Below, one piece after another: positions 1 to 57,254 of a stretch of DNA of 57,254 nucleotides (positions are counted from its first letter, which is position 1; every line of letters begins with the position of its first letter). The notes beneath the pieces are model-generated. The model saw only the letters and a program-made list of their open reading frames with translations. It was not told where the DNA came from and ran no database searches. The position numbers were made by a program, and so were the translations under genes. Source of the stretch: a virus; IMG/VR virus record IMGVR_UViG_3300042344_000496, positions 1-57,254 of that record; one strand, 5' to 3'.

Positions 1-699
1 ATATGATAAGTATGTTGGAGACTTTTGATATGCATGAAACGACATGACATAATTTAAGACATCCATATAAGTCATGACTCCATAAGGTGTTAAATTGACT
101 TCAGATGATCCATCAGTATCAAATTGAGAGTTATCTATAATTTCTGATGTTTTATATGCTGCTTCCAATATCTTTTTTAACAAATCACCAGTTTCCATAG
201 CATTACCAGCATTAGTATCTAGATAACTATTTGGTGTTTTAGGTTGATTAACTCCGAATAAATTAAAAATACTTTCAGCTAATATATGCTGCGCCCATTC
301 AACGAATGCAACTCTTTTACATACATATCCTTGATATACAACATCAACACATTCAGTAACAAAGAATTTATGTTTAATCGCTAAATGCTCTTGAATATTT
401 TCATCTGCTAGATCATTTTCTTCTCCATTTGTTATGGGGAATATATTTATTGTAACCAAATCTCTACCATTACCTAAAAATTCATATGGTGAATCAGATT
501 TTTCCATGAAATTTAATTCATTGTTTATAACCATAACTCCATTATTAAATGGATTAAATATATTATCTTCTATTTCAAGATAACGAACCATAGAACGGTT
601 TAATATAAAATACTTATCATTCTCAGTATTCTCTAGCATGACAAAAAAATGATATTCCTTGTCATTAAACTTTGCTTTAAATGATCCTGATTCAGACAT
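1..699 (-). CDS. Partial virion or baseplate-module protein (N-terminal 233 codons)
   Basis: Only the first 233 codons are in the window; the frame is open to the left edge with no stop. It starts at ATG 697-699 (MSESGSFKAKFND), one base after the stop of the gp53-like gene, so it is the next gene of the minus-strand tail operon. The visible part is mixed alpha/beta with no signal peptide or membrane segment. I do not recognise the family. The position after gp48- and gp53-like genes suggests a baseplate component; that is inference from neighbours only. Confidence 0.75.
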   Translation of the reverse strand, partial: MSESGSFKAKFNDKEYHFFVMLENTENDKYFILNRSMVRYLEIEDNIFNPFNNGVMVINNELNFMEKSDSPYEFLGNGRDLVTINIFPITNGEENDLADENIQEHLAIKHKFFVTECVDVVYQGYVCKRVAFVEWAQHILAESIFNLFGVNQPKTPNSYLDTNAGNAMETGDLLKKILEAAYKTSEIIDNSQFDTDGSSEVNLTPYGVMTYMDVLNYVMSFHAYQKSPTYLSY

Positions 700-700
700 A

Positions 701-1045
701 TTAGTTAATAGAATCTATAATTTCATTAATATATTCTGGCTTAATTATTTTTAATACAGAACCAGCTTTAATCATTTTAACTGGATTTTTAATATTATTA
801 AATCTAACAATAACCCACCATAATGTTTGATCTCCGTATATAATATGAGATAAAGTCGTATATGCCATCGAAGAATCAATAGTATAATAATCATATGCTG
901 ATCTATCTATTTCAGATGGAAACTTTATAGTATTAGATATATTATAAAAAACATAAGAAGCCTTTCCCTCTTCTTTTATTTCATACATATTGAAGATGTT
1001 TTCATATCTACTTGGACTATGATATATATCTATTTTCCTAATCAT
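701..1045 (-). CDS. gp53: Baseplate wedge protein, T4 gp53-like
   Basis: A 114-residue protein, shorter than T4 gp53. The middle holds DQTLWWVIVRFNNIKNP followed by a G-S-V-L-K-I-I-K-P segment, the pattern I associate with gp53-type wedge proteins and their LysM-like end (family knowledge, not searched). gp53 is a late-joining wedge subunit that helps join wedges round the hub. The ATG follows the stop of the gp48-like gene by one base, and the next gene follows by one base, so translation is probably coupled. There is no promoter of its own. The call rests on motif plus locus. Confidence 0.6.
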   Translation of the reverse strand: MIRKIDIYHSPSRYENIFNMYEIKEEGKASYVFYNISNTIKFPSEIDRSAYDYYTIDSSMAYTTLSHIIYGDQTLWWVIVRFNNIKNPVKMIKAGSVLKIIKPEYINEIIDSIN

Positions 1046-1046
1046 A

Positions 1047-2309
1047 TTATGAATTCTTTTTTATAATAGCATTTCTATTTAATGTTTTAAAATTATCACC
1101 AGTCTGCATTCTAATAAAATTAGATGCTTCCATAACTAATGATTCAAATGTTATCTGCACTTTAAATGCATCTGGAACAATACCTTCATTTCCATTATTC
1201 AACTTTAACATTCTTCTAGTTCCAACATGATCTACTTGCATCTTACTAACAAATGTATACGGATAAAATACTCTGCCCGGTATTGTTAATTCATAAATTA
1301 CTGGAGGATTTGAGAGTATTCTATTCTCTCTAGAAGGACTATTTGCAATAACAAATCTATTAATCATATCACAATTAGCTTTATATGAATCTGGATTTAT
1401 TGTATTATATAATATAAAACTTACTGTAATAGCTTCTCCATCTCTTTTAAAATCATAAAATTTAGGTCTTTCAATAAAAGAACCCGGAGCAACTAATGTT
1501 ACTGGGGCTGAAATGATTTCTGCTGCTCCTGTCATGCCTTTATCTATAACTTCGCTTCCAGCACCTTGCATTATTCTATTTTCATTGCTGCCACCACCAC
1601 CAGCATCTGCAAATTTTTGTCCAAAGTCATAATAAACATCTGAAAAATATGGAAATTTATAACTAATATTTGTTGCTTCTCTAAGATAAAGATACTTATA
1701 TGGCTTTAATAAAGGATTTTGCCAATCAGCATTGTCTGCTGTTTTGTCTTCTTGTTTTATTTTATTTATAATATCCGAGGCAGCATTTTGTATTTTTTGT
1801 GCTGCACCTGTTGATAATGCTGAATCAATAGAAGCTTTTGCATTTTTAGCAGAAGATTTGAGTTTATCCAAAACATCTTTAAATGTTGAGCTATCAGCAT
1901 TCTTAATAGATTCGCTTATTTTATTAGCTGCTGATTTAGCTGCATCTGCCCCAACTGCTATAGAATCTGCTAAAATATTATAAGAATTAAAAAGAGATGC
2001 AATATGCGAACTATATTTTATTCTATATTCATTTAAAAATATATAAGGAACATTTGTATCTCTGAATGTAGAAGTAGTCCAATCGTAACTAGCAATGATA
2101 TCAATAACTTTGGATGTTTCAACTTTAGGGGTTCCAGATATACTAATACCTTCAGATTGATCTTTAGCAGATCCTCTATTAACTTCATTTAACTGATCTA
2201 AAGAAGATGTAAACTTAGATTCATCAGCTTTATTAGCATTTGGATATTGATCAGATGTCTGACCAGTTGTTCTAACATCTCCAAAAACATTTGTAGTAGT
2301 ATCAGCCAT
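1047..2309 (-). CDS. gp48: Baseplate tail-tube cap/junction protein, T4 gp48/gp54-like
   Basis: 420 residues. The first third is polar and Ala/Ser/Lys-rich (about residues 110-190, probably helical). The C-terminal half has the conserved-looking block around PPVIYELTIPGRVFYPY and DHVGTRRMLKL, which I associate with the T4 gp48/gp54 family that caps the baseplate hub and starts tube polymerisation. The gene lies directly downstream of the tape measure gene (12-base gap), as expected for a protein that meets the tape measure at the baseplate. A degenerate TTATATA lies four bases before the ATG. gp48 versus gp54 is not resolved. Confidence 0.6.
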   Translation of the reverse strand: MADTTTNVFGDVRTTGQTSDQYPNANKADESKFTSSLDQLNEVNRGSAKDQSEGISISGTPKVETSKVIDIIASYDWTTSTFRDTNVPYIFLNEYRIKYSSHIASLFNSYNILADSIAVGADAAKSAANKISESIKNADSSTFKDVLDKLKSSAKNAKASIDSALSTGAAQKIQNAASDIINKIKQEDKTADNADWQNPLLKPYKYLYLREATNISYKFPYFSDVYYDFGQKFADAGGGGSNENRIMQGAGSEVIDKGMTGAAEIISAPVTLVAPGSFIERPKFYDFKRDGEAITVSFILYNTINPDSYKANCDMINRFVIANSPSRENRILSNPPVIYELTIPGRVFYPYTFVSKMQVDHVGTRRMLKLNNGNEGIVPDAFKVQITFESLVMEASNFIRMQTGDNFKTLNRNAIIKKNS

Positions 2310-2321
2310 ATATTATATAAG

Positions 2322-5300
2322 TTAAGAGATTGACATATTCATCAATTTTAGATTATTTAGATATGTCTCTTTAGTTCTAAATGATGTTGAAGAATTTTTA
2401 GGTGGAGTTGGTTCTGATGATGGTATCATTGCAACTTTACCAGATCCAGAAGATGGTATTTGATACACACCATCCCTGATTTGTTGTAGAACATCGCCAT
2501 TAATTCTCAACTGATCTAATTGGTTTTGAAGTACTGTCATTTCAGATTCATGAGTCTGTGAAATGATTTTAGCTAATTGCTGGTTATCATAATTTATGTT
2601 TGAAATTGATGTCAATGCAGATTCTTCAGCAACACCTTCAAAGTTTTTATATGCCTCTGTTAATTTATTTAAAGACTCTGCTAATGTGTCTACAGATGTT
2701 TTCATTTCAAACAACTTAGTATTAAAAATATCTGTATCCATTAATTGTAATGCTTCATTAAAACCAGTAATTATAGAATATATATCCATCTCTTGATATG
2801 CTGTTTTAAATGCATCAATATACCACAACATAGTGCCAAACTTATCAACGAATGCTTCTATATTCATCATGTATCCAATATCATTCAACCCAACAACAAT
2901 ATTGTAAACGTCTAATAAATCATATGATTTCTTTAATGAATCAAAATTTAATATAAGTTGATTAATTTTTTCTGTAAATAAATCATACTCAATACCAGAA
3001 ATCATGTCATTAAATCCTATTATTATATTATAAACATCTAATAAATCATAAGATTCTTTCAGTTGGTCAAAAGACCATTTCATTCCATACATGTTTTCAT
3101 TAAATAGCGTAGAATCAACACCATCCAACAAACTTGTTATTCCAAAAATTACTGAATATATGTCTAAATTATCATAAGATAGTTTCAGATTATCTAATGA
3201 ATCCGAAACCGAAAACATATTTTCTAAATATAAACCTAAATCTATTATATTGAATATATCGAAAAATTCATATAAACTTTTATTAAAGGAATCTAATGAT
3301 GTCGAATATTCAACTATTGGATCAAAAACAGAAAATATTTCTGATAAACTAGAAAAGCCTTCTTTGATTCCATCCAAATTTATTTCCTTAATCTTTTCTA
3401 AAGATAAAATAGATAAAATAAATGTATCAATTCCTTCAGATCCAATTTCTTGTAAATCCCTATAAGCTTTAACGAAGTTCATTAATCCTTCTCCTAACAC
3501 ACCAAAAGATTCTGAAACTATAACTAATCTATCTACATCTAAATCTAATAATTTCTTAATAGATTTGGTAACATCAGCTTTAAAAAAAGCTGTAAACACG
3601 TTTGGACCAACATTAATTGCATTAACAAATGATAGTAATCCACCACCTAATATTTCCAAACTTTTCCCAACTTCTTCTAAAGCTGAAGAATCTAAATCCT
3701 CAAACTTTCTAATGTGTGATACAACATCTAATCCAAAAAAGTCTGCTAATGATGCCAATGCAGAACCAACCAATGCTGCAACCATTCCTGCTGTAAATGA
3801 TATCAATCCTATTCCTAATTCTTTCAAACCAATACCAACTTCTCTTAGTTTTTTACCATCTATTTTATTAAACTTAACTAATTGAACAGATAATACGTCA
3901 ATAATATATCCTATAGCATTTATAGCTAATATTCCAACTAACATAAATGGAAGAAATAGTGTAAACATTAAACCCAATACTAAAACAAGTCCAACCAAAG
4001 AAGTAACTGCTGATGTAGCATCGACCATGTTTGATGATGCCTTCTTCCAATTTACTTTAGTAAATTTCATGAAAGCTTCAGCTAATACACCAATCACAAA
4101 ACTTAATGCAATAATTGTAATAGTACCAATAGCTAAAAACGGTGCCACAAAAGACACTAGGAAGCCTACTCCAGCAACGAAAGCCCCAAATAGTAGTATT
4201 GCCACACTAGCAACAGCTAACCCTTTCATAATAGCTCCCCATTGCAATCCAGCCAATTTCATTAAATTATCAGCTAGATATCCAATAGTAAATGATAATG
4301 CCAATAAAACTAACATTCCCTTTAATATTTCCATCATTGGTGCCTTAGCAACTAATATTAGTCCACCCAATAATGCACCAATCACTAACATAAACATCAA
4401 TGTCGATTTTAAATAAGGTTTTTCATTTAACCTATCAATTTCATCAAACATCGGAACTAAAACAAATTTAACTAACAATCCAGCAACTGCCAAAGATAAA
4501 AAGATTTTAAGTAAATCAATAGGAGATGGCATTTGCTTACTCACTAATTTTAAAACATAAGAAAATGTCACCATCAAAATTGCTAATTTAATTAATGAAT
4601 TTATATATTTCAATGCTGGCATTTCATATATTTTTTCCATTAAAGGTATTATTATAAATCCAATAATCAAAGAAAATAATCCAAACGATGCGACCACTTT
4701 CATCAAGTCTTTTTGTTCAACAGAATGACTCAATAAAGAAACTAATGCTCCAATAACAACACCAATAAATAAAAACTTAAATAGACCCTCTAATATGGTT
4801 AAAAATGGTATACTAGTTAATGCTATTAATGTTGGTATGATGATAAAAGATATTATTAATGAAAATAACCCGAAGCTTTTCATCATGGTTATCAAATCAT
4901 TGTTCTTTAAAAACTTATTTGAAAAATGTATAACAGCACCTAACGAAACAACTATAATCAATAATTTACCAAGTGCTGCTATGAAATCGCCAAAATTCAT
5001 TTTAGCTAATGCTTGTATTGATGGTATTATTCCTAATAATATAATTGCTGTAAACCCACCAAACCAAGTCATGGTTTTTTGTAAATCTTTATTATTTAAA
5101 AATTTATTAGCAGCTTTTAGTACACCACCAATACTTACCATTATTAATGTTAAATTAAAAAGTGCTATTATGACATCAGAAAATTTAATTCTAGCTAATG
5201 CTTGAATTGCTGGTATTATTCCAAGCAATATAATTGCTGTAAATGCACCAAACCAAGTCATAGTCTTCATCAAATCCTTATTTTTAGAAGACTCTTCCAT

Positions 5301-6899
5301 TTTAGATATCAATTTAGCCATTGATATCACAACCAAATATAATGCACCTAATGAATAAATGAAATCACCGAAATCCATTTTAGCTAAAGTTTTTAATATT
5401 GGTATCATTACCATTAATATTAAAAATCCAAATATACCAAAAGTTTTTGTTGCTTCTGTAAGCTTAGATCCAGCAGAAGCTAATTTATTGAAAAGAAAAA
5501 TGAATGCACCTACAGCAACTACAGCTTTTAATATAGAAGAAATATCTATAGATTTTGTTTCAATTATAGATTTTATTACGAAAAACATTCCTAAACCAAA
5601 TGCCAATAGATTTCCTGCACCACCCATTTTTTGGAACAAATCTGACATTCCACTTTTCTTGTTTCTTTCAGAAGCATATTCATTCTGTAATGCAATTAAT
5701 TCATCCAATCTAGAAATTATTGAAGCATTTTGAAATGAAAACAACTTATATTGTAATACACTAAACTTCAAAACATCAGTCCATTGCATCAATCTCAATA
5801 AAGTTTCAAAAGATTTTTTGCTGACGTTCATTTCCTTTTTAGAATTCATTGAATTGTTTAATGAATTCAATGAAGATTTCTGAGCCTTTCCATTATCTAC
5901 AAACTTGTCGTATAACTTTTGTATTGGCTTTCCTATTTCATTCTTCAATGTACTAATTATTTCTCTAGAAATTGATTTCAAATCTTTAAGCATATCGATT
6001 TGAATTAAACTTCTAGTAAATATTTTCCCCAACGTTCTAGTCTGCTCCAGAACATCAAGTTCTCTTCTCAAATCCTTAACTAATGTCTTATTAGAATCAG
6101 ATGGTTTAACCATCGCAGACTTCAATAAGTTAATAGCTTCTGTATTTTCTTTTAATAATGAATGCGTCCAATCTCTTAAATCTGTTATAGCATTAACAAC
6201 ATCTAATGGCGACCCTTCTTGTACAACTGGTTTATTAGATTTAAATCCATCAGATAATTTAAGCCCTAAATTATTAATTGCTTCTATATTTTCAGTAAGT
6301 AATGAATATGTCCAATCTTTTAAATCTGTTATAGCATTAACAACATCTAATGGGGACCCTTCTTGTACAACTGGTTTATTAGATTTAAATCCATCAGCTA
6401 TATTAAGCCCTAAATTATTAATTGCTTTGATGTTTTCATTTAAAAGAGTATGAGTCCACTCTCTTAAATCAATTATAGCATTAACAATATCTAATGGTGT
6501 ACCTTGATTAGAATCTGCTTCTTTATCAATATCAATATTTCCACTACTTGATGTTGATAAATATTGCAACAAATTATTAATGGAAGAATTCAGTAATAAA
6601 AGTTGATCTGTAATCAACCCTTTAATATTCAATTCTTTTGAATATATCTTTGCAGATGTTTTAATTTTCTTCTCATCAAACCCAAGACCTAATATTTCTT
6701 TATAAATCTTTGCTGCTTCTGTAGCTCTAACTTTTTCTTTAGCTATCTCTTGAGAAGTCATTCTAGACTGTGAAGAATCAACGACAGAACTCTTTTTACC
6801 ATCTTTAGCTGCCCCTTTTGCAGCAGGAAACCTATCAGACAAAGCTTTAAGCTTGTCGATTAATGTTTCTAATTTCTTTAAAATCTTATCTTCCACCAT
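2322..6899 (-). CDS. Tail tape measure protein
   Basis: 1525 residues, the longest gene here and far longer than T4 gp29 (about 590). Layout in protein order: a charged helical N-terminus; a 48-residue repeat (about residues 130-260); coiled-coil-like helices to about 430; a long strongly hydrophobic middle with repeated 63-residue units; then four 42-residue units near the C-terminus. Length, hydrophobic core and position between assembly genes and the tube-cap gene identify it. At about 1.5 angstrom per residue the tail would be near 230 nm (inference from the general rule). TTAAATA lies three bases before the ATG, after a terminator at 6921-6954. Plus-strand frames inside it are shadows. 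Confidence 0.9.
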   Translation of the reverse strand: MVEDKILKKLETLIDKLKALSDRFPAAKGAAKDGKKSSVVDSSQSRMTSQEIAKEKVRATEAAKIYKEILGLGFDEKKIKTSAKIYSKELNIKGLITDQLLLLNSSINNLLQYLSTSSSGNIDIDKEADSNQGTPLDIVNAIIDLREWTHTLLNENIKAINNLGLNIADGFKSNKPVVQEGSPLDVVNAITDLKDWTYSLLTENIEAINNLGLKLSDGFKSNKPVVQEGSPLDVVNAITDLRDWTHSLLKENTEAINLLKSAMVKPSDSNKTLVKDLRRELDVLEQTRTLGKIFTRSLIQIDMLKDLKSISREIISTLKNEIGKPIQKLYDKFVDNGKAQKSSLNSLNNSMNSKKEMNVSKKSFETLLRLMQWTDVLKFSVLQYKLFSFQNASIISRLDELIALQNEYASERNKKSGMSDLFQKMGGAGNLLAFGLGMFFVIKSIIETKSIDISSILKAVVAVGAFIFLFNKLASAGSKLTEATKTFGIFGFLILMVMIPILKTLAKMDFGDFIYSLGALYLVVISMAKLISKMEESSKNKDLMKTMTWFGAFTAIILLGIIPAIQALARIKFSDVIIALFNLTLIMVSIGGVLKAANKFLNNKDLQKTMTWFGGFTAIILLGIIPSIQALAKMNFGDFIAALGKLLIIVVSLGAVIHFSNKFLKNNDLITMMKSFGLFSLIISFIIIPTLIALTSIPFLTILEGLFKFLFIGVVIGALVSLLSHSVEQKDLMKVVASFGLFSLIIGFIIIPLMEKIYEMPALKYINSLIKLAILMVTFSYVLKLVSKQMPSPIDLLKIFLSLAVAGLLVKFVLVPMFDEIDRLNEKPYLKSTLMFMLVIGALLGGLILVAKAPMMEILKGMLVLLALSFTIGYLADNLMKLAGLQWGAIMKGLAVASVAILLFGAFVAGVGFLVSFVAPFLAIGTITIIALSFVIGVLAEAFMKFTKVNWKKASSNMVDATSAVTSLVGLVLVLGLMFTLFLPFMLVGILAINAIGYIIDVLSVQLVKFNKIDGKKLREVGIGLKELGIGLISFTAGMVAALVGSALASLADFFGLDVVSHIRKFEDLDSSALEEVGKSLEILGGGLLSFVNAINVGPNVFTAFFKADVTKSIKKLLDLDVDRLVIVSESFGVLGEGLMNFVKAYRDLQEIGSEGIDTFILSILSLEKIKEINLDGIKEGFSSLSEIFSVFDPIVEYSTSLDSFNKSLYEFFDIFNIIDLGLYLENMFSVSDSLDNLKLSYDNLDIYSVIFGITSLLDGVDSTLFNENMYGMKWSFDQLKESYDLLDVYNIIIGFNDMISGIEYDLFTEKINQLILNFDSLKKSYDLLDVYNIVVGLNDIGYMMNIEAFVDKFGTMLWYIDAFKTAYQEMDIYSIITGFNEALQLMDTDIFNTKLFEMKTSVDTLAESLNKLTEAYKNFEGVAEESALTSISNINYDNQQLAKIISQTHESEMTVLQNQLDQLRINGDVLQQIRDGVYQIPSSGSGKVAMIPSSEPTPPKNSSTSFRTKETYLNNLKLMNMSIS
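2690..3200 (-). repeat. 126-base coding repeat, four copies, in the tape measure C-terminal part
   Basis: Four in-frame copies at 126-base spacing (anchors near 2783, 2909, 3035 and 3161). Each encodes a 42-residue unit with the pattern SYDLLDVYNII followed by a helical stretch. Copies have diverged, so the repeat is mainly visible at protein level. Confidence 0.8.
4640..5470 (-). repeat. 189-base coding repeat of hydrophobic units in the tape measure
   Basis: About five in-frame copies at 189-base spacing (anchors near 4682, 4871, 5060, 5250 and 5430). Each encodes a 63-residue unit containing a variant of MTWFGAFTAIILLGIIP and then a second hydrophobic stretch. The units look like paired membrane-compatible helices. 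Two central copies are close in DNA sequence. Confidence 0.8.
6130..6510 (-). repeat. 144-base direct repeat in the tape measure N-terminal part
   Basis: Two nearly identical 144-base copies (beginning about 6178 and 6322) and a partial, more diverged third (about 6466). Each encodes a 48-residue unit beginning GSPLDVVNAITDL and including KSNKPVVQE. High DNA identity suggests recent duplication. Confidence 0.85.
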
Positions 6900-6902
6900 T
6901 AT

Positions 6903-6909
6903 TATTTAA
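6903..6909 (-). promoter_or_regulatory. Late promoter box TTAAATA before the tape measure gene
   Basis: TTAAATA on the minus strand, three bases before ATG 6899, directly after a terminator. It fits the T4 gp55-type late -10 box; the spacing is shorter than the usual 5-6 here. Confidence 0.55.
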
Positions 6910-6918
6910 TGGGAAAGC

Positions 6919-6957
6919 AAAAAATCCCCACAAACTCTCGTCTGTGGGGATTTTCTT
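6919..6957. terminator. Bidirectional rho-independent terminator
   Basis: A 12-base inverted repeat (6921-6932 AAAATCCCCACA with 6943-6954 TGTGGGGATTTT) around a 10-base loop, with A/T runs on both sides. It lies just after the tail assembly gene ending at 6971 and before the tape measure start, so it would end the upstream transcript on the minus strand. Confidence 0.85.
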
Positions 6958-6970
6958 TTGTTTATTATGT

Positions 6971-7726
6971 CTACTTTTCTGTTTCCTTGGCAAACAATCT
7001 AGCATCTACTGGCAAAACATCTCCATTCACTGTTACATAATCCATTTCAGTCTTCCTAAAACCTTGAATATAATCTAAAATCTTATTACTAAGATAAGCA
7101 GGAATACTTTCAATAACAGAAACTCTATCTTTAAACTGTAAAGATGTTAAATCCATCTCTTCTCCTCCAACTTTTACTTTATTTACGAACTTAGCAATCT
7201 CAAAAATGAACAATGATCCAACTGTATCACTAATTTCAGCATCCTTATTCTTCTTAAAGGTTGAAATTTGTTGATCATTAGCCTTGATATCAAGCTTTAA
7301 AGATGGAACTGATAAAGAGATTTCCAATTCTTCATCTTTAAATGATAATGTTTTTACAAAATCATCTTCAAATTTCAGATTATTATCTAGAATATCACCC
7401 AAATTAAATGTAGTTTCCTTATCATCATCCTTAACCTTAACAGTTTCACCGAAAGAAACCCTACGAAGAGCTAAAATGATTGGAAATTTATCTACAGTTA
7501 GAAAATCATAAGTCTCTACAGAGTTATCTAAGATGATTTGAGACATGATATTACTAATAGTAACACCAGAAATAGCACCATCCAATCCAGTTTTAATCAA
7601 TTCCTTTTGTTGTTTAACAGAAAGTTGAGTAAATTCCATCACCTTTTTAGCAGATGGAACATAAACTTTAACAAGATTGCTGTTGTTAAGCTTTTGAAGT
7701 TTTGAAATTACAGAATTAATAGACAT
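6971..7726 (-). CDS. T4 gp26/gp51-family baseplate hub assembly protein
   Basis: 251 residues. The N-terminal part (VKVYVPSAKKVMEFTQLSVK, then QQKELIKTGLDGA) and the segment DFLTVDKFPIILALRRVSFG match my memory of the T4 baseplate family (Pfam T4_baseplate, gp26/gp51-like). These act in hub assembly and, being next to the tape measure, may chaperone it. The gene lies between the other assembly gene and the tape measure gene and ends at a strong terminator. No clear own promoter is visible. The family call comes from sequence pattern, the exact role from context. Confidence 0.6.
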   Translation of the reverse strand: MSINSVISKLQKLNNSNLVKVYVPSAKKVMEFTQLSVKQQKELIKTGLDGAISGVTISNIMSQIILDNSVETYDFLTVDKFPIILALRRVSFGETVKVKDDDKETTFNLGDILDNNLKFEDDFVKTLSFKDEELEISLSVPSLKLDIKANDQQISTFKKNKDAEISDTVGSLFIFEIAKFVNKVKVGGEEMDLTSLQFKDRVSVIESIPAYLSNKILDYIQGFRKTEMDYVTVNGDVLPVDARLFAKETEK

Positions 7727-7759
7727 ATTTCAAATAATTTACCATAAATACTACATTTG

Positions 7760-8647
7760 TCAACGCCTAAAAGATGGCATACTAGGCATTTTAGGCATAC
7801 TAGGCATAGAAGAACTTGACTTAGAAGCTTCTTCTTGACGTTTCATGTCTTCATTGTAGAACTTTATGAAGAATTTACACTCATTCATCGTGCTGTTCTT
7901 AAACCATTCGTAATCCATCCTCAATTTATTGAATAAAACAAATTGTAATTCATAGAAATTAAGCAATTTATCTCCAAAAATAGATTTTATAAACAATAAA
8001 AATGTTCTGTCAAAGAAATTAATTGCTACACCATCAAAATTATATGTAGTATTTGGTGATAATATAAAATTATTATTAGAAAAAGTCTTTAAATCTTCCA
8101 AGTATATTAATAAATTATCTGTAAGATTTGCTGGTATAAGATCAATTATACTATTATATTCTTCTATTGTCAAATTAATTGTTGAAATTTTCTCGTCTTC
8201 AATAATTATATTATTAATAATATTTCTATAAATATCATCTAAATCATTTATTATAAAATATTTTGGTATATTTAAATTTAATGTAATATCATTATAGTGA
8301 TATGATTTTACTATATTATAATTAGATAATTTTTCATTAATATTATTGATAATAGAATCCAATGAATAATTAAATGATGCACCATCGAAAGATAATGTCA
8401 AATCATTTCCTAATGACATTTCTCTTTTATATAACATAATAGAGAATTTATCAATATTTGTCAAACTTTCATAAATTGAGTTATCATTTAAATCCTCTTT
8501 TATTAAATTTTCGATGAAATCATTAAGTAATAGTTCATCATTTGTAGATATTATATTCAGCATTTCTGAATATAATTCATTATTCATTTTAGAAATATAA
8601 ACATCTTTAGGGTATAAAGGCAATTTACATCTCTTTTTATACTTCAT
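7760..8647 (-). CDS. Probable tail or baseplate assembly protein with Met/Pro/Ser tail
   Basis: 295 residues from ATG 8645-8647; the TTG one codon upstream is not needed. Residues about 225-275 (FFDRTFLLFIKSIFGD, then KLRMDYEWFKNSTMNECKFF) resemble a segment found in T4-like tail assembly chaperones, as I remember them. The C-terminus is a low-complexity run of SMPSMPKMPSMPSFRR type. CATAAATC five bases before the ATG fits a late promoter variant. The position before the gp26/51-like gene resembles a two-gene chaperone pair before a tape measure. No slippery frameshift site links the two genes; each has its own ATG. Confidence 0.5.
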   Translation of the reverse strand: MKYKKRCKLPLYPKDVYISKMNNELYSEMLNIISTNDELLLNDFIENLIKEDLNDNSIYESLTNIDKFSIMLYKREMSLGNDLTLSFDGASFNYSLDSIINNINEKLSNYNIVKSYHYNDITLNLNIPKYFIINDLDDIYRNIINNIIIEDEKISTINLTIEEYNSIIDLIPANLTDNLLIYLEDLKTFSNNNFILSPNTTYNFDGVAINFFDRTFLLFIKSIFGDKLLNFYELQFVLFNKLRMDYEWFKNSTMNECKFFIKFYNEDMKRQEEASKSSSSMPSMPKMPSMPSFRR

Positions 8648-8652
8648 CAAAA

Positions 8653-8660
8653 GATTTATG
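8653..8660 (-). promoter_or_regulatory. Late promoter-like box CATAAATC
   Basis: CATAAATC, five bases before ATG 8647 on the minus strand. It matches TATAAATC before 38274 except for the first base and has the same spacing. Confidence 0.45.
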
Positions 8661-8672
8661 TCAATCTTTTAA

Positions 8673-9365
8673 TTAAACAAGAGTGTAATTATAATTAGTA
8701 AAAACCCAGTCTACGGTTTTAATGTCTATTCTTTCTCCTTCATAATTCAATTCTGAATCTGAAATTGAATATGGAACACAACCAAAGAATTCGAATAGTT
8801 TTCTTCTTGGTTTTTTATCAAATCCTCTAGCTTTTGTATATTGAGAAACTCTAATAGTAGCTTTAATAGATGAAGTACTTAATGCAATTAATCCTTCATA
8901 TGATGCAGTAATAATCCATGGCTTTATAATACCATCATTAAAGTCTAAATTGGTTTCTAAAAACCCTAAACTTAAAGATTTTTCTGACATTCCTATTCTA
9001 TCACCACCAACAGCAGATTTTAAATATCCACCCATATTTTCTACTGTAGCTGTTGTTACAGAAAATGATTCTTTTGGTAATTTCATGTTCTGAACAAAAA
9101 ATAACCCAGAAGCATCTGGATCTGAAATTACACCTCTAGTAGTAGAATTATATAATTTATCTAATTGTTTCTGACCTAAAATTATACCATTATCTTTATA
9201 AATTCCTGATGAATTTCTACCATTTAATTTACTCATCAAATAAGATTCGTTCTCAGGAGTAATGGTAACAAACCATTGAGTAGTAAGTGGGACATCATAT
9301 TCCCACCTACTAATCAAATCCAAAAATCTATTGGCAGGGCTATAGTTATCTAAAGCTGTAGCCAT
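8673..9365 (-). CDS. Tail-tube-fold structural protein
   Basis: 230 residues. The overall pattern suggests the tube/baseplate tube-like fold: SGLFFVQNMKLPKESFSV in the middle, then GFLETNLDFNDGIIKPWI and the closing beta strand VDWVFTNYNYTLV. It sits directly after the tube gene (17-base gap) in the same operon. It could be a second tube-like or tube-initiator (gp54-like) protein. I cannot name the exact T4 counterpart; 'virion structural, tube fold' is the safe call. Confidence 0.55.
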   Translation of the reverse strand: MATALDNYSPANRFLDLISRWEYDVPLTTQWFVTITPENESYLMSKLNGRNSSGIYKDNGIILGQKQLDKLYNSTTRGVISDPDASGLFFVQNMKLPKESFSVTTATVENMGGYLKSAVGGDRIGMSEKSLSLGFLETNLDFNDGIIKPWIITASYEGLIALSTSSIKATIRVSQYTKARGFDKKPRRKLFEFFGCVPYSISDSELNYEGERIDIKTVDWVFTNYNYTLV

Positions 9366-9382
9366 TTAATTGATTAATCAAA

Positions 9383-9988
9383 TTAACGTAAACCCGAAGG
9401 AAAAGCTGGTAGTGATGGGCGAGATGCGTCTTGGAAGAAATGATATGCTATAGAAACCGTAAATGATTTAATAGCTCCACTACCTTCTGCAATTTCAAAT
9501 GCAACATCTCCAACATTTCTGATTGAAACACCAACTAATTTAAATGCTCTAACAATATCTAATCTTTTATTTAATTGGCTCACGGTTAAATATGATAATG
9601 GTCCGGCAATAGTTCCTAATGGATATCCAGTACCATTATTGCTAAACCCTGCTTGCCCAGTAAAAGCATCGAAAGTTCTTCTACTTTCATCTAGAAAAAT
9701 ATCTCTAATATTTGAACTTTCTGAGCAATAAAATTCCATTTCATATGATTCACTTCCACTAAATTCTACAGAACCGGGAAGATTGAATGTTTGTCCAGCA
9801 TATTTTACTGTTTGATTAACAATATTTCTTGCTGGTAATTTTCCAGCCTTAGCGTAAACTAATGTATCTGCACGAAAAATTGTTGGATTGCCTCCAAATT
9901 GTAATTCCTCTAATCTAAAATGATAATCTCTTGTAAAATCATTTGATACAGCTTTTTGGAAAAATGTTTCAATTGTTTGTTGTGTCAT
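9383..9988 (-). CDS. gp19: Major tail tube protein, T4 gp19-like
   Basis: 201 residues (T4 gp19 is 163). The region LVYAKAGKLPARNIVNQTV, then FNLPGSVEFSGSESYEMEFY, is the gp19 tube signature: an LPARxI-type turn, then a P-G strand, then the central sheet. The gene follows the sheath gene as in T4 (18 then 19). The tube stacks as hexamers inside the sheath and carries DNA. CTAAATA five bases before ATG 9988 is a late-type promoter box, so this abundant protein has its own late transcript. Confidence 0.75.
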   Translation of the reverse strand: MTQQTIETFFQKAVSNDFTRDYHFRLEELQFGGNPTIFRADTLVYAKAGKLPARNIVNQTVKYAGQTFNLPGSVEFSGSESYEMEFYCSESSNIRDIFLDESRRTFDAFTGQAGFSNNGTGYPLGTIAGPLSYLTVSQLNKRLDIVRAFKLVGVSIRNVGDVAFEIAEGSGAIKSFTVSIAYHFFQDASRPSLPAFPSGLR

Positions 9989-9993
9989 ATATT

Positions 9994-10000
9994 TATTTAG
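9994..10000 (-). promoter_or_regulatory. Late promoter box CTAAATA before the tube gene
   Basis: CTAAATA on the minus strand with a five-base gap (AATAT) to ATG 9988. Same box and spacing as before the sheath gene. Confidence 0.65.
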
Positions 10001-10022
10001 TTAAAAGTTATATTTAATATTA

Positions 10023-12833
10023 TTATCCACCAATTAATTCACTGAATGAAGTAGCGGTTGAGGTTGCATAGAAGTTCACCAAGATAAACTCTGATGTTCT
10101 TACTGGCTTGATATAAATATCAACAACAAGTTCATTTTGATCAATTACAGATGCTGGATTGTTTCGATCATCACATACAATTTCGTATTCATTAATACCA
10201 CTATCATTTCTAGCTAGATCAAATATTGGTTTTAGTGTATTTACTAATCTAGAACGTGTGAATGTTGTATTAGGTTCGAATACAAAGTATCTTGTAGTTC
10301 TCTTAGTAGCTTTTTGTAAGAAGATGAACAATCTACGAACATTGATACGATCAAATGCACTTGGTTGTCTTAACATTGTCTTCTGACCGAAGATATTGAA
10401 TCCATCACCGGGGAAGAATGCTACTGGATTTACCGCAATCTTATACAGTGAATCACGTTCTTTTTGTTTAGGCATCAATGCAATATCTAATACATTGGTA
10501 ACTTTACCTCTGGTGAAACCAGCTGGAGCATACCAAGGTTGGAAGTTTTGATCCATAGCTGCCATATCAGCTGCTGCCCATGCTGAGAATGGAATCCATA
10601 CTCTTGTACTTGAGAAAGGATCAGATACCTTAACCCAGTTAGCATATGTACAAACATAACTTGAATTAGCAGCTGCAAATAGGTTCTTCAATGGATTATA
10701 AACATGTGATGAGAATGTTTTTGTCTTATCATCTAATGTTTTGCTATTAGCTCCAGTGACAAATATATGTCTTAGAGGATCAGCAATAAACATACAATCT
10801 TTTCTTAATGAAGAACAGAATCCATCAAACTTATTATAAATTGTTCTATAATAATCGGTTATCTTATTTGAAGTGAATGAATCACCAGCGAGTGCTGCTA
10901 ATTCAGCTTTGAAAGTTACGCTCATTTGATCATCATCAAAGTATGATTTTGATTCATCAATCACACCATTAACTTCTGCATTAAGTCTTGAAGCTGTGTA
11001 GACAGTAGTTAAACCAGCATCTAAAACTAAGCTAACATCAAATAATTCTTCGTTTTCAATCTTTCTTAATACTCTGTCTAATTTATAATCAAGAGCACCA
11101 ATTGTTTTCTTGCTGTTGCTTAATGAGGAATATACACCGATTGGGAATACGTAATCAGCATTAGCATATTTTAGAGAATTTTGTGATAAAACAACAGAAC
11201 TTGAAGAAGCTATGAGTTTTTGTCTGATTAAATCAACTTCTTGAGTAGTAAACCCAACTCTTGCTGCAATAGCATTTGAGCTTGCGCTTAAACGATTAAC
11301 TAGTGAATTACCAAGTACACGAACTTTCTTTTTAGGAATGTTTTGAGCATCAGTCCATGGTCCTTGATTCTTTCCATTAATGAAAGAGTTTGTCATGATG
11401 ACAACATTATTTGAACCAGAAACTACATTATCCAAATAGAATGATCTTGGAAGACCTCCGCTAATTGAATTGATTTGTCTATGATAGTCTAATGATGCTA
11501 CATAATATTCTTCAGTGAAATAATCTAATTGAACTGAAGTTGGAGCGTATGGACTTGTTCTGAGCTTAAATAAACCAAATCCAAGAATATCATCGAAAGT
11601 ATTTTCAACCAAATCACTGAATTGGAAGGTTAAGTTTTCTAGGGTTTCTGATAATGATTTGGTTCCACCTCTATTAGAACTATCAGAAACCTTGAATGCT
11701 AACTTAGTATCAATAACTGGTGTTAATGCACTAGCAGGAGCACCTAGAGTTCCTAATTCTGAAACGTTAGTATAAACTCCACCGATTGTATCGTGATTTG
11801 TTGAAGGTTGTAAATTGGTATTATCAATTAATCCCAAATAATGACCTTCCCATCTACCATTAATTGTAGATTGAATTTTATTTAAGATAATTAAACCAGC
11901 ACTACCAAAATCAGAAATTCCATTAATTTCATTAACACCTTTAGCTACTGAAGAGAAATCACCACCAGCAAATGCTGAACGATCTACAACGCTTTGATAT
12001 TCGTCAATAGTAAGTTCGAAGAACTTAGGAGCACCTAATACATAAGTGCAATTAGTATTATCAGCATCAACGTCTAGATCTTGGTGTACTTCAATATCAT
12101 TAGATCTCCAATATGTATCAATTCTTGTATACAGTGTATTAAGATCATCAACCCAATCATTTAAAACAGTTAAAGCCGAACCAGTAGGTAATACACCACC
12201 AGTATAATATGTAGAATCTTGTAAATTATCTCTAAGATTTTTAACAGCTTCGCGTAGAAGATCACCATCTGCTACTGCGATTTTTCTGTTTTGAGCAACA
12301 ATACCGTTTGTTACTAAATCAGTAGATGAATTTAAATCTGTAACAGTAATAGCATTTAAATCTCCATCAAAATCAATCATCAACTTCTTAACAGATGGTA
12401 CTGTTACATCATCTGCTAATAGAGAAAGTAAAGCAGTTGGGGTTGTAAAAACAGATTTATCAACATCATATAATCTATAAACGACTGTTGATTTCTTTTC
12501 TGCTACTACAACAGGATATACTAATGCACCATATTTTGAACCATATCCTTCACCAGTTCCTTCACCATATGGTAATCTTGTTGAATATAATGTTGCAGCA
12601 GGAACACTTAAAATTTGTCTTGCACTATGATAGAAATATCTTTCTGCCGAATTGGTAGGAGTTCCATAAACTTGCTCCAATTCTTGTACTGATGTTATTT
12701 GTAGAATTTCGTCGGTTGGACCTTTCGCAGCAAAACCAGCCATGAAAATATTTGTTCCTGCTGGGATTGATGGAGATAATGATAAATCCTTCTCTGTAAT
12801 TTCTACTCCGGGTGATTGAATTGATCTTGCCAT
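10023..12833 (-). CDS. gp18: Tail sheath protein, T4 gp18-like
   Basis: 936 residues, longer than T4 gp18 (659); the extra length lies in the middle, where sheath proteins carry surface domains. The N-terminus SIQSPGVEITEKDLS and the C-terminus ending FILVNFYATSTATSFSELIGG (last conserved strand plus FSELIGG) are typical of contractile sheath proteins. It forms the contracting outer tail cylinder. The order terminase, small tube-fold gene, sheath, tube resembles T4 17-18-19. CTAAATA five bases before the ATG supports this start and late expression. The short minus-strand frame at 10487-10678 is a shadow. Confidence 0.93.
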   Translation of the reverse strand: MARSIQSPGVEITEKDLSLSPSIPAGTNIFMAGFAAKGPTDEILQITSVQELEQVYGTPTNSAERYFYHSARQILSVPAATLYSTRLPYGEGTGEGYGSKYGALVYPVVVAEKKSTVVYRLYDVDKSVFTTPTALLSLLADDVTVPSVKKLMIDFDGDLNAITVTDLNSSTDLVTNGIVAQNRKIAVADGDLLREAVKNLRDNLQDSTYYTGGVLPTGSALTVLNDWVDDLNTLYTRIDTYWRSNDIEVHQDLDVDADNTNCTYVLGAPKFFELTIDEYQSVVDRSAFAGGDFSSVAKGVNEINGISDFGSAGLIILNKIQSTINGRWEGHYLGLIDNTNLQPSTNHDTIGGVYTNVSELGTLGAPASALTPVIDTKLAFKVSDSSNRGGTKSLSETLENLTFQFSDLVENTFDDILGFGLFKLRTSPYAPTSVQLDYFTEEYYVASLDYHRQINSISGGLPRSFYLDNVVSGSNNVVIMTNSFINGKNQGPWTDAQNIPKKKVRVLGNSLVNRLSASSNAIAARVGFTTQEVDLIRQKLIASSSSVVLSQNSLKYANADYVFPIGVYSSLSNSKKTIGALDYKLDRVLRKIENEELFDVSLVLDAGLTTVYTASRLNAEVNGVIDESKSYFDDDQMSVTFKAELAALAGDSFTSNKITDYYRTIYNKFDGFCSSLRKDCMFIADPLRHIFVTGANSKTLDDKTKTFSSHVYNPLKNLFAAANSSYVCTYANWVKVSDPFSSTRVWIPFSAWAAADMAAMDQNFQPWYAPAGFTRGKVTNVLDIALMPKQKERDSLYKIAVNPVAFFPGDGFNIFGQKTMLRQPSAFDRINVRRLFIFLQKATKRTTRYFVFEPNTTFTRSRLVNTLKPIFDLARNDSGINEYEIVCDDRNNPASVIDQNELVVDIYIKPVRTSEFILVNFYATSTATSFSELIGG

Positions 12834-12838
12834 AATTT

Positions 12839-12845
12839 TATTTAG
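12839..12845 (-). promoter_or_regulatory. Late promoter box CTAAATA before the sheath gene
   Basis: CTAAATA on the minus strand, five-base gap (AAATT) to ATG 12833. Predicted transcription start falls on the start codon. Confidence 0.65.
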
Positions 12846-12870
12846 TTTATTTCGCTTTAAAAATTTAATT

Positions 12871-13446
12871 TCATAATAAAATCGTTTCTAAACTTCTAAA
12901 TACGAAAGTCATTTCCGATTCAATTTCTTCTGGACTTCTATAATTATAACTTATTTCTCCAAGATCTGTAGGAAATGCTGATTTATAAACCCATTTAATT
13001 ACATCTTTATTAAATTCATCTTTCGCAACGATTTCAAAGTCTGTAGAATAATGTCCCAAACCTTTATCATTCGGTCTTAATTCTCCCTTATAAACATCCG
13101 TATCTTGATCTCTTAATAAATCCAACCAAGAAAATATAACCCAATAATTATTAAACATGTTATCTACTGTAAATTTTACAGTAACTGGTTCATAAGATGG
13201 TTTTGCATGGCTAGATACGTAAATATTACTACCACTGTACTTTACATCTATTGCTGGTACTTGAATTTTAGGAACGACTGTTCCATAAACAGAAAATTGA
13301 AATGTATTAATATCGAAAGTTCTATTATTTCTTTGAAATCTTTTATTTCTATCTAATAATTCTAATGGAATATTAAATCTCAAAGAAAATTTATCTAATC
13401 TAGCTTTATTAAGGGATGCTTGATCGTAATATGTTATGTGACTCAT
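12871..13446 (-). CDS. Tail-tube-fold or tail-terminator-region structural protein
   Basis: 191 residues. IQVPAIDVKYSGSNIYV followed by YEPVTVKFTVDN and NNYWVIFSWLDLLRD resembles tail-tube-fold proteins (a strand pair, then an aromatic helix). ATG 13444-13446 overlaps the terminase stop in an ATGA junction, so it is translationally coupled to gp17. It could be a tube paralogue, a neck or tail-completion protein, or a tube initiator; sequence pattern alone cannot decide. It is one of three tube-fold candidates in this module. Confidence 0.5.
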   Translation of the reverse strand: MSHITYYDQASLNKARLDKFSLRFNIPLELLDRNKRFQRNNRTFDINTFQFSVYGTVVPKIQVPAIDVKYSGSNIYVSSHAKPSYEPVTVKFTVDNMFNNYWVIFSWLDLLRDQDTDVYKGELRPNDKGLGHYSTDFEIVAKDEFNKDVIKWVYKSAFPTDLGEISYNYRSPEEIESEMTFVFRSLETILL

Positions 13447-15143
13447 AATGGTTTATATCCCATATTTAATAACTCAGAATAGTCGGGATTGTCTTCAATC
13501 CCTCCACGACCTCCAAATATTGTTGGTAAAGCATCTCCAGCAACACCATCTTTCTCATTTCTGTACATAGAATGTGGATTAGTAAAATATTTTATCCCAT
13601 AATCAATTGGTTGAATAAAATATGGTTTTCTATTATCATCTCTTTGTACAACATCAAAATACTTCTCAACAAGATCATCATGTAATATCATTAATGCCCA
13701 AAATAATGCCATAACTCTATCATCATGACTTCCAGATTTAGCAGACCATAAATTTCCCTTGATTCTTACGAAATCTTTTAATTCATTTATAGTGTTTATG
13801 TCTTTGATCCTCATGGATCTAGCAACATTTATCCAATATCTTTGATTTTGTATTGCCTCAAATTTAGTATTAGTATGACAAATCATACCTAATCTTTTAT
13901 TTGTTACAGTATTGACTTTAGATTCTCCATAACAAACAATATTATCATAAACGAATTCTCTTCTTAAGTTATCAACTACTTGTGCTCCACAGTTATTTCT
14001 TTCAATTAATGCTAATGGCTTACCCCAATGTTGTAGAATTTCATTTAATTTTGGTGTAAATTCCATAGGACTAATATCATTAGACCTATAAATTGCTGCC
14101 TGTTTAATATTTCTTACATCTGTAATATCTAATATTTGTATTACAGATGCATCTTTCATGATACCTTCTGATACATCAACTCCAGCAACATATATTTTAT
14201 CTTGTTGTGGAGTATCCCATAATAAGTATTTTCCCTCATCATAAACATATAAAGGATCTTCAATATCCTTTTTAAGTTCTTCCATCAATACTGCATCAAT
14301 AGTAGCATCACCAATTTGCTGGAATTCACATTCGAACTCTTGAGCAAACTTTGTAGGGTCATCCATACCTAACTTAGTTTCTTTAACCCATTCATCATCT
14401 CTTCCCGGAATATCATTCCACTTAATTACCATTGATTTCCAAACACTATTTTTATCATCTAAAGACTTTTTATATAATCTATAAAAAATCCCAGAGGTAT
14501 CTCTAGGAGTCGATGCCATGATAATTTTAGATTTCTTAGAAGAAGAAATAATAGGATAAACAGCAGACCAAAATGAATTCAATAAAGTATGTTCAATATG
14601 GTCAGCCTCATCAATAAACAATACATTACAAGAACTACCACGACCAGCAGAACTTGTAGTTGTAGTAATTTTTATCTTACTACCATTTGATAATTCCATC
14701 GATTCTTTACCGTATTCTTTTACACCGGGTTTTAACCAATTTGGCAATCCTTCGAATGCCATACGCATCCTTGAGAAAATTTCTTTAGCTGTATCTTCTT
14801 TGTTAGCAACAATTAGTACAGATTGATAATCATTAAATATAGCGTGCCATAATAAAAATATTGTAGAACAAGTAGTTTTACCACTCTGACGAGAAAACAA
14901 TAATATACTAAAACGATTATCACGCATCAAACGTAATGCCTGTCTTTGGTAATTGTGTAACTTAATTTTCTCTTTACCTTTATCCAAGTAAATAATGTCA
15001 AAATAATTCTCTGCAAAATATAAAACATTCATCTTACACTTTCTTAATTCTTTCGCCATTTCTGGTGAATATTCGAAAGTTGCATTTGCTGATGGCAAAT
15101 TAGGATTATTTAAATAAATATCCTTCGTAGATTGTTTAGGCAT
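13443..15143 (-). CDS. gp17: Terminase large subunit, T4 gp17-like
   Basis: 566 residues (T4 gp17 610). The packaging ATPase has Walker A SRQSGKTT at about residues 84-91 and Walker B VLFIDEAD at about 174-181, then the coupling motif STPRDTSG. The C-terminal RNase H-like nuclease shows GVDVSEG and the late acidic site SHDDRVMALFWA. It pumps DNA into proheads and cuts concatemers. Upstream on the minus strand is TTGATG-16-TAAGAT (about 15154-15181), ten bases before the ATG, a possible early-type promoter. The downstream gene overlaps by four bases. Confidence 0.95.
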   Translation of the reverse strand: MPKQSTKDIYLNNPNLPSANATFEYSPEMAKELRKCKMNVLYFAENYFDIIYLDKGKEKIKLHNYQRQALRLMRDNRFSILLFSRQSGKTTCSTIFLLWHAIFNDYQSVLIVANKEDTAKEIFSRMRMAFEGLPNWLKPGVKEYGKESMELSNGSKIKITTTTSSAGRGSSCNVLFIDEADHIEHTLLNSFWSAVYPIISSSKKSKIIMASTPRDTSGIFYRLYKKSLDDKNSVWKSMVIKWNDIPGRDDEWVKETKLGMDDPTKFAQEFECEFQQIGDATIDAVLMEELKKDIEDPLYVYDEGKYLLWDTPQQDKIYVAGVDVSEGIMKDASVIQILDITDVRNIKQAAIYRSNDISPMEFTPKLNEILQHWGKPLALIERNNCGAQVVDNLRREFVYDNIVCYGESKVNTVTNKRLGMICHTNTKFEAIQNQRYWINVARSMRIKDINTINELKDFVRIKGNLWSAKSGSHDDRVMALFWALMILHDDLVEKYFDVVQRDDNRKPYFIQPIDYGIKYFTNPHSMYRNEKDGVAGDALPTIFGGRGGIEDNPDYSELLNMGYKPL

Positions 15144-15204
15144 AAATTTACTTATCTTAAAAATAAGTTTTTATGCATCAACCTAGAAAAATTACATAAC
15201 ATAA

Positions 15205-15212
15205 TATAAATA
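15205..15212 (+). promoter_or_regulatory. Late promoter TATAAATA
   Basis: Exact T4 late consensus TATAAATA, five bases (GTTTT) before ATG 15218. In T4 the box spans about -13 to -6, which puts +1 on the start codon. No Shine-Dalgarno sequence can fit. Confidence 0.8.
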
Positions 15213-15217
15213 GTTTT

Positions 15218-15823
15218 ATGGCTAAAAATTCATTATTCGATCAATTATTCAATCAAGTTATCAGCGAACAGTCTGGTTTAGGACCAGATATGGGCGGTGC
15301 TCCTGACATGGGTGGTGCTCCATCCATGGATGATGATGCCGCTGAATTAGGTGTAGATACCGAAGGTGGTGAAGGAGAAGAAGGTGGCGATGACACCGTA
15401 ACACTCACACTTTCAAAGGGTCTAGCACAAGAACTCATGGAAGTATTAAAGGGTGTTGTTGGTGAAGAAGGAGGAGAAGAAGAAGGTGGTGAAGAAGGTG
15501 AAGGTGAAGGTGAAGAGGGTGGAGAAGGCGAAGAAGAAGGAGGAGAAGAAGAAGGTAGTTCAGCAATGGGTGAATCTCCAGCAGTTGAAACCATGGAAGA
15601 ACTTCCAGTTGATAAGTATGTAAAAGCAATGCAAAGCAGAAACCAAAGAGTACAAGGTTCAGCAACTAATGCTACCAATGCTCATGGTAATGCAAGTGGT
15701 GAAGTAACCAAGCCACATGGTCTTCAAAAGATGAATATGTCTTATGATGATGGAAAGAGCATGAAGGCAAAGACCAGCGAATATGGTGTTTCTGGAAAAG
15801 GTAAAAATATTCTCAATCGTTAA
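15218..15823 (+). CDS. Glu/Gly-rich acidic late protein, candidate prohead core or internal protein
   Basis: 201 residues. The N-terminus MAKNSLFDQLFNQVISEQSG resembles a T4 capsid-targeting sequence with a cleavage-like I-S-E site. Next come repeats of the type DMGGAPSM, then a 40-residue run of almost only Glu and Gly (about residues 85-125), then a polar, basic C-terminus (KPHGLQKMNMSYDDGKSMK). Acidic core proteins such as T4 gp67 line the prohead and are degraded by the protease; that role is inference. A perfect late promoter and a downstream terminator make it a single-gene transcript. The minus-strand Ser/Pro frames across it are shadows. Confidence 0.8.
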   Translation: MAKNSLFDQLFNQVISEQSGLGPDMGGAPDMGGAPSMDDDAAELGVDTEGGEGEEGGDDTVTLTLSKGLAQELMEVLKGVVGEEGGEEEGGEEGEGEGEEGGEGEEEGGEEEGSSAMGESPAVETMEELPVDKYVKAMQSRNQRVQGSATNATNAHGNASGEVTKPHGLQKMNMSYDDGKSMKAKTSEYGVSGKGKNILNR

Positions 15824-15849
15824 GTAAAATAAATCCATATACAAACTAA

Positions 15850-15875
15850 GGGATGTCGAAAGACATCCCTTTTTT
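15850..15875 (+). terminator. Rho-independent terminator
   Basis: GGGATGTC, loop GAAA, GACATCCC, then six T. An 8-bp perfect stem with a GNRA-type loop and U tract, 27 bases after the stop of the acidic gene. Confidence 0.93.
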
Positions 15876-15876
15876 G

Positions 15877-15883
15877 TTAAATA
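15877..15883 (+). promoter_or_regulatory. Late promoter box TTAAATA directly after a terminator
   Basis: TTAAATA followed by five bases (ATATT) and then GTG 15889. It begins two bases after the U tract of the previous terminator, so it starts a separate transcript and sets the GTG start. Confidence 0.65.
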
Positions 15884-15888
15884 ATATT

Positions 15889-16263
15889 GTGCAAACATTT
15901 TTAGAGTATTTTTATTCGGAACAAATGAATCCCTTCATATCACCAGAAGGGAATAAAAAATTATTGAATAAAAGAAAAGCTGAAACACCTCATCATAGAA
16001 CTGATAGAAGATTAACACATAGAGGAGTTACATTTAGAAATGGAAAAGAAGAGGGTTCTAATATTGTTGCTAGTAGATATAAACAAGGTGATCATAACTT
16101 TAAACCAAAGTTAGCTTCTGGAGTTATACCAATTCAAAAAGCTATTGAGATGACTCAAAAATCTAATGTAAATTTACCAGAGAATGGTAAAAGTGTAAGA
16201 TTGAGGAAAGGTGAATACGAAATATCAAATAACAACGGAATTTATAATCTAAGGAAAATTTAG
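15889..16263 (+). CDS. Small basic late protein with capsid-targeting-like N-terminus (GTG start)
   Basis: 124 residues. The frame is open further upstream, but an ATG at 15853 lies inside the terminator stem and cannot be the start. GTG 15889 lies five bases after a late box and gives MQTFLEYFYSEQMNPF, strikingly like the T4 capsid-targeting sequence MKTYQEFIAE. The alternative ATG 15925 would lose this segment and would have no late box at the usual distance. The rest is basic and His/Arg-rich (PHHRTDRRLTHRGVTF), which would suit a DNA-associated internal protein; that is inference. I know no named homologue. Confidence 0.7.
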   Translation: MQTFLEYFYSEQMNPFISPEGNKKLLNKRKAETPHHRTDRRLTHRGVTFRNGKEEGSNIVASRYKQGDHNFKPKLASGVIPIQKAIEMTQKSNVNLPENGKSVRLRKGEYEISNNNGIYNLRKI

Positions 16264-16264
16264 A

Positions 16265-16271
16265 TTAAATA
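16265..16271 (+). promoter_or_regulatory. Late promoter box TTAAATA before the neck gene
   Basis: TTAAATA with a five-base gap (ATTAT) to ATG 16277. It overlaps the space just after the previous stop (TAG 16261-16263). Confidence 0.6.
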
Positions 16272-16276
16272 ATTAT

Positions 16277-17206
16277 ATGCCTTGCTATTTTTATTCTGGT
16301 GCTGGAAATGGGGGACGATGTGCTGAATTATACGATAAATTAAGCTTGGCACCTGATTTACAAGTCATAAAGTCTGCTGCGGAAGAAATGGTTCAACTTC
16401 TTGGACAAAAAGTTAATTACTATGTTAATATGACAACTCCATTAAGTTCTGATACTTTTTATGGAGAACAACCAACTGCTGGGTTTCATGGTCCAAAACA
16501 AATGAAAATGATGATTGAATTAAATGAATCATCTCTTTCATTAAGTAACTATGGATTCAATCAGGATGATGAGATAACAGCATATCTAACGTTCGAAACT
16601 TTCGTAAGTTCATTTTCTGGAGATGGTATTTATACGGCATTAAATCAAAATATGGAACCAAAAAGTGGTGATGTATTTTGTATGTTTGAGTACGGAAATG
16701 ATAGAGTGAATGGTAGGAGTGGAAACTTTTTTGAGATTACTCAAAGAAGAGATCAAGATGTAGGTGGAAATAATTTAAATCCATTAGGGGGACATTATGG
16801 ATGGGAAATTAAAGCCAAACGTATGGAATACTCATGGCAACCCGGATTACCACAAGAAACTGTCAATCAACAGATGACAGAAGATACTTTCTATGGGAAG
16901 CTTGCAAGTACTCTTCCAATGGAAGAAAAATCTGGAGGCAAATTCTATGCTGGTAGTGCTGATCAATTCAGTAAACAGAATATTATTGATATGAACTTCA
17001 ATGATACTCATGTTTATGGTACATATGACTTAAGCACAGATGATGATGGTCCAATTGGAGCAAGACCACAAAGAATGATTGATATCGTAGATAACGAAGA
17101 ATTACTTGGAAAATATATTGAAGGTGAAGTTAAGGAAGCAATTCTTGAAATTGATGATAACTTCATCATCAAGGGTGTTGACCAAATCGATTCTGGTTCT
17201 TTCTAA
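16277..17206 (+). CDS. gp14: Neck protein, T4 gp14-like
   Basis: 309 residues (T4 gp14 256). The first half carries the gp14-type layout: GQKVNYYVNMTTPLSSDTFYG, then EQPTAGFHGPKQMKMMIE, then strands up to ITAYLTFETF, and later FEITQRRDQDVGG. gp14 sits in the neck between portal and tail and helps stabilise packaged heads. A late box precedes it. The stop overlaps the stop of the convergent Ig gene by three bases with no terminator between. Fold and role are from recognition of the pattern; a homology search would confirm. Confidence 0.65.
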   Translation: MPCYFYSGAGNGGRCAELYDKLSLAPDLQVIKSAAEEMVQLLGQKVNYYVNMTTPLSSDTFYGEQPTAGFHGPKQMKMMIELNESSLSLSNYGFNQDDEITAYLTFETFVSSFSGDGIYTALNQNMEPKSGDVFCMFEYGNDRVNGRSGNFFEITQRRDQDVGGNNLNPLGGHYGWEIKAKRMEYSWQPGLPQETVNQQMTEDTFYGKLASTLPMEEKSGGKFYAGSADQFSKQNIIDMNFNDTHVYGTYDLSTDDDGPIGARPQRMIDIVDNEELLGKYIEGEVKEAILEIDDNFIIKGVDQIDSGSF

Positions 17207-17502
17207 ACTTTTACTGTGAAAGAAGAAGAAATTGTCTTGTATCTATAATTTAATACTTCGCATCTATATACACCAGTAGTAGCTGGACTTAATGAATTAA
17301 TATATAATGTAGGTCTATTATTTCCCGGTATTGGTGACCCATTTCTATACCATATATATGTTAGTGGTGTAACACTATTACATATAACAGCAGCAGATAC
17401 ACTAGTATTCAAAACAAAATTACTAGGAAACCTTTCTATTATGATTGGTTTCTGAACTCCATAAAAGGAGCATAATTTAAAATATTTACAATTCAAATAC
17501 AT
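17203..17502 (-). CDS. Single Ig-like domain protein
   Basis: 99 residues from ATG 17500-17502, which lies two bases after the stop of the fibre gene; a TTG further up would overlap that gene. After about 20 residues with several Cys and Tyr comes one Ig-like domain: VICNSVTPLTYIWYRNGSPI with the core Trp and a Cys pair partner in TTGVYRCEV. It is probably co-transcribed with the fibre gene and may decorate or tip that fibre (inference). Its TAG overlaps the TAA of the convergent neck gene at 17203-17206. Confidence 0.75.
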   Translation of the reverse strand: MYLNCKYFKLCSFYGVQKPIIIERFPSNFVLNTSVSAAVICNSVTPLTYIWYRNGSPIPGNNRPTLYINSLSPATTGVYRCEVLNYRYKTISSSFTVKV

Positions 17503-17504
17503 AA

Positions 17505-18917
17505 TTAGAATACAATCCAAGTTGTTCCAGTCCAAATGAATTCATATTTCTGATATTGATCAACAGTCTGTAATAAACTACCATTATAATGAACATGGAA
17601 ATGATTATTAGTTGTAGTATTATTTTTAATTTTAAATGTTAAACCTAAACTAGTAGAATTTAAACCAGTTGGAAGATTAATTTGTTCTACTCCTGTAGCA
17701 TTTGTAATTGAAATAAATGATGGAGTATTTGCACTAAGATTTACATTTGCAGCTGCTAGAACAATACTAGTTAATGGATTATATATACTCGCTCCAGTAG
17801 AAAGAACTGATGTCTTAATTGAAGATGATTGATGATTTAATGTTGAATCACCACTTAACCAACTTGAAGATGATGTACTTACAGTAGTATATGTACTAGC
17901 CCAATTAGCTGAATTAGATGTTAAATTACTATAAGAACTATTCCAATTTGCCGAAGTACTAGTTAATGCAGTAAATGATGCATTCCAATTAGCTGAAGTA
18001 CTGGTTAATGCGGTAAATGATGCATTCCAATTTGTAGAAATTGTATTAACACTTGAGTAAACACTACTCCAATTAGCTGAGTTAGAAGTTAGATTAGTAT
18101 ATGATGTATCCCAACTATTTCTACCAAAGTTTACTATATTATATGCAGATAACCAAAATCCAGAAAAGCTATTAACTACACTTCTAGTTTCATTCCAATT
18201 TGCTGAAGTATTTTGTAGAAGTGTAATATTTGTACCTACAATGTTTCCAGTTGATGTTACATTCCCACTAAAATCTACAACGAATTTATTAACTGAATTA
18301 CCTTTTAATACTAATAATGGGTTTATATTAGAACCAGAACTTAATTGATTCACTAATATAGTTGTTTGTGTTCCAGTGTTGTCAGCAGTTAATCCTCCAA
18401 CTAAATTAGTATTATTTGCAGTCAAATTTCCAATAATAGTAACATTACCACCAGATCGTATATTCTCATCTACATTAAGATTTTTATTAATTATAATATT
18501 ATCAGTAACTAATGATTTTGATTCAATACCAGAAGCGCAATACATGTTTGAAGAAATTTTAACAACATTTGTGAAGTAACATCCATTCAAATAATCTATT
18601 GTTAATGTTCTTAATCCATTTCCGATAGTTAATGCGCTATCACTTATAATACTTTCAGTTGTTTCACCTGAAAGATATTCCATTTGTACAATACCATCAA
18701 AGATAGCATTAGTTGCTGTAAGATTTCCTACAATAACTGAACTAGGAATAATAATTCCACCATTGGCACTTAATGTTCCATTTATATGGAAGTCTCCTTG
18801 AAATGGTTTAGATGGGGATGCGATAGGATCAGTAGCACTATCAGCATAATCTGCCGTAGGTGCCGTATGATGGTTTCTACTATGTAACTTATCATGAAAT
18901 CTTGCATTACCAGCCAT
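17505..18917 (-). CDS. Tail fibre-like structural protein with 14-residue repeats
   Basis: 470 residues. The N-terminus MAGNARFHDKLHSRNHHT followed by DSATDPIASPSKPF is a start I have seen in virion fibre or baseplate proteins of aquatic T4-like phages (memory). Next are beta-rich repeats (GNLTANNTNL, GNVTSTGNI types). Residues about 230-350 hold nine 14-residue units with a central Trp. The C-terminal 90 residues are a compact Thr/Asn-rich domain ending WTGTTWIVF. It is likely a trimeric fibre for host binding. TTAAATA six bases before the ATG gives late expression, divergent from the lectin/Ig gene. Confidence 0.75.
   Translation of the reverse strand: MAGNARFHDKLHSRNHHTAPTADYADSATDPIASPSKPFQGDFHINGTLSANGGIIIPSSVIVGNLTATNAIFDGIVQMEYLSGETTESIISDSALTIGNGLRTLTIDYLNGCYFTNVVKISSNMYCASGIESKSLVTDNIIINKNLNVDENIRSGGNVTIIGNLTANNTNLVGGLTADNTGTQTTILVNQLSSGSNINPLLVLKGNSVNKFVVDFSGNVTSTGNIVGTNITLLQNTSANWNETRSVVNSFSGFWLSAYNIVNFGRNSWDTSYTNLTSNSANWSSVYSSVNTISTNWNASFTALTSTSANWNASFTALTSTSANWNSSYSNLTSNSANWASTYTTVSTSSSSWLSGDSTLNHQSSSIKTSVLSTGASIYNPLTSIVLAAANVNLSANTPSFISITNATGVEQINLPTGLNSTSLGLTFKIKNNTTTNNHFHVHYNGSLLQTVDQYQKYEFIWTGTTWIVF
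17836..18215 (-). repeat. 42-base coding repeat with a Trp every 14 residues
   Basis: About nine in-frame copies of a 42-base unit encoding variants of SANWNASFTALTST. Two adjacent copies (around 17950-18035) are nearly identical in DNA. This suggests a repetitive fibre shaft or coiled-coil stalk and a substrate for recombination. Confidence 0.8.
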
Positions 18918-18923
18918 AGTTAT

Positions 18924-18930
18924 TATTTAA
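18924..18930 (-). promoter_or_regulatory. Late promoter box TTAAATA (fibre gene)
   Basis: Minus-strand TTAAATA, six-base gap (ATAACT) to ATG 18917. It is divergent from the plus-strand late promoter at 18956. Confidence 0.6.
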
Positions 18931-18955
18931 CTAAATTGCAATAAAATCTCGTAGA

Positions 18956-18963
18956 TATAAATA
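18956..18963 (+). promoter_or_regulatory. Late promoter TATAAATA (lectin/Ig gene)
   Basis: Exact TATAAATA with six bases (TGAGTT) to ATG 18970. The out-of-frame ATG at 18963 opens a different frame. Confidence 0.75.
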
Positions 18964-18969
18964 TGAGTT

Positions 18970-21288
18970 ATGGCAGACATATGTACAAATTTTACAGTTC
19001 CTATCGATTTGAATCCAAAATTTGATATTATATGGTCTTTTGATTATTGTATTTTAGGTGAAGTAGATTCATCTGCTGGATTTACAACATTTCTCTATCA
19101 AAAAGGTGGAGACTTAAATCAAGGTGGTGAATATTCTTCATTAGGATATGGTCCAACTTCATCAAAACAAGGTATGAGTGGTGGTTATGTCTGTATAGCA
19201 TTAGATTCGGATGATCTTTTTTCAAAACCATTAAATAGACCAGCGTATGCACCATTTATAAAAAAACAACCAAGAAGTGGAACTGCTCCATTAGATTTAA
19301 CTGTAGAAGTTAAAGGAACTGCTCCATTAAGTTATCAATGGTATAGAAATGGTGATGCAATTCTGGGAGCAACAAATCCATCATATAGAGCATTAATAGA
19401 TGGAATGTATAGAGTACAAATCAGCAATTCTGTAGGCAGCATAAAATCTAATGAAGTATATGTTGTAGCATACCCATTTGTAAAAAGACAACCAATCGGT
19501 GGAGATTATCCCAAAACACTTTCTTTGGAATTAACTGGGACACCACCATTCGAATATCAATGGTATAAAAATGGTGTAGAAATTGATGAAGATGGCGACA
19601 AAGAAAATTTATTTACTTCAGAAGAAGGAGACTATAAAGTTAAAATAACTAATTTTGCTGGAAGTATTTTTTCAAATATTGCTACAGTAACAATTCCAAT
19701 AATATCACCAACAATACTAATACATCCTACTAATGGTTATCCTAATAAAACATTGACAGTTACAGCTAGTGGAACTGAACCATTTATATATGAATGGTAT
19801 AAAAATGGTGCATTAATATTTGGAGAATCTACATCTTCTTATAAAGCTACTGTTGAAGGACGATATAAAGTAAAAGTAAGTAATATATCAGGATTCCAAT
19901 ATTCAAATGATGCTCTCATAACAACTGCTCCAGTAGCCCCAACAATAACATTGCAACCAATAGGTGGTGAAGTTCCAATAGAACTTACTGTAAATGCTGT
20001 AGGAACTGCTCCATTAACGTATAAATGGATAAAGGATGACTTAATTACAGTAGGTAGTAATAAAAATTATCTAGCTACAGATGGTGCTAAATACAAAGTT
20101 GTAGTAAGTAATTTTGTCGGATCTGTGACTTCGAATTCTGTTGATGCTACTAACATACCACCATTACCAATAATTGTAACACATCCAGAAAGTGGTAATC
20201 TGCCAAAAGAATTGTATGTTGCAGCAACTAGCATTATCGACATAACATATCAATGGTATAAAAATGGAAATATAATTATCGGTGCTACAAATAACACATA
20301 TACACCAACAACTACAGGAACTTACAAAGTATCTGTAACAAATACTACTGGAACAGTTTATTCAAATGATGCAGTAGTTTCTCCAGCTGTTGCTGTAAGT
20401 ATAGTTTCATTTACTGGACCGGAATATTTTAATGAATCAGCAACTATAAATCCATCAGCAAATACTTATATAATAGAATTTGATAGATTAGTTAAACTTA
20501 AAGATAATAATTTTAAACAAGCATTTGCGGATAAAAATGTTAATGTTAAAAATATTATTCCAATAGATGCTTCTGGAGGGTTAGCAAAAAAATATAAAAT
20601 AGAAACCTTACGTTTAGATGAAAAGATACCATCTTATGGACTGTTAAATGTTAAAGAAGCTGAAATGACACCTACTAATAAATTTAAATTAGTGGCAAGT
20701 GACAAAATTAAAAATTTAAATGAAATAAATTTGAATTATAAAATTCATAATATACCACCAACTACATCTCCAAATATTGATCTATTAAATGTTGGATCAA
20801 ATAGTTTAATTAATTTAGGAAGCTGTATTAATAGTGATCACTACACAGATCCTTATATCAAAGGGCATTCTATAATTTTCATAAATACAACAAAATTAAA
20901 TTATCTATCAAAACTATCTAGATTTGATTCAGATGATAAAAAATCGACAACAATACTTTGGGAAGGTGTTTTCGAATATGATGGTAAAAATACAGAAGTT
21001 AATATGATTTGGGAATGTACAACATTCAAAGATTATCCATATAGATTTGAAATTAAAACACATCCTGAAAAATGGATTAAGAAAAAAATAGACGACAAAT
21101 ATCCACTAAATCAAATTAGGAAAACTGCTTCAGATGCAGCATATTTAAACTTTGATTTTGATGCTGGCAAATCTTATACAATAGAATATTGCTATTCAGT
21201 ATCAATACCAGAAAATATTTGCGAAGATCAATATGGCACTACAAATATTGCATACTCAAAAGCTGCAACATCTTTAGTTTTTAAATAG
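18970..21288 (+). CDS. Virion surface protein: lectin-like half domain plus five Ig-like domains
   Basis: 772 residues. Residues about 18-91 (KFDIIWSFDYCILGEVDSS, then LGYGP and CIALDSDDLFSKPLNRP) look like the first half of a lectin/concanavalin-like sandwich found in virion proteins of related phages. Five Ig-like domains follow at about 95-167, 170-243, 247-318, 323-393 and 399-471, each with a YxWYKNG-type core and YKVxVSN-type strand. Residues 480-772 form an unrecognised beta-rich domain. There is no signal peptide, so it is assembled from the cytoplasm onto the virion. The missing lectin half appears at the start of the next gene. Its own late promoter is perfect. Confidence 0.8.
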   Translation: MADICTNFTVPIDLNPKFDIIWSFDYCILGEVDSSAGFTTFLYQKGGDLNQGGEYSSLGYGPTSSKQGMSGGYVCIALDSDDLFSKPLNRPAYAPFIKKQPRSGTAPLDLTVEVKGTAPLSYQWYRNGDAILGATNPSYRALIDGMYRVQISNSVGSIKSNEVYVVAYPFVKRQPIGGDYPKTLSLELTGTPPFEYQWYKNGVEIDEDGDKENLFTSEEGDYKVKITNFAGSIFSNIATVTIPIISPTILIHPTNGYPNKTLTVTASGTEPFIYEWYKNGALIFGESTSSYKATVEGRYKVKVSNISGFQYSNDALITTAPVAPTITLQPIGGEVPIELTVNAVGTAPLTYKWIKDDLITVGSNKNYLATDGAKYKVVVSNFVGSVTSNSVDATNIPPLPIIVTHPESGNLPKELYVAATSIIDITYQWYKNGNIIIGATNNTYTPTTTGTYKVSVTNTTGTVYSNDAVVSPAVAVSIVSFTGPEYFNESATINPSANTYIIEFDRLVKLKDNNFKQAFADKNVNVKNIIPIDASGGLAKKYKIETLRLDEKIPSYGLLNVKEAEMTPTNKFKLVASDKIKNLNEINLNYKIHNIPPTTSPNIDLLNVGSNSLINLGSCINSDHYTDPYIKGHSIIFINTTKLNYLSKLSRFDSDDKKSTTILWEGVFEYDGKNTEVNMIWECTTFKDYPYRFEIKTHPEKWIKKKIDDKYPLNQIRKTASDAAYLNFDFDAGKSYTIEYCYSVSIPENICEDQYGTTNIAYSKAATSLVFK

Positions 21289-21290
21289 TA

Positions 21291-21298
21291 TATAAATA
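21291..21298 (+). promoter_or_regulatory. Late promoter TATAAATA
   Basis: Exact TATAAATA, five bases (AAGAT) before ATG 21304 and just after the stop of the previous gene. Confidence 0.75.
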
Positions 21299-21303
21299 AA
21301 GAT

Positions 21304-22176
21304 ATGCCTCCTTCATTAACCGTAAGAGCTAGAAGTATAGATGATGTTGATGATCCATTTCAACTCATAGAAACTAGCCCATTATCATCTTATGATATTA
21401 ATGGAATAACTAGGTCAGAAATATATACAAGATTGAAATTTTGTTTAACAGACTCTGGTAATACTCTATATCTTTATTTATTAGATAAAGGTACTAATGA
21501 ATACAATCTAATAAAACAAATAAAACCTAAAATGAATCTAGATTATGATCCATTAAATCCATTATTGTTAAATGTTGGATTTAGTTTTACCAGTCCATTG
21601 ATTACTGGTAGAAGTAGTGCCAAATGTTTTATTAAAAATGTTAATGTTCAAGGATTGAATAATACTTTAGTTAGTAGTTCATCATCATTTTCTACTCAAA
21701 ATGAAATAGAAGTTAAAACTAAACCATTGATTTTAATACATCCCATCGGAGGAAACTCTGCTAAAATGTTGACAACATTAGTTGTAGGAAGTGAACAAGT
21801 AAAATATAAATGGTATAAAAATAATGTTCTTATTGATGGAGCAGATTCTTCAAATTATTATGCTCAAGATTATGGGATATATAAATTAGTAGCTACTAAT
21901 TTAATGGGCAGTGTAACTTCAAATGAAGCAGAAATAAAGCAAATCGTCATCAATATTCCAACAATCATAACACAACCAACTGCTGGAACAACTCCAGCAT
22001 ATTTAACAGTAACAGCAGACGGAACTATGCCATTAAATTATCAATGGTATAAAGATAATATACCAGTACCATCTGGTAATTCTTCAACTCTTTATACAAA
22101 CGAAACAGGAAATTATTATGTAGTAGTATCTAATAGTGCTGGTAGTATTAATTCTAATACTGTGAATGTAACTTAA
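21304..22176 (+). CDS. Virion surface protein: second lectin-like half plus two Ig-like domains
   Basis: 290 residues. Residues 1-117 (PPSLTVRARSIDD, then YTRLKFCLTDSGNTLYLYLL, and VGFSFTSPL to NVNVQG) look like the second half of the same lectin-like sandwich that begins in the upstream gene. Two Ig-like domains follow at about 141-212 and 220-290, with KYKWYKNNVLI and NYQWYKDNIPV cores. It has its own late promoter. The two products could pair to rebuild one sandwich, or each half may be degenerate; both readings are inference. The stop is two bases from the stop of the convergent minus-strand gene. Confidence 0.75.
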   Translation: MPPSLTVRARSIDDVDDPFQLIETSPLSSYDINGITRSEIYTRLKFCLTDSGNTLYLYLLDKGTNEYNLIKQIKPKMNLDYDPLNPLLLNVGFSFTSPLITGRSSAKCFIKNVNVQGLNNTLVSSSSSFSTQNEIEVKTKPLILIHPIGGNSAKMLTTLVVGSEQVKYKWYKNNVLIDGADSSNYYAQDYGIYKLVATNLMGSVTSNEAEIKQIVINIPTIITQPTAGTTPAYLTVTADGTMPLNYQWYKDNIPVPSGNSSTLYTNETGNYYVVVSNSAGSINSNTVNVT

Positions 22177-22178
22177 TT

Positions 22179-22406
22179 TTAACGTTTTAATTCACACTTA
22201 ATATCATGTAGCATTGCAGGATATCTTTCTTCGATATATTTCAAGAAAGCTTTTTGCTTCATCCAGACATTAGAAGAATCTTCAATTTTATCATTAGCAA
22301 ATTGATTAACATAATCAACTGCTTCAAGTAAGCAACCCCATCTACAAAACTCTTCAAGAGTCATTGAATCGGATTGCTTGTTTTTTAAATTAATAGAAAT
22401 GTTCAT
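22179..22406 (-). CDS. Small hypothetical protein
   Basis: 75 residues from ATG 22404-22406, which overlaps the upstream stop as ATGA; the earlier in-frame ATG at 22424 would overlap more. Acidic and helical with one Cys-rich helix (EEFCRWGCLLEAVDYV). No known domain recognised. Third gene of a minus-strand operon starting at 23241; function unknown. Confidence 0.65.
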   Translation of the reverse strand: MNISINLKNKQSDSMTLEEFCRWGCLLEAVDYVNQFANDKIEDSSNVWMKQKAFLKYIEERYPAMLHDIKCELKR

Positions 22407-22804
22407 TTTAGTTGATTTTTGCATAAAAATCCTAATAGTGCAGCAGCTATTTCTGATGATCTCGTATTCGATCCCATCAAATCTATAGCTTCCACATCGG
22501 CAATCATGCTATCAAAAATCTTCTTAATAGTCAACTTTTTAATGGAGTTTGTATCCCCATTTATGTTATCACTGATAACATCTTTACAAAGCTTTAAAAC
22601 ACTCTTCAATACATCAGTTCCTGTATTCGCCTTCGTATGATTCATCTTACCATAATTATATGGAGACATTAATGTTTTATCTTGTGATAAAATAAAACTC
22701 TGAATAGTATCTTCAATATTTATGTTTTCAATTTTCTGTTCTTGATATGTTATCGAAGAAGCTACTTCTGTAGCATTATTAATTTCTTGAGATTTAAATT
22801 CCAT
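22403..22804 (-). CDS. Hypothetical protein
   Basis: 133 residues, polar N-terminus then helices (LKSVLKLCKDVISD, AAALLGFLCKN). No motif, signal peptide or membrane segment recognised. It starts two bases after the stop of the membrane protein gene and ends in an ATGA overlap with the next gene, so it is the middle of a tight three-gene operon. Confidence 0.7.
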   Translation of the reverse strand: MEFKSQEINNATEVASSITYQEQKIENINIEDTIQSFILSQDKTLMSPYNYGKMNHTKANTGTDVLKSVLKLCKDVISDNINGDTNSIKKLTIKKIFDSMIADVEAIDLMGSNTRSSEIAAALLGFLCKNQLK

Positions 22805-22806
22805 AA

Positions 22807-23241
22807 TTATTGACTTTGTTGAATTTCACTAATAATTCTAGAATAGACCTCAGCGAACTTTTCGTCTTCTCTTTCTAAATTCACTGGGTCCGTTGATAAA
22901 AAACTTTTCACTTGTACATCAACAGCAATCTTTCTATCACAATCTTGACAAGCATACGAATTATCTCCATTAATTTCTATAGGAATAAAATGCCTACATG
23001 CTCTATCACAAGGACATGTTATCTCACATCCTTGTTTGGAATACTCCTTTAGTCTTTCGTTATAAACTTTTTCGTATCTCTCTCTTATAAAATCCTTATA
23101 AACATTATAAATGATAGTCTGAACTACTGTAGTAAATACAAAATATTTTGTAAATCCAATCCAATCATTGGATAATAAAAATGCTACACTACCACTTATT
23201 GTAAGTAGAGTCAGCAATGACTTAACTAATTTATTAGGCAT
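22807..23241 (-). CDS. Membrane protein with a zinc-ribbon-like cysteine cluster
   Basis: 144 residues. Two hydrophobic segments (about 5-24 and 33-51) come first, then a charged helix, then a metal-site-like cluster CEITCPCDRACRH and CQDC (about residues 72-101), then an acidic tail. This suggests an inner-membrane anchored protein with a cytoplasmic zinc knuckle. No family recognised; it does not resemble a holin or spanin. First gene of a three-gene operon with an early-type promoter TTGACT-16-TAAAAT placed six bases before the ATG. Confidence 0.75.
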   Translation of the reverse strand: MPNKLVKSLLTLLTISGSVAFLLSNDWIGFTKYFVFTTVVQTIIYNVYKDFIRERYEKVYNERLKEYSKQGCEITCPCDRACRHFIPIEINGDNSYACQDCDRKIAVDVQVKSFLSTDPVNLEREDEKFAEVYSRIISEIQQSQ

Positions 23242-23247
23242 GTATCT

Positions 23248-23275
23248 ATTTTATAACAAATAGAGATATAGTCAA
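23248..23275 (-). promoter_or_regulatory. Sigma70-type promoter, leaderless layout
   Basis: Minus strand TTGACT (23270-23275), 16-base spacer, TAAAAT (23248-23253), then six bases (AGATAC) and ATG 23241. Predicted +1 is at the start codon. Confidence 0.7.
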
Positions 23276-23276
23276 C

Positions 23277-23642
23277 CTATTTTTGGGTATCGAACTCGTC
23301 TAATAAAGTTATTAAACCAATAAGACTTCTTAGTAAATCATCTAACTGTTCTTTGGATTTTTCTATAACAACTTTACCTGTACGTTTTAACGATTTATTA
23401 GATTCAGCTTGTTCGTATTTTTTTCTAAGTTGAAGAGCAGCTGCATATAAATCACCTACATCTTTAACAACAAAGTTCAATTCATGAGGCAATAATGTTG
23501 TATTAACTGATACGAAATCAGCATCACTAGTGGGTACTTTAATCTTCTGTAATGGGTCATCTTTTGATCCGGGTCCAACACCACTTACTGAACGATTAAC
23601 GTCCATCATCTGTTGATCTTCTGACAAAATTCTTCTCTTCAT
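23277..23642 (-). CDS. Hypothetical late protein
   Basis: 121 residues. Polar N-terminal 30 residues with GVGPGSKDDP, a middle beta-like part and a C-terminal coiled-coil-like helix (LYAAALQLRKKYEQAE, then EQLDDLLRSLIGLITLLDEF). No domain recognised. TTAAATA eight bases before the ATG suggests late expression, so a structural or assembly role is possible. It is divergent from the plus-strand late gene at 23681. Confidence 0.65.
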   Translation of the reverse strand: MKRRILSEDQQMMDVNRSVSGVGPGSKDDPLQKIKVPTSDADFVSVNTTLLPHELNFVVKDVGDLYAAALQLRKKYEQAESNKSLKRTGKVVIEKSKEQLDDLLRSLIGLITLLDEFDTQK

Positions 23643-23650
23643 TATTAATT

Positions 23651-23657
23651 TATTTAA
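23651..23657 (-). promoter_or_regulatory. Late promoter-like box TTAAATA
   Basis: Minus-strand TTAAATA with an eight-base gap to ATG 23642, slightly longer than the usual 5-6. Confidence 0.45.
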
Positions 23658-23667
23658 TCCAAATGCG

Positions 23668-23674
23668 CTAAATA
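23668..23674 (+). promoter_or_regulatory. Late promoter box CTAAATA
   Basis: CTAAATA, six-base gap (AAGTAT) to ATG 23681. Back-to-back with the minus-strand box at 23651. Confidence 0.6.
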
Positions 23675-23680
23675 AAGTAT

Positions 23681-24121
23681 ATGAGTATTAATGCGTATGA
23701 ATCCGCTTTCTTAAAAGTTTTAAGAGAAGAACCAGAGATTGCTCCAGAAGAAATGAGTGACAAAGAAGCTATGGCTCAAACCTTGGATGATGGCACTTCA
23801 CCTGAAGATTTTGATGTTGAAGGTGCTGATACAGCGCAAAAGCATATTGAGGCTACAACTCAAATGCAACAAAAGATGGTTGGAGAATTACAAAGCTGGA
23901 TTACTGAATTAGATAAGTTTTCTAAATTCTTGAACGATCCTAGTAATCCTTCTTCATTACAATCAAGACTCAGAAATGCTATTCCTGATACAATTTTTGA
24001 TAAGATTAGAGTAGCAGAAAACAAAAAGATTGCACGTGTTTCGATGGAAGTAACTTCACTTAACGAAATGTTAAAAGGTTATCTATCATCCTCACAAGAT
24101 CCTAAGTTCAAGGGAGTCTAA
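23681..24121 (+). CDS. Late acidic helical protein with capsid-targeting-like N-terminus
   Basis: 146 residues. MSINAYESAFLKVLREEPE resembles a short amphipathic targeting helix followed by an L-R-E site. The next 40 residues are acidic and unstructured, then helices (QMQQKMVGELQSWITELDKF) to the end. It is likely a virion or prohead component, inferred from the late promoter and the N-terminus. Its TAA overlaps the TAG of the convergent primase gene at 24118-24121. Confidence 0.7.
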   Translation: MSINAYESAFLKVLREEPEIAPEEMSDKEAMAQTLDDGTSPEDFDVEGADTAQKHIEATTQMQQKMVGELQSWITELDKFSKFLNDPSNPSSLQSRLRNAIPDTIFDKIRVAENKKIARVSMEVTSLNEMLKGYLSSSQDPKFKGV

Positions 24122-25146
24122 CGACAACCACTCAAGCTAACCATAGCTTTTAAACCATTCTGAGAATTGTTTAAGATATATTCGTTTGGTATTTCTATAC
24201 CAGATTTAGAACGAATTATAATATCATTAAAGTCTTTAAACTTCTTACCCAATTCTTTAGGCCAAATAAAAACTGTTTCATTCATCTCTAATAGCTTCTT
24301 AGTTTTATTCTGAGAAGCTGAATCAATCCATTGAGAATCTAATACCCAAATACGTTTCTTAAAATCTAATTTATTAATCTGTTCCTTTTGTTTAGGAGTA
24401 AACAATACATAAGACTTTTCTTGAATACCACCTACAGCTACACCATTCTTACAAAAGAATGAATTGATTGGTCCCTCAAAGATAAAAACATAATCTGAAT
24501 TAGAGTCAATTCTATCAAAGTTAAATAAACTCTTCTCACCATTTTGTTTTGAAATATACTTAGCCATCTTATCAGACTGTAATAAAGTCCTAGACTGATA
24601 GAATAATACTTTACCATCGTCATCATAGAATGGCAGTACTAAACGATTTTTATGTACCCTATCTGTTAATGATACATATAATGCTTTAGGTTTATTAACG
24701 GCAATATCAAGTTTTCTATCCTTGATATACTTTAAGGCTACAGAAACAACAGCATTCGATTTATAGTATTCTACTTGAGTAGAATCAAATAAATTAATTG
24801 AATCTTCTGGTAGAGAAGGTGTCTCAATTCTTTCTGATTGAGTAGAAAATTTATCTTGTTGTAGGATATCATACTTATTATCTTCTAGGTCTTTAATAAG
24901 ATCTCTAGGAGACATTCCAGTAATATCTAACAACCATTTAAAAGTGGGTTTAGAATAACCACAGTTATGACAATATATAAGATTTTTGTCAGGTATATAA
25001 AAGAAACGTTGTTTCTTATTCCAAGAATTGCCTTCTCTGCAATGTGGACAGGAGGCTTGATATTTGTTAGTGCCTATTACCTTTTTAGCTCTCCCACCAT
25101 ACTGGAAGAATTTACAAACAACATACTCTTCTGGCACCAAGATCAT
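24118..25146 (-). CDS. gp61: DNA primase, T4 gp61-like
   Basis: 342 residues, the same length as T4 gp61. An N-terminal zinc ribbon has CPHC (about residue 33) and CHNC (about 59), then a linker, then a TOPRIM-like core with VFIFEGPINSFFCKNGVAVGG (two short motifs) and WVLDSQWID as the acidic metal site. It makes RNA primers for lagging-strand synthesis with helicase gp41. A near-perfect promoter TTGACA-17-TAAGAT ends six bases before the ATG, so the message should be leaderless. Confidence 0.92.
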   Translation of the reverse strand: MILVPEEYVVCKFFQYGGRAKKVIGTNKYQASCPHCREGNSWNKKQRFFYIPDKNLIYCHNCGYSKPTFKWLLDITGMSPRDLIKDLEDNKYDILQQDKFSTQSERIETPSLPEDSINLFDSTQVEYYKSNAVVSVALKYIKDRKLDIAVNKPKALYVSLTDRVHKNRLVLPFYDDDGKVLFYQSRTLLQSDKMAKYISKQNGEKSLFNFDRIDSNSDYVFIFEGPINSFFCKNGVAVGGIQEKSYVLFTPKQKEQINKLDFKKRIWVLDSQWIDSASQNKTKKLLEMNETVFIWPKELGKKFKDFNDIIIRSKSGIEIPNEYILNNSQNGLKAMVSLSGCR

Positions 25147-25152
25147 AGTAGA

Positions 25153-25181
25153 ATCTTAACAGCACCAGAAGAGTATGTCAA
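25153..25181 (-). promoter_or_regulatory. Early sigma70 promoter of the primase gene, leaderless layout
   Basis: Minus strand TTGACA (25176-25181), 17-base spacer, TAAGAT (25153-25158), six bases (TCTACT), then ATG 25146. Confidence 0.85.
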
Positions 25182-25187
25182 TACTTC

Positions 25188-25397
25188 TTAGACGCTACGG
25201 AATTGATAAGTAACGTCTTCTCTCGTTTTTGCATCAAGAACTTTTACGATGCCTTTCTTTAGGAAAGTACCGCTACTTGGATCAATCCAAACTGCTTCTA
25301 CATGGATTTTATCTCCAACTACTGTTTCAGTAATTCTTGGTTGTACTGGATTCCCAGAAATTTGGGATGTAATAATTCTAGGTTGAACAATATTCAT
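25188..25397 (-). CDS. Small late hypothetical protein
   Basis: 69 residues. The N-terminal part repeats a VQPRI motif (residues about 4-8 and 18-22); the rest is beta-like (DKIHVEAVWIDPSSGTF, VKVLDAKTRED). A perfect TATAAATA five bases before the ATG marks a late gene, unlike the replication genes on either side. A small virion decoration or assembly protein is possible; no family recognised. Confidence 0.65.
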   Translation of the reverse strand: MNIVQPRIITSQISGNPVQPRITETVVGDKIHVEAVWIDPSSGTFLKKGIVKVLDAKTREDVTYQFRSV

Positions 25398-25402
25398 AAC
25401 TG

Positions 25403-25410
25403 TATTTATA
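25403..25410 (-). promoter_or_regulatory. Late promoter TATAAATA
   Basis: Minus-strand TATAAATA, five-base gap (CAGTT) to ATG 25397; it abuts the stop of the preceding gene. Confidence 0.75.
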
Positions 25411-25791
25411 TTAAAATGGTTCGCTTCCTCCCTTATTATGATTATTATTGCTCATAAAAATCCTATTCAATAATGTAGCTAACCCATCAGCTTGTAGTTG
25501 ATTCTTAGCATTTAAAATAACAACTGGTTCATTATCTACATCATAACCCATAAGAATAAATGCTCCCATATATTCTTCAATTATAGATATTAATGCTTGG
25601 TTATCTACCTTTCTAAGAGCACTTTCTTCTAATAGAGCTTCTTGTAGAGATTCTCTCATAATCTTTTCTACATAATCCATATATTCTTTATCTAAAGAAT
25701 CTTTTTTATTTGTAGCTTTCTTTTTCTTTACTGGAGCCTTCTTCTTTTTTGGTTGATCCTTATCTGGTTGTTTATCATTAGGGATTGTCAT
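25411..25791 (-). CDS. Hypothetical protein with Lys-rich N-terminal tract
   Basis: 126 residues from ATG 25789-25791, overlapping the upstream gene by 14 bases. The ATG at 25839 would overlap by 62 bases and is less likely. Residues about 14-32 are nearly all Lys, Pro and Ala (PKKKKAPVKKKKATNKK type); the rest is an acidic helical and beta domain (EEYMGAFILMGYDV, EPVVILNAKNQLQADGLATL). No family recognised. It is in the clamp-gene operon, so early or middle expression is likely. Confidence 0.65.
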   Translation of the reverse strand: MTIPNDKQPDKDQPKKKKAPVKKKKATNKKDSLDKEYMDYVEKIMRESLQEALLEESALRKVDNQALISIIEEYMGAFILMGYDVDNEPVVILNAKNQLQADGLATLLNRIFMSNNNHNKGGSEPF

Positions 25792-26161
25792 TTGAATTGG
25801 CTCTTTCTGGTTTTTGTTTGTAGAATTTATCGGTTTCATTTATTGTTGGTATTCCTCTTTCAACTAATATCTGTACAATGACTTCAATAGATTCTGTACT
25901 AACAGAATAATTTTTAGGGAAGTAATTTCCCCCATCATTAAATTCAAACATTACTTGATTGTTGAAGTCTTTGTTGTGATAACAAGTCAAAAGTATTGAA
26001 GCACCACCGGGGTCAATTAAGACAATCCATTTTCTTGGATCAATGATACTAAACTGCTGAAATACTCTTAAAACTCCATATCCAGAGTCTCTCATTCTCT
26101 TAATGAAATATCCGGGAGTTTTAATCTTATTTTGCTGTCTCTTGTTAATTGTTAATTTCAT
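25778..26161 (-). CDS. Conserved-looking hypothetical protein downstream of the clamp gene
   Basis: 127 residues. Segments TPGYFIKRMRDSGYGVLRVF and DPRKWIVLIDPGGASILLT remind me of an uncharacterised protein encoded near gp45 in aquatic T4-like phages (memory, unsearched). It is not T4 RegA by sequence. The ATG overlaps the clamp stop in an ATGA junction, so translation is coupled. Function unknown. Confidence 0.7.
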   Translation of the reverse strand: MKLTINKRQQNKIKTPGYFIKRMRDSGYGVLRVFQQFSIIDPRKWIVLIDPGGASILLTCYHNKDFNNQVMFEFNDGGNYFPKNYSVSTESIEVIVQILVERGIPTINETDKFYKQKPERANSNDNP

Positions 26162-26898
26162 TGTTCGTGAGCAGAAGCTACATATTTCAAAATATAGTTA
26201 CTATCAAAAATATCAATTGCAATAACACCGATATTAGTATTTATTGATACACCAACATCATTTGTTTTGTGTCCTGTAATCATTTTAAATAGGTCAAAAG
26301 GAAATGGAATTGAATTTACATTACCACCATCATATGTTTCTGAAATCTTCATACTGAAGACATCAACATTCCTTTTGGTTTTATCATTCAATTCTGCATT
26401 CACTCCAACTCCATCAGTAGAAATATAAATCTTATTACTATTAGTAATGAATGCTGATGACTTAATCAATGATGAAAAGGAATCAGGTTTAACTAAGAAT
26501 TTGGTATCATACTGAAACTCCATAAGCTTCTTAATAGAAACTTTAGGAAGTGGAATATTTGACTCATCTGTTAAGAATAATTTAAACTTATTATTAACTC
26601 CAATATACTCAACATTATTACTATTAATAATTAAGTCTACTGTTTGATCTTGGATCATATCCAAGGCTTTGATGAGCTTTTTAATATCAGAGAATCCTAG
26701 ATTTGTATCATAACCAGTATAACGAATATCATCACACTTAGCATACAGCTTAATATTGTTCTCTGCGTTAACCAAAGAGAAAACGTGTCCGTCACGTAAA
26801 GTGAGCAGACACGTTTCCTGTATTCTAGATATTGGAGTTAAAAACTTACTTACAAAGTTACTTTTGTTCAGCAAGGTTATTTTTTGAGACGTTTCCAT
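26158..26898 (-). CDS. gp45: DNA polymerase sliding clamp, T4 gp45-like
   Basis: 246 residues from ATG 26896-26898 (METSQKITLLNKSNFVSKF); the ATG seven codons earlier adds only a Cys/His-rich stub. It has a two-domain clamp pattern: an N-terminal beta domain with CLLTLRDGHVFSLV, and a second with KFLVKPDSFSSLIKSS and IYISTDGVGV. In T4 the trimer holds gp43 on DNA and activates late transcription with gp33 and gp55. It overlaps the upstream gene by 41 bases and the downstream gene by four. T4 gp45 is 228 residues, a good fit. Confidence 0.8.
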   Translation of the reverse strand: METSQKITLLNKSNFVSKFLTPISRIQETCLLTLRDGHVFSLVNAENNIKLYAKCDDIRYTGYDTNLGFSDIKKLIKALDMIQDQTVDLIINSNNVEYIGVNNKFKLFLTDESNIPLPKVSIKKLMEFQYDTKFLVKPDSFSSLIKSSAFITNSNKIYISTDGVGVNAELNDKTKRNVDVFSMKISETYDGGNVNSIPFPFDLFKMITGHKTNDVGVSINTNIGVIAIDIFDSNYILKYVASAHEQ

Positions 26899-27226
26899 AC
26901 TGTTGTGAGAGCATATCATATATGCCTTTCAACGTATTGTCAATGCCAATTACAGCACTAACTAATTCTTTAGGAAACCCTACACTACTAGACATCTGCT
27001 CCTTAGCATATGATTGTTCAGCTACAGTAGTATGTTGAGCAAATAAATCAGGATTTCTACTGATATCTTCAACAGCCCTTTCAGCTAGTTTAGTAAACTC
27101 TTCCCTCTTGGGTTGTAGGTGCGATTTAGCACCTACAATATTACTATCTACTTGAGTAACTTCCCTGTAAATATTTCCTAGGAAATTAAGTACAGCCGAC
27201 CTTGTTTCATATTCTTCTCTTGTCAT
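26858..27226 (-). CDS. Hypothetical protein between SSB and clamp genes
   Basis: 122 residues, mostly helical (MTREEYETRSAVLNFLGNIY, then KELVSAVIGIDNTLKGIYDM). Four bases after the gp32 stop and overlapping the clamp start by 41 bases. The locus would suit a small replication or late-transcription factor such as gp33, but the C-terminus (NNLAEQK) lacks the hydrophobic clamp-binding end of T4 gp33, so I do not assign it. Confidence 0.65.
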   Translation of the reverse strand: MTREEYETRSAVLNFLGNIYREVTQVDSNIVGAKSHLQPKREEFTKLAERAVEDISRNPDLFAQHTTVAEQSYAKEQMSSSVGFPKELVSAVIGIDNTLKGIYDMLSQQYGNVSKNNLAEQK

Positions 27227-27230
27227 ATTA

Positions 27231-28109
27231 TTACTTGCTCTTAATTACGTCTTCGATAAGTTCATCAATTCCAAAATCATCTACATCTGGAACTTCTGAC
27301 ATATCATTACTTTTACTCAATGATTCAAATACTTCATCTTCTTCAATTTCACGCTTTGCCTTCGAAGAAGTACTAGAAGATTGTGATTCTTCTTGCTTAT
27401 TATTGCTAATACACAAGAAATGAGTATTCCAGAATTCTTTAATTTCTTCTTCTGTCTTAGATTGAATGATAGAAGTAAGATCATATACAGAATCTTGAAT
27501 CTGAAGAATCTTATCTTTACCCAATCCCAAATCTGATGGACCAGAGAAACGACTACTAGTATAAACTGTATATGGCCCTTGCTTCTCAGCTTTAAGCTTG
27601 AAGTTAACACCATTCTCAGTCAAATCAAATACACGCTCACCAAACTCATCACTATCTTCACCATGTACAGCAGCTTCAATAATTTTATTAAGCTGACGAC
27701 CATAACGAAGAATCTTTACTGTTCCATTGTTTTCTGGATTTTCTGGATCATCCACAACATAAACGTTAACTGCCCAGTACTCATTCCACTTAACCTTCTC
27801 TGCCTTTTCCTTAAGAAGTTCATTCTCACCCTTCTTAATCTTTAGACGCTCGGTTCCAATTGGATCACGCTTACCAAAGGTTTGAAGAGAAATGATAGAT
27901 ACATAATCTCCAGTGCTGAAGCTATCCCAGCCATGAGAATAATAATGGAAGAATGTTGAGGAACCATCCTTAACATTTGGAATAAGACGAAGCACATAAG
28001 TCTTACCAGCCTTTGGCTTCAAAATGTTTTTATATACTGAGTTTCCACCATCACCAGACGCTTTGCTCAGAGATTCCCTAATTGATTTGAATATTTCAGA
28101 TGTATACAT
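27231..28109 (-). CDS. gp32: Single-stranded DNA-binding protein, T4 gp32-like
   Basis: 292 residues (T4 gp32 301). The N-terminal domain starts MYTSEIFKSIRESLSKAS; the OB-fold core includes YVLRLIPNVKDG, YYSHGWDSFSTGDYV and KWNEYWAVNVYVVDDPENP; the acidic C-terminal tail (EIEEDEVFESL to DVDDFGIDELIED) is the partner-binding end. The Cys/His zinc site of T4 gp32 is not visible: only one Cys is present. It coats single-stranded DNA in replication and recombination. It starts two bases after the upstream stop, so it is probably coupled. Confidence 0.85.
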   Translation of the reverse strand: MYTSEIFKSIRESLSKASGDGGNSVYKNILKPKAGKTYVLRLIPNVKDGSSTFFHYYSHGWDSFSTGDYVSIISLQTFGKRDPIGTERLKIKKGENELLKEKAEKVKWNEYWAVNVYVVDDPENPENNGTVKILRYGRQLNKIIEAAVHGEDSDEFGERVFDLTENGVNFKLKAEKQGPYTVYTSSRFSGPSDLGLGKDKILQIQDSVYDLTSIIQSKTEEEIKEFWNTHFLCISNNKQEESQSSSTSSKAKREIEEDEVFESLSKSNDMSEVPDVDDFGIDELIEDVIKSK

Positions 28110-28111
28110 AG

Positions 28112-28753
28112 TTAATTGATATTTTTAATATTATTGATTTTATTGTTAATTAATTGTTTTAATTTAATTGATTTGCTGAACTTGATACTAGCTCTAGATA
28201 AGACTTCAAAGAAATTGTCGTCAAACCAAAGTGATATCAAATCTTCACTTATTGACTTTATCACCTTCTCACCATCTTTCAAGCAAAAAATGAAATAGAT
28301 TGGTATCTTTCCATCTTTTAAATGTAATAGGATTGAATGCGACAAACCTTCACAATGATGAGCATAGTCATCAATGGTTATCTTCTTTTCAGAGATAAAA
28401 TTTTCTACAAACTTAAAAGACTCTTCAGCCTTCTCTAACATAATATCAGAATCAGGTTCAGAACTCAAAAGTTGTTTGAGATATAAATCGTAAGCTTTAA
28501 TAGCTCTTCTAGTTAGATAAAATTTAAGATCGAAATATTGTTCGTCTTTAAATATGATATAAGGTGCTGATAAAAAGTCTTTTACATTAATGTTTCTAAA
28601 TTCTTCAAAGAATGTATTAAGCCTTTTTAGCAGTTCTACTTTTTCCTTTTCCAGTTCTTGGAAGTCTTGCCGCAACCGGAACGGCTTTCCTCGTAGTTTT
28701 CGTGACAACGACAGGTGTTCGTTGTATAGATATTTTTCGAAATTCGTGAGCAT
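28112..28753 (-). CDS. Hypothetical replication-locus protein (gp59 position)
   Basis: 213 residues, all helical and basic at the N-terminus (MLTNFEKYLYNEHLSLSRKL). The length and position directly upstream of gp32 match T4 gp59, the helicase loader (217 residues), but I see no convincing gp59 sequence motif, so the link is locus-based only. The first 137 bases lie inside the upstream gene in another frame. TATAAT eight bases before the ATG supports a start there. There is a hydrophobic-aromatic block DLKFYLTRRAIKAYDLYLK in the middle. Confidence 0.6.
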   Translation of the reverse strand: MLTNFEKYLYNEHLSLSRKLRGKPFRLRQDFQELEKEKVELLKRLNTFFEEFRNINVKDFLSAPYIIFKDEQYFDLKFYLTRRAIKAYDLYLKQLLSSEPDSDIMLEKAEESFKFVENFISEKKITIDDYAHHCEGLSHSILLHLKDGKIPIYFIFCLKDGEKVIKSISEDLISLWFDDNFFEVLSRASIKFSKSIKLKQLINNKINNIKNIN

Positions 28754-29030
28754 TTTTCTTTATTATAGTTCCTTTAGGTGAATTTAAAAATTTTGATATA
28801 TACTTACTCTTAGCAATTGTTGGATCGTAGTCGATAATAAATTTCAATAATTCATAATCTGTATCAACACAAATGATATTCTTTAAAATGTTTTTATAGT
28901 TTTCGTTTTTAATTAATTCCAAAAAGATATTAGCGATATTAAGACGTTTACCATTAATAATACAAAGGAAACTACAGAAAGATAAAAATTTATGTTCTAT
29001 TAACTTTTTATCAATAACATGATGTATCAT
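28617..29030 (-). CDS. Hypothetical protein with basic C-terminal tail overlapping the next gene
   Basis: 137 residues: a helical body (NIFLELIKNENYKNILKNII, then LLKFIIDYD), then a strongly basic Ala/Arg/Pro/Lys tail (TRKAVPVAARLPRTGKGK). The last 137 bases are also read in a second frame as the start of the downstream protein. G+C is higher there than in flanking DNA, as expected for a two-frame stretch. The tail could bind nucleic acid (inference). No family recognised; it lies downstream of helicase gp41. Confidence 0.55.
   Translation of the reverse strand: MIHHVIDKKLIEHKFLSFCSFLCIINGKRLNIANIFLELIKNENYKNILKNIICVDTDYELLKFIIDYDPTIAKSKYISKFLNSPKGTIIKKNAHEFRKISIQRTPVVVTKTTRKAVPVAARLPRTGKGKSRTAKKA
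28762..28767 (-). promoter_or_regulatory. Possible early -10 box TATAAT
   Basis: Minus-strand TATAAT, eight bases (AAAGAAAA) before ATG 28753; the -35 region 17 bases further up (TTTTTA) is weak. It lies inside the upstream coding sequence. Confidence 0.4.
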
Positions 29031-29060
29031 TTAAATAGTTATACACATCTCTGAAAAAAT

Positions 29061-30392
29061 CTACTCACATAGGTCTTCTAATGATTCCTCTTCTTCACTT
29101 TCTTCAACTGTAGACATTGTATTATTGAATTCATCATCTTCAATTAATGTTAATGTTTCAGTATCCAGTTTAAATGCATACTCTCCAAAATTAGCACCCC
29201 AACGATTCTTTAACATCTTAAATCGCATGACTGGTAATGATTTCTCTCCAGTCTTTTTATATACACCAAAGATAAAATCACACGTAGCAGCAATATTAAT
29301 AGACTCTGAAAGATTTGATAATTCTGGTCCTTCATCTTCATCAAATCCACCTCTATTAATTTGTGTAGCTGTAATAAATGGACAAGAGAATACATACGAT
29401 AAAGCTCTCACTTGTTCTGTAACATATTTCAATCGTTCATATGAATTGCTACCAACTTCACCATGTAAAAGATTCAAATAATCAATAACAACAGCATCTA
29501 CTTTAAATCCACTATCAATTACAGATTTAACATATGCCTCTAATTGACTTGGTGTAATTTTGCTAGGAGGAAACTCCTTAATCATTAACTGTCCAACATT
29601 ACTTCTGGTTTTATAAATCTCAAATGCTTCAGGAATTTCATTTGCACGTTCTTTTAATTTATAAATAGGAATCTTAATCATGCCTGATGTAATCCTAGAT
29701 GCATACATCATTTCAGACATTTCTAAGGAAATCAAAAGAACGTTCTTACCATTCTCAACAATATTCTTAGCAAGATTACCAAGAACAATACTCTTACCCA
29801 CATTTACCTGACCAACAACAAGATACAAAGCTTTACCTTCAGCCCTAAATCCTCCATCCATAATATTATCCAACCAATTAAATTTAGATTTTAAAAATGT
29901 TTCTTTGGTCTTTAATGATTCTACTAGCAAATCATAATCCTTGGTAATATTCAATCCACCTTTATTATCTAAATTAATCTTACAACGCTTTTCAAATGAA
30001 TCTAGAATCTTTGATGAATCAATATTACCAGATTGAATATCATCAACTACACTAATCATTGCTTTATAAATACCACGTTCTTTTAAGAAACGTTCTGTAC
30101 AGCTATAAAGTTCTACTTCATTAAAGTTTTTATCTAATGTTTTAAACTCATTTAAGACTTTAACGAATGATTCTGAAACATCTTTTGAATTGATGTAGTT
30201 TTTAATTTCACTTAAATTTGGAAATACATTCTTTTCTGAACTAATCTTTTGAAGTAGGGATAAAATAGATTTCCTATCTTTATCATGAACATAATCCAAT
30301 TCAAAAAATGGATTAATTCTAGAAAAATATGTTTTATCTGTGAGCATCTTAAAACAAAAGATGCTCTCAAAATTATCCAAATTCAGATTCAT
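29061..30392 (-). CDS. gp41: Replicative DNA helicase, T4 gp41-like
   Basis: 443 residues (T4 gp41 475). RecA-like helicase core of the DnaB type: Walker A GQVNVGKSIV at about 193-202, LLISLEMSEM, Walker B DAVVIDYLNLL and the QINR motif (ATQINRGGFDEDEG). The acidic C-terminus is EESEEEESLEDLCE. It unwinds DNA 5' to 3' and partners with primase gp61. A promoter TTGAAA-17-TAGACT ends seven bases before the ATG, inside the 3' end of the upstream gene. Confidence 0.92.
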   Translation of the reverse strand: MNLNLDNFESIFCFKMLTDKTYFSRINPFFELDYVHDKDRKSILSLLQKISSEKNVFPNLSEIKNYINSKDVSESFVKVLNEFKTLDKNFNEVELYSCTERFLKERGIYKAMISVVDDIQSGNIDSSKILDSFEKRCKINLDNKGGLNITKDYDLLVESLKTKETFLKSKFNWLDNIMDGGFRAEGKALYLVVGQVNVGKSIVLGNLAKNIVENGKNVLLISLEMSEMMYASRITSGMIKIPIYKLKERANEIPEAFEIYKTRSNVGQLMIKEFPPSKITPSQLEAYVKSVIDSGFKVDAVVIDYLNLLHGEVGSNSYERLKYVTEQVRALSYVFSCPFITATQINRGGFDEDEGPELSNLSESINIAATCDFIFGVYKKTGEKSLPVMRFKMLKNRWGANFGEYAFKLDTETLTLIEDDEFNNTMSTVEESEEEESLEDLCE

Positions 30393-30399
30393 AACAGGA

Positions 30400-30428
30400 A
30401 GTCTATCCTATTGTGCGTACTCTTTCAA
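30400..30428 (-). promoter_or_regulatory. Early sigma70 promoter of the helicase gene
   Basis: Minus strand TTGAAA (30423-30428), 17-base spacer, TAGACT (30400-30405), seven bases, ATG 30392. It is partly inside the glycosyltransferase gene that ends at 30408. Confidence 0.65.
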
Positions 30429-31100
30429 GAACTTTTCATTACTATCTTTCCAAAGTTTATCTTCCATAGATAATAATCCCGGAGATTGATGGATTACATG
30501 GATAGGATATACACCAATTCTTAAACCTTTACGATTGGCATCAATACAAGATGCTAAATCATAATGATGGAATGTATAATTTTCATTAAACCTCCATCCC
30601 TTATCTAAGATTGATGGTAAATGAACTGCCATAAAAAGTCCATCAATTAATGCAACTCTAGATGGTGTTGCTCCAAATGCTGTAACATATGTTTGAGAAC
30701 TTTCTTTTGATACTGGATGTGCTACTTGACCTCTAAAGTCTTTCCTATCGCTCATTAAATGCCACAATGCAGGATCTGATAACTTGGGATTCAAACATCC
30801 TGCTAATCCTATAATATCATAATTCAATTGCTTCTTTGCAAACATGATCTTTTCTACCAACTTTAAGTCATCAATATAAACATCATCATGAGCAAAAACC
30901 AAATAATTAATATCTAAATTCTTATATTGTTCAATTTTTTCATTATACACTTCTGGTAATCCTCTAGTATTATTATAAACGAAATCAAATACAATATCTC
31001 CACGGTATTTAAAATCATCCATACATCTGTATAAAGAAGAATTCTTAGACTCTTCTTCACTATATCGTGTACATGAAATTACTGCTAAATTAATACTCAT
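30408..31100 (-). CDS. GT-A type glycosyltransferase (family 2-like)
   Basis: 230 residues. NYLVFAHDDVYIDD has the DxD-like acidic site expected of GT-A transferases; later VALIDGLFMAVH and FHHYDLASCIDANRKG with a final HVIHQSPGL match the StrF/Glyco_tranf_2_5-type pattern as I remember it. It probably transfers an activated sugar to a phage or host target. It lies between helicase and recombinase genes, away from the main glycan cassette. Early-type promoter TTTACT-16-TAGATA ends five bases before the ATG. Confidence 0.75.
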   Translation of the reverse strand: MSINLAVISCTRYSEEESKNSSLYRCMDDFKYRGDIVFDFVYNNTRGLPEVYNEKIEQYKNLDINYLVFAHDDVYIDDLKLVEKIMFAKKQLNYDIIGLAGCLNPKLSDPALWHLMSDRKDFRGQVAHPVSKESSQTYVTAFGATPSRVALIDGLFMAVHLPSILDKGWRFNENYTFHHYDLASCIDANRKGLRIGVYPIHVIHQSPGLLSMEDKLWKDSNEKFLKEYAQ

Positions 31101-31105
31101 ACAAA

Positions 31106-31133
31106 TATCTACCCAAAAAAGATAAATAGTAAA
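31106..31133 (-). promoter_or_regulatory. Early promoter overlapping a divergent late promoter
   Basis: Minus strand TTTACT (31128-31133), 16-base spacer, TAGATA (31106-31111), five bases, ATG 31100. Its upstream half lies on the plus-strand late promoter at 31121-31128. Confidence 0.55.
31121..31128 (+). promoter_or_regulatory. Late promoter box GATAAATA
   Basis: GATAAATA, six-base gap (GTAAAT) to ATG 31135. Confidence 0.6.
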
Positions 31134-31134
31134 T

Positions 31135-31728
31135 ATGAGAATTTTAAGAAGACCCGGTTTTGCTGATTATGTTTTGAATGAAGGAAGAATTCATACAGAT
31201 ATTCTTAAAAAGAGGATTGCAGATTGTCTAGATAGAAATACTCTTGGAAAATCTCCTGTATATGTAGTTCAAAAGATTGCAGAAGAATTGAAATTAAAGT
31301 ATGGTGAAAACTTTGATTTATCAACATTAAAAGCTGATGAAATCGTTCAAATTGCTAACTCTCCTTATATTACTAGAGGTTTATTTGAACCAAAATTAAG
31401 ACAAGAATTCCAACCACAAGATCAAACATCTGAAGTTGAAACACAAGAAGTTGAAGATGAATTTGAAGGTGAAGTAGAAGCTCAAGATGAAGAAGATTTA
31501 GTTGGTGATTACTTCACAGCACAATCACAAGAAACTGAAGAAGATCCATTTGATTCAGAAGATTATTCAGATACATATTCAGATTCAGAATTTGAAACAC
31601 AAGAATTAGCTACAGCAGCAGAATCTGCACAAGTAAAACGTAAAGAAACTGCTAGAATGCTAAATGAACAATATAAAAGAAGACTACAAAAGCTCTTCTT
31701 AACAGAAGAGCGATATAACGGTAGATAA
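31135..31728 (+). CDS. Late acidic protein with capsid-targeting-like N-terminus
   Basis: 197 residues. MRILRRPGFADYVLNEGRIH contains L-N-E followed by G, a match to the T4 prohead protease site L-x-E|G, which would release a short basic leader. Residues 20-90 are a small helical domain; 97-165 are almost entirely acidic and polar (Glu, Asp, Gln, Ser, Thr); the last 30 are basic helix (NEQYKRRLQKLF). It is an isolated plus-strand gene among minus-strand replication genes, bracketed by its own late promoter and a terminator. An internal capsid or scaffold role is inference. Confidence 0.75.
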   Translation: MRILRRPGFADYVLNEGRIHTDILKKRIADCLDRNTLGKSPVYVVQKIAEELKLKYGENFDLSTLKADEIVQIANSPYITRGLFEPKLRQEFQPQDQTSEVETQEVEDEFEGEVEAQDEEDLVGDYFTAQSQETEEDPFDSEDYSDTYSDSEFETQELATAAESAQVKRKETARMLNEQYKRRLQKLFLTEERYNGR

Positions 31729-31730
31729 TA

Positions 31731-31756
31731 AAAAAGCCCCCTTTCGGGGGCTTTTT
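31731..31756. terminator. Bidirectional rho-independent terminator
   Basis: AAAAAGCCCCC, loop TTTC, GGGGGCTTTTT: an 11-base perfect inverted repeat with A and T runs. It serves the plus-strand acidic gene and the convergent uvsX gene. Confidence 0.95.
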
Positions 31757-31765
31757 AGTTTATAT

Positions 31766-32860
31766 TTACTTATCGTACATATTTGTTAGGAAAGCTTCCT
31801 CGTCCTCTTGAGAAACTGTACCTAACTTCCATGCTACATCAATCTTATCTTGAAGTTTTGGAATGATTTTATCTTCCCAGAATTTAATATCTCTAACGAA
31901 GTTTTTAGCATATCCAATCTTTTCTCCATCGAATGTATATGTTGGACCATTTTGCTGAATGATTTCGAATCCTACAGCTAAATCGAGTAATCCATGATAA
32001 CGGTCAACTCCTCTATCATATGAAATATATGTTTCACCTTCCAAGTATTGTTTAAGGAAACGATTCTTTGTTGTTAATGCTCTAATAAGAATACCAACAT
32101 AATTTCTTTGTCCAACGGCAACCTTATCATCCTTTGATGTATCTTCTTTAGTTGCCTTTCTACTCATTTGCAAAACAATAGATGATAGATATTCAATAGA
32201 CTTACCACCAGACATCTTCTTAACTAATGTTGGATGAAGTGCTGTAGGATCATCATATAAGTGATTAGTAGCAATAATAGGAGTTCCAGTCTTTGCTGCC
32301 AAGTGTGTTGTATTAACAAGTAATGTTCTCAATGCCCTAGCTTTTCCACCCATATCTACTGCTGTAGAATTCTTTTCTAGACGAGAAATATCAAGTTCAC
32401 TAGAAAGGTTTGCAAGAGAATCAATAGCTACAATAAATCTCCCATGAAGATTCTTTTCATATACAGAACTTAAAAACTTATGTAAGGAGTTCCTACATTC
32501 TTCAACAGTAGTTACTGGAACATACTTAGTAAGTTTAGGATCAACTCCAAGTTTTTCTGCTCCTGACTTTTCAATAGCATTTTCTGAATCCAAAATAACT
32601 GCAACCATTCCTTGCTTCTGAGCATTTGCAATAATCTTTTGTAAAAATAAACTCTTACCAGTTTGGGATTCAGCATAGAATGTAGTTATCCTTCCACAAG
32701 GAATTCCACCATCTTTAATCTTACCAGATAAAATAGCATTCAAAGAATAGCTACCAGTATCAATCCATTTACTAACTTGTGATAAGGTATTATCCTCAAG
32801 CATTGTTGCATGGGGATTATCATCGAAGGCACCTAAAGCTGATATAATATCTTTATCCAT
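31766..32860 (-). CDS. uvsX: Recombinase UvsX (RecA-like)
   Basis: 364 residues from ATG 32858-32860 (MDKDIISALGAF); the start six codons earlier adds only MLLYVY. RecA-like core: Walker A ESQTGKSLF at about 64-72, then VAVILDSENA, Walker B FIVAIDSLANL and PIIATNHLYDD. It forms filaments on single-stranded DNA and drives strand exchange with UvsY. Bounded by terminators on both sides, so it is a single-gene transcript. A -10-like TTATAT lies six bases before the ATG without a clear -35 (possible middle promoter). Confidence 0.93.
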   Translation of the reverse strand: MDKDIISALGAFDDNPHATMLEDNTLSQVSKWIDTGSYSLNAILSGKIKDGGIPCGRITTFYAESQTGKSLFLQKIIANAQKQGMVAVILDSENAIEKSGAEKLGVDPKLTKYVPVTTVEECRNSLHKFLSSVYEKNLHGRFIVAIDSLANLSSELDISRLEKNSTAVDMGGKARALRTLLVNTTHLAAKTGTPIIATNHLYDDPTALHPTLVKKMSGGKSIEYLSSIVLQMSRKATKEDTSKDDKVAVGQRNYVGILIRALTTKNRFLKQYLEGETYISYDRGVDRYHGLLDLAVGFEIIQQNGPTYTFDGEKIGYAKNFVRDIKFWEDKIIPKLQDKIDVAWKLGTVSQEDEEAFLTNMYDK

Positions 32861-32885
32861 ATAAACATATAATAACATATAAAAA

Positions 32886-32922
32886 CAAAAAAGCTACTAC
32901 TTTTTTAGAGTAGTAGCCTTTT
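32886..32922. terminator. Rho-independent terminator, likely bidirectional
   Basis: Nine-base stem GCTACTACT/AGTAGTAGC (about 32893-32918) flanked by A and T runs. It ends the minus-strand transcript of the gene at 32947-33309, just before uvsX. Confidence 0.88.
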
Positions 32923-32946
32923 TGCTATTCACATTATCTAACACCA

Positions 32947-33309
32947 TTATTTAGCTTCGTCGTCAAATAATTTAACAACGTTTCCACTATCAGTTGGTGT
33001 AATAATTGGAGATGGATTAAAAATCCTTTCGTATTGACCAGCTAAACGCTCGTCAAGCTCCAATCCAACACCAACAGTAATAGAGGAATTTTTATAAGCC
33101 CATACAGAACCTTCACCACGCTTAGACTCAGGGAGGAATTCTGTAAAGTAAAGTGGAATCAATTGAACTTGAAGTTGTCCACGTTCACCTTGAATAGTAT
33201 GAATCATTACTGGATTCTTAACTGTAAGGAGTTCTGAAGTGGAAGAAACTTGTTCTCCAAGAATTGTTCTACCGATATTATCAATGAATATAATTTTTTG
33301 ATTAGCCAT
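32947..33309 (-). CDS. Conserved-looking hypothetical protein between polymerase and uvsX
   Basis: 120 residues from ATG 33307-33309 (MANQKIIFIDNIGRTILGE); starts further up would run back toward the polymerase gene without need. Beta-rich N-terminus with NIGRTILGE and LTVKNPVMIHTIQ, then LIPLYFTEFLPES. I recall a similar uncharacterised protein at this locus in aquatic T4-like phages, possibly with a small-barrel (Sm-like) fold. Upstream TTGAAA-17-TATATT ends ten bases before the ATG, giving a very short leader. Confidence 0.75.
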   Translation of the reverse strand: MANQKIIFIDNIGRTILGEQVSSTSELLTVKNPVMIHTIQGERGQLQVQLIPLYFTEFLPESKRGEGSVWAYKNSSITVGVGLELDERLAGQYERIFNPSPIITPTDSGNVVKLFDDEAK

Positions 33310-33344
33310 ATGTTTATATAATATATCACATGATATTGTGCATT

Positions 33345-35900
33345 TCAACTAAAAAGTTCATCTAAATCTACTTTAAACTGACTAGTTGGTTTGTAAATTT
33401 CCCAATTCATAATTTTATAAAATCTTTCAATACATTGATACACATCCTTATCAAACATTTTCTCTAAGTCCATTTCAAATAACTCTTGAAACTCTTTAGG
33501 AAACCTGTTCTTAAATGCAATAGCATCAAGATTATACGTATTTGGAGTGTTCACATAAAAATATTTTATCTTATCTCCACTAAAGATGGTCTCATACTTA
33601 TTATCAATCTTTAATTCTTTAATGATTTTATTATAGAAATAAGCTGCTTTAACATGACATGGCATTCCTTTAACTGTAATATTACCATCACATCTATTAG
33701 AATATTGTTCTAGATTTTTAATTCCACTAGTTAATGAAATCATTTCAACACCCATATCAAGAAACTTATCATATACATCTTTAAATGCGTTATTAGTTAA
33801 TGTTTTAGATTTAGTAATAATCATTGTCTGAATTACTTTTTCAACATATGGTTTAATCTCTTTTGGCATTCTAGTATTAACCAAATCAATTCCAGTATAT
33901 TTCCAGTCATCACATGGTAAACCTTCTTCATCTAGAACATGTAAAGCATAACGCTTTTTACTTAACATGATTCCTTTATCAGAGATTTTATCTCTCTTAA
34001 ATTCAATTCTGGAATCGATAGAATTAAGTTCATCCTTCATAAAGGATGCAATACCAAGATTCAAATAATCATTAATCTTATCAATTTCTGCATATCCTTC
34101 TTTAGTAACTTTGTTTCCATTAAAAACTTTAACAGGAAGTTGTTTTACTGTAATGAAGCAACTATCAGAATCACCATATAAAAAACAATCTTCTACATCA
34201 TTACCAACACGTTTTACAAAATATTCTTGGATAATATCCTTAGATTTTTGAATAACTGATTGTCCTGTTAATGTAATAGAAGCTGCAATATCATCATCAC
34301 CAATTGGTGCTTTTCTGTTACCAAATACACCATAAACACTATTAATAAAAATCTTAATAGCTTGCTGCTTTGTCTTAAGACGATTACATTCAATCTTAAC
34401 TTGTTCAGCATTTTCAACTTCACCAGAATCTAATTGTTTTTTAAGCTTCTTAAAGTTTTTTTGAATTTGAACACGCTTCTTATAGTTTTCATCCACCAAA
34501 TCACACATGATACCTTTCTTATTTTGAGTAAACAAAATATCAGCCTTAGATACTGCAATTTTATTCTCTATCAAAAACTTCTTAAAGTTTTCATGAGTTA
34601 ATTTATAATGCTTTCCATTTACATGTTTAATCGTAACAAAGTTATCATCCTTAGATGTAATTGCACCAAACTTAGTCTCTGGAGACATGTTTAATGAAAT
34701 CATAATATTAGGATAAAGTGAATTAGCATCAAATGTAACAATACCTTCATGATGTCCAGTAACAGGAGGAAATACGAATCCACCGGGATTATTTCTTTGA
34801 GAATCTCTAACAAATGTATTAATGATTTGTTTTTGCTTCCTTGCTTTAATTGCTGCACATCCCATAACAATAGATACAGTTGCTAATGCCATATCCAATG
34901 TTCCACAACCCATGTATGCAATCATTCTAAGCAAATCAATATACATTAATTGCTCTTCAAGTTTTACAATAAGTCTAACGTCATGAATATTGTATTCTAC
35001 GAATGTATTCCAATCATCTCTCATGAATTCAAACAAACTTCTATCACCATAATCCAATTTGTTCTCCTTCAATTCAACACTAGCAATATAATCCAGTTTA
35101 TAGCTCTCACGATTGGTTAAGCAAAACTTTTTATAGATATCCATGTAATCGACAACAGCCAATCCATCAATCTTATAAATAATTTGTTTCTTACCAAACT
35201 TACTCATAATTTCTCTGGTATAAATACTATCGATTGTAGATAATCTATTAGCAGAACCTTCTGGTAAAATATTACAAATCCTATTAATTAAATAAGGAAT
35301 ATCATAACCTTGAATATTCCAACCAGTAACTACATCAAATCTTTCTTTCTCCATGTAGTTAATGAAATCAAATAATAGATCTTCTTCATTAGGAATATGT
35401 TTATAAACTACATCTTTATCTTCAGTATGAAAGGGTTTTAATCCCCAAACATTATAGATCTTGTTATAAGAATCGTAGACTGTAATTACATTGATTGGAG
35501 TCTTAGCATCTTCAGGAGAAGAGAATTCATTTGCATCTACAGCTTCAATATCCAAGTATGCAATCTTTAATGGAAACTTAGAAAACTCTGGATCATCTAC
35601 ATGTTCAGAAAACATGTCCAAAAGGACTTGTTGTTCTGGCCTCAGGTTTTCAAATAATCTTGTTAATTTCTTTTCTTCAACATATTTCATCCTCTCAAAC
35701 AAATCCTTGAAAGATACTTTCTTTAGCTTTGTACCAAAAACACTAACACCATCTTCACCTTTGTTATCTTCTACATAAAGATATGGTCTAAAATCTACAG
35801 AGAAGTCCAATCTCTTACCATCATCATCCCAAGTATAAACGATGACTTCTTTCTTTTTAATATCGTAAACGACATTCCGATAACCATTCATCTTCGCCAT
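33345..35900 (-). CDS. gp43: DNA polymerase, family B, T4 gp43-like
   Basis: 851 residues (T4 gp43 898). Exonuclease motifs: AYLDIEAVDANEF (Exo I), VTGWNIQGYDIPYL (Exo II), YNIHDVRL (Exo III region). Polymerase motifs: VTFDANSLYPNIM (A), KIFINSVYGVFGNRKAP (B), FLYGDSDSCF (C). All catalytic acids are present, so it should be proofreading and active. It replicates the phage genome with gp45, gp41/61 and gp32. Promoter TTGATG-17-TATTCT ends exactly six bases before the ATG. Confidence 0.97.
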   Translation of the reverse strand: MAKMNGYRNVVYDIKKKEVIVYTWDDDGKRLDFSVDFRPYLYVEDNKGEDGVSVFGTKLKKVSFKDLFERMKYVEEKKLTRLFENLRPEQQVLLDMFSEHVDDPEFSKFPLKIAYLDIEAVDANEFSSPEDAKTPINVITVYDSYNKIYNVWGLKPFHTEDKDVVYKHIPNEEDLLFDFINYMEKERFDVVTGWNIQGYDIPYLINRICNILPEGSANRLSTIDSIYTREIMSKFGKKQIIYKIDGLAVVDYMDIYKKFCLTNRESYKLDYIASVELKENKLDYGDRSLFEFMRDDWNTFVEYNIHDVRLIVKLEEQLMYIDLLRMIAYMGCGTLDMALATVSIVMGCAAIKARKQKQIINTFVRDSQRNNPGGFVFPPVTGHHEGIVTFDANSLYPNIMISLNMSPETKFGAITSKDDNFVTIKHVNGKHYKLTHENFKKFLIENKIAVSKADILFTQNKKGIMCDLVDENYKKRVQIQKNFKKLKKQLDSGEVENAEQVKIECNRLKTKQQAIKIFINSVYGVFGNRKAPIGDDDIAASITLTGQSVIQKSKDIIQEYFVKRVGNDVEDCFLYGDSDSCFITVKQLPVKVFNGNKVTKEGYAEIDKINDYLNLGIASFMKDELNSIDSRIEFKRDKISDKGIMLSKKRYALHVLDEEGLPCDDWKYTGIDLVNTRMPKEIKPYVEKVIQTMIITKSKTLTNNAFKDVYDKFLDMGVEMISLTSGIKNLEQYSNRCDGNITVKGMPCHVKAAYFYNKIIKELKIDNKYETIFSGDKIKYFYVNTPNTYNLDAIAFKNRFPKEFQELFEMDLEKMFDKDVYQCIERFYKIMNWEIYKPTSQFKVDLDELFS

Positions 35901-35906
35901 AAAGGA

Positions 35907-35935
35907 AGAATATCACAGCATCCAATCAGCATCAA
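35907..35935 (-). promoter_or_regulatory. Early sigma70 promoter of the polymerase gene, leaderless layout
   Basis: Minus strand TTGATG (35930-35935), 17-base spacer, TATTCT (35907-35912), six bases (TCCTTT), ATG 35900. Confidence 0.75.
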
Positions 35936-35941
35936 GAAAAT

Positions 35942-37048
35942 TTACTGTTGTATGGTTTTTGTGTCGGTAATTATAAAACGATTAATATCTAATCCATTTC
36001 CAACATAATTTGAAACTATCATTTCATAGGAATTACCATCATTACCAATGATTGGTTTAAATGGATTATTAGATACTTTTGATAATACTTTTAAATTATT
36101 ATAATTTGATGTATATTTAGAAACAGAAAATGATACGTATTTTTTAATATAAGATAATTCTTGTATTGTCAAATCAGAAACATAAAACTCAGAAAAATCT
36201 GACACAGATAAATCACAATTCCTTAAACCAATTTCTCCATCATAATGAACAGTAACTGGTTCTGTTAATGTCCAGCCAACATAATTATTGATTAAACTTT
36301 TAACAGGAAATCCAATACAACGATTCAAAACCTTTTGAGAAGTTACTTCATAATTGAGATCTATAGTATTACTAGTTATAATCCCATTATCACTATAAAT
36401 TTTAACATAGTAAGAAGCTAGATCTCCTTGTTGTAAAAAATCTATTTTGAAGTAGTTCTTTTTAGTTGTCGTAAACAATTCCCCATTCTTATACCATTCA
36501 TAGTAAGTTGAATCCGTAATATTTTTAACAACTACATCAAATGTAATTGAATCATTAACTTCGAACTTATCTACATATAATGGATACGTCAAGAAACTTA
36601 CCAGTTTAGGAGCAGTATTTGCTGCAACTTCTTGTGTAGGTGGATTAGAGCTTAAGTATATTGTTTCTGAAATTGCTTCTCCAAATATATTGGAAACTTT
36701 TAAATAATAATTCCCTACATTATTAATATTGAATGAATCTATAATTAATACCTTTTCATTTGAAATAGTATTATATTTGAATATCCATTCATAATTTAAT
36801 TCTGGAAATCCACTAACTAAAGGTGTTATGGTAACATAAGAATTATCCTCTATGTATGAAGGATAGACTTCTAATCCACATATAGTAGGATACGCGGATT
36901 CTATGGAACTAAGTTTGGCAAATAAATAATTTGATAGATCGTCTACAGCAGTTTTAAATATTACTGAACCCCTTTCAACAAAGGTATTGATATCCATAGA
37001 CGAAGTATCTATGGAATCATAATCTTCTATGAGTCTATCATCTGCCAT
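35942..37048 (-). CDS. Virion-associated protein with two Ig-like domains
   Basis: 368 residues. The first 50 residues are acidic and helical (possible attachment segment). Ig-like domains lie at about 55-132 (LNYEWIFKYNT and YYLKVSNIFGEA) and 145-232 (TYYEWYKNGELF and SYYVKIYSDNG). The C-terminal 130 residues form an unrecognised beta-rich domain. TTAAATA five bases before the ATG shows late expression although it sits between early genes. It is probably a surface or fibre accessory; the target is unknown. Confidence 0.75.
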   Translation of the reverse strand: MADDRLIEDYDSIDTSSMDINTFVERGSVIFKTAVDDLSNYLFAKLSSIESAYPTICGLEVYPSYIEDNSYVTITPLVSGFPELNYEWIFKYNTISNEKVLIIDSFNINNVGNYYLKVSNIFGEAISETIYLSSNPPTQEVAANTAPKLVSFLTYPLYVDKFEVNDSITFDVVVKNITDSTYYEWYKNGELFTTTKKNYFKIDFLQQGDLASYYVKIYSDNGIITSNTIDLNYEVTSQKVLNRCIGFPVKSLINNYVGWTLTEPVTVHYDGEIGLRNCDLSVSDFSEFYVSDLTIQELSYIKKYVSFSVSKYTSNYNNLKVLSKVSNNPFKPIIGNDGNSYEMIVSNYVGNGLDINRFIITDTKTIQQ

Positions 37049-37053
37049 GTATC

Positions 37054-37060
37054 TATTTAA
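37054..37060 (-). promoter_or_regulatory. Late promoter box TTAAATA
   Basis: Minus-strand TTAAATA, five-base gap (GATAC) to ATG 37048. It overlaps the last codons of the upstream glycosyltransferase gene. Confidence 0.65.
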
Positions 37061-38274
37061 TACGAATTGTATCTAGTAAGGTTCTTTCTATCCTTAGAGC
37101 CATAAGGTGTCGTAAACAACTCATAGTAACAATCTAGATTTTTATCTAATTCTAAGAATCTATCTTCTGCTACTTTTCTCCTTTTATGATAAGAATTCTT
37201 ATAATGTCCTGCCCTAAATACTTCTTGTTCAATCTTGGCAATCATTTCTTCGCCACTATTAAACTTAATTTCAGCATCCTTATAAGTAATCATATCCTGA
37301 CATGCTACAGGAATTCCAAATGCACAAGCTTCGATGTATTTGATGTCACTCTTAGATTTATTAAAGTTATTATCTTGAAGTGGTGCAACCATCATTTGGA
37401 CATTGAGATCATAGATTTTCTTAGGGAAATCATATAATCTACACCAAGGATGGAATTCGATTTCCTTGTTTTGTACATAAGGATGTAATTGAAGAGGATA
37501 TGCTCCAATGAAAATCCATTGGAATTTATGTCTAGTATCAATTATAGCTTTAATAACATGTTCGAAATCATCCTTTTGATTGACCTTGTTTTCAACATCA
37601 AAATGAGCACCAGAACCCGAATACAAGATCCTAGGCTTTTTCTTATTGTTATCATAATCTCTATTTAATTTATTAGGATCGAAATAATTTCCAATCCAGA
37701 ATCTTGCTGGGAAGTTTGGTATAACTGAAATTTCTTGTTTACCAGTCTTTTCTCTATATAAATCTTTCATGAAATCACATGTAACTGAAACTTCATCACA
37801 CATATTCATGATGTCTATAACATTCTTCCTAATTTCAGGAGAAGTAAATGCTCCTTTAAATTTATTAAAATCTGGAATATCTTCAGCAAATACTACGTCA
37901 TCAACTTCGTAGATAATCTTGAATCCCATCTGGGATTGAATATTCTTTAAAAATTCAACGAACTTTTTCTGATCTGATGTAGCTTGTCTTTGTAATCTAA
38001 CAGCTTTAACATTCCTATACCAATTAGGATCACCTATCATTACGAATGTATCAGTAACTGTCATCCTAGCCTGATAATTTAACATATGGGATGGCCAACC
38101 CATTCTATACAGACCACAACCACTAAAGTCTGCTGTATATTGTACAACTCTTGGTAAATCTAATTCTGGACTCTTTTCAAATGATTTCTTATCTTGTGGT
38201 TGTTCACTAACCCTAGTTACAGGAAGCTTTACATCTTGTTTTTGAAAAGGTATCGGAGGCTTAAAGTGCAGCAT
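37057..38274 (-). CDS. Glycosyltransferase, GT4-like (GT-B fold)
   Basis: 405 residues from ATG 38272-38274, set by TATAAATC five bases upstream; a TTG 11 codons earlier lies upstream of the predicted transcription start. The first Rossmann half includes YTADFSGCGLYRMGWPSHML and IIYEVDDVVFAEDIPDF; the second has RILYSGSGAHFDVEN, FQWIFIGAYPL and the donor-site pattern KYIEACAFGIPVAC (E-x7-like). It could glycosylate virion proteins. The late promoter fits that; acceptor and sugar are unknown. Confidence 0.75.
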   Translation of the reverse strand: MLHFKPPIPFQKQDVKLPVTRVSEQPQDKKSFEKSPELDLPRVVQYTADFSGCGLYRMGWPSHMLNYQARMTVTDTFVMIGDPNWYRNVKAVRLQRQATSDQKKFVEFLKNIQSQMGFKIIYEVDDVVFAEDIPDFNKFKGAFTSPEIRKNVIDIMNMCDEVSVTCDFMKDLYREKTGKQEISVIPNFPARFWIGNYFDPNKLNRDYDNNKKKPRILYSGSGAHFDVENKVNQKDDFEHVIKAIIDTRHKFQWIFIGAYPLQLHPYVQNKEIEFHPWCRLYDFPKKIYDLNVQMMVAPLQDNNFNKSKSDIKYIEACAFGIPVACQDMITYKDAEIKFNSGEEMIAKIEQEVFRAGHYKNSYHKRRKVAEDRFLELDKNLDCYYELFTTPYGSKDRKNLTRYNSY

Positions 38275-38279
38275 ATTAT

Positions 38280-38287
38280 GATTTATA
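38280..38287 (-). promoter_or_regulatory. Late promoter box TATAAATC
   Basis: Minus-strand TATAAATC, five-base gap (ATAAT) to ATG 38274. It decides this start against the upstream TTG. Confidence 0.65.
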
Positions 38288-38308
38288 AATATGCTGCACT
38301 TTTTCAAG

Positions 38309-40120
38309 TTAATTAAATGGATTATAATCTATTTTTCTAGTAATATTATCTTTCTTTTCTAAGAATATAACATCTCCAGTAGCTGCTTCCAAGCTTTCTC
38401 TTCTATGTGAAATAACATACACACATTCATTATACTTCTTAACTCTTTCATTAATGATATCAGTAATCAAATTAATACCTTTATCATCTAAGCAAGAATC
38501 AAACAACTCATCATAAATTGCCACATTATAACAAACATCACCTTGAAGCATTCTCATATCCATGAATGCAAACAAACAAGCAAAATCAATACTCTTCCTC
38601 TCTGCTCCAGAGAAATTAAAGTATGAACACTTTTTATTATTGTCATTAATAATCTCTTCTTCAAAGTGACAATCAAAATAACATAAGCAGTTAGCATTCA
38701 TTTTATTCAAGTAATACTGAATTCTTTCATTCAATACTTCAAGAATTTTATTAACAATATATGTTTTAACACCATCTTCAGAGAAAATGAACTTCATTGT
38801 CTCAAACATATTCATTTTATTTCTATTATCATTCACAACATCTTTAGTGTTATTCAATAACTTCTCTTCAGATAAAATAGTTTCATCCAATTCAGTTTCT
38901 TGAGATTGCATTGATTGGATATCTTCATCAAGTGTTGATAACCATTCATTCAATTGAGTAAGTCTAGCTTCTAGATTGATTTTCTTTTGTTGTCCAAGCT
39001 TTACTGTAGAAACTTTTAAATTACAAGCATCAATACCATTTTTAACTGTATCACGCTTTGAACGCATCTTGTTAATAAATTCCTGAATTTCATTTTTCTT
39101 TTCGTTCAAAGTTACAATCTTAGATTCACATTCTACCTTTTCTTTATCCATTTCAACATGACTATGTTCAGCATTTTCTCTTTTACATAGTGGACAAAAC
39201 TTTGGTTTGCTTTCTACTTGCTTGATTCTTTGTTTAAGATTCTCAATTGCTCCATCTACCTTCCAGTACTTTTCCATCCCATCATCCAAACCATTATTAA
39301 TCTTAACCAAGGCATCATTCAATTTATTAAGATTCAGTTTAATATCATCCATCGAATCAACTTTCAAAGATAAAATATCTGTTTCAATCTTTGTTTTTTC
39401 TTGAATATTAGAATCTTTTCTATCCAAATACTTTTGAAGCTTTTGAACTCTGTTATCGAGGATATTCTTTCTTTGTGATACGAAAGAATTTAAACTCCTC
39501 TCAATACCTTGCATTCTATTAAGTTCGATTTCGTAATCCTTCTTCTTACTATTGAATTCATCTCTAGAGATATTCAGCATTTTACTAAAAACATCCAGAT
39601 TCAAAATGCCTTCAATAAACTTTCTCTTATCAACTTTATTCTTAGCCATGAAAGGAACTGTATTATTAAGTGTCATGATAACACAGTTCTCAAATATACT
39701 TGGAGTAGCATTAATAAGCTTGTGCAAGAACTCTTCAGTATTCTTAATAGAATCAAGTGTAATATCTGTACCATTATGATACAAATACAATTTAGATGGA
39801 TTAGCAGTTCTAATAACTTTATATGAATCTGTTTTGTTTCCTACTTGGACATCAAGTTCTACTTCAATTTTACACAAACCATTAGTAAATGAATTTGTGA
39901 TAAGTTCCTTCTTAAGATCTCCACGGATAGTTGAACCAAAGATTGCATAATACAATGATTCCATCATGGAAGATTTACCTAAACCATTTCTTCTATCATT
40001 GTCATCTCTATTAATACCAGTTACGATATTAAGACCTTTTTTAAATTCCATTGTCACTGGATCATTACCAAATGACAAGAAGTTTTGAATAGTTAATTTT
40101 TTAAAATTTACGCACTTCAT
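38309..40120 (-). CDS. gp46: Recombination endonuclease subunit gp46 (Rad50/SbcC-like)
   Basis: 603 residues. An ABC ATPase split by a coiled coil: the N-terminal ATP site GLGKSSMMESLYYAIFG (about 47-63), long Lys/Glu-rich coiled coils, zinc hook FCPLCKRE in the middle, then the signature region FNFSGAERKSIDFACLFAF and Walker B VAIYDELFDSCLDDKG. With gp47 it resects DNA ends for recombination-dependent replication. The ATG overlaps the end of gp47 by 20 bases, so expression is coupled. Confidence 0.93.
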   Translation of the reverse strand: MKCVNFKKLTIQNFLSFGNDPVTMEFKKGLNIVTGINRDDNDRRNGLGKSSMMESLYYAIFGSTIRGDLKKELITNSFTNGLCKIEVELDVQVGNKTDSYKVIRTANPSKLYLYHNGTDITLDSIKNTEEFLHKLINATPSIFENCVIMTLNNTVPFMAKNKVDKRKFIEGILNLDVFSKMLNISRDEFNSKKKDYEIELNRMQGIERSLNSFVSQRKNILDNRVQKLQKYLDRKDSNIQEKTKIETDILSLKVDSMDDIKLNLNKLNDALVKINNGLDDGMEKYWKVDGAIENLKQRIKQVESKPKFCPLCKRENAEHSHVEMDKEKVECESKIVTLNEKKNEIQEFINKMRSKRDTVKNGIDACNLKVSTVKLGQQKKINLEARLTQLNEWLSTLDEDIQSMQSQETELDETILSEEKLLNNTKDVVNDNRNKMNMFETMKFIFSEDGVKTYIVNKILEVLNERIQYYLNKMNANCLCYFDCHFEEEIINDNNKKCSYFNFSGAERKSIDFACLFAFMDMRMLQGDVCYNVAIYDELFDSCLDDKGINLITDIINERVKKYNECVYVISHRRESLEAATGDVIFLEKKDNITRKIDYNPFN

Positions 40121-41168
40121 CTGTTTTAGCTTTGTTAAAAATTTCTAGAGCACACTTTACAATTTCTTCCTTGTTGTTCATGTCCATCAATTCAATATAT
40201 TCGATGATAGCTTGAGGAATGTCAATACCAGAAAAATCCTTTCTATCCTCTTCTAAACCATATTCAGAAGATAATGTTTCATACTCAACCTTTAAATCAA
40301 TAGGACTAAGTGCTCTAAGTTTACCAAGAATGAATTCCATATCATCTGTAGTAATCTTTCTATCGACTTTAAGTTTAACCAAATTATTGGCAAATAATTC
40401 TACAACATTATTATTAATACTTCCTTCACTAATCAAATGTGATAACTGAACATTATTATGTTTAGGAGATTTTTTATTTTCTACAAAATCAATCTCATCA
40501 GATTCTACATCCCAAATATAAAATCCTTTATCTGAACCAGCATCATTGTAATCAGTTTGAAATGGATTACCAACATAAACAATTCTACCAAGATCATAAA
40601 ACTTTTCATCTCTTAAATGAAAATGTCCAGAGAATACTGATGGACTTTTACTTAATAGTTCCTCTGCCAAGAATCCATCTTCACATAATGCAAATGAATT
40701 CATCTTGAACATAGTAATTTCAAAATGACCAAACGTTACATCTGAAACAGGAATGTCATTCAGCTTAATTCCCCATGGGATAAAATTGATCTTTTTATCA
40801 TGACTATCAACAGTCAAAGGTTTATCTACAACTTTTACATTATTCCATCCCTTGAATGGGGATAAAGAATTTACATCAGAACTATCTTTAAGGAAACAAT
40901 CATGATTCCCCACAATCATTGTGAGATTAAAATCTGAAAACATTTCCAATAGTTTTACACCAAAATGTAAGCTATCAACAGATACTTCATCTCTCGTATG
41001 AAAGTAGTCGCCACAAAAAACAACATCTCTGATATTCCTACTTTTAAGTTCATCTACAAACCACTTTGCCCATTCCATCGAAACATCATGCCAGAATTTC
41101 GAATCGTGATGAACTCCAATATGAATATCAGAGAATATTGCGACTTTATTACTATTAAAATAATTCAC
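40101..41168 (-). CDS. gp47: Recombination endonuclease subunit gp47 (Mre11/SbcD-like), GTG start
   Basis: 355 residues. Calcineurin-like phosphoesterase motifs in order: FSDIHIGVHHD, FCGDYFHTRDEV, VGNHDCF, then TFGHFEITMF and FSGHFHLRDE. It is the nuclease partner of gp46. The start is GTG 41166-41168: the promoter TTGACA-17-TATTAT ends six bases before it, so the predicted transcript begins at this GTG. The -35 box includes the TGA stop of gp55, so the promoter is packed into the gene junction. Confidence 0.93.
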   Translation of the reverse strand: MNYFNSNKVAIFSDIHIGVHHDSKFWHDVSMEWAKWFVDELKSRNIRDVVFCGDYFHTRDEVSVDSLHFGVKLLEMFSDFNLTMIVGNHDCFLKDSSDVNSLSPFKGWNNVKVVDKPLTVDSHDKKINFIPWGIKLNDIPVSDVTFGHFEITMFKMNSFALCEDGFLAEELLSKSPSVFSGHFHLRDEKFYDLGRIVYVGNPFQTDYNDAGSDKGFYIWDVESDEIDFVENKKSPKHNNVQLSHLISEGSINNNVVELFANNLVKLKVDRKITTDDMEFILGKLRALSPIDLKVEYETLSSEYGLEEDRKDFSGIDIPQAIIEYIELMDMNNKEEIVKCALEIFNKAKTDEVRKF

Positions 41169-41174
41169 TCAACC

Positions 41175-41203
41175 ATAATACCATACATGATCACACGTGT
41201 CAA
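41175..41203 (-). promoter_or_regulatory. Early sigma70 promoter of gp47, leaderless GTG layout
   Basis: Minus strand TTGACA (41198-41203), 17-base spacer, TATTAT (41175-41180), six bases (GGTTGA), GTG 41168. Perfect -35; one mismatch in the -10. Confidence 0.9.
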
Positions 41204-41643
41204 TCTTGATCAAAATACGATTCTTCAGTAGAGTCAATAATTGGTTTTACATAAACATGACCTTCACTTACAGATAAAAACTCTTCATACTTTCTTTCTC
41301 TGTAACTTGTAACAGTGTCATGTTGCTTCTTTTCCTTTTTAATTCTATTAATAAATGCATGAAATGCTATCGTTGTAAAATATCCAAAGGGTGAAGATTC
41401 TGATTTGATATCGAATTTTTTCCTTTTAAGTGCTGAGAACATTTTCAATATAGCATCTCCTATCATTTCTTCTTTGTAGGAATACTTATAGAATTTTGAG
41501 TTATATCCCAATCCTTCAGCAATCTTATTGATACATTCTCCCAAATAATTTGTACAATTATTGGTTTTATAGTATGTTTCAATTTCTTGTCTAAACTTTA
41601 AGGGATCTACATAATACTTGTCTTTATCTTTAGCTTGTTTCAT
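41200..41643 (-). CDS. gp55: Late-transcription sigma factor, T4 gp55-like
   Basis: 147 residues (T4 gp55 185). EEMIGDAILKMFSALKRKKFD and SSPFGYFTTIAFHAFINRIK correspond to the region 2-like core that reads the TATAAATA box. This agrees with the many such boxes in the window. T4 gp55 ends in a hydrophobic clamp-binding motif (SLDFLYE); here the end is STEESYFDQD, with only a YF pair, so clamp contact may be weaker or different. The ATG overlaps the UvsW stop (ATGA). Confidence 0.88.
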   Translation of the reverse strand: MKQAKDKDKYYVDPLKFRQEIETYYKTNNCTNYLGECINKIAEGLGYNSKFYKYSYKEEMIGDAILKMFSALKRKKFDIKSESSPFGYFTTIAFHAFINRIKKEKKQHDTVTSYRERKYEEFLSVSEGHVYVKPIIDSTEESYFDQD

Positions 41644-43076
41644 ATTTTTTCTTGTATATCTATTTCTTTGAATTCTATCTGCTCCGAAGTATAAATGGTT
41701 TTACGTTTCATATAATGTTTTGTACCAAATCTAAGTTTGTCAGCAATATCGATAATAATAAGCTTATTCTTGTCCTTATGCTTTCTAAGCCCTCTACCAA
41801 TGCTTTGTACGACTCTAGTAAAGCTTTTACCTAATGCTGCAAATATAATCATGTGAATGTTTTTAATATTCACTCCAGTTGAAAAGATAGAAGACATCGC
41901 AACACATATTACATTGTTCTTCTTTTCCATCATTTGCTTTGCCTTATCCCTATCTTGGGTTGATACGTCACCTTTAATAAAAACAACTTCTCTATCAGGA
42001 AACTTATTACTGAGAATGCTATATAATAAATCTCCGTGTACTAAATGATTTACAAGAATCAAAATATTCTTATTAAAACTCTTACAAGTAGTTTGTATTA
42101 CATAATTTCTGAATGTACTCTTATAAATATAATCCAATTCAATCATGTAATTTTCTTGACCCTTTACTTTATAATCGTATGGAGGATCATTCAAATAATC
42201 TATTTTAAATATCTTAACTTCTGCATTTGTTAATATGTCTCTTTTTCTAAGTTCTGATGATTTCTTTTGAATAAGTACTGGACCAACCTTTCCTAATACA
42301 TTCCATCTATCTGCTACATCTTCTGGTAATGTTCCAGTAAAACCAAACTTTCTATCTGTCTTAATAGATTCTACTACTTTAGATATCTGGGAACCTTTAG
42401 TGATTCTATGAACTTCATCTATTACCAATAAGTCTACATCTTTAATCCAAGAATTTTCTAAAAATCTTCTTTGCAATATCGCAGAATTTGCTATAATTAC
42501 ATTACAAGTAGAGTCCAACTTATTATCCCCAGACCATTTACCAACTTTAAATGTTACACCATATTCAACATAATCACTATAAGTTTGTTCAACTAGACCA
42601 ATATCTGGTACGATTACTAGGCATTTAAAATTTTGTAAATTACTAGAATACAAATAATAGTTTTCTATGAGACATGCACTAACCAAAGTTTTACCAGCAG
42701 CAGTTGCTAATACTGCTAAACCTCTACCATTACTCATACAAGCATGAACAGCATCTTGTTGATAATCTCTAAGTGATAACTTTAATCTATCAATGATTTG
42801 CTTGTTTAAAGCTGGTTTAAGTTTTTCTAAAACGTCTTGTTCTATTTCTAATGATTCTTCAGGATAGCTTATAATATGCTTTTTGATTTCTTCAACTAAA
42901 CCGATATCAAATTGACCCATTGGATTAATTGCATATAATCTTTTAGGAATATATGGAGAACGGCCATATCTTGCTGCTGGATTAAATGATGAAAAATGTT
43001 CTCTTATTAATTCCAGCTTATCTGAAATTAAAAAACATTTGTTATGATTCTCTCTGTCCAATGTGATTTTAATCAT
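41640..43076 (-). CDS. uvsW: Recombination helicase UvsW
   Basis: 478 residues (T4 UvsW 503). An N-terminal DNA-binding region, then a superfamily 2 core: Walker A LATAAGKTLVSA (about 120-131), DEVH box LLVIDEVHRI, motif III FGFTGTLPE, and in the second domain VAMSSIFSTGVNIKN and QSIGRGLRKHKDKN (motif VI). It remodels forks and R-loops and shifts replication from origins to recombination in T4. It starts one base after the uvsY stop. Confidence 0.92.
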   Translation of the reverse strand: MIKITLDRENHNKCFLISDKLELIREHFSSFNPAARYGRSPYIPKRLYAINPMGQFDIGLVEEIKKHIISYPEESLEIEQDVLEKLKPALNKQIIDRLKLSLRDYQQDAVHACMSNGRGLAVLATAAGKTLVSACLIENYYLYSSNLQNFKCLVIVPDIGLVEQTYSDYVEYGVTFKVGKWSGDNKLDSTCNVIIANSAILQRRFLENSWIKDVDLLVIDEVHRITKGSQISKVVESIKTDRKFGFTGTLPEDVADRWNVLGKVGPVLIQKKSSELRKRDILTNAEVKIFKIDYLNDPPYDYKVKGQENYMIELDYIYKSTFRNYVIQTTCKSFNKNILILVNHLVHGDLLYSILSNKFPDREVVFIKGDVSTQDRDKAKQMMEKKNNVICVAMSSIFSTGVNIKNIHMIIFAALGKSFTRVVQSIGRGLRKHKDKNKLIIIDIADKLRFGTKHYMKRKTIYTSEQIEFKEIDIQEKI

Positions 43077-43077
43077 A

Positions 43078-43464
43078 TTACATCTCCATTGTCATTAATT
43101 GGACTAGATTCTTAACTTGCCAATCCATTGATTTAAAAGTTTCTAATGCATGTTGTATTAATTCAATTATGCATTCATGTTCAAAAATATTGTCATTGAT
43201 TTGTTCTACTTGTGGTAAAGAATCCATGAAACTCTTTTCATTGTCTTTAGTTAAACGTACAGGAGATTTCTTATCGTCCTTAATCATTGTCAAAACTTTG
43301 ACCTTTACCTTTTTAAGCTTTTGTACTTCTATTTTATGTTGAACCAATCTAGCTGACCAAAAATGTTTCTTAGATGGAAGCCTATATAAAACTTCCTTGA
43401 TATTAATGCTATTAAGGACGAAATCCTCTTTTAACTCATTAACATACTTATTATATAAGTCCAT
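43078..43464 (-). CDS. uvsY: Recombination mediator UvsY
   Basis: 128 residues (T4 UvsY 137). Helical; YRLPSKKHFWSARLVQHKIE, the Lys-rich KKVKVKVLTM and the C-terminal ETFKSMDWQVKNL follow the UvsY pattern. The position directly upstream of uvsW is the T4 order. It loads UvsX on gp32-coated DNA. Promoter TTGAAA-16-TATTAT ends seven bases before the ATG and reaches into the start of the divergent plus-strand gene. Confidence 0.85.
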   Translation of the reverse strand: MDLYNKYVNELKEDFVLNSINIKEVLYRLPSKKHFWSARLVQHKIEVQKLKKVKVKVLTMIKDDKKSPVRLTKDNEKSFMDSLPQVEQINDNIFEHECIIELIQHALETFKSMDWQVKNLVQLMTMEM

Positions 43465-43466
43465 AC

Positions 43467-43474
43467 TATAAATA
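43467..43474 (+). promoter_or_regulatory. Late promoter TATAAATA
   Basis: Plus-strand TATAAATA, 24 bases before ATG 43499, giving a leader of about 19 bases, one of the few longer leaders. It overlaps the minus-strand -10 of uvsY. Confidence 0.5.
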
Positions 43475-43499
43475 ATAACATATAAACTTTATATTTCAA
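43472..43499 (-). promoter_or_regulatory. Early sigma70 promoter of the uvsY-uvsW-55 operon
   Basis: Minus strand TTGAAA (43494-43499), 16-base spacer, TATTAT (43472-43477), seven bases, ATG 43464. The -35 touches the start codon of the divergent gene at 43499. Confidence 0.7.
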
Positions 43500-43726
43500 T
43501 GGATAAATTTAATGATTATTATAATTATTTAATGGAGACTTTATTAGCTGGTGGTTATATATTTGGAAACAATGTTGACTATGGTGCTACTGGAGGTGCT
43601 GTAGGTAATACAGATAGTTATAATACTGGTAGTAATGTCATTCCAACTGGGGGCAAATTATATAGAAGAAATGCCAAAATAGATACTACTAATAAAAAAC
43701 CTAGAAAACGTAAAAATAAATCTTAA
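43499..43726 (+). CDS. Small protein with aromatic N-terminus and basic tail
   Basis: 75 residues. MDKFNDYYNYLMETLLAGG is an amphipathic helix with an L-M-E site like the capsid-targeting set seen elsewhere in this phage. A Gly/Asn/Tyr-rich middle follows (TGGAVGNTDSYNTGSN), then a basic end KKPRKRKNKS. It may be a packaged internal protein (inference). First gene of a plus-strand run. Confidence 0.65.
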   Translation: MDKFNDYYNYLMETLLAGGYIFGNNVDYGATGGAVGNTDSYNTGSNVIPTGGKLYRRNAKIDTTNKKPRKRKNKS

Positions 43727-43734
43727 ATCTATTA

Positions 43735-44133
43735 ATGCAAGATTTAGGACATTGGGTTACAAATATTGAGGTTCCTGAAAATCCTTATGGATTTATATAC
43801 ATTATTACAAATAAAGTAAACGGCAGAATGTATGTTGGAAAAAAACAGATTCTAACAAAACTAAAAAGAAAACCACTTAAAGGTAGAGTTAATAAAAGAA
43901 TTTCTATTAAAGAAACAGATTGGAAGACTTATACAGGAAGTTCTAAAGAATTAAATCTTGATATTGAAAAATACGGTATTCAAAACTTTTTGTTTGAAAT
44001 CATAAAATTTTGTGATAATAAAAGTCAGATGGCATATTTTGAAGCAAAGGAACAATTCGATAGAGAAGTTTTAATTAAAGAAGAATATTACAATGGTATT
44101 ATCAATCTTAGATTAGGGAAAATTAAATTTTAA
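43735..44133 (+). CDS. GIY-YIG family nuclease
   Basis: 132 residues. GFIYIITNKVNGRMYVGKK is a GIY-YIG core (F-I-Y ... Y-V-G) and DWKTYTGSSKELN with EAKEQF supplies the following conserved part and a Glu. There is no separate DNA-binding domain, so it is a stand-alone nuclease domain, possibly homing-type or acting on host DNA or recombination intermediates. It is not T4 EndoII by sequence. Eight bases after the preceding gene, likely co-transcribed. Confidence 0.75.
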   Translation: MQDLGHWVTNIEVPENPYGFIYIITNKVNGRMYVGKKQILTKLKRKPLKGRVNKRISIKETDWKTYTGSSKELNLDIEKYGIQNFLFEIIKFCDNKSQMAYFEAKEQFDREVLIKEEYYNGIINLRLGKIKF

Positions 44134-44140
44134 AGTCATC

Positions 44141-44180
44141 TCTCCGCAACTTTTTTCTGAAAATTTTCATTTTTACTCTG
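44141..44180 (+). repeat. 40-base direct repeat, copy 1
   Basis: TCTCCGCAACTTTTTT, 13 variable bases, TTTTTACTCTG. Followed by TAGAG, which makes CTCTGTAGAG palindromic. Confidence 0.8.
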
Positions 44181-44255
44181 TAGAGCTATTAAAATTGTAG
44201 ACGTAAGTACTCATGTATTATATTTCTTTCCTATTTATATTCCTTTTTCTCTATT

Positions 44256-44295
44256 TCTCCGCAACTTTTTTTCTCTTTTTTTCCTTTTTACTCTG
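44256..44295 (+). repeat. 40-base direct repeat, copy 2
   Basis: Same 16-base head and 11-base tail as copy 1 with the same total length of 40; the 13-base middle is a pure pyrimidine run. The copies start 115 bases apart. Confidence 0.8.
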
Positions 44296-44409
44296 AAGAA
44301 ATCTTTTTTAAGGTTACGAAATATAGAGAACCATAGATCTTCTAAGATCTCCATATTGAAATCTTCTTATATATTTCCTAAAAAATTCAAAAAAATGAAA
44401 AGATTCGAC

Positions 44410-44438
44410 TTGACTTTTATATTTTGTATGATTAAATA
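44410..44438 (+). promoter_or_regulatory. Possible sigma70 promoter
   Basis: TTGACT (44410-44415), 17-base spacer, TAAATA (44433-44438). It would give a leader of about 36 bases before ATG 44481, unlike the leaderless pattern elsewhere. Confidence 0.45.
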
Positions 44439-44480
44439 ATATTAACTTCTTAAAAAAATCAAAAAATTCAAAAGAATAAA

Positions 44481-44987
44481 ATGATAATTATTAAAGAATA
44501 TAATATAAGATTAATTGATATAAATTTATTATTTAATAATATATCAGAAAATATTTATACATTTATAAATTGTAATAATTTAAATTTAAATATTAATAAT
44601 ATTGATTGCAAGAAAATATTTACTCATTTTATAATAGAAGAATTATTACAATATAATACTAATGAATTTAAAAATGTATTTATTTTTGCAAATAATATAA
44701 ATTATACAATATTATCTGAATTATTTCAATATAACGATATTATAGAATTATTACAAAAATGTTTAAAAGATATTGAGAAATATTTTAATTTTTTGATTCT
44801 TTTTGAAAATTTGATATTACAAGAAAATATTGGGAAAAATGATATTTTAAAAATACAATTATTTTTGCAGAAAAAATCAAAAAAGGTAAATCCGCAAAAT
44901 AAAAGGAAAATGTATTGCAAGAAGAATGGTTTAGATTTTATTTTAAACAAGATTAAATCTGTTGAAGAATGTTATAAGTTTTGTTAA
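44481..44987 (+). CDS. Very AT-rich hypothetical protein
   Basis: 168 residues dominated by Ile, Asn, Leu, Lys, Phe and Tyr (for example INLLFNNISENIYTFINC). Base composition is clearly lower in G+C than adjacent genes and codons are almost all A/T-ending. The C-terminal 40 residues are basic (KKSKKVNPQNKRKMYCKKNG). No domain recognised. It follows the gene-free repeat stretch. Composition suggests recent acquisition or relaxed selection; the frame is uninterrupted for 168 codons, so I keep it as a gene. Confidence 0.6.
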   Translation: MIIIKEYNIRLIDINLLFNNISENIYTFINCNNLNLNINNIDCKKIFTHFIIEELLQYNTNEFKNVFIFANNINYTILSELFQYNDIIELLQKCLKDIEKYFNFLILFENLILQENIGKNDILKIQLFLQKKSKKVNPQNKRKMYCKKNGLDFILNKIKSVEECYKFC

Positions 44988-45016
44988 TTGACAATCTGGA
45001 AAGATTATGATATTAT
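44988..45016 (+). promoter_or_regulatory. Early sigma70 promoter
   Basis: TTGACA (44988-44993), 17-base spacer, TATTAT (45011-45016), eight bases to ATG 45025. The -35 directly follows the stop of the previous gene. The ATG at 45007 lies inside this promoter. Confidence 0.8.
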
Positions 45017-45024
45017 TCAAATCT

Positions 45025-45225
45025 ATGGTTGATGATAATACAAATACAACAGAAGAACAAGAAAGTGATGAAAACGAAGAAGTTTCCATTGATTTAGAAG
45101 TTTTTAGTAAAGAAGAATTAATTGGGATGTTAGTTCAGATGAATGAAAAAGATATGACATTCTCTGAATTTATGGAATCCTGTATTGATGAATTAGTTGA
45201 AAAAATGGATCAGAGGTCGAAATGA
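45025..45225 (+). CDS. Small acidic protein
   Basis: 66 residues from ATG 45025, chosen because the promoter -10 covers 45011-45016, so the in-frame ATG at 45007 would not be transcribed from it. Residues 1-25 are acidic (NTTEEQESDENEEVS); the rest is an amphipathic helix pair (EELIGMLVQMNEKDM, FMESCIDELVEKM). No family recognised. An early-gene regulator is possible but unsupported. Confidence 0.65.
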   Translation: MVDDNTNTTEEQESDENEEVSIDLEVFSKEELIGMLVQMNEKDMTFSEFMESCIDELVEKMDQRSK

Positions 45226-45236
45226 CATTCGTATTG

Positions 45237-45244
45237 AATAAATA
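45237..45244 (+). promoter_or_regulatory. Late promoter-like box AATAAATA
   Basis: AATAAATA, five-base gap (TATGA) to ATG 45250; it favours this start over the out-of-frame ATG at 45246. Confidence 0.5.
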
Positions 45245-45249
45245 TATGA

Positions 45250-45627
45250 ATGACATCAAAATTCAATGAAGCGATAAGAAACGCTTATAGAATATTTTTA
45301 GAACAAGAAGCTCCGGTGGATGAGCAAAATCCACCGGATGCTGCTAATAACTCAGGGGAAGAACCTTCTCCTGAAGAAGATACTTCAAAGAAAGTAGCTG
45401 ATACAATAGATGCTGCTAGTTTAAGCATGAAGGAAATGTTTGTAGATTTTGTATCCATGCTTTTACAAGAAAAATTGGCAGGAAAATTAAAGGTTGATAG
45501 TCCTGAACTAAATACACTATTAGATGGTATTAAGGGTGCCTTTAATAAAGATAATCCATTGCAAAGTTTGGATGCTATTCAAGAATTGATTAAAGCAGCT
45601 AATACTAGATATAAACCTGTTGTATAA
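45250..45627 (+). CDS. Late small protein with capsid-targeting-like N-terminus
   Basis: 125 residues. MTSKFNEAIRNAYRIFLEQE is an amphipathic helix ending in a possible protease site (F-L-E). An acidic Pro-rich linker follows (residues about 21-50), then helices (MKEMFVDFVSMLLQEKLAG, LQSLDAIQELIKAANTRY). Its linker DNA folds into two tandem perfect or near-perfect hairpins. It resembles the other small late proteins here in layout. First gene of a run reaching to 49226. Function unknown; a virion or prohead role is inferred. Confidence 0.7.
   Translation: MTSKFNEAIRNAYRIFLEQEAPVDEQNPPDAANNSGEEPSPEEDTSKKVADTIDAASLSMKEMFVDFVSMLLQEKLAGKLKVDSPELNTLLDGIKGAFNKDNPLQSLDAIQELIKAANTRYKPVV
45312..45338 (+). 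other. Intragenic hairpin 1
   Basis: TCCGGTGGAT, loop GAGCAAA, ATCCACCGGA: a perfect 10-bp stem, GC-rich in an AT-rich gene, with no T run after it, so it is not a terminator. Confidence 0.75.
45352..45374 (+). other. Intragenic hairpin 2
   Basis: TCAGGGGAAG, loop AAC, CTTCTCCTGA: a 10-bp stem with one G-T wobble, 13 bases after hairpin 1. Confidence 0.7.
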
Positions 45628-45628
45628 T

Positions 45629-45925
45629 ATGAAACACGATAAAAATTCCAAATACGGTAAAGATTGTAAAGATTGTAAAGAAGATAAAAAGGAAGATAAG
45701 AAGCTTAAGAAAGAAAGCTTTGATAGTCTTGTAAATTCTTTATTGCAAAAGTATATCTTTGGTGAAGAGGTAGGAGGAGAAAATCTTGAGACAAATCCAT
45801 CTAAGATTGTTCAAGATATTAAGAAAAAGAAGGAAGAAGAGGCAAAGAAGCCAGTTGGACCAAAAGATTTAAAGAAAGCACAGATTACAGCTAAAGCTAA
45901 TGCTGATCTTAAGAAACTAGGATAA
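45629..45925 (+). CDS. Lys-rich small protein
   Basis: 98 residues from ATG 45629, one base after the previous stop; a TTG nine bases earlier is unnecessary. The first 30 residues are almost only Lys, Asp, Glu with two Cys (DCKDCKEDKKEDKK), then ESFDSLVNSLLQKYIFGEE, which resembles the targeting helices of neighbouring genes but here is internal, then a basic helix. No family recognised. A nucleic-acid- or capsid-associated role is possible. Confidence 0.65.
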   Translation: MKHDKNSKYGKDCKDCKEDKKEDKKLKKESFDSLVNSLLQKYIFGEEVGGENLETNPSKIVQDIKKKKEEEAKKPVGPKDLKKAQITAKANADLKKLG

Positions 45926-45926
45926 T

Positions 45927-46397
45927 ATGAATAAGTTCTCTCGTTTACTAGAAAACACCTTTAGATCTTCTAATCTTAAAAGAGTAAGATTGAAGGTCGA
46001 TCCTGCATTTTGTGAACGAGGAGAAATATCTAAGTATCAAGGATACGAAGGATATATTCTGGCAGAAAAAGAAAAGGAAAGTAAAGTATACATTGAATGT
46101 GGTTGTAGTGACATGGAAGCTGGAATGGATCAAGGTGCAGGATATGCCCAGCAAGGAGTTGTAGCAATGATTCCTAATGACATGTTAGAATTAACAGCTG
46201 GTCCTAGTAAAATGGAAAAGTTAAAGATGTATGCTTTAATGTATTTAAAAGAAACTAAGAATGTTAATGTTCAAGACGCATTGGTTCAAATGGTCATGAA
46301 TAGTTCTACATTAGAAATGCTGGAAACATATCTTAGTAATAATGGTTGTACTGATAAGGATATTATAGCAATTTATAGAATGGGATATGAAGAGTAA
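45927..46397 (+). CDS. Hypothetical protein with small beta-barrel-like core
   Basis: 156 residues. The start MNKFSRLLENTFRSSNLKR is again a short amphipathic helix with L-L-E. Residues 20-85 look like a small barrel (VRLKVDPAFCERGEI, YEGYILAEKEKESKVYIEC), then helices to the end. AGGAT just before the ATG is the nearest thing to a Shine-Dalgarno site in this run, though too close. It overlaps the next gene by 11 bases. Confidence 0.65.
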   Translation: MNKFSRLLENTFRSSNLKRVRLKVDPAFCERGEISKYQGYEGYILAEKEKESKVYIECGCSDMEAGMDQGAGYAQQGVVAMIPNDMLELTAGPSKMEKLKMYALMYLKETKNVNVQDALVQMVMNSSTLEMLETYLSNNGCTDKDIIAIYRMGYEE

Positions 46398-47088
46398 GTT
46401 TGATGAATTGTTAGAATCTAGAATTTCTAATTTCGAAGACGAAACAAAAGAATATATTATTGAGGAAGGGTTTTTTGGTAATTTGGGTAGAGGTATATTG
46501 AATTACTTTAAACAAAAGGCTAAAAACATTGCTAGTGGAATAAAAGGACAGTTTAAAGATGCATTAGGAATTTCTGATAATAAGGATGATGTAGAAACAT
46601 CTGAAGAATCAAATGATAAGATTGTAGAAGGTTTGAGTAATTTCTTATCAGATCGTGAAGCCAGTAAAAAAATAATTAATATAGAATATACTCCCAAAAA
46701 GGGAACACCCGTACAAATCGGTGCTGTAACTATTAATATAGCAAAAGCTAATGATATTTTAGCTAAAATTGAGAGTGGTAGATATGATTTAAAATATATT
46801 AAAAATGTAATGCTACTTTCGAATAAAAAGCCATTAGCTAATGTTCAAGATGATTTGATTGTTTCATTGGTTAATACTCCTTACAAGGATATCATTAGAA
46901 CATTTAGAACAGATATAATGAAGAAGTATTTTCCTGAATTTAAAGATTCAAGTAAAGAACTTATTAAAGAATTTCAAAATTATTTGGGTTCTACTAGACC
47001 AACAACTCAAAGAGATATTATTATTAAGATTTTATTAGTGTTTATGTTTAGCAATACTAACTTTACTCTTAAATTAAAAGCTAGATAA
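46387..47088 (+). CDS. Hypothetical protein with N-terminal targeting-like segment
   Basis: 233 residues. MKSKFDELLESRISNFED leads to YIIEEGFFGNLGRGI, where I-E-E followed by G matches the T4 prohead protease rule (I/L)-x-E|(A/G/S). Residues 40-85 are a helix and acidic linker, the remainder a mixed domain with a hydrophobic C-terminal helix (IIIKILLVFMFSNTNF). No family recognised. Operon-internal; an 11-base overlap upstream and a one-base overlap downstream imply coupling. Confidence 0.65.
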   Translation: MKSKFDELLESRISNFEDETKEYIIEEGFFGNLGRGILNYFKQKAKNIASGIKGQFKDALGISDNKDDVETSEESNDKIVEGLSNFLSDREASKKIINIEYTPKKGTPVQIGAVTINIAKANDILAKIESGRYDLKYIKNVMLLSNKKPLANVQDDLIVSLVNTPYKDIIRTFRTDIMKKYFPEFKDSSKELIKEFQNYLGSTRPTTQRDIIIKILLVFMFSNTNFTLKLKAR

Positions 47089-47282
47089 TGTTTGGAATTA
47101 AGATAGAAAGAGATCAATTACAAAAAAATTTAGAGGATGATATTTTTTCTAAAATGAAGGATATACGTGGGGTGGAAGATGATATAAAAAAGGATAAGTT
47201 GATAGTTAGACAAGTTAGCGTTGAAGAAGCTATAAAAGAGTTGATAGAATTGGAAAAAGCGATAAATAATAGGGATGAGTGA
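47088..47282 (+). CDS. Small charged helical protein
   Basis: 64 residues, almost entirely charged helix (RDQLQKNLEDDIFSKMKD, VEEAIKELIELEKAIN). Starts on the last base of the previous stop and overlaps phoH by eight bases. No motif. Likely a small partner in this operon; function unknown. Confidence 0.6.
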   Translation: MFGIKIERDQLQKNLEDDIFSKMKDIRGVEDDIKKDKLIVRQVSVEEAIKELIELEKAINNRDE

Positions 47283-48081
47283 AAAGGAAAAATCTCCCAA
47301 GCCGTCTCCTTATGTTTTTCAGAGGGAAAAAATAGACTTCGATTTAAAAATCAGAGAACTACCGTGGACAGAGAAACAACAGGAAATAATTGACATATTC
47401 TTAAACAAGAAAACCAAATGCCTAATTCTAAAAGGTGTTGCGGGTACTTCTAAGACAATTTTATCCATGTATCTTGGATTACGTCTTTTGAATGAAAAGA
47501 AAGTATCAGATATGGTATTGATACGTTCTGCTGTAGAATCTTCTGATTCTAAGTTAGGATTCTTGCCCGGTGATATATTAGAAAAATTTGGTGTATATGT
47601 CGCCCCATTTAATGAAAAGCTACATGAGTTAATTGGACAACAACAAATAGCAAAATTAGAAAAGGATAATAGAATTAAAATATGTCCTATTAACTTTGCT
47701 AGAGGTTTACATTTCTCTGTGCAATTCGTTTGTTGTGATGAGTTCCAAAACTTAACGCTTAAAGAAGCAAAAACCCTTCTTTCCCGTGTTGGAGAGTTCT
47801 CTAAGGTCATTATATGTGGTGATCCTGATCAAAGCGATCTTGCTCATGGTAGATCAGGGTTTAATGATGTATATTCTATGTTTGATAACGAAGAGTCTAG
47901 AAAAGCTGGTATTCGTTGTGTAGAACTTAATGAAGATTGTGTCGTTCGTTCTGAATTCTGTAAGTATGTTACTGCTAAATTCAAAGAATTTGAAGATGCT
48001 AAAAGAATTAAAGAAGAAGCAAAACATTTAAAAGATAAAGACCCCAAAACAGGAGACAAGCAAGAAGTCGTCATTAAATAA
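47275..48081 (+). CDS. phoH: PhoH-like ATPase
   Basis: 268 residues. P-loop GVAGTSKTILSMYLG (about 54-68), with Ser in place of the usual Gly before Lys-Thr, a variant I remember from phage PhoH proteins. Then LIRSAVESSDSKLGFLPGD, Walker B VCCDEFQNL and ICGDPDQSDL. The C-terminal 30 residues are a Lys-rich extension. PhoH is widespread in aquatic phages; its role is unsettled (RNA or phosphate-stress related). It overlaps the upstream gene by eight bases. Confidence 0.9.
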   Translation: MSEKEKSPKPSPYVFQREKIDFDLKIRELPWTEKQQEIIDIFLNKKTKCLILKGVAGTSKTILSMYLGLRLLNEKKVSDMVLIRSAVESSDSKLGFLPGDILEKFGVYVAPFNEKLHELIGQQQIAKLEKDNRIKICPINFARGLHFSVQFVCCDEFQNLTLKEAKTLLSRVGEFSKVIICGDPDQSDLAHGRSGFNDVYSMFDNEESRKAGIRCVELNEDCVVRSEFCKYVTAKFKEFEDAKRIKEEAKHLKDKDPKTGDKQEVVIK

Positions 48082-48085
48082 TGAC

Positions 48086-48523
48086 ATGATAAACAAGGAC
48101 ACCAAGAGAACGTCTAAAATACTTCTCTTAAATGGTGATAAAGTTCTTTTATTGTATTCTGATAAATTGAGAAAGTTTCATTTACCCGGTGGGCATTTGA
48201 AGCTGGGTGAAACTTATAAAGCATGTGTCTACAGGGAAGTCAAGGAGGAAACTAACCTTGATATTAAAACCTGTAGACCTGTCTTTAAGAAGTTTAATTT
48301 TGTCTTATATCTAGGATATCCTAAAGGAGGTTCATTACGTTTAAGTGAAGAGCATTCAAAATATGTATGGGCAAAGATTGAAGATGCTCATAAGTATGAA
48401 CTTTGTAATTTTACTAAGAAGGATATTAAAGGGTTACAAAGATATTGGAGCAATAAACATAAAAACAAGCCTTGCAATTATCAAGAAGAAGATATAAATT
48501 ATATCGATGAGAATTTGCATTAG
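48086..48523 (+). CDS. NUDIX hydrolase
   Basis: 145 residues. The NUDIX box is complete: G-HLKLG-E-TYKACVY-REVKEET (GGHLKLGETY, then REVKEE) at about residues 35-58, inside an alpha/beta NUDIX fold. It hydrolyses a nucleoside diphosphate linked to another group: dinucleotides, nucleotide sugars or capped RNA are options, and the box alone does not tell. Because transcripts here may be leaderless, an RNA 5'-end role is worth noting but unsupported. It overlaps the next gene by 17 bases. Confidence 0.88.
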   Translation: MINKDTKRTSKILLLNGDKVLLLYSDKLRKFHLPGGHLKLGETYKACVYREVKEETNLDIKTCRPVFKKFNFVLYLGYPKGGSLRLSEEHSKYVWAKIEDAHKYELCNFTKKDIKGLQRYWSNKHKNKPCNYQEEDINYIDENLH

Positions 48524-49226
48524 TGGAGCACCCAATACTGGTAAACAAAACTTTGTTGAAGACTTTTCCAAAGAATGGAATATGTATTCTATTCATAAAG
48601 CAGATAAGTCTAAACCGGGATTTACTAAGGATGAATTGGTGACTGAACTAAATTCTCGTATTGATACCTTACAGCAGTTTAAAAGAGATGATAATATCAT
48701 TTTCGATAACTCTCCTTTAGATTACTTAGTTTATTCATTTTGGGCAGCAGATAAGGGTATTAAGGGCTTTGATAAGGATCATTTGAATACTATCATTCCA
48801 TTAGTTAGAGAATCTATGCGATTTGTTGATATTGTATTCTTTACTCCTATTTCATTATCTTCACCAATTGAAGATGAGAAGGAAGATGTTGTTAGAGATG
48901 AATTGGATAATATCTATAAAGCTATTGTAGCTAATTATCATACAAATCTAGAAGCTGATATGTTCTTCCCTAAAGATGATTGTCCTTCTGTTATTGATGT
49001 TTTTGGCACTAGAGAGCAAAGAATTTTATTGGTTAAAAACTATTTGAGTACTAATGGTGATGTATTTGGTTCAGAAGAAGACAGTATTTTAAATCCTGAA
49101 AACTTACAGGACATGGAAAATATCTTAAAATCTCAGATTGAGATTAATGATAATGAGCAGAGAGAACTTCGAACTGAAGCAATGAAGAAGGTTGTTACTG
49201 CTTATTCTAAGAAGCTTAAGCTTTAG
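48507..49226 (+). CDS. P-loop NTPase / nucleotide kinase-like protein
   Basis: 239 residues. The N-terminus MRICISGAPNTGKQNFVEDF has Walker A GAPNTGK (about 7-13); DNIIFDNSPLDYLVYSFWAA resembles the Walker B and substrate region of NadR- or thymidylate-kinase-like enzymes, and VDIVFFTPISL a later core strand. The C-terminal 60 residues are helical and acidic. The substrate is unknown. Its TAG overlaps the TAA of the convergent fibre gene at 49223-49226. Confidence 0.75.
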   Translation: MRICISGAPNTGKQNFVEDFSKEWNMYSIHKADKSKPGFTKDELVTELNSRIDTLQQFKRDDNIIFDNSPLDYLVYSFWAADKGIKGFDKDHLNTIIPLVRESMRFVDIVFFTPISLSSPIEDEKEDVVRDELDNIYKAIVANYHTNLEADMFFPKDDCPSVIDVFGTREQRILLVKNYLSTNGDVFGSEEDSILNPENLQDMENILKSQIEINDNEQRELRTEAMKKVVTAYSKKLKL

Positions 49227-50032
49227 TAATCTTTTAATACTAAAATTGTATAAGTAGCTTCTTGTTCAGCACTATACTCTGTGGTGTCTTGTACTAAAGC
49301 TTCTATATACTTAGAAAGAACATTTGTAAATAGAGTATTAATGTTCATAGTACTTAGTGATGTATTTCCGTTTAGTGATGTTATAGCGTCTGCTAGTATG
49401 GTTTGATCTACTTTTAATTTTGGTTTTCTAAATGAAGCTTCTATATCAACTTTATATTGATTAGTTGTTGGATTTATAATTTCCGCTTTAGTTACGGAAA
49501 TGCTTTTTGTATTTTCTACTGAATAATTATTTTTAGGTATTATAATTATATCTTCAATTTGAATGTCTAATGTTTCTGGAACATCTAATAATAAACTAGT
49601 AGTTCTAGCATTTTGTAAAATTGAGATGCTTTGTATTGATTTAAAGATTTTGTTATCTAAACTGGCTTCTAATTGATTAGTTTTTGTTACTAGATCACTA
49701 ATACTAGCTGTTATTGTATCTGTATCTGTTTTTGTTGGTAAACTGCCTGTTTGACTCTGTAGTGACAATAAATCGCTTTTAAGAGAAGATAGTTCGGAAT
49801 TTGTTGAACCTATGTGAGTATATAAATCTGTAGCTGATAAAGTTAAAGAATCAATATTTGATTTATTTGTAGTAACTAATGGAGTAATTAATGTATTATC
49901 AATTGGGATAATAATATCTGAGAAATTGATGATTTGAGTCCCAGTAGATGTTTCTATGATAAAATAATCCCCAGCCCTAGCTTCTGTAGCCTGTGGTAAA
50001 TCTGTAATATTGATAAAAACATCTTGAGCCAT
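49223..50032 (-). CDS. Virion fibre-like structural protein
   Basis: 269 residues. The N-terminus VFINITDLPQATEARAGDYF followed by TGTQIINFSDIIIPIDN is the small beta domain seen at the start of many phage fibre or baseplate accessory proteins (memory). Residues 60-135 are a coiled-coil-like shaft rich in Ser, Thr, Leu and Asp; the C-terminus is beta then helix. TATAAATA eight bases before the ATG indicates late expression. It is divergent from the glycan cassette. Confidence 0.7.
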   Translation of the reverse strand: MAQDVFINITDLPQATEARAGDYFIIETSTGTQIINFSDIIIPIDNTLITPLVTTNKSNIDSLTLSATDLYTHIGSTNSELSSLKSDLLSLQSQTGSLPTKTDTDTITASISDLVTKTNQLEASLDNKIFKSIQSISILQNARTTSLLLDVPETLDIQIEDIIIIPKNNYSVENTKSISVTKAEIINPTTNQYKVDIEASFRKPKLKVDQTILADAITSLNGNTSLSTMNINTLFTNVLSKYIEALVQDTTEYSAEQEATYTILVLKDY

Positions 50033-50040
50033 TTGTTTAT

Positions 50041-50048
50041 TATTTATA
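50041..50048 (-). promoter_or_regulatory. Late promoter TATAAATA
   Basis: Minus-strand TATAAATA, eight-base gap (ATAAACAA) to ATG 50032; a predicted leader of two or three bases. Confidence 0.65.
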
Positions 50049-50070
50049 TTTAAATGTATAGTTTGTCCAC

Positions 50071-50098
50071 TTGACTTAGTTTTTATATGTGTTAATAT
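50071..50098 (+). promoter_or_regulatory. Early sigma70 promoter of the glycan cassette
   Basis: TTGACT (50071-50076), 16-base spacer, TAATAT (50093-50098), five bases (AACGT), ATG 50104. The only promoter I see for the nine-gene run. Confidence 0.65.
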
Positions 50099-50103
50099 AA
50101 CGT

Positions 50104-50664
50104 ATGACTTCTAAGATAACGTTTATTATACCTTCAGTTAATAGACCATCTTTAAAAAACACTTTACGTTCATTAGTAAAACAAACCAATCCTAATTGGG
50201 AATGTATAGTAATTTATGATGGTGTTGATGGGCCAAGATTTGATGATGATAGAATAAAAATAATCAAACATGAAAAGCTTGGTTTATTTGGTCCAGCTAA
50301 TGGACAGGCTGGTTTAGTTAGAAATGTTGGTATTAAAGAAGCTAAAACTGAATGGATAGGATTTTTAGATGACGATGATTCTATAAATGAAAATTATGTT
50401 GAAACATTGTTTTCGAAGTATGTTGATAATGATTTTGTTGTTTGGAGAATGAAATATAGCAATGGGTTGGTTTTACCACCATTTGAATTAAATGAGTTAG
50501 TTTTTGCTACCGTTGGAATTTCATTTTGTTATAAAAATAAATTCGATGGACTTCTATTTGAAAGAAATAGAGATGGTGAAGATTTTGATTTTTTAACCAA
50601 ATTAAAAGATCTTAGTAAAAACTATATTATCGCTCCAGAAGTATATTATAACGTTAGACATTAA
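50104..50664 (+). CDS. Glycosyltransferase family 2
   Basis: 186 residues, a compact GT-A catalytic domain. TFIIPSVNRPSLKNTLRSL is the GT2 opening strand and nucleotide site, CIVIYDGVDGPRFDD the second, GQAGLVRNVGIKEA the third, and EWIGFLDDDDSINENY the DxD metal site. It lacks the C-terminal extension of larger GT2 enzymes. Start of the glycan cassette; next gene two bases away. Donor and acceptor unknown. Confidence 0.85.
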   Translation: MTSKITFIIPSVNRPSLKNTLRSLVKQTNPNWECIVIYDGVDGPRFDDDRIKIIKHEKLGLFGPANGQAGLVRNVGIKEAKTEWIGFLDDDDSINENYVETLFSKYVDNDFVVWRMKYSNGLVLPPFELNELVFATVGISFCYKNKFDGLLFERNRDGEDFDFLTKLKDLSKNYIIAPEVYYNVRH

Positions 50665-50666
50665 TT

Positions 50667-51299
50667 ATGAAATTCTTTGAAAATTTCGATAAAGTTTATT
50701 GTATAAATTTGGATAGAAGATATGATAGATTTCTTAAATTCAAACAATGTATTGAAAAATATGATTTAGGTGAGTTTGAGAGAATATCCGCTGTTGATGG
50801 GGGGTATTTAAATCCTAGAGAATATAATTCTTCTCTTAAAAATGGAGAATTAGGTCTTCTATTAACGAATGAGAAAATATTACTTAATGCTAAAGCTAAC
50901 AATTATTCTTCAATTCTTATATTAGAGGATGATTGTACATTTACGGATGATATTTTAAATTATAAAAATCTTTTGGGATTCTTACCAAAAGATTGGGATA
51001 TGTATTATATGGGTGGCAATCATAATACACACATGGGGTTGCCAATTCCACCATTTGTTAATGAACGAGTTATTAAAATATCTAATACATATTCTACACA
51101 TTTCGTAGCTATAAAAAATAGTATATATGATGATGTTATTTCTCTGATTAAAATGTATAAGTATCCATTAGACGTTGCATACACTGCTATACAAAAAAGT
51201 AAAAATGTATATTGTTATTATCCCGGAATGGCTAAACAAATTTCAGATTTTTCAGATATTCAAAACATGACAACAGATTATGATTGGTTGATTAAATGA
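50667..51299 (+). CDS. Glycosyltransferase family 25
   Basis: 210 residues. KVYCINLDRRYDRFLKFKQC and FERISAVDGG are the GT25 opening; LGLLLTNEKILLNA and SILILEDDCTFTDD hold the conserved acidic site; THFVAIKNSIYD comes later. GT25 enzymes add galactose or related sugars to lipooligosaccharide or collagen-type acceptors. Cassette gene, two bases after GT2. Confidence 0.88.
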   Translation: MKFFENFDKVYCINLDRRYDRFLKFKQCIEKYDLGEFERISAVDGGYLNPREYNSSLKNGELGLLLTNEKILLNAKANNYSSILILEDDCTFTDDILNYKNLLGFLPKDWDMYYMGGNHNTHMGLPIPPFVNERVIKISNTYSTHFVAIKNSIYDDVISLIKMYKYPLDVAYTAIQKSKNVYCYYPGMAKQISDFSDIQNMTTDYDWLIK

Positions 51300-51308
51300 C
51301 TTATAACT

Positions 51309-52019
51309 ATGAATATAGGATTATTGATAATTTGCACTGGTAGGTATAATATTTTTTTGAATAGTTTATATGAATCTTGCGAGAAACATTTTTTACCTAA
51401 ACATAAAAAAACGTATTATGTATTCACCGAGGGAGATGTTCCGATTAATGAAAATGTAATTAAAATATATCAAGAATATATGGGATTTCCTAATGATACG
51501 CTTAAAAGATTTCATTTATTTCATAAGAATAACAATCTTCTTGGAAGAGAAGATTATTTATTTTTTTTAAATGCTAATATGTTATGCGTATCTGAAATTA
51601 ATGAGGAAATCATCCCATCACAAAATAATGATAATTTAATGGCTGTAAATCATCCCGGCTTTTACAATAAAAGTAATCTGGATTTTACGTATGAAAGGAA
51701 TATATCATCTAATTTTTATATACCTATTGGACAGGGTAAACATTATTATCAGGGATGTTTTAATGGTGGATCTTCTACCGAATTTTTAAAAATGTCTTAT
51801 CAATTATCTAAGTTGATTGATGAGGACGAGATGAAAGGAATTATACCTATTTGGTGGGATGAATCTGCATTAAATTGGTATCTTAGGGATAGAAATCCTC
51901 TATTAATAAATTCTGGATATGCTTATCCAGAAGGATGGGAATTACCAATGGATAAAAAAATTATTCAAAGAGATAAAAATAAACATGGTGGGTATAATTA
52001 CTTAAGAAAGATTATATAA
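51309..52019 (+). CDS. Glycosyltransferase family 6 (ABO / alpha-1,3-Gal(NAc) transferase type), NxN form
   Basis: 236 residues. GT6 features in order: YYVFTEGDVP, EDYLFFLNANMLCVSEI, VNHPGFY, YYQGCFNGGSSTEFLKM and PIWWDESALNWYL. The DxD metal motif of animal GT6 enzymes is N88-A89-N90 here (51570-51578), as in the bacterial GT6 group reported to work without metal (for example from Bacteroides ovatus). It probably adds Gal or GalNAc in alpha-1,3 linkage, often next to an alpha-1,2-fucose; the GT11 gene two genes on would provide that kind of substrate (inference). No signal anchor, so cytoplasmic. Confidence 0.87.
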   Translation: MNIGLLIICTGRYNIFLNSLYESCEKHFLPKHKKTYYVFTEGDVPINENVIKIYQEYMGFPNDTLKRFHLFHKNNNLLGREDYLFFLNANMLCVSEINEEIIPSQNNDNLMAVNHPGFYNKSNLDFTYERNISSNFYIPIGQGKHYYQGCFNGGSSTEFLKMSYQLSKLIDEDEMKGIIPIWWDESALNWYLRDRNPLLINSGYAYPEGWELPMDKKIIQRDKNKHGGYNYLRKII

Positions 52020-52022
52020 TAT

Positions 52023-52640
52023 ATGGGAATTTCAAACATTTTATATCCATTATTTTTAAAAGATTTAGAAGAAATCCAAAAACCATTACGTGAATGTAAT
52101 TTAATTGAATTAGGGATACAAGAAAATATACAAACAGGAAATTTTATTAGAAATGAATTGAAAGATTCTTTTAAGCAATATTTGAGTTTAGATTTACATG
52201 AAATTGATGGTGTTACTAAATGTGATCTTTCTCAATACGATCCAGAGAAATATAATTGCGATATCATTACAAATTTTGGAACTAGTGAACATGTAGAATA
52301 TGAAGATGGACAATATAATTGTTGGTTGAATATTCATTCGTGGTTAAAAGTTGGCGGGATTTCAATACATGAAATACCAAAAATAAATAATTGGTCTGGT
52401 CATTGTAGATATTATTGCGATTTTTCATTTTTTCAAAAATTCCAAAATTTTGGATATTCTATTATAAAATTGCAAGATAATTACTATCAATCTAATGGTT
52501 CTTTGGTGTATTGTGTATTAAAAAAGATTGAAGATGTAAATTTTATGGATAAAAAATCATTTTTCGAATCTATTATCATTGATAATAATATTAATCTATC
52601 GTCAATTAATAAATTAAACAATCCTAAAAATTTGATGTAA
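52023..52640 (+). CDS. Class I SAM-dependent methyltransferase-like protein
   Basis: 205 residues. The Rossmann-type pattern is weak at the N-terminus (CNLIELGIQENIQTG), then YLSLDLHEIDGVTKCDLSQY, DIITNFGTSEHVE and LKVGGISIHEIP (motifs II-IV and the post-core strand). An unusual NWSGHCRYYCDFSFF follows. It probably methylates a sugar or a small substrate in the same glycan. It starts three bases after GT6. The family is assigned at fold level only. Confidence 0.7.
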   Translation: MGISNILYPLFLKDLEEIQKPLRECNLIELGIQENIQTGNFIRNELKDSFKQYLSLDLHEIDGVTKCDLSQYDPEKYNCDIITNFGTSEHVEYEDGQYNCWLNIHSWLKVGGISIHEIPKINNWSGHCRYYCDFSFFQKFQNFGYSIIKLQDNYYQSNGSLVYCVLKKIEDVNFMDKKSFFESIIIDNNINLSSINKLNNPKNLM

Positions 52641-52644
52641 TATT

Positions 52645-53247
52645 ATGGAAATAGTAATTAAAGAACACACATTGTTTTCAGAACTTTTTAATGATGAACT
52701 AGTCATAATTGATTTGGGAGCATGTAGAGGAGAATTTATAGAAAAAATTAATGAAATGTTTAATGTAAAAAAAGCAATTTTAGTGGAAGCCAATCCTACT
52801 AATTATTCTAAATTAATTCGTAGAAATAATTATATTCTTTATAATAATGCTATTTCTGATATAAATGGATCTAGTATTATATTTTATGAAGATGAGAAAT
52901 CTCCTTATAATGGATCGTATGTTTTTAATTATTTTTCGGGTAAACCACATGATATTAAAACAATAACTTTGGAGCAAATTTTTATTGATAATAATATAGA
53001 TTATGTTGACATATTGAAAGTTGATATTGAAGGTGCTGAATATGATTTATTAAATTCTATTTCTGATGAAATATATTCTAAAATAAAACAACTTACTATA
53101 GAATTTCATGATTTTATAGACTCCTCTTATAAACAAAAAACGAATGATATAATTCGTAAATTAAACTCTTTAGGTTTTAAACATAAGTCTAAACCTATCA
53201 ATTATATGAATAATTCGGAAAATTATGATGTAATTTTTTATAGATAA
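52645..53247 (+). CDS. FkbM-family methyltransferase
   Basis: 200 residues. VIIDLGACRGEFIEKIN is the SAM-binding glycine motif, KKAILVEANPTNYSKL the acidic second motif, NNAISDINGSSIIFY and KTITLEQIF then YVDILKVDIEGAEYDLL the FkbM hallmark. FkbM enzymes O-methylate sugars or polyketides. Methylation may cap the phage-directed glycan. Confidence 0.88.
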   Translation: MEIVIKEHTLFSELFNDELVIIDLGACRGEFIEKINEMFNVKKAILVEANPTNYSKLIRRNNYILYNNAISDINGSSIIFYEDEKSPYNGSYVFNYFSGKPHDIKTITLEQIFIDNNIDYVDILKVDIEGAEYDLLNSISDEIYSKIKQLTIEFHDFIDSSYKQKTNDIIRKLNSLGFKHKSKPINYMNNSENYDVIFYR

Positions 53248-53248
53248 T

Positions 53249-54037
53249 ATGAGTAAACATATAATTTATTCTGAATTGAAGGGTGGCTTGGGGAATATGT
53301 TATTTCAAATAGCTGCTGCTGTTTCATTAGGTATTGAACAAAATAAGGAAGTAATCTTTATAGATTCTACTCATCAAGGAACTATCCATAAAAGTGTAAA
53401 TTTTTATTTTGATAATATTTTTAGAAAGCTAAAGTTTTCCAATGTAATTTATGAAAACATTTTTTATTCTGAACAAAATTTTTCATATCAAAAAATACCA
53501 AATGTTAATAATAACATTAGATTGAATGGATACTTTCAGAGTGAAAAATATTTTCTACCAGTTAAGCAACAAATATTAGATTTATTTTCTATGGATGTAG
53601 AATCTAAGAAATTTATATCTGATAAATATTTTGAATTTAACTTCGATGATTTTTGTTCCATTCATGTTAGAAGAGGTGACTATTTAAAGTATCCAAATAT
53701 CCATCCTGTTTGTGAACTTAATTATTATACACAATGTGTATCTAATATAAACTCTAAAAATTTATTTATATTTTCTGATGATATAGATTGGTGTATGTCT
53801 AACTTTGATTTTAAAGATAAAAACGTATTCTTTTCTTCAGAAAATAGAGATTATATAGATTTGTGGATTATGTCATTGTGTAGAGAGAATATTATTGCGA
53901 ATTCCACATTTTCTTGGTGGGGGGCTTGGCTTAATAAGCATGAACATAAAAAAGTGTTTTATCCAAAGAGGTGGTTTGGATCTTCTATAAATCATGATAC
54001 TAAAGATTTGTGTCCTAATGATTGGATAAGTGTATAA
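53249..54037 (+). CDS. Alpha-1,2-fucosyltransferase-type enzyme (GT11)
   Basis: 262 residues. GGLGNMLFQIAAAVSLG (about 11-27) opens the GT11 fold; FCSIHVRRGDYLKYPNIHP carries the HxRRGD nucleotide-sugar motif; NSTFSWWGAWLN is the third hallmark. It transfers L-fucose, or in some bacteria a fucose-like sugar such as colitose, from its GDP form. The next three genes make GDP-linked sugars, so donor and transferase are encoded together. Confidence 0.92.
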   Translation: MSKHIIYSELKGGLGNMLFQIAAAVSLGIEQNKEVIFIDSTHQGTIHKSVNFYFDNIFRKLKFSNVIYENIFYSEQNFSYQKIPNVNNNIRLNGYFQSEKYFLPVKQQILDLFSMDVESKKFISDKYFEFNFDDFCSIHVRRGDYLKYPNIHPVCELNYYTQCVSNINSKNLFIFSDDIDWCMSNFDFKDKNVFFSSENRDYIDLWIMSLCRENIIANSTFSWWGAWLNKHEHKKVFYPKRWFGSSINHDTKDLCPNDWISV

Positions 54038-54040
54038 TTT

Positions 54041-54964
54041 ATGAAAATTTTAATTACTGGAGCTTATGGTATGGTTGGATCTTCTCTTAGGAAAATATTA
54101 GGAATAGATCATATCTATCATAATAGAAAAGCAGCTGATCTTCTTAATAAAGAAGAAACCGAGAGATATATTACTAATAGTGTTTTAAACTTAGGTGTTG
54201 ATACTATAATTCATTGTGCTGCAAAAGTTGGTGGTGTGCAAGCCAATTCGTCAAATAATGAAACATTTTTTATTGAAAATTACATTATTAATAATAATGT
54301 AATAGATGCTGCTCTTAAAAATAAAGTTAAAAATTTTGTAAATCTTTCTTCTACTTGTATATTTCCAAACGAAAATATAACATATCCATTAACCGCAGAT
54401 CAAATAGATGTAGGTAAACCACACATATCCAATCATGGTTATTCTTATGCAAAAAGAATCTCTGGATATCAAACTAAGAGTATTCGATTAATGACTGGAT
54501 TAAATTGGATTACTGTTGTTCCAACAAATGTATATGGTCCAAATGATAACTTCAATCCAAACTACAGTCACATTATACCCGGTATAATAATGCGTGCTTA
54601 TAATTGTAAAAAGAATAATGAAAAATTAGTTGTTTGGGGTGATGGGAGTCCATTAAGACAATTTATACATACTGATGATTTAGCGAAAAACATTCTTTGG
54701 GCTATTGAAAATTGGAATTCTGAAATTCCATTTATGGCTATAAATGAAAAGGAGTATTCTGTTATGGATGTAGTTAAAAATGTAGCAGATGCTTTTAAAA
54801 TTAATCGAAATGATTTAATTTTCGATTCGACAAAACCTAGCGGACAATTTAGGAAACCAGCTAAAACGGATATTCCAGATAGTTATAAATTTATTGAATT
54901 AAAGGATGGATTGACAAGCACCATAGAATGGGTAAATTCAAATTATAACTTTATAAGAAAATGA
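54041..54964 (+). CDS. fcl: GDP-L-fucose synthase / GDP-L-colitose synthase-type epimerase-reductase
   Basis: 307 residues. Short-chain dehydrogenase fold: ILITGAYGMVGSSL NADP site; AAKVGGVQANS; catalytic Ser/Cys in NLSSTCIFP (S104, C106), YSYAK (Y134, K138) and His177 in NYSHIIPG, all matching E. coli Fcl positions. It epimerises C3/C5 (or C5 alone) and reduces C4 of GDP-4-keto-6-deoxymannose, giving GDP-L-fucose; the ColC homologue does the same on the 3-deoxy form. Motifs cannot tell the two apart. It overlaps the ColD-like gene by four bases. Confidence 0.9.
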   Translation: MKILITGAYGMVGSSLRKILGIDHIYHNRKAADLLNKEETERYITNSVLNLGVDTIIHCAAKVGGVQANSSNNETFFIENYIINNNVIDAALKNKVKNFVNLSSTCIFPNENITYPLTADQIDVGKPHISNHGYSYAKRISGYQTKSIRLMTGLNWITVVPTNVYGPNDNFNPNYSHIIPGIIMRAYNCKKNNEKLVVWGDGSPLRQFIHTDDLAKNILWAIENWNSEIPFMAINEKEYSVMDVVKNVADAFKINRNDLIFDSTKPSGQFRKPAKTDIPDSYKFIELKDGLTSTIEWVNSNYNFIRK

Positions 54965-56121
54965 AAAAAATTGATCTGGTTCAAGACACTATAGATAATA
55001 AAGATATAGACAATCTCATAGAATGGCTTAAAACATATCCTCGTCTAACTAAAGGACCAAAAACATTAGAGTTTGAAAGTAAATGGTCTGAATGGTTGGG
55101 AACCAAATATTCAGTATTTGTAAATTCTGGATCGTCGGCAAATTTGATGATGATATATTCTTTGAAAGTTTTAAATAAACTTAAAAACAATAAGATATGT
55201 GTACCATCTTTATGTTGGGCTACAGACTTAGCTCCAGTTCTTCAATTTGATTTACAACCAATATTAATAGATTGTAATTTAGAAAATCTATCTGTTGATA
55301 TTAATCACTTAGAAAAAGTATTCATTGAAGAATCTCCATCAGTATTAATTTTAGTTTCTGTATTGGGGTTATCTCCTGATATGAATAAGATTGTAGAATT
55401 GTGTAAAAAGTATGATGTAATCCTTTTAGAAGATAATTGTGAATCTCAAGGAACTAAATTCAATAATATTAAACTTGGAAATTTTGGTCTGATGTCTTCG
55501 TTCTCTACATATTTTGGTCATACTATGTCTACGATTGAAGGAGGGATGATTTGTACAAATAATCATGAAATATATGAAACATTACTTCAACTGAGAAGTC
55601 ATGGATGGGATAGAGATTTGTCCAAAGAGACTCAACTTAATCTTAGAAGTGAATGGGGTGTTTCGAATTTTTCGGCATTATATACTTTTTATATACCCGG
55701 GTTTAATTTAAGAAGTACTGATTTACAAGCTCATATTGGTTTGAGGCAATTGGATAAGGTTGACGATATGATTGAAAAAAGATTTTTGAATTTTTTATCT
55801 TACAAATCTATATTAGAAAATAGAGTTTGGTTTCCTAAAACATTTAAAAATGAATACACCTCAAATTTTGCTATACCAGTTATTACTGATACAATAGAAC
55901 AAAAAAATAAATTAATTGAATTACTTAATAAAAATGAAGTAGCATCTAGACCATTAATATCTGGATCTATGGGGACTCAGCCATTTTATAAAAGAAAATA
56001 CGGCGAATACATTTTGCCTAATTGTTCTATTGTCGATGATAGAGGTATATATGTTCCAAATCATGATAAAATGAATAAAGAAGATGTTGAAAAAATTTGT
56101 TCTTTAATACTTAGTGTTTAA
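54961..56121 (+). CDS. colD: ColD-type GDP-4-keto-6-deoxymannose 3-dehydratase (DegT fold, Lys to His)
   Basis: 386 residues, DegT/DnrJ/EryC1 fold type I PLP enzyme: VNSGSSANLMMI, VPSLCWATDLAPVL, ILLEDNCESQGTKFNN, then FSTYFGHTMSTIEGG. In sugar aminotransferases this last motif has the PLP-binding Lys six residues before EGG; here it is His187 (55519-55521). That is the ColD signature: the histidine serves as the base and the enzyme removes the 3-hydroxyl with glutamate as amino donor. LRSHGWDRDL and PGFNLRSTDLQAHIG also match ColD as I remember it. With Gmd upstream in the pathway the product would be GDP-4-keto-3,6-dideoxymannose. Confidence 0.87.
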   Translation: MKKIDLVQDTIDNKDIDNLIEWLKTYPRLTKGPKTLEFESKWSEWLGTKYSVFVNSGSSANLMMIYSLKVLNKLKNNKICVPSLCWATDLAPVLQFDLQPILIDCNLENLSVDINHLEKVFIEESPSVLILVSVLGLSPDMNKIVELCKKYDVILLEDNCESQGTKFNNIKLGNFGLMSSFSTYFGHTMSTIEGGMICTNNHEIYETLLQLRSHGWDRDLSKETQLNLRSEWGVSNFSALYTFYIPGFNLRSTDLQAHIGLRQLDKVDDMIEKRFLNFLSYKSILENRVWFPKTFKNEYTSNFAIPVITDTIEQKNKLIELLNKNEVASRPLISGSMGTQPFYKRKYGEYILPNCSIVDDRGIYVPNHDKMNKEDVEKICSLILSV

Positions 56122-56124
56122 TTT

Positions 56125-57102
56125 ATGGATAAGAAAGTTGCATTAATAACTGGAATAAATGGTCAGGATGGTTCATATCTTTCCGAATTACTTTTGGAAA
56201 ATGGTTATGAAGTTCATGGCGTTTTAAAGAGAAACTCCATTTCAGAAAATCAAACTGCTAGAATCGACCATTTAATGGACAAAATTAATTTACATTATGG
56301 TGATTTGACTGATATATCATCTTTGATGTCTATTATTAAAAGATCCAATCCAGCAGAAATATATAATTTAGCGGCACAATCACATGTGAGAATTTCATTC
56401 GAACAACCCATTTATACAGCTAATGTTACTGGATTGGGAACATTAAATCTATTGGAATCTGTTAGATTAACTAATGATAAGATAAAAATTTATCAAGCTT
56501 CTTCTTCTGAGATGTTTGGAAACAGTATAGATTCTGATGGGTTTCAAAGAGAAACAACACCGCTCAATCCAGTATCACCATATGGATGTTCTAAAGTTTT
56601 TTCATACAATATATGTAGAAACTATAGGAATTCTTACAACATGTTTATTTCAAATGGAATACTTTTTAATCATGAGTCTCCAAGAAGAGGCACAAATTTT
56701 GTGACAAACAAAGTTTGTAAAGAAGCTGTAAAAATAAAATTAGGTTTATCTAAAAATCTTAAGTTAGGCAATTTAAATGCAACTAGAGATTGGGGTCATG
56801 CTAAAGATTATGTTAAAGCTATGATGGCGATTCTGCAATTGGAACATTCTGATGATTATGTGTGTTCTACAGGTATATCTCATTCTGTAAGAGATTTGTG
56901 TGAATATGTTTTCTCATCTTTAAATATGGATTATAATTTTTATGTCACCTTAGATGAAAAATTTTTAAGACCAGAAGAATTACACGATTTGAAAGGAGAT
57001 TGTAGTAAACTTAAAATAGCTACTGGATGGAAACCAGAATATTCATTCGAACAAATGTTGGATGAAATGATAGCTCATTGGATGGATTTGTATAAGAAAT
57101 AA
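56125..57102 (+). CDS. gmd: GDP-mannose 4,6-dehydratase
   Basis: 325 residues, shorter than E. coli Gmd (373), as in other phage forms. ALITGINGQDGSYLSELLLE is the NADP motif; IYNLAAQSHVRISFEQP and ASSSEMFGN (with Glu129) precede SPYGCSK (Tyr153, Lys157); LFNHESPRRGTNFV and NLNATRDWGHAKDYV are typical Gmd. It converts GDP-mannose to GDP-4-keto-6-deoxymannose, the substrate of both the Fcl-type and ColD-type neighbours. Last gene of the cassette; three bases after ColD. Confidence 0.95.
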   Translation: MDKKVALITGINGQDGSYLSELLLENGYEVHGVLKRNSISENQTARIDHLMDKINLHYGDLTDISSLMSIIKRSNPAEIYNLAAQSHVRISFEQPIYTANVTGLGTLNLLESVRLTNDKIKIYQASSSEMFGNSIDSDGFQRETTPLNPVSPYGCSKVFSYNICRNYRNSYNMFISNGILFNHESPRRGTNFVTNKVCKEAVKIKLGLSKNLKLGNLNATRDWGHAKDYVKAMMAILQLEHSDDYVCSTGISHSVRDLCEYVFSSLNMDYNFYVTLDEKFLRPEELHDLKGDCSKLKIATGWKPEYSFEQMLDEMIAHWMDLYKK

Positions 57103-57105
57103 ATC

Positions 57106-57134
57106 TTGATACCCGATTTGTTCTATACTATGAT
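57106..57134 (+). promoter_or_regulatory. Early sigma70 promoter, leaderless layout
   Basis: TTGATA (57106-57111), 17-base spacer, TATGAT (57129-57134), six bases (AGAAAT), ATG 57141. It begins right after the gmd stop. Confidence 0.85.
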
Positions 57135-57140
57135 AGAAAT

Positions 57141-57254
57141 ATGTCAGGAATTTTTGATTACATCGATTCAGTACTCTACAAGAATGAAAATCTTGTAATA
57201 GATGAAAGAAATGTTGAATTTAATGGATACATGCTTAATCGCTGGTTGAGCATG
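57141..57254 (+). CDS. gp62: Partial gene, probable clamp-loader small subunit (T4 gp62-like)
   Basis: The first 38 codons only; it runs off the right edge. MSGIFDYIDSVLYKNENL leads to FNGYMLNRWLSM. The pattern F-x-Y/F-M/I-x-N-R-x-L-S after a short acidic helix reminds me of gp62 N-termini in aquatic T4-like phages, where it partners gp44 to load clamp gp45. The strong leaderless early promoter fits a replication gene. With so few residues the identity is tentative. Confidence 0.5.
   Translation, partial: MSGIFDYIDSVLYKNENLVIDERNVEFNGYMLNRWLSM

Follow-up and report, generated by a model that had tools for sequence, protein, structure and literature searches.

An NxN-type GT6 glycosyltransferase in a phage operon that appears able to make colitose

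The closest described counterpart of the enzyme considered here is BoGT6a of Bacteroides ovatus, for which the residues holding UDP-GalNAc and the products have been listed, Asn95, Lys231 and Arg243 taking part in nucleotide and diphosphate binding without a metal (PMC3961637). Two cyanophage GT6 enzymes had been mentioned in the literature by 2014 (PMC3961637), and the sugar cluster of P-SSM2 has been treated in its own right (PMC7824862). The co-occurrence of GT6 and GT11 genes in phages (P-SSM2, ACG-2014f and Synechococcus phages), in some cases with gmd, is already known, and genes for the GDP-fucose route have been reported from S-SCSM1 and phages like it (PMC9602691). On the bacterial side, E. 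coli O55 has the GT11 enzyme WbgN, an alpha-1,2 colitosyltransferase (PMC11987014, PMC12723683), and both WbgN and FUT2 take either GDP-colitose or GDP-fucose (PMC11987014). Here we describe a phage operon in which an NxN-type GT6 occurs together with a GT11 and an apparent route to GDP-L-colitose. We did not find this combination of parts, or a metal-free-type GT6 in a phage, described, and in the open-access literature we found no report linking colitose to phages.

The phage and its sugar operon

The window, by which we mean the whole stretch of DNA analysed, is a 57-kb IMG/VR record (IMGVR_UViG_3300042344_000496; 57,254 nucleotides). It encodes a terminase, a tail sheath, a gp43-type polymerase and UvsX, as well as a primase, a DnaB-type helicase and SbcC/D, and is by this gene content judged to be a T4-like phage; its polymerase and terminase are about 30-38% identical to those of named phages. 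Greater similarity is seen with short IMG/VR contigs (L179-L181 and L186, the last on the same contig as L179), at 88% (polymerase) and 98% (PhoH) protein identity. Because the polymerase relatives L179-L185, including a 236-kb contig, give no GT6 match and carry only distant Gmd-like genes, the sugar operon looks accessory. Elsewhere in the window, a glycosyltransferase-like ORF (37057-38307, minus strand, phrog_7162) lies amid replication genes, between SbcC and a polymerase-adjoining ORF, and Hoc-like or Ig-type repeat proteins are encoded at 18970-21288 and 21304-22176.

The sugar cluster occupies one strand from 50104 to 57102, and its nine genes (Table 1), in the order GT2-GT25-GT6-MT-FkbM-GT11-Fcl-ColD-Gmd, follow one another with gaps of no more than about 10 bases or with small overlaps. 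A preliminary description of this DNA had set an NxN-type GT6 beside a GT11 in a phage. The phage is genuine and the two genes do share an operon, but they are not adjacent, two methyltransferase-like genes intervening. The GT25-like protein is a candidate for placing the beta-Gal acceptor. The first of the methyltransferase-like proteins has no family match in Pfam or NCBIfam. As for the second, two other viral loci carry single in-frame ORFs in which FkbM is joined to an NxN GT6 (L016:7392-8702 and L017:4739-5998), with the FkbM half 56-58% identical to the window's separate FkbM protein, and this fusion suggests that the methyltransferase and the GT6 work on the same glycan. For the GT11, a structure-database search for solved relatives returned chance matches only. 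Just before the cluster, on the opposite strand, lies an ORF of 269 aa (49223-50032, minus strand); it found no match among 50,697 phage records, and the search gave no support to its being a tail fibre.

Table 1. Genes of the sugar cluster and GT6 sites, in window coordinates
Feature	Coordinates	Strand	Basis
GT2-type glycosyltransferase	50104..50664	+	PF00535; 67% identical in syntenic L086
GT25-like glycosyltransferase	50667..51299	+	PF01755 E=2.1e-4, under curated cut-off; 48% identical in L086
GT6 glycosyltransferase, 236 aa, NxN type	51309..52019	+	PF03414, NF041524, AF2 model, Foldseek
N88-A89-N90, where the metal-binding DxD is expected	51570..51578	+	codons AAT GCT AAT and alignments
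Q148-G149-C150, donor-specificity loop (human ABO 266-268)	51750..51758	+	alignment with ABO 'YYMGAFFGG'; rule PMC4692239
W182-W183-D184-E185, catalytic motif, His to Trp at 183	51852..51863	+	codons and alignments
K223, equivalent of BoGT6a Lys231 (diphosphate, leaving group)	51975..51977	+	alignment; role PMC3961637
SAM-methyltransferase-like	52023..52640	+	assigned by us from sequence; similar to ORFs at 12-13.7 kb of L013
FkbM methyltransferase	52645..53247	+	PF05050, TIGR01444
GT11, alpha-1,2-fucosyl/colitosyltransferase-type	53249..54037	+	PF01531 90.2 bits vs 23.9; HVRRGDY at residue 139
Fcl/ColC-like epimerase-reductase	54041..54964	+	PDB GDP-L-fucose synthase 4e5y E=6e-56; YSYAK motif
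ColD-type, putative GDP-4-keto-6-deoxymannose 3-dehydratase	54961..56121	+	PDB E. coli ColD 2gms E=1.3e-55; His187
GDP-mannose 4,6-dehydratase (Gmd)	56125..57102	+	PF16363 391 bits; TIGR01472 391 bits, just under cut-off 415

Metal site and donor pocket of the GT6

The GT6 reading frame is intact and complete, and its product matches both the Pfam family (E=1.6e-27, 96.6 bits against a cut-off of 25) and the NCBIfam model (266.7 bits against 250). The closest solved structure is BoGT6a (4ayj, E=4.9e-62). The AlphaFold (AF2) model, at pLDDT 96.6, has the GT-A fold of GT6 (Foldseek 4cj8, TM 0.95, rmsd 1.3); it lies within 1.3 Å of the BoGT6a-UDP-GalNAc complex over 243 columns and gives TM values of about 0.85 against ABO structures. 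The comparison of a predicted structure with BoGT6a that had been proposed at the outset thus came out in favour of the assignment, and the protein is predicted to be a retaining alpha-1,3-galactosyl (or related) transferase.

The asparagines read earlier at the metal site are confirmed by their codons and by alignment, in which they fall opposite N95-A96-N97 of BoGT6a and the DVD of the human ABO transferase. The further statement that all GT6 motifs are present did not hold, as the HDE motif, altered before the catalytic Glu, reads W183-D184-E185 and Phe60 stands in for the Trp of the 'GWP' motif, as it does in 9 other relatives. The catalytic Asp-Glu itself (D191-E192 of BoGT6a) is retained. 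At the W183 site, equivalent to ABO His301 and highly conserved in GT6 without strictly defining the family, 167 of 171 relatives have His (91/91 viral sequences and 76/80 bacterial ones, the latter being the best 80 of 156), and Trp occurs only in L120 and L154. Because the window's codon, TGG at 51855-51857, is at least two changes away from any His codon, we reject a single-base error as its source. Nor is the change tied to colitose: L120 has both, L154 has the Trp without a ColD, and L017 and L036 have a ColD with His. The locus L120:10001-12893, on a Bacteroidota contig, carries a GT6 with Trp-Trp-Asp-Glu like that of the window, adjoining a His-type ColD and a GT11.

The C-terminal cations with which BoGT6a binds the diphosphate, Lys231 and Arg243, align with K223 and R233, and because this Lys and Arg are kept, the window GT6 is likely to be metal-independent. 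By the same alignment, 13 of the ligand contacts of BoGT6a are kept (T10, Y13, T70, R73, N95, A96, H122, T134, W189, D191, E192, K231 and R243 in its numbering). As to a possible transfer to 2-fucosyl- or 2-colitosyl-galactose, the window GT6 keeps H115 and T127 in this alignment and shares its operon with a GT11. Five contacts are changed: Trp66 to Phe60, Asn69 to Asp63, Gly157 to Cys150, His190 to Trp183 and His239 to Tyr229. 

Regarding the donor, it has been hypothesized that an enzyme must have Gly at ABO position 266 or 268 to transfer GalNAc (PMC4692239). The window GT6 has Gly at neither equivalent, and under this human A/B rule Q148 and C150 would disfavour UDP-GalNAc, making UDP-Gal (B-like) or an unusual donor more likely. 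In a human enzyme complex, the equivalent of the W183 His contacts the donor O6 (PMC4692239), and W183 would by this comparison change the donor pocket. Q148 and C150 speak against the A-type (GalNAc) product that had been entertained for this enzyme. With W183, F60, D63, C150 and Y229 all in or near the donor pocket, the enzyme could use another donor or have low activity.

GT6 loci in other viruses and the GT6 tree

The viral comparison set comprises 91 GT6 loci found with an alignment query; scanning viral contigs with the window GT6 as a lone query gave no matches. NxN is present in 7 of the 91, namely L013-L017 and the two doubtful loci L003 and L012 (MT838506 and MT836157, short faecal 'Bacteriophage sp.' records). 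The latter two group inside Gemmiger and are rejected as phage GT6, their DNA being probably bacterial or prophage. A phage terminase lies on the same record as the NxN GT6 in L014 and L015, and the contig that carries L013 is viral and 194 kb long; for L016 and L017, both short, a phage origin is putative.

A His-type ColD relative occurs in 13 viral GT6 loci, 12 of which also match GT11, Gmd and Fcl; these 12 include L036 and L086, both with a terminase on the record. The order in L086 (3255-11363) is GT2-GT25-GT6-GT11-Fcl-ColD-Gmd, as in the window, and its GT6 is of DxD type; L036 (6292-11439) has the window's colitose genes, with a DxD GT6 located elsewhere. Because the syntenic L086 cluster carries a DxD enzyme, the GT6 slot has been swapped and takes either metal type. 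The GT6 enzymes nearest to that of the window, those of L013, L014 and L015, come from loci where the stretches compared contain no ColD, so the GT6 would seem to have no requirement for colitose. Two other loci may be recorded here. A huge-phage record (L004:8989-10113) encodes, next to its GT6, a second dehydratase of His type that resembles E1, which suggests another dideoxy sugar, and in the stretch of a viral contig tested at L020:8001-8693 the GT6 match reads through one stop codon.

The GT6 tree was built with the motif columns removed and rooted on human ABO (one vertebrate sequence); its bacterial sample, the best 80 of 156 matches to an NxN query, is biased towards NxN. The window GT6 joins L013-L015 with support of 100/98, and so the phylogeny against other phage GT6 sequences suggested at the outset places it with phage enzymes; even with the motif columns removed it falls among NxN sequences. 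A single change between NxN and DxD suffices, the split between the two having weak support (85/63). The 55 NxN sequences from bacteria all fall in a single nested clade (89/84), and the first branches of the NxN set are viral. In this topology the phage NxN branches lie, with moderate support, at the base of the bacterial clade, which suggests that the phage form may be the older one; in an AU test, a single clade of the six phage NxN sequences was not rejected (p 0.233), so that their paraphyly is at most tentative. That NxN arose in phages from the DxD form common there, and then passed from phages to bacteria, is a tentative and rather improbable scenario.

Proposed colitose route, alternatives and known systems

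The [2Fe-2S] cysteines of E1/SpnQ are spaced C-X57-C-X-C-X7-C, and this motif was not found in the window's ColD-like protein. That protein has His187 where aminotransferases have the PLP lysine, a replacement that is the hallmark of 3-dehydratases (PMC8987622). In a ColD tree the His group has an SH-aLRT of 96, the window protein grouping with ColD apart from Lys-type enzymes, and the ColD-containing part has an SH-aLRT of 94 against three E1-looking sequences, in a tree without an E1 reference. The gene adjoins that for Gmd. The Fcl-like protein matches NF047922 (E=1.9e-55, under the cut-off), and sequence tools do not separate Fcl from ColC. Together, the Gmd, ColD-type and Fcl-like proteins would make up a full GDP-L-colitose gene set, and the operon appears able to make colitose, although a fucose product may be made as well. 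The gene for a ColD-type dehydratase that has the catalytic His is flanked by those for Fcl and Gmd, which makes colitose the likeliest reading, and what had been a passing guess at a dideoxy sugar is raised accordingly in standing. Of the ABO- or H-like trisaccharide that went with it, the H/B-like part is retained, with the colitose version likelier than an H-antigen built on ordinary fucose.

We therefore favor a phage glycan-decoration operon in which colitose is made and attached and an NxN GT6 adds the cap, giving a 3-deoxy H/B-type trisaccharide, and we see about an even chance that this is correct. The gene content, motifs, predicted fold, phage synteny and FkbM-GT6 fusion from which it starts are observed. 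We infer the enzymatic steps, their order and their target as follows. Gmd would convert host GDP-mannose to GDP-4-keto-6-deoxymannose, from which the ColD-type enzyme would remove the 3-OH, and the Fcl/ColC-like enzyme would then epimerize and reduce the product to GDP-L-colitose. The GT11 would transfer colitose (or fucose) alpha-1,2 onto a galactose, possibly one added by the GT25-like enzyme. The GT6 would add an alpha-1,3 hexose, Gal being likelier than GalNAc, from a UDP-sugar and without metal, Lys223 and Arg233 replacing Mn2+. The resulting trisaccharide, a 3-deoxy H/B type to which the FkbM enzyme may add an O-methyl group, would most likely be placed on a glycan of the host surface, where it could change that surface and exclude superinfection; the virion is the other possible destination.

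It is possible, if rather unlikely, that the product is built on ordinary fucose, with Gmd and Fcl supplying GDP-L-fucose, the GT11 forming Fuc-alpha1,2-Gal, the GT6 capping it, and the ColD-like protein serving a separate colitose branch or standing idle. The Fcl protein is indeed closest to GDP-L-fucose synthases, P-SSM2 and L013-L015 combine a GT6 with Gmd and Fcl (L013 without Fcl) and show no His-type ColD in the stretches compared, and acceptance of both donors is known from WbgN and FUT2 (PMC11987014). Against this stands the position of the ColD gene, which overlaps fcl by 4 bases and lies between fcl and gmd, an arrangement by which the keto intermediate would be pulled towards the 3-deoxy route; L008, L017, L036 and S-CAM7 repeat the gene set with ColD. 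We consider it very unlikely that the window GT6 is a degenerate, inactive remnant. The replacement of a near-invariant His by Trp and the Phe at 60 would fit such decay, but the frame is open over its full length, D184/E185 and K223 are kept, the operon is compact, the score exceeds the NCBIfam cut-off, and Trp has appeared at the W183 site independently in L120 and L154.

The destination of the glycan is less readily assigned. In bacterial O-antigen loci, those GT6 and GT11 enzymes that have been characterized make lipid-linked glycans, which speaks against a virion target (tail fibres, or Hoc-like Ig-domain head proteins, in place of host LPS), as do the possibility of export through a host flippase and ligase and the neighboring ORF 49223-50032 with no phage match. 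On the other side, the clusters of S-CAM7 and ACG-2014f adjoin or lie near a tail fibre gene, the two Ig/Hoc-like proteins of the window are possible glycosylation targets, and no membrane-spanning protein, flippase or polymerase family was seen within the sugar cluster; a virion target is accordingly a serious candidate, if a somewhat doubtful one. That the host surface is modified so as to block rival phages, the view taken in the literature of P-SSM2-type cyanophage LPS clusters (PMC7824862), might equally prove right or wrong, no experiment having been found in any of these phages.

On our preferred reading, phage-made colitose glycans are indicated, and a deoxy H/B-type antigen from phages, which we have not found reported, may exist. 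The occurrence of metal-dependent-type and metal-free-type GT6 in one slot of an otherwise syntenic phage operon offers a natural experiment on metal loss by GT-A enzymes. Should the basal position of the phage NxN sequences be real, bacteria may have obtained their blood-group-like synthases through phages.

Among known systems, BoGT6a (4ayj, 4cj8; PMC3961637) shares with the window enzyme the NxN, the fold (TM 0.95), the Lys and Arg for diphosphate binding and 44-45% identity, but it is a GalNAc transferase with the loop A-G-G and His190, whereas the window enzyme has Q-G-C and Trp183 and is phage-borne. The cyanophage GT6 of P-SSM2, ACG-2014f and S-8S56 likewise belong to T4-like phages and to sugar clusters with a GT11, together with gmd in the first two but not in S-8S56; the aligned cyanophage GT6 are, however, all DxD and about 31-34% identical to that of the window. 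The gmd-fcl-dehydratase-GT11 cluster of S-CAM7 and ACG-2014f has the same four activities in one operon, its dehydratase being annotated only as a putative CDP-type dehydrase, an aminotransferase or a hypothetical protein. There the ColD is only about 33% identical to the window's, the GT6 of ACG-2014f is DxD, and a GT6 annotation is absent from the stretch of S-CAM7 compared. E. coli O55/O111, with WbgN, resemble the window in the Gmd-ColD-ColC route and the GT11 colitosyltransferase; unlike it, these are chromosomal O-antigen loci, and no GT6 cap is described for them in the literature compared. Nearest in gene content are the IMG/VR contigs L086, L036 and L017, in which GT6, GT11, Fcl, ColD and Gmd occur together as in the window, with a DxD GT6 in L086 and L036 and an NxN GT6 fused to FkbM in L017, where the window has a separate NxN enzyme.

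Follow-up and report, generated by a model that had tools for sequence, protein, structure and literature searches.

Gene content of the locus

The window, i.e. the whole stretch of 57,254 bases analysed here, was an IMG/VR virus record of an uncultured T4-like virus and possessed genes for a large terminase, a tail sheath protein, a DNA polymerase, a UvsX-like recombinase and gp32. Bacterial contamination of the contig is unlikely, as phage replication and structural genes were spread along the record. In the region 53249-57102, four neighbouring open reading frames, all intact, encoded a GT11 glycosyltransferase, an Fcl-type protein, a DegT-fold protein with a histidine at position 187 and Gmd, each with a Pfam match (Table 1); the initial annotation, which had described these four genes as adjacent, was thus correct on this point. 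The fcl stop codon and the ATG of the DegT gene overlapped as ATGA (nt 54961-54964).

Table 1 Genes of the sugar cluster, with positions in the window and the matches on which the assignments are based
Predicted product	Position	Strand	Basis
Gmd, GDP-mannose 4,6-dehydratase	56125..57102	+	PF16363 (GDP_Man_Dehyd) E 5.5e-117; TIGR01472 391.3 bits; SSSE at 126, YxxxK at 153
Putative ColD-type nucleotide-sugar 3-dehydratase (His187)	54961..56121	+	PF01041 (DegT_DnrJ_EryC1) E 4.6e-62; PDB best match ColD 2gms
Fcl/GMER-type epimerase/4-reductase	54041..54964	+	PF01370 (Epimerase) E 1e-41; PDB best match human GDP-L-fucose synthase
GT11 glycosyltransferase (fucosyl-/colitosyltransferase family)	53249..54037	+	PF01531 E 1.9e-25; phrog_2644
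FkbM-family methyltransferase, possibly same operon	52645..53247	+	PF05050 E 4.2e-15; TIGR01444 69 bits (cut-off 37.7)
Protein in same gene run	52023..52640	+	No Pfam or PHROG match at E 0.001
GT6-family glycosyltransferase	51309..52019	+	PF03414 E 1.6e-27
GT25-like glycosyltransferase	50667..51299	+	PF01755 21.6 bits (under cut-off 24); phrog_2835
GT2-family glycosyltransferase	50104..50664	+	PF00535 E 1.2e-15

Relationship of the DegT-fold protein to ColD

His187 aligned with His188 of ColD at the site of the PLP lysine, in agreement with the earlier proposal that it replaces this lysine. The histidine was kept in all 18 viral relatives found in the first scan (11 after removal of near-identical loci), a count unbiased with respect to this residue because the six peptide patterns used for retrieval left it out. 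A wider set of 98 viral loci, in which L167, L169, L187 and L188 were re-fetched contigs of L006, L007, L012 and L013, gave 75 distinct ColD sequences, all 75 with the histidine; here the count is biased, since part of the set was retrieved with a pattern containing GH, as was also used in the genome scan. Of 20 further positions, chosen from columns that had been conserved in previous alignments, 19 were invariant in 76 rows and one was kept in 75. The residue preceding the histidine was weakly informative, Asn being present there in only 2 of 10 lysine-containing rows. In six computable pairs, colD showed dN/dS values of 0.05-0.13, with every dS at least 1.7 and hence near saturation.

A search of PDB sequences placed ColD (2gms) first (E 1.3e-55), followed by RfbH/E1 (6e-33), PseC (2.3e-28) and perosamine synthase (5.3e-27). 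The AF2 model of the protein (pLDDT 94.4) was ranked by VIA-align 2 closest to four ColD entries (Z 49.1-50.0), ahead of E1 (46.7), a metagenome sugar transaminase (46.1), PseC (45.5) and perosamine synthase (45.3). Foldseek E-values gave a mixed order: E1 ranked below chains of both PseC and perosamine synthase, and PseC was interspersed with the ColD chains, so that the fold alone says little. In a tree of 112 rows, built by a quick method after removal of 7 near-identical viral rows, the window protein fell on the ColD side (support 97), the RfbH group was separated (99), and all 10 lysine rows lay outside both; E. coli ColD formed a long branch. Identity to E. coli ColD was only about 30-32%. 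At 35 columns separating ColD and three orthologs from three RfbH rows, the window protein agreed with ColD at 15, with RfbH at 4 and with neither at 16. The [2Fe-2S] cysteines of RfbH were absent: of eight columns occupied by Cys in RfbH, one also had Cys in the window protein, and ColD shares that residue. The initial annotation had called this protein a ColD-type enzyme and had asked for a phylogeny against ColD, RfbH and perosamine synthases and for a predicted structure; the PDB match, the model, the tree and the missing cysteines all bear out the assignment, and no grouping with aminotransferases was observed. Judged from sequence and model, the protein is very probably a 3-dehydratase.

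Partner enzymes and the proposed pathway

The TIGR01472 score of the window Gmd lay under the equivalog cut-off of 415 bits. The Fcl-type protein, although best matched in the PDB by human GDP-L-fucose synthase (E 6.2e-56), scored 188.5 bits against the 500-bit cut-off of the GDP-L-fucose synthase model NF047922. It kept the positions aligned with human GFUS, namely the STC stretch at 104-106, Y134, K138 and H177, which we take to be the catalytic positions (Ser-Tyr-Lys and Cys/His) of an Fcl-type enzyme. In a tree reduced from 66 to 62 rows (four from near-identical viral loci were removed, and rows with less than 100 bits or fewer than 230 residues aligned to the window Fcl were excluded), it lay with human GDP-fucose synthase and not with the Fcl-like genes of stretches carrying bacterial orthologs of E. 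coli ColD (L116 and L122, also L120 and L121), a split supported at 100/98; nearly all rows came from loci found with ColD queries, and the tree says nothing on Fcl lineages living without ColD. The earlier description of an Fcl/ColC-type enzyme with full catalytic residues stood as regards the Fcl type and the residues, but not as regards ColC. With this placement, the protein may be a standard Fcl that acts in the synthesis of one sugar or the other.

The GT11 protein scored 90.2 bits with PF01531 (gathering score 23.9). Some GT11 enzymes transfer colitose, as had been stated earlier: WbgN and human FUT2, both GT11 members, are reported to accept GDP-colitose and GDP-fucose alike (PMC11987014), and the use of both donors by WbgN is also described elsewhere (PMC12723683). 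Since the Fcl-type protein does not group with the ColC candidates and such GT11 enzymes take both donors, the product may be colitose, fucose or both. Colitose is somewhat favoured as an end product, and the chance that it is the donor of the window GT11 is slightly below even.

In the proposed pathway, Gmd would convert GDP-mannose of the host to GDP-4-keto-6-deoxymannose, from which the DegT-fold enzyme, using PMP and a histidine base in place of the lysine, would strip the C3 hydroxyl to give GDP-4-keto-3,6-dideoxymannose; the enzyme would be left in the PLP form, and glutamate would regenerate PMP. C5 epimerisation and C4 reduction by the Fcl-type enzyme would then yield GDP-L-colitose, and GT11, with the upstream GT2, GT25-like, GT6 and FkbM methyltransferase proteins also involved, would put the sugar on a glycan of the phage or the host surface. 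Host supply is assumed because no match to GDP-mannose supply genes (ManC- or phosphomannomutase-type) was observed in the window record, which may be a fragment. We assign a probability of roughly 0.6 to the reading that the phage carries the pathway-specific genes for a GDP-linked 3,6-dideoxyhexose. Its observed basis consists of the genes, the predicted fold, the histidine, the ColD-side placement, the conservation and the adjacency, and from these we infer the reactions, the nucleotide, the final sugar and the acceptor.

A branched supply, in which the ColD-like enzyme competes for the 4-keto intermediate with an Fcl that is a normal GDP-L-fucose synthase but accepts both substrates, so that GDP-fucose and GDP-colitose are made and GT11 takes either, would fit the grouping of the Fcl-type protein with the human enzyme, the dual donor use of WbgN and FUT2, and the single Fcl-type gene seen among the nine cluster genes. 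However, the ColD-like enzyme would drain the shared intermediate and the overlap of fcl with the DegT gene suggests one route, so that we regard a branch as rather unlikely.

Several lines of evidence concern the nucleotide. Flanks of 3.4 kb or more on both sides were available for 56 distinct viral loci, of which 43 had Gmd near ColD (13 had none nearby), 42 had Fcl (14 had none), 36 had both, and 19 had both together with GT11; in these and the following counts, neighbours were named by the best BLAST match to proteins of the window or its relatives, by which another SDR could be labelled Gmd or Fcl. A Gmd match (at least 41% identity, within 10 kb) was present at 32 of 80 cellular loci, and a gmd-fcl-colD run surrounded the ColD orthologs in three of eight fetched stretches (L116, L117 and L122; not seen in five). 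Two archaeal loci had fused open frames in opposite orders, ColD-Gmd in L090 and Gmd-ColD in L097. The adjacency of Gmd and these fusions point to a GDP sugar as the probable substrate of the DegT-fold enzyme, a sequence-based estimate which the fusions raised slightly. That the enzyme instead dehydrates a different nucleotide sugar at C3 (a CDP sugar as for RfbH/E1, or a dTDP sugar as for SpnQ) might be argued from E1 being the next solved enzyme behind ColD in VIA-align 2 and from the 48 cellular loci with no strong Gmd nearby, whose genomes included 15 without a match above the gmd cut-off and 6 with a CDP-glucose pyrophosphorylase above its own, although these genome tallies are weak, since nearly all genomes give sub-threshold matches to both families. 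Against it stand the missing RfbH cysteines, the ColD-side placement, the Gmd gene adjacent in the window and nearby in most viral loci, the Gmd-ColD fusions and the fact that nothing in the window record matched CDP-glucose pyrophosphorylase, which together make another nucleotide very improbable. An aminotransferase or an inactive relative, as the family name in both Pfam and PHROGs might imply, is very unlikely given the histidine throughout the distinct viral sequences, the near-invariance of the other listed positions and the lysine rows lying outside the group of the window protein.

Known systems and related phages

In E. coli O55/O111 and Yersinia pseudotuberculosis, GDP-colitose is made by a pathway comprising Gmd, ColD and ColC, with the GT11 enzyme WbgN in O55. 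The window shares with this pathway Gmd, a histidine-type 3-dehydratase candidate lacking [2Fe-2S] cysteines, an Fcl-fold enzyme and GT11, but differs in that the genes lie in a phage genome, the ColD-like protein is only ~31% identical, the Fcl-type protein falls apart from the ColC candidates, and the supply genes were not matched. RfbH/E1, a CDP-4-keto-6-deoxyglucose 3-dehydratase, has the same DegT fold and a histidine at the lysine site, but it possesses the cysteines absent here and works together with the reductase E3 (PMC8987622). Phages with GDP-L-fucose genes, such as cyanophage S-SCSM1, resemble the window in carrying genes for Gmd and Fcl-type proteins along with enzymes of the fucosyltransferase family; the main text of the S-SCSM1 report (PMC9602691) mentions neither colitose nor a dehydrase or aminotransferase.

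In the cultured cyanophages S-CAM7 (KU686212) and ACG-2014f (NC_026927), gmd, fcl, DegT(His) and GT11 genes lay side by side, with the histidine at the same site (one record of each was checked) and the DegT genes annotated as "CDP-4-keto-6-deoxy-D-glucose-3-dehydrase" or "aminotransferase". The gene order differed from that of the window, the DegT proteins were 31% and 35% identical to the window protein and formed a separate branch, and the Fcl proteins came from another lineage. Database matches were also seen in S-H68, S-B05, S-B43, RN05-S and further S-CAM7/ACG-2014f records. The earlier remark that such a complete gene set was not known to have been described does not apply to sequence records, in which the four functions were already present; among the open-licence PMC papers listed in our searches, none was on this dideoxysugar pathway in phages. 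Similar gene sets have gone unnoticed in many further viral sequences, cultured cyanophages included.

In some viral contigs, a short SDR, X268, adjoined colD, often without Fcl, the link to Fcl absence having been tested post hoc; sequence searches gave no class for X268, and its predicted model matched SDR enzymes. Its position beside colD suggests other 3,6-dideoxyhexoses. More speculatively, and at well under even odds, phages may share an exchangeable module in which a Gmd and ColD-type core is combined with swappable enzymes for the final step (X268, or Fcl proteins of at least three lineages), which would supply differing GDP-linked 3,6-dideoxyhexoses for varied surface glycans; an epimerase would lead to L-colitose and a plain reductase to a D-sugar such as GDP-tyvelose, although to our knowledge tyvelose is not known as a GDP sugar.

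The 3,6-dideoxyhexoses are a rare sugar class of bacterial O-antigens, and if the pathway reading is true, phages themselves would make them. Annotations in dozens of phage records would then be corrected, and phage genomes would offer ColD-type enzymes in large number as well as candidates for alternative reductases. The cultured Synechococcus phages S-CAM7 and ACG-2014f make the reading directly testable, and the finding, if true, would bear on the reason why phages carry sugar genes.

The virus record and its sugar genes

The window, a whole IMG/VR virus record of 57,254 bases that may be a fragment, possessed T4-type genes for the large terminase, tail sheath, DNA polymerase, a UvsX-like recombinase, helicases, an SbcC-like nuclease, PhoH and gp32. 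The terminase shared less than 60% identity with all 2,599 matching phage records (no more than 37.6% for the 15 listed) and the DNA polymerase 29.5% to 30.4% with the best 15 listed of 2,575; the matches listed were mostly from cyanophages, plus one Pseudoalteromonas phage and one Pelagibacter phage. Nine genes ran head to tail, among which those for GT11, the Fcl-type protein, the DegT-type protein and Gmd were all intact, the stop codon of fcl overlapping the start of the DegT gene as ATGA. Searches of the record, which may be a fragment, for ManC-type, phosphomannomutase-type and CDP-glucose pyrophosphorylase genes gave no match.

Coordinates of features in the window and in the loci (L-numbers) fetched with its relatives
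Source	Position	Strand	Feature
Window	18970-21288		Hoc-like matches
Window	21304-22176		Ig-domain match over cut-off
Window	35942-37048		Ig-domain match below cut-off
Window	50104-57102	+	Nine-gene run: GT2, GT25-like, GT6, unknown protein, FkbM methyltransferase, GT11, Fcl-type, DegT-type, Gmd
Window	52023-52640		In the sugar cluster; methyltransferase-like by eye, protein with zero matches in Pfam and PHROG
Window	57141-57254		Open frame after gmd, by eye, exiting the contig end; might be a T4-type replication gene
L005	4023-4826		X268 gene
L017	9124-10080		Fcl-like gene in two separate frames; real break or sequence error
L021	15484-16803		Second His-type DegT gene, RfbH type
L090	9992-12445		Fused open frame, ColD then Gmd, 818 aa
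L097	8885-11233		Fused open frame, Gmd then ColD, 783 aa
L124, L125	near 4001-5152		colD

A ColD-type enzyme

The DegT-fold protein had been annotated initially as ColD-type, with a histidine (His187) occupying the lysine site, and this assignment was borne out. In a search of PDB sequences E. coli ColD was the best match (E 1.3e-55), followed by RfbH/E1, the [2Fe-2S] CDP-sugar 3-dehydratase (6e-33), PseC (2.3e-28) and GDP-perosamine synthase (5.3e-27). A structure model built with 46 aligned relatives (pLDDT 94.4) placed ColD top in VIA-align 2 (Z 50.0, rmsd 1.9, 374 aligned), followed by E1 (46.7), a metagenome sugar transaminase (46.1), PseC (45.5) and perosamine synthase (45.3); in Foldseek five ColD chains led, PseC was sixth, and E1 stood behind PseC and perosamine synthase. 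Since this fold is common to the whole DegT family, placement of the enzyme rests on residues and tree.

Residue 186 was Gly. The Protein Data Bank holds a ColD S187N/H188K double mutant, a change reported to confer aminotransferase activity; because only 2 of 10 lysine rows had Asn in the position 186 column, this residue counts for little. Where ColD and three orthologs differed uniformly from three RfbH rows (35 columns), the window protein agreed with ColD at 15, with RfbH at 4 and with neither at 16. In a 112-row tree (quick method) it fell on the ColD side (97% SH-aLRT), with all 10 lysine rows outside both this side and the RfbH group. An enzyme of the RfbH type was rejected, as only one of the eight RfbH cysteine columns had Cys, where ColD also has it, and the RfbH group was split off (99%). 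E. coli ColD formed an early, long branch; thus, membership of the ColD side is well supported by the tree, while orthology to E. coli ColD is not. Part of a review (PMC8987622) describes ColD as having His in place of lysine, no iron-sulfur cluster and a glutamate-driven PMP cycle. The window protein is strongly predicted to be a 3-dehydratase.

The histidine was kept in 18/18 loci of a first viral scan, which used six peptide patterns, none spanning it. A second scan gave at least 600 stretches, 578 of which encoded a relative with an E-value no higher than 1e-3, and the best 80 were kept; the pooled 98 loci gave 75 distinct sequences, all with His. Values of dN/dS for colD were 0.05 to 0.13 in six computable pairs, with dS at least 1.7 in every pair.

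Substrate and partner enzymes

The Gmd gene adjoins the DegT gene in the window. A Gmd match of at least 41% identity lay within 10 kb in 32 of 80 cellular loci; in the genomes of the other 48, gmd was over cut-off in 33 and CDP-glucose pyrophosphorylase in 6. Two archaeal MAGs on the ColD side carried ColD and Gmd fused in opposite orders, good evidence that this enzyme type would use the Gmd product. E. coli ColD orthologs occurred in 11/274 genomes at E 1e-60, and of eight stretches around them a gmd-fcl-colD run was present in three (L116, L117, L122) and absent in five. Given the Gmd adjacency and the fusions, the prediction of a GDP substrate is rated good.

The Fcl-like protein retained the full catalytic residues first described (STC stretch, YxxxK, His), but its designation as ColC-type was not upheld: in a 62-row tree it grouped with L002, L003, human GDP-fucose synthase and L023, a jumbo-phage gene that lacks Gmd and ColD matches within 8 kb. 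A split with 100/98 support separated the window protein from the Fcl-like genes that neighbour ColD orthologs in L116 and L122. Five bacterial genes of its side (L031, L032, L034, L035, L036) directly adjoin ColD-type genes, so its type accompanies ColD elsewhere. In viral loci ColD occurs with at least three Fcl lineages (the window type, that of L011/L018, and the remainder), so exchange of this partner has taken place.

BLAST with the window Fcl found no Fcl in L005 to L010. These were among 22/98 viral loci with X268, a protein of about 260 aa, upstream of colD, touching or overlapping it in 14 and 330 to 343 bases away in 8. X268 matched nothing in Pfam or PDB sequences; 13 aligned sequences shared an invariant Thr and YxxSK, and structure matches of its model (pLDDT 87.3) were SDR enzymes, including GDP-mannose 4,6-dehydratase and GDP-4-keto-6-deoxymannose reductase. 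By its model it is a short divergent SDR, possibly an alternative 4-ketoreductase; as a plain reductase it would, conjecturally, yield a D-configured 3,6-dideoxyhexose. Fcl was missing from 5/9 full-flank loci with X268 versus 9/47 of the others (Fisher p 0.035, test chosen after the data were seen).

Viral distribution and probable end product

Among the 56 of the 75 distinct viral sequences whose flanks both extended 3.4 kb or more, with neighbours labelled by best BLAST matches, Gmd was found in 43 (missing in 13), Fcl in 42 (missing in 14), both in 36, GT11 in 23 and all three in 19. Viral rows fell at three places on the ColD side (the window's own IMG/VR group, S-CAM7/ACG-2014f, and jumbo phage LR756502), so viruses probably acquired the gene more than once. 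LR756502 (L021) also encodes the RfbH-type protein about 6 kb from its ColD-type one. Between L124 and L125 colD was almost identical (dN 0.001, dS 0) and the neighbouring gmd, fcl and GT11 had dS of 0.2 to 0.35, a pattern as after local recombination.

The set is not unique to this virus, as had been supposed: cyanophages S-CAM7 (KU686212) and ACG-2014f (NC_026927) carry gmd, fcl, a His-bearing DegT gene and GT11 in succession, 3.5 to 7 kb upstream of a tail fibre gene, although their DegT proteins lie at a separate place in the tree. In these records the DegT annotation reads 'putative CDP-4-keto-6-deoxy-D-glucose-3-dehydrase' or 'aminotransferase', the latter also being the PHROGs label of the family. 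The window protein matched 71 of 50,697 phage records, 54 from Synechococcus phages, the His being confirmed in S-CAM7, ACG-2014f and LR756502. Portions of two reports (PMC9602691, PMC10665884) present cyanophage sugar genes as GDP-fucose genes; open-licence PMC titles and abstract starts yielded no discussion of colitose or a 3-dehydratase as a phage gene.

Identity of the window to its nearest relatives (L002, L003, L124 to L130) was 45% to 50% for GT11, 73% to 78% for colD and 76% to 79% for gmd where present. According to parts of two papers, E. coli O55 WbgN is an alpha-1,2-colitosyltransferase also accepting GDP-fucose (PMC12723683, PMC11987014), and human FUT2, likewise GT11, accepts GDP-colitose (PMC11987014). 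Since both take either donor, the window GT11 is compatible with colitose, which is not proof. The chemistry proposed at the outset was largely right, with colitose as a likely end product. The nine genes included no recognisable flippase, polymerase or initiating transferase, which would suit a protein or core oligosaccharide being glycosylated directly in the cytoplasm.
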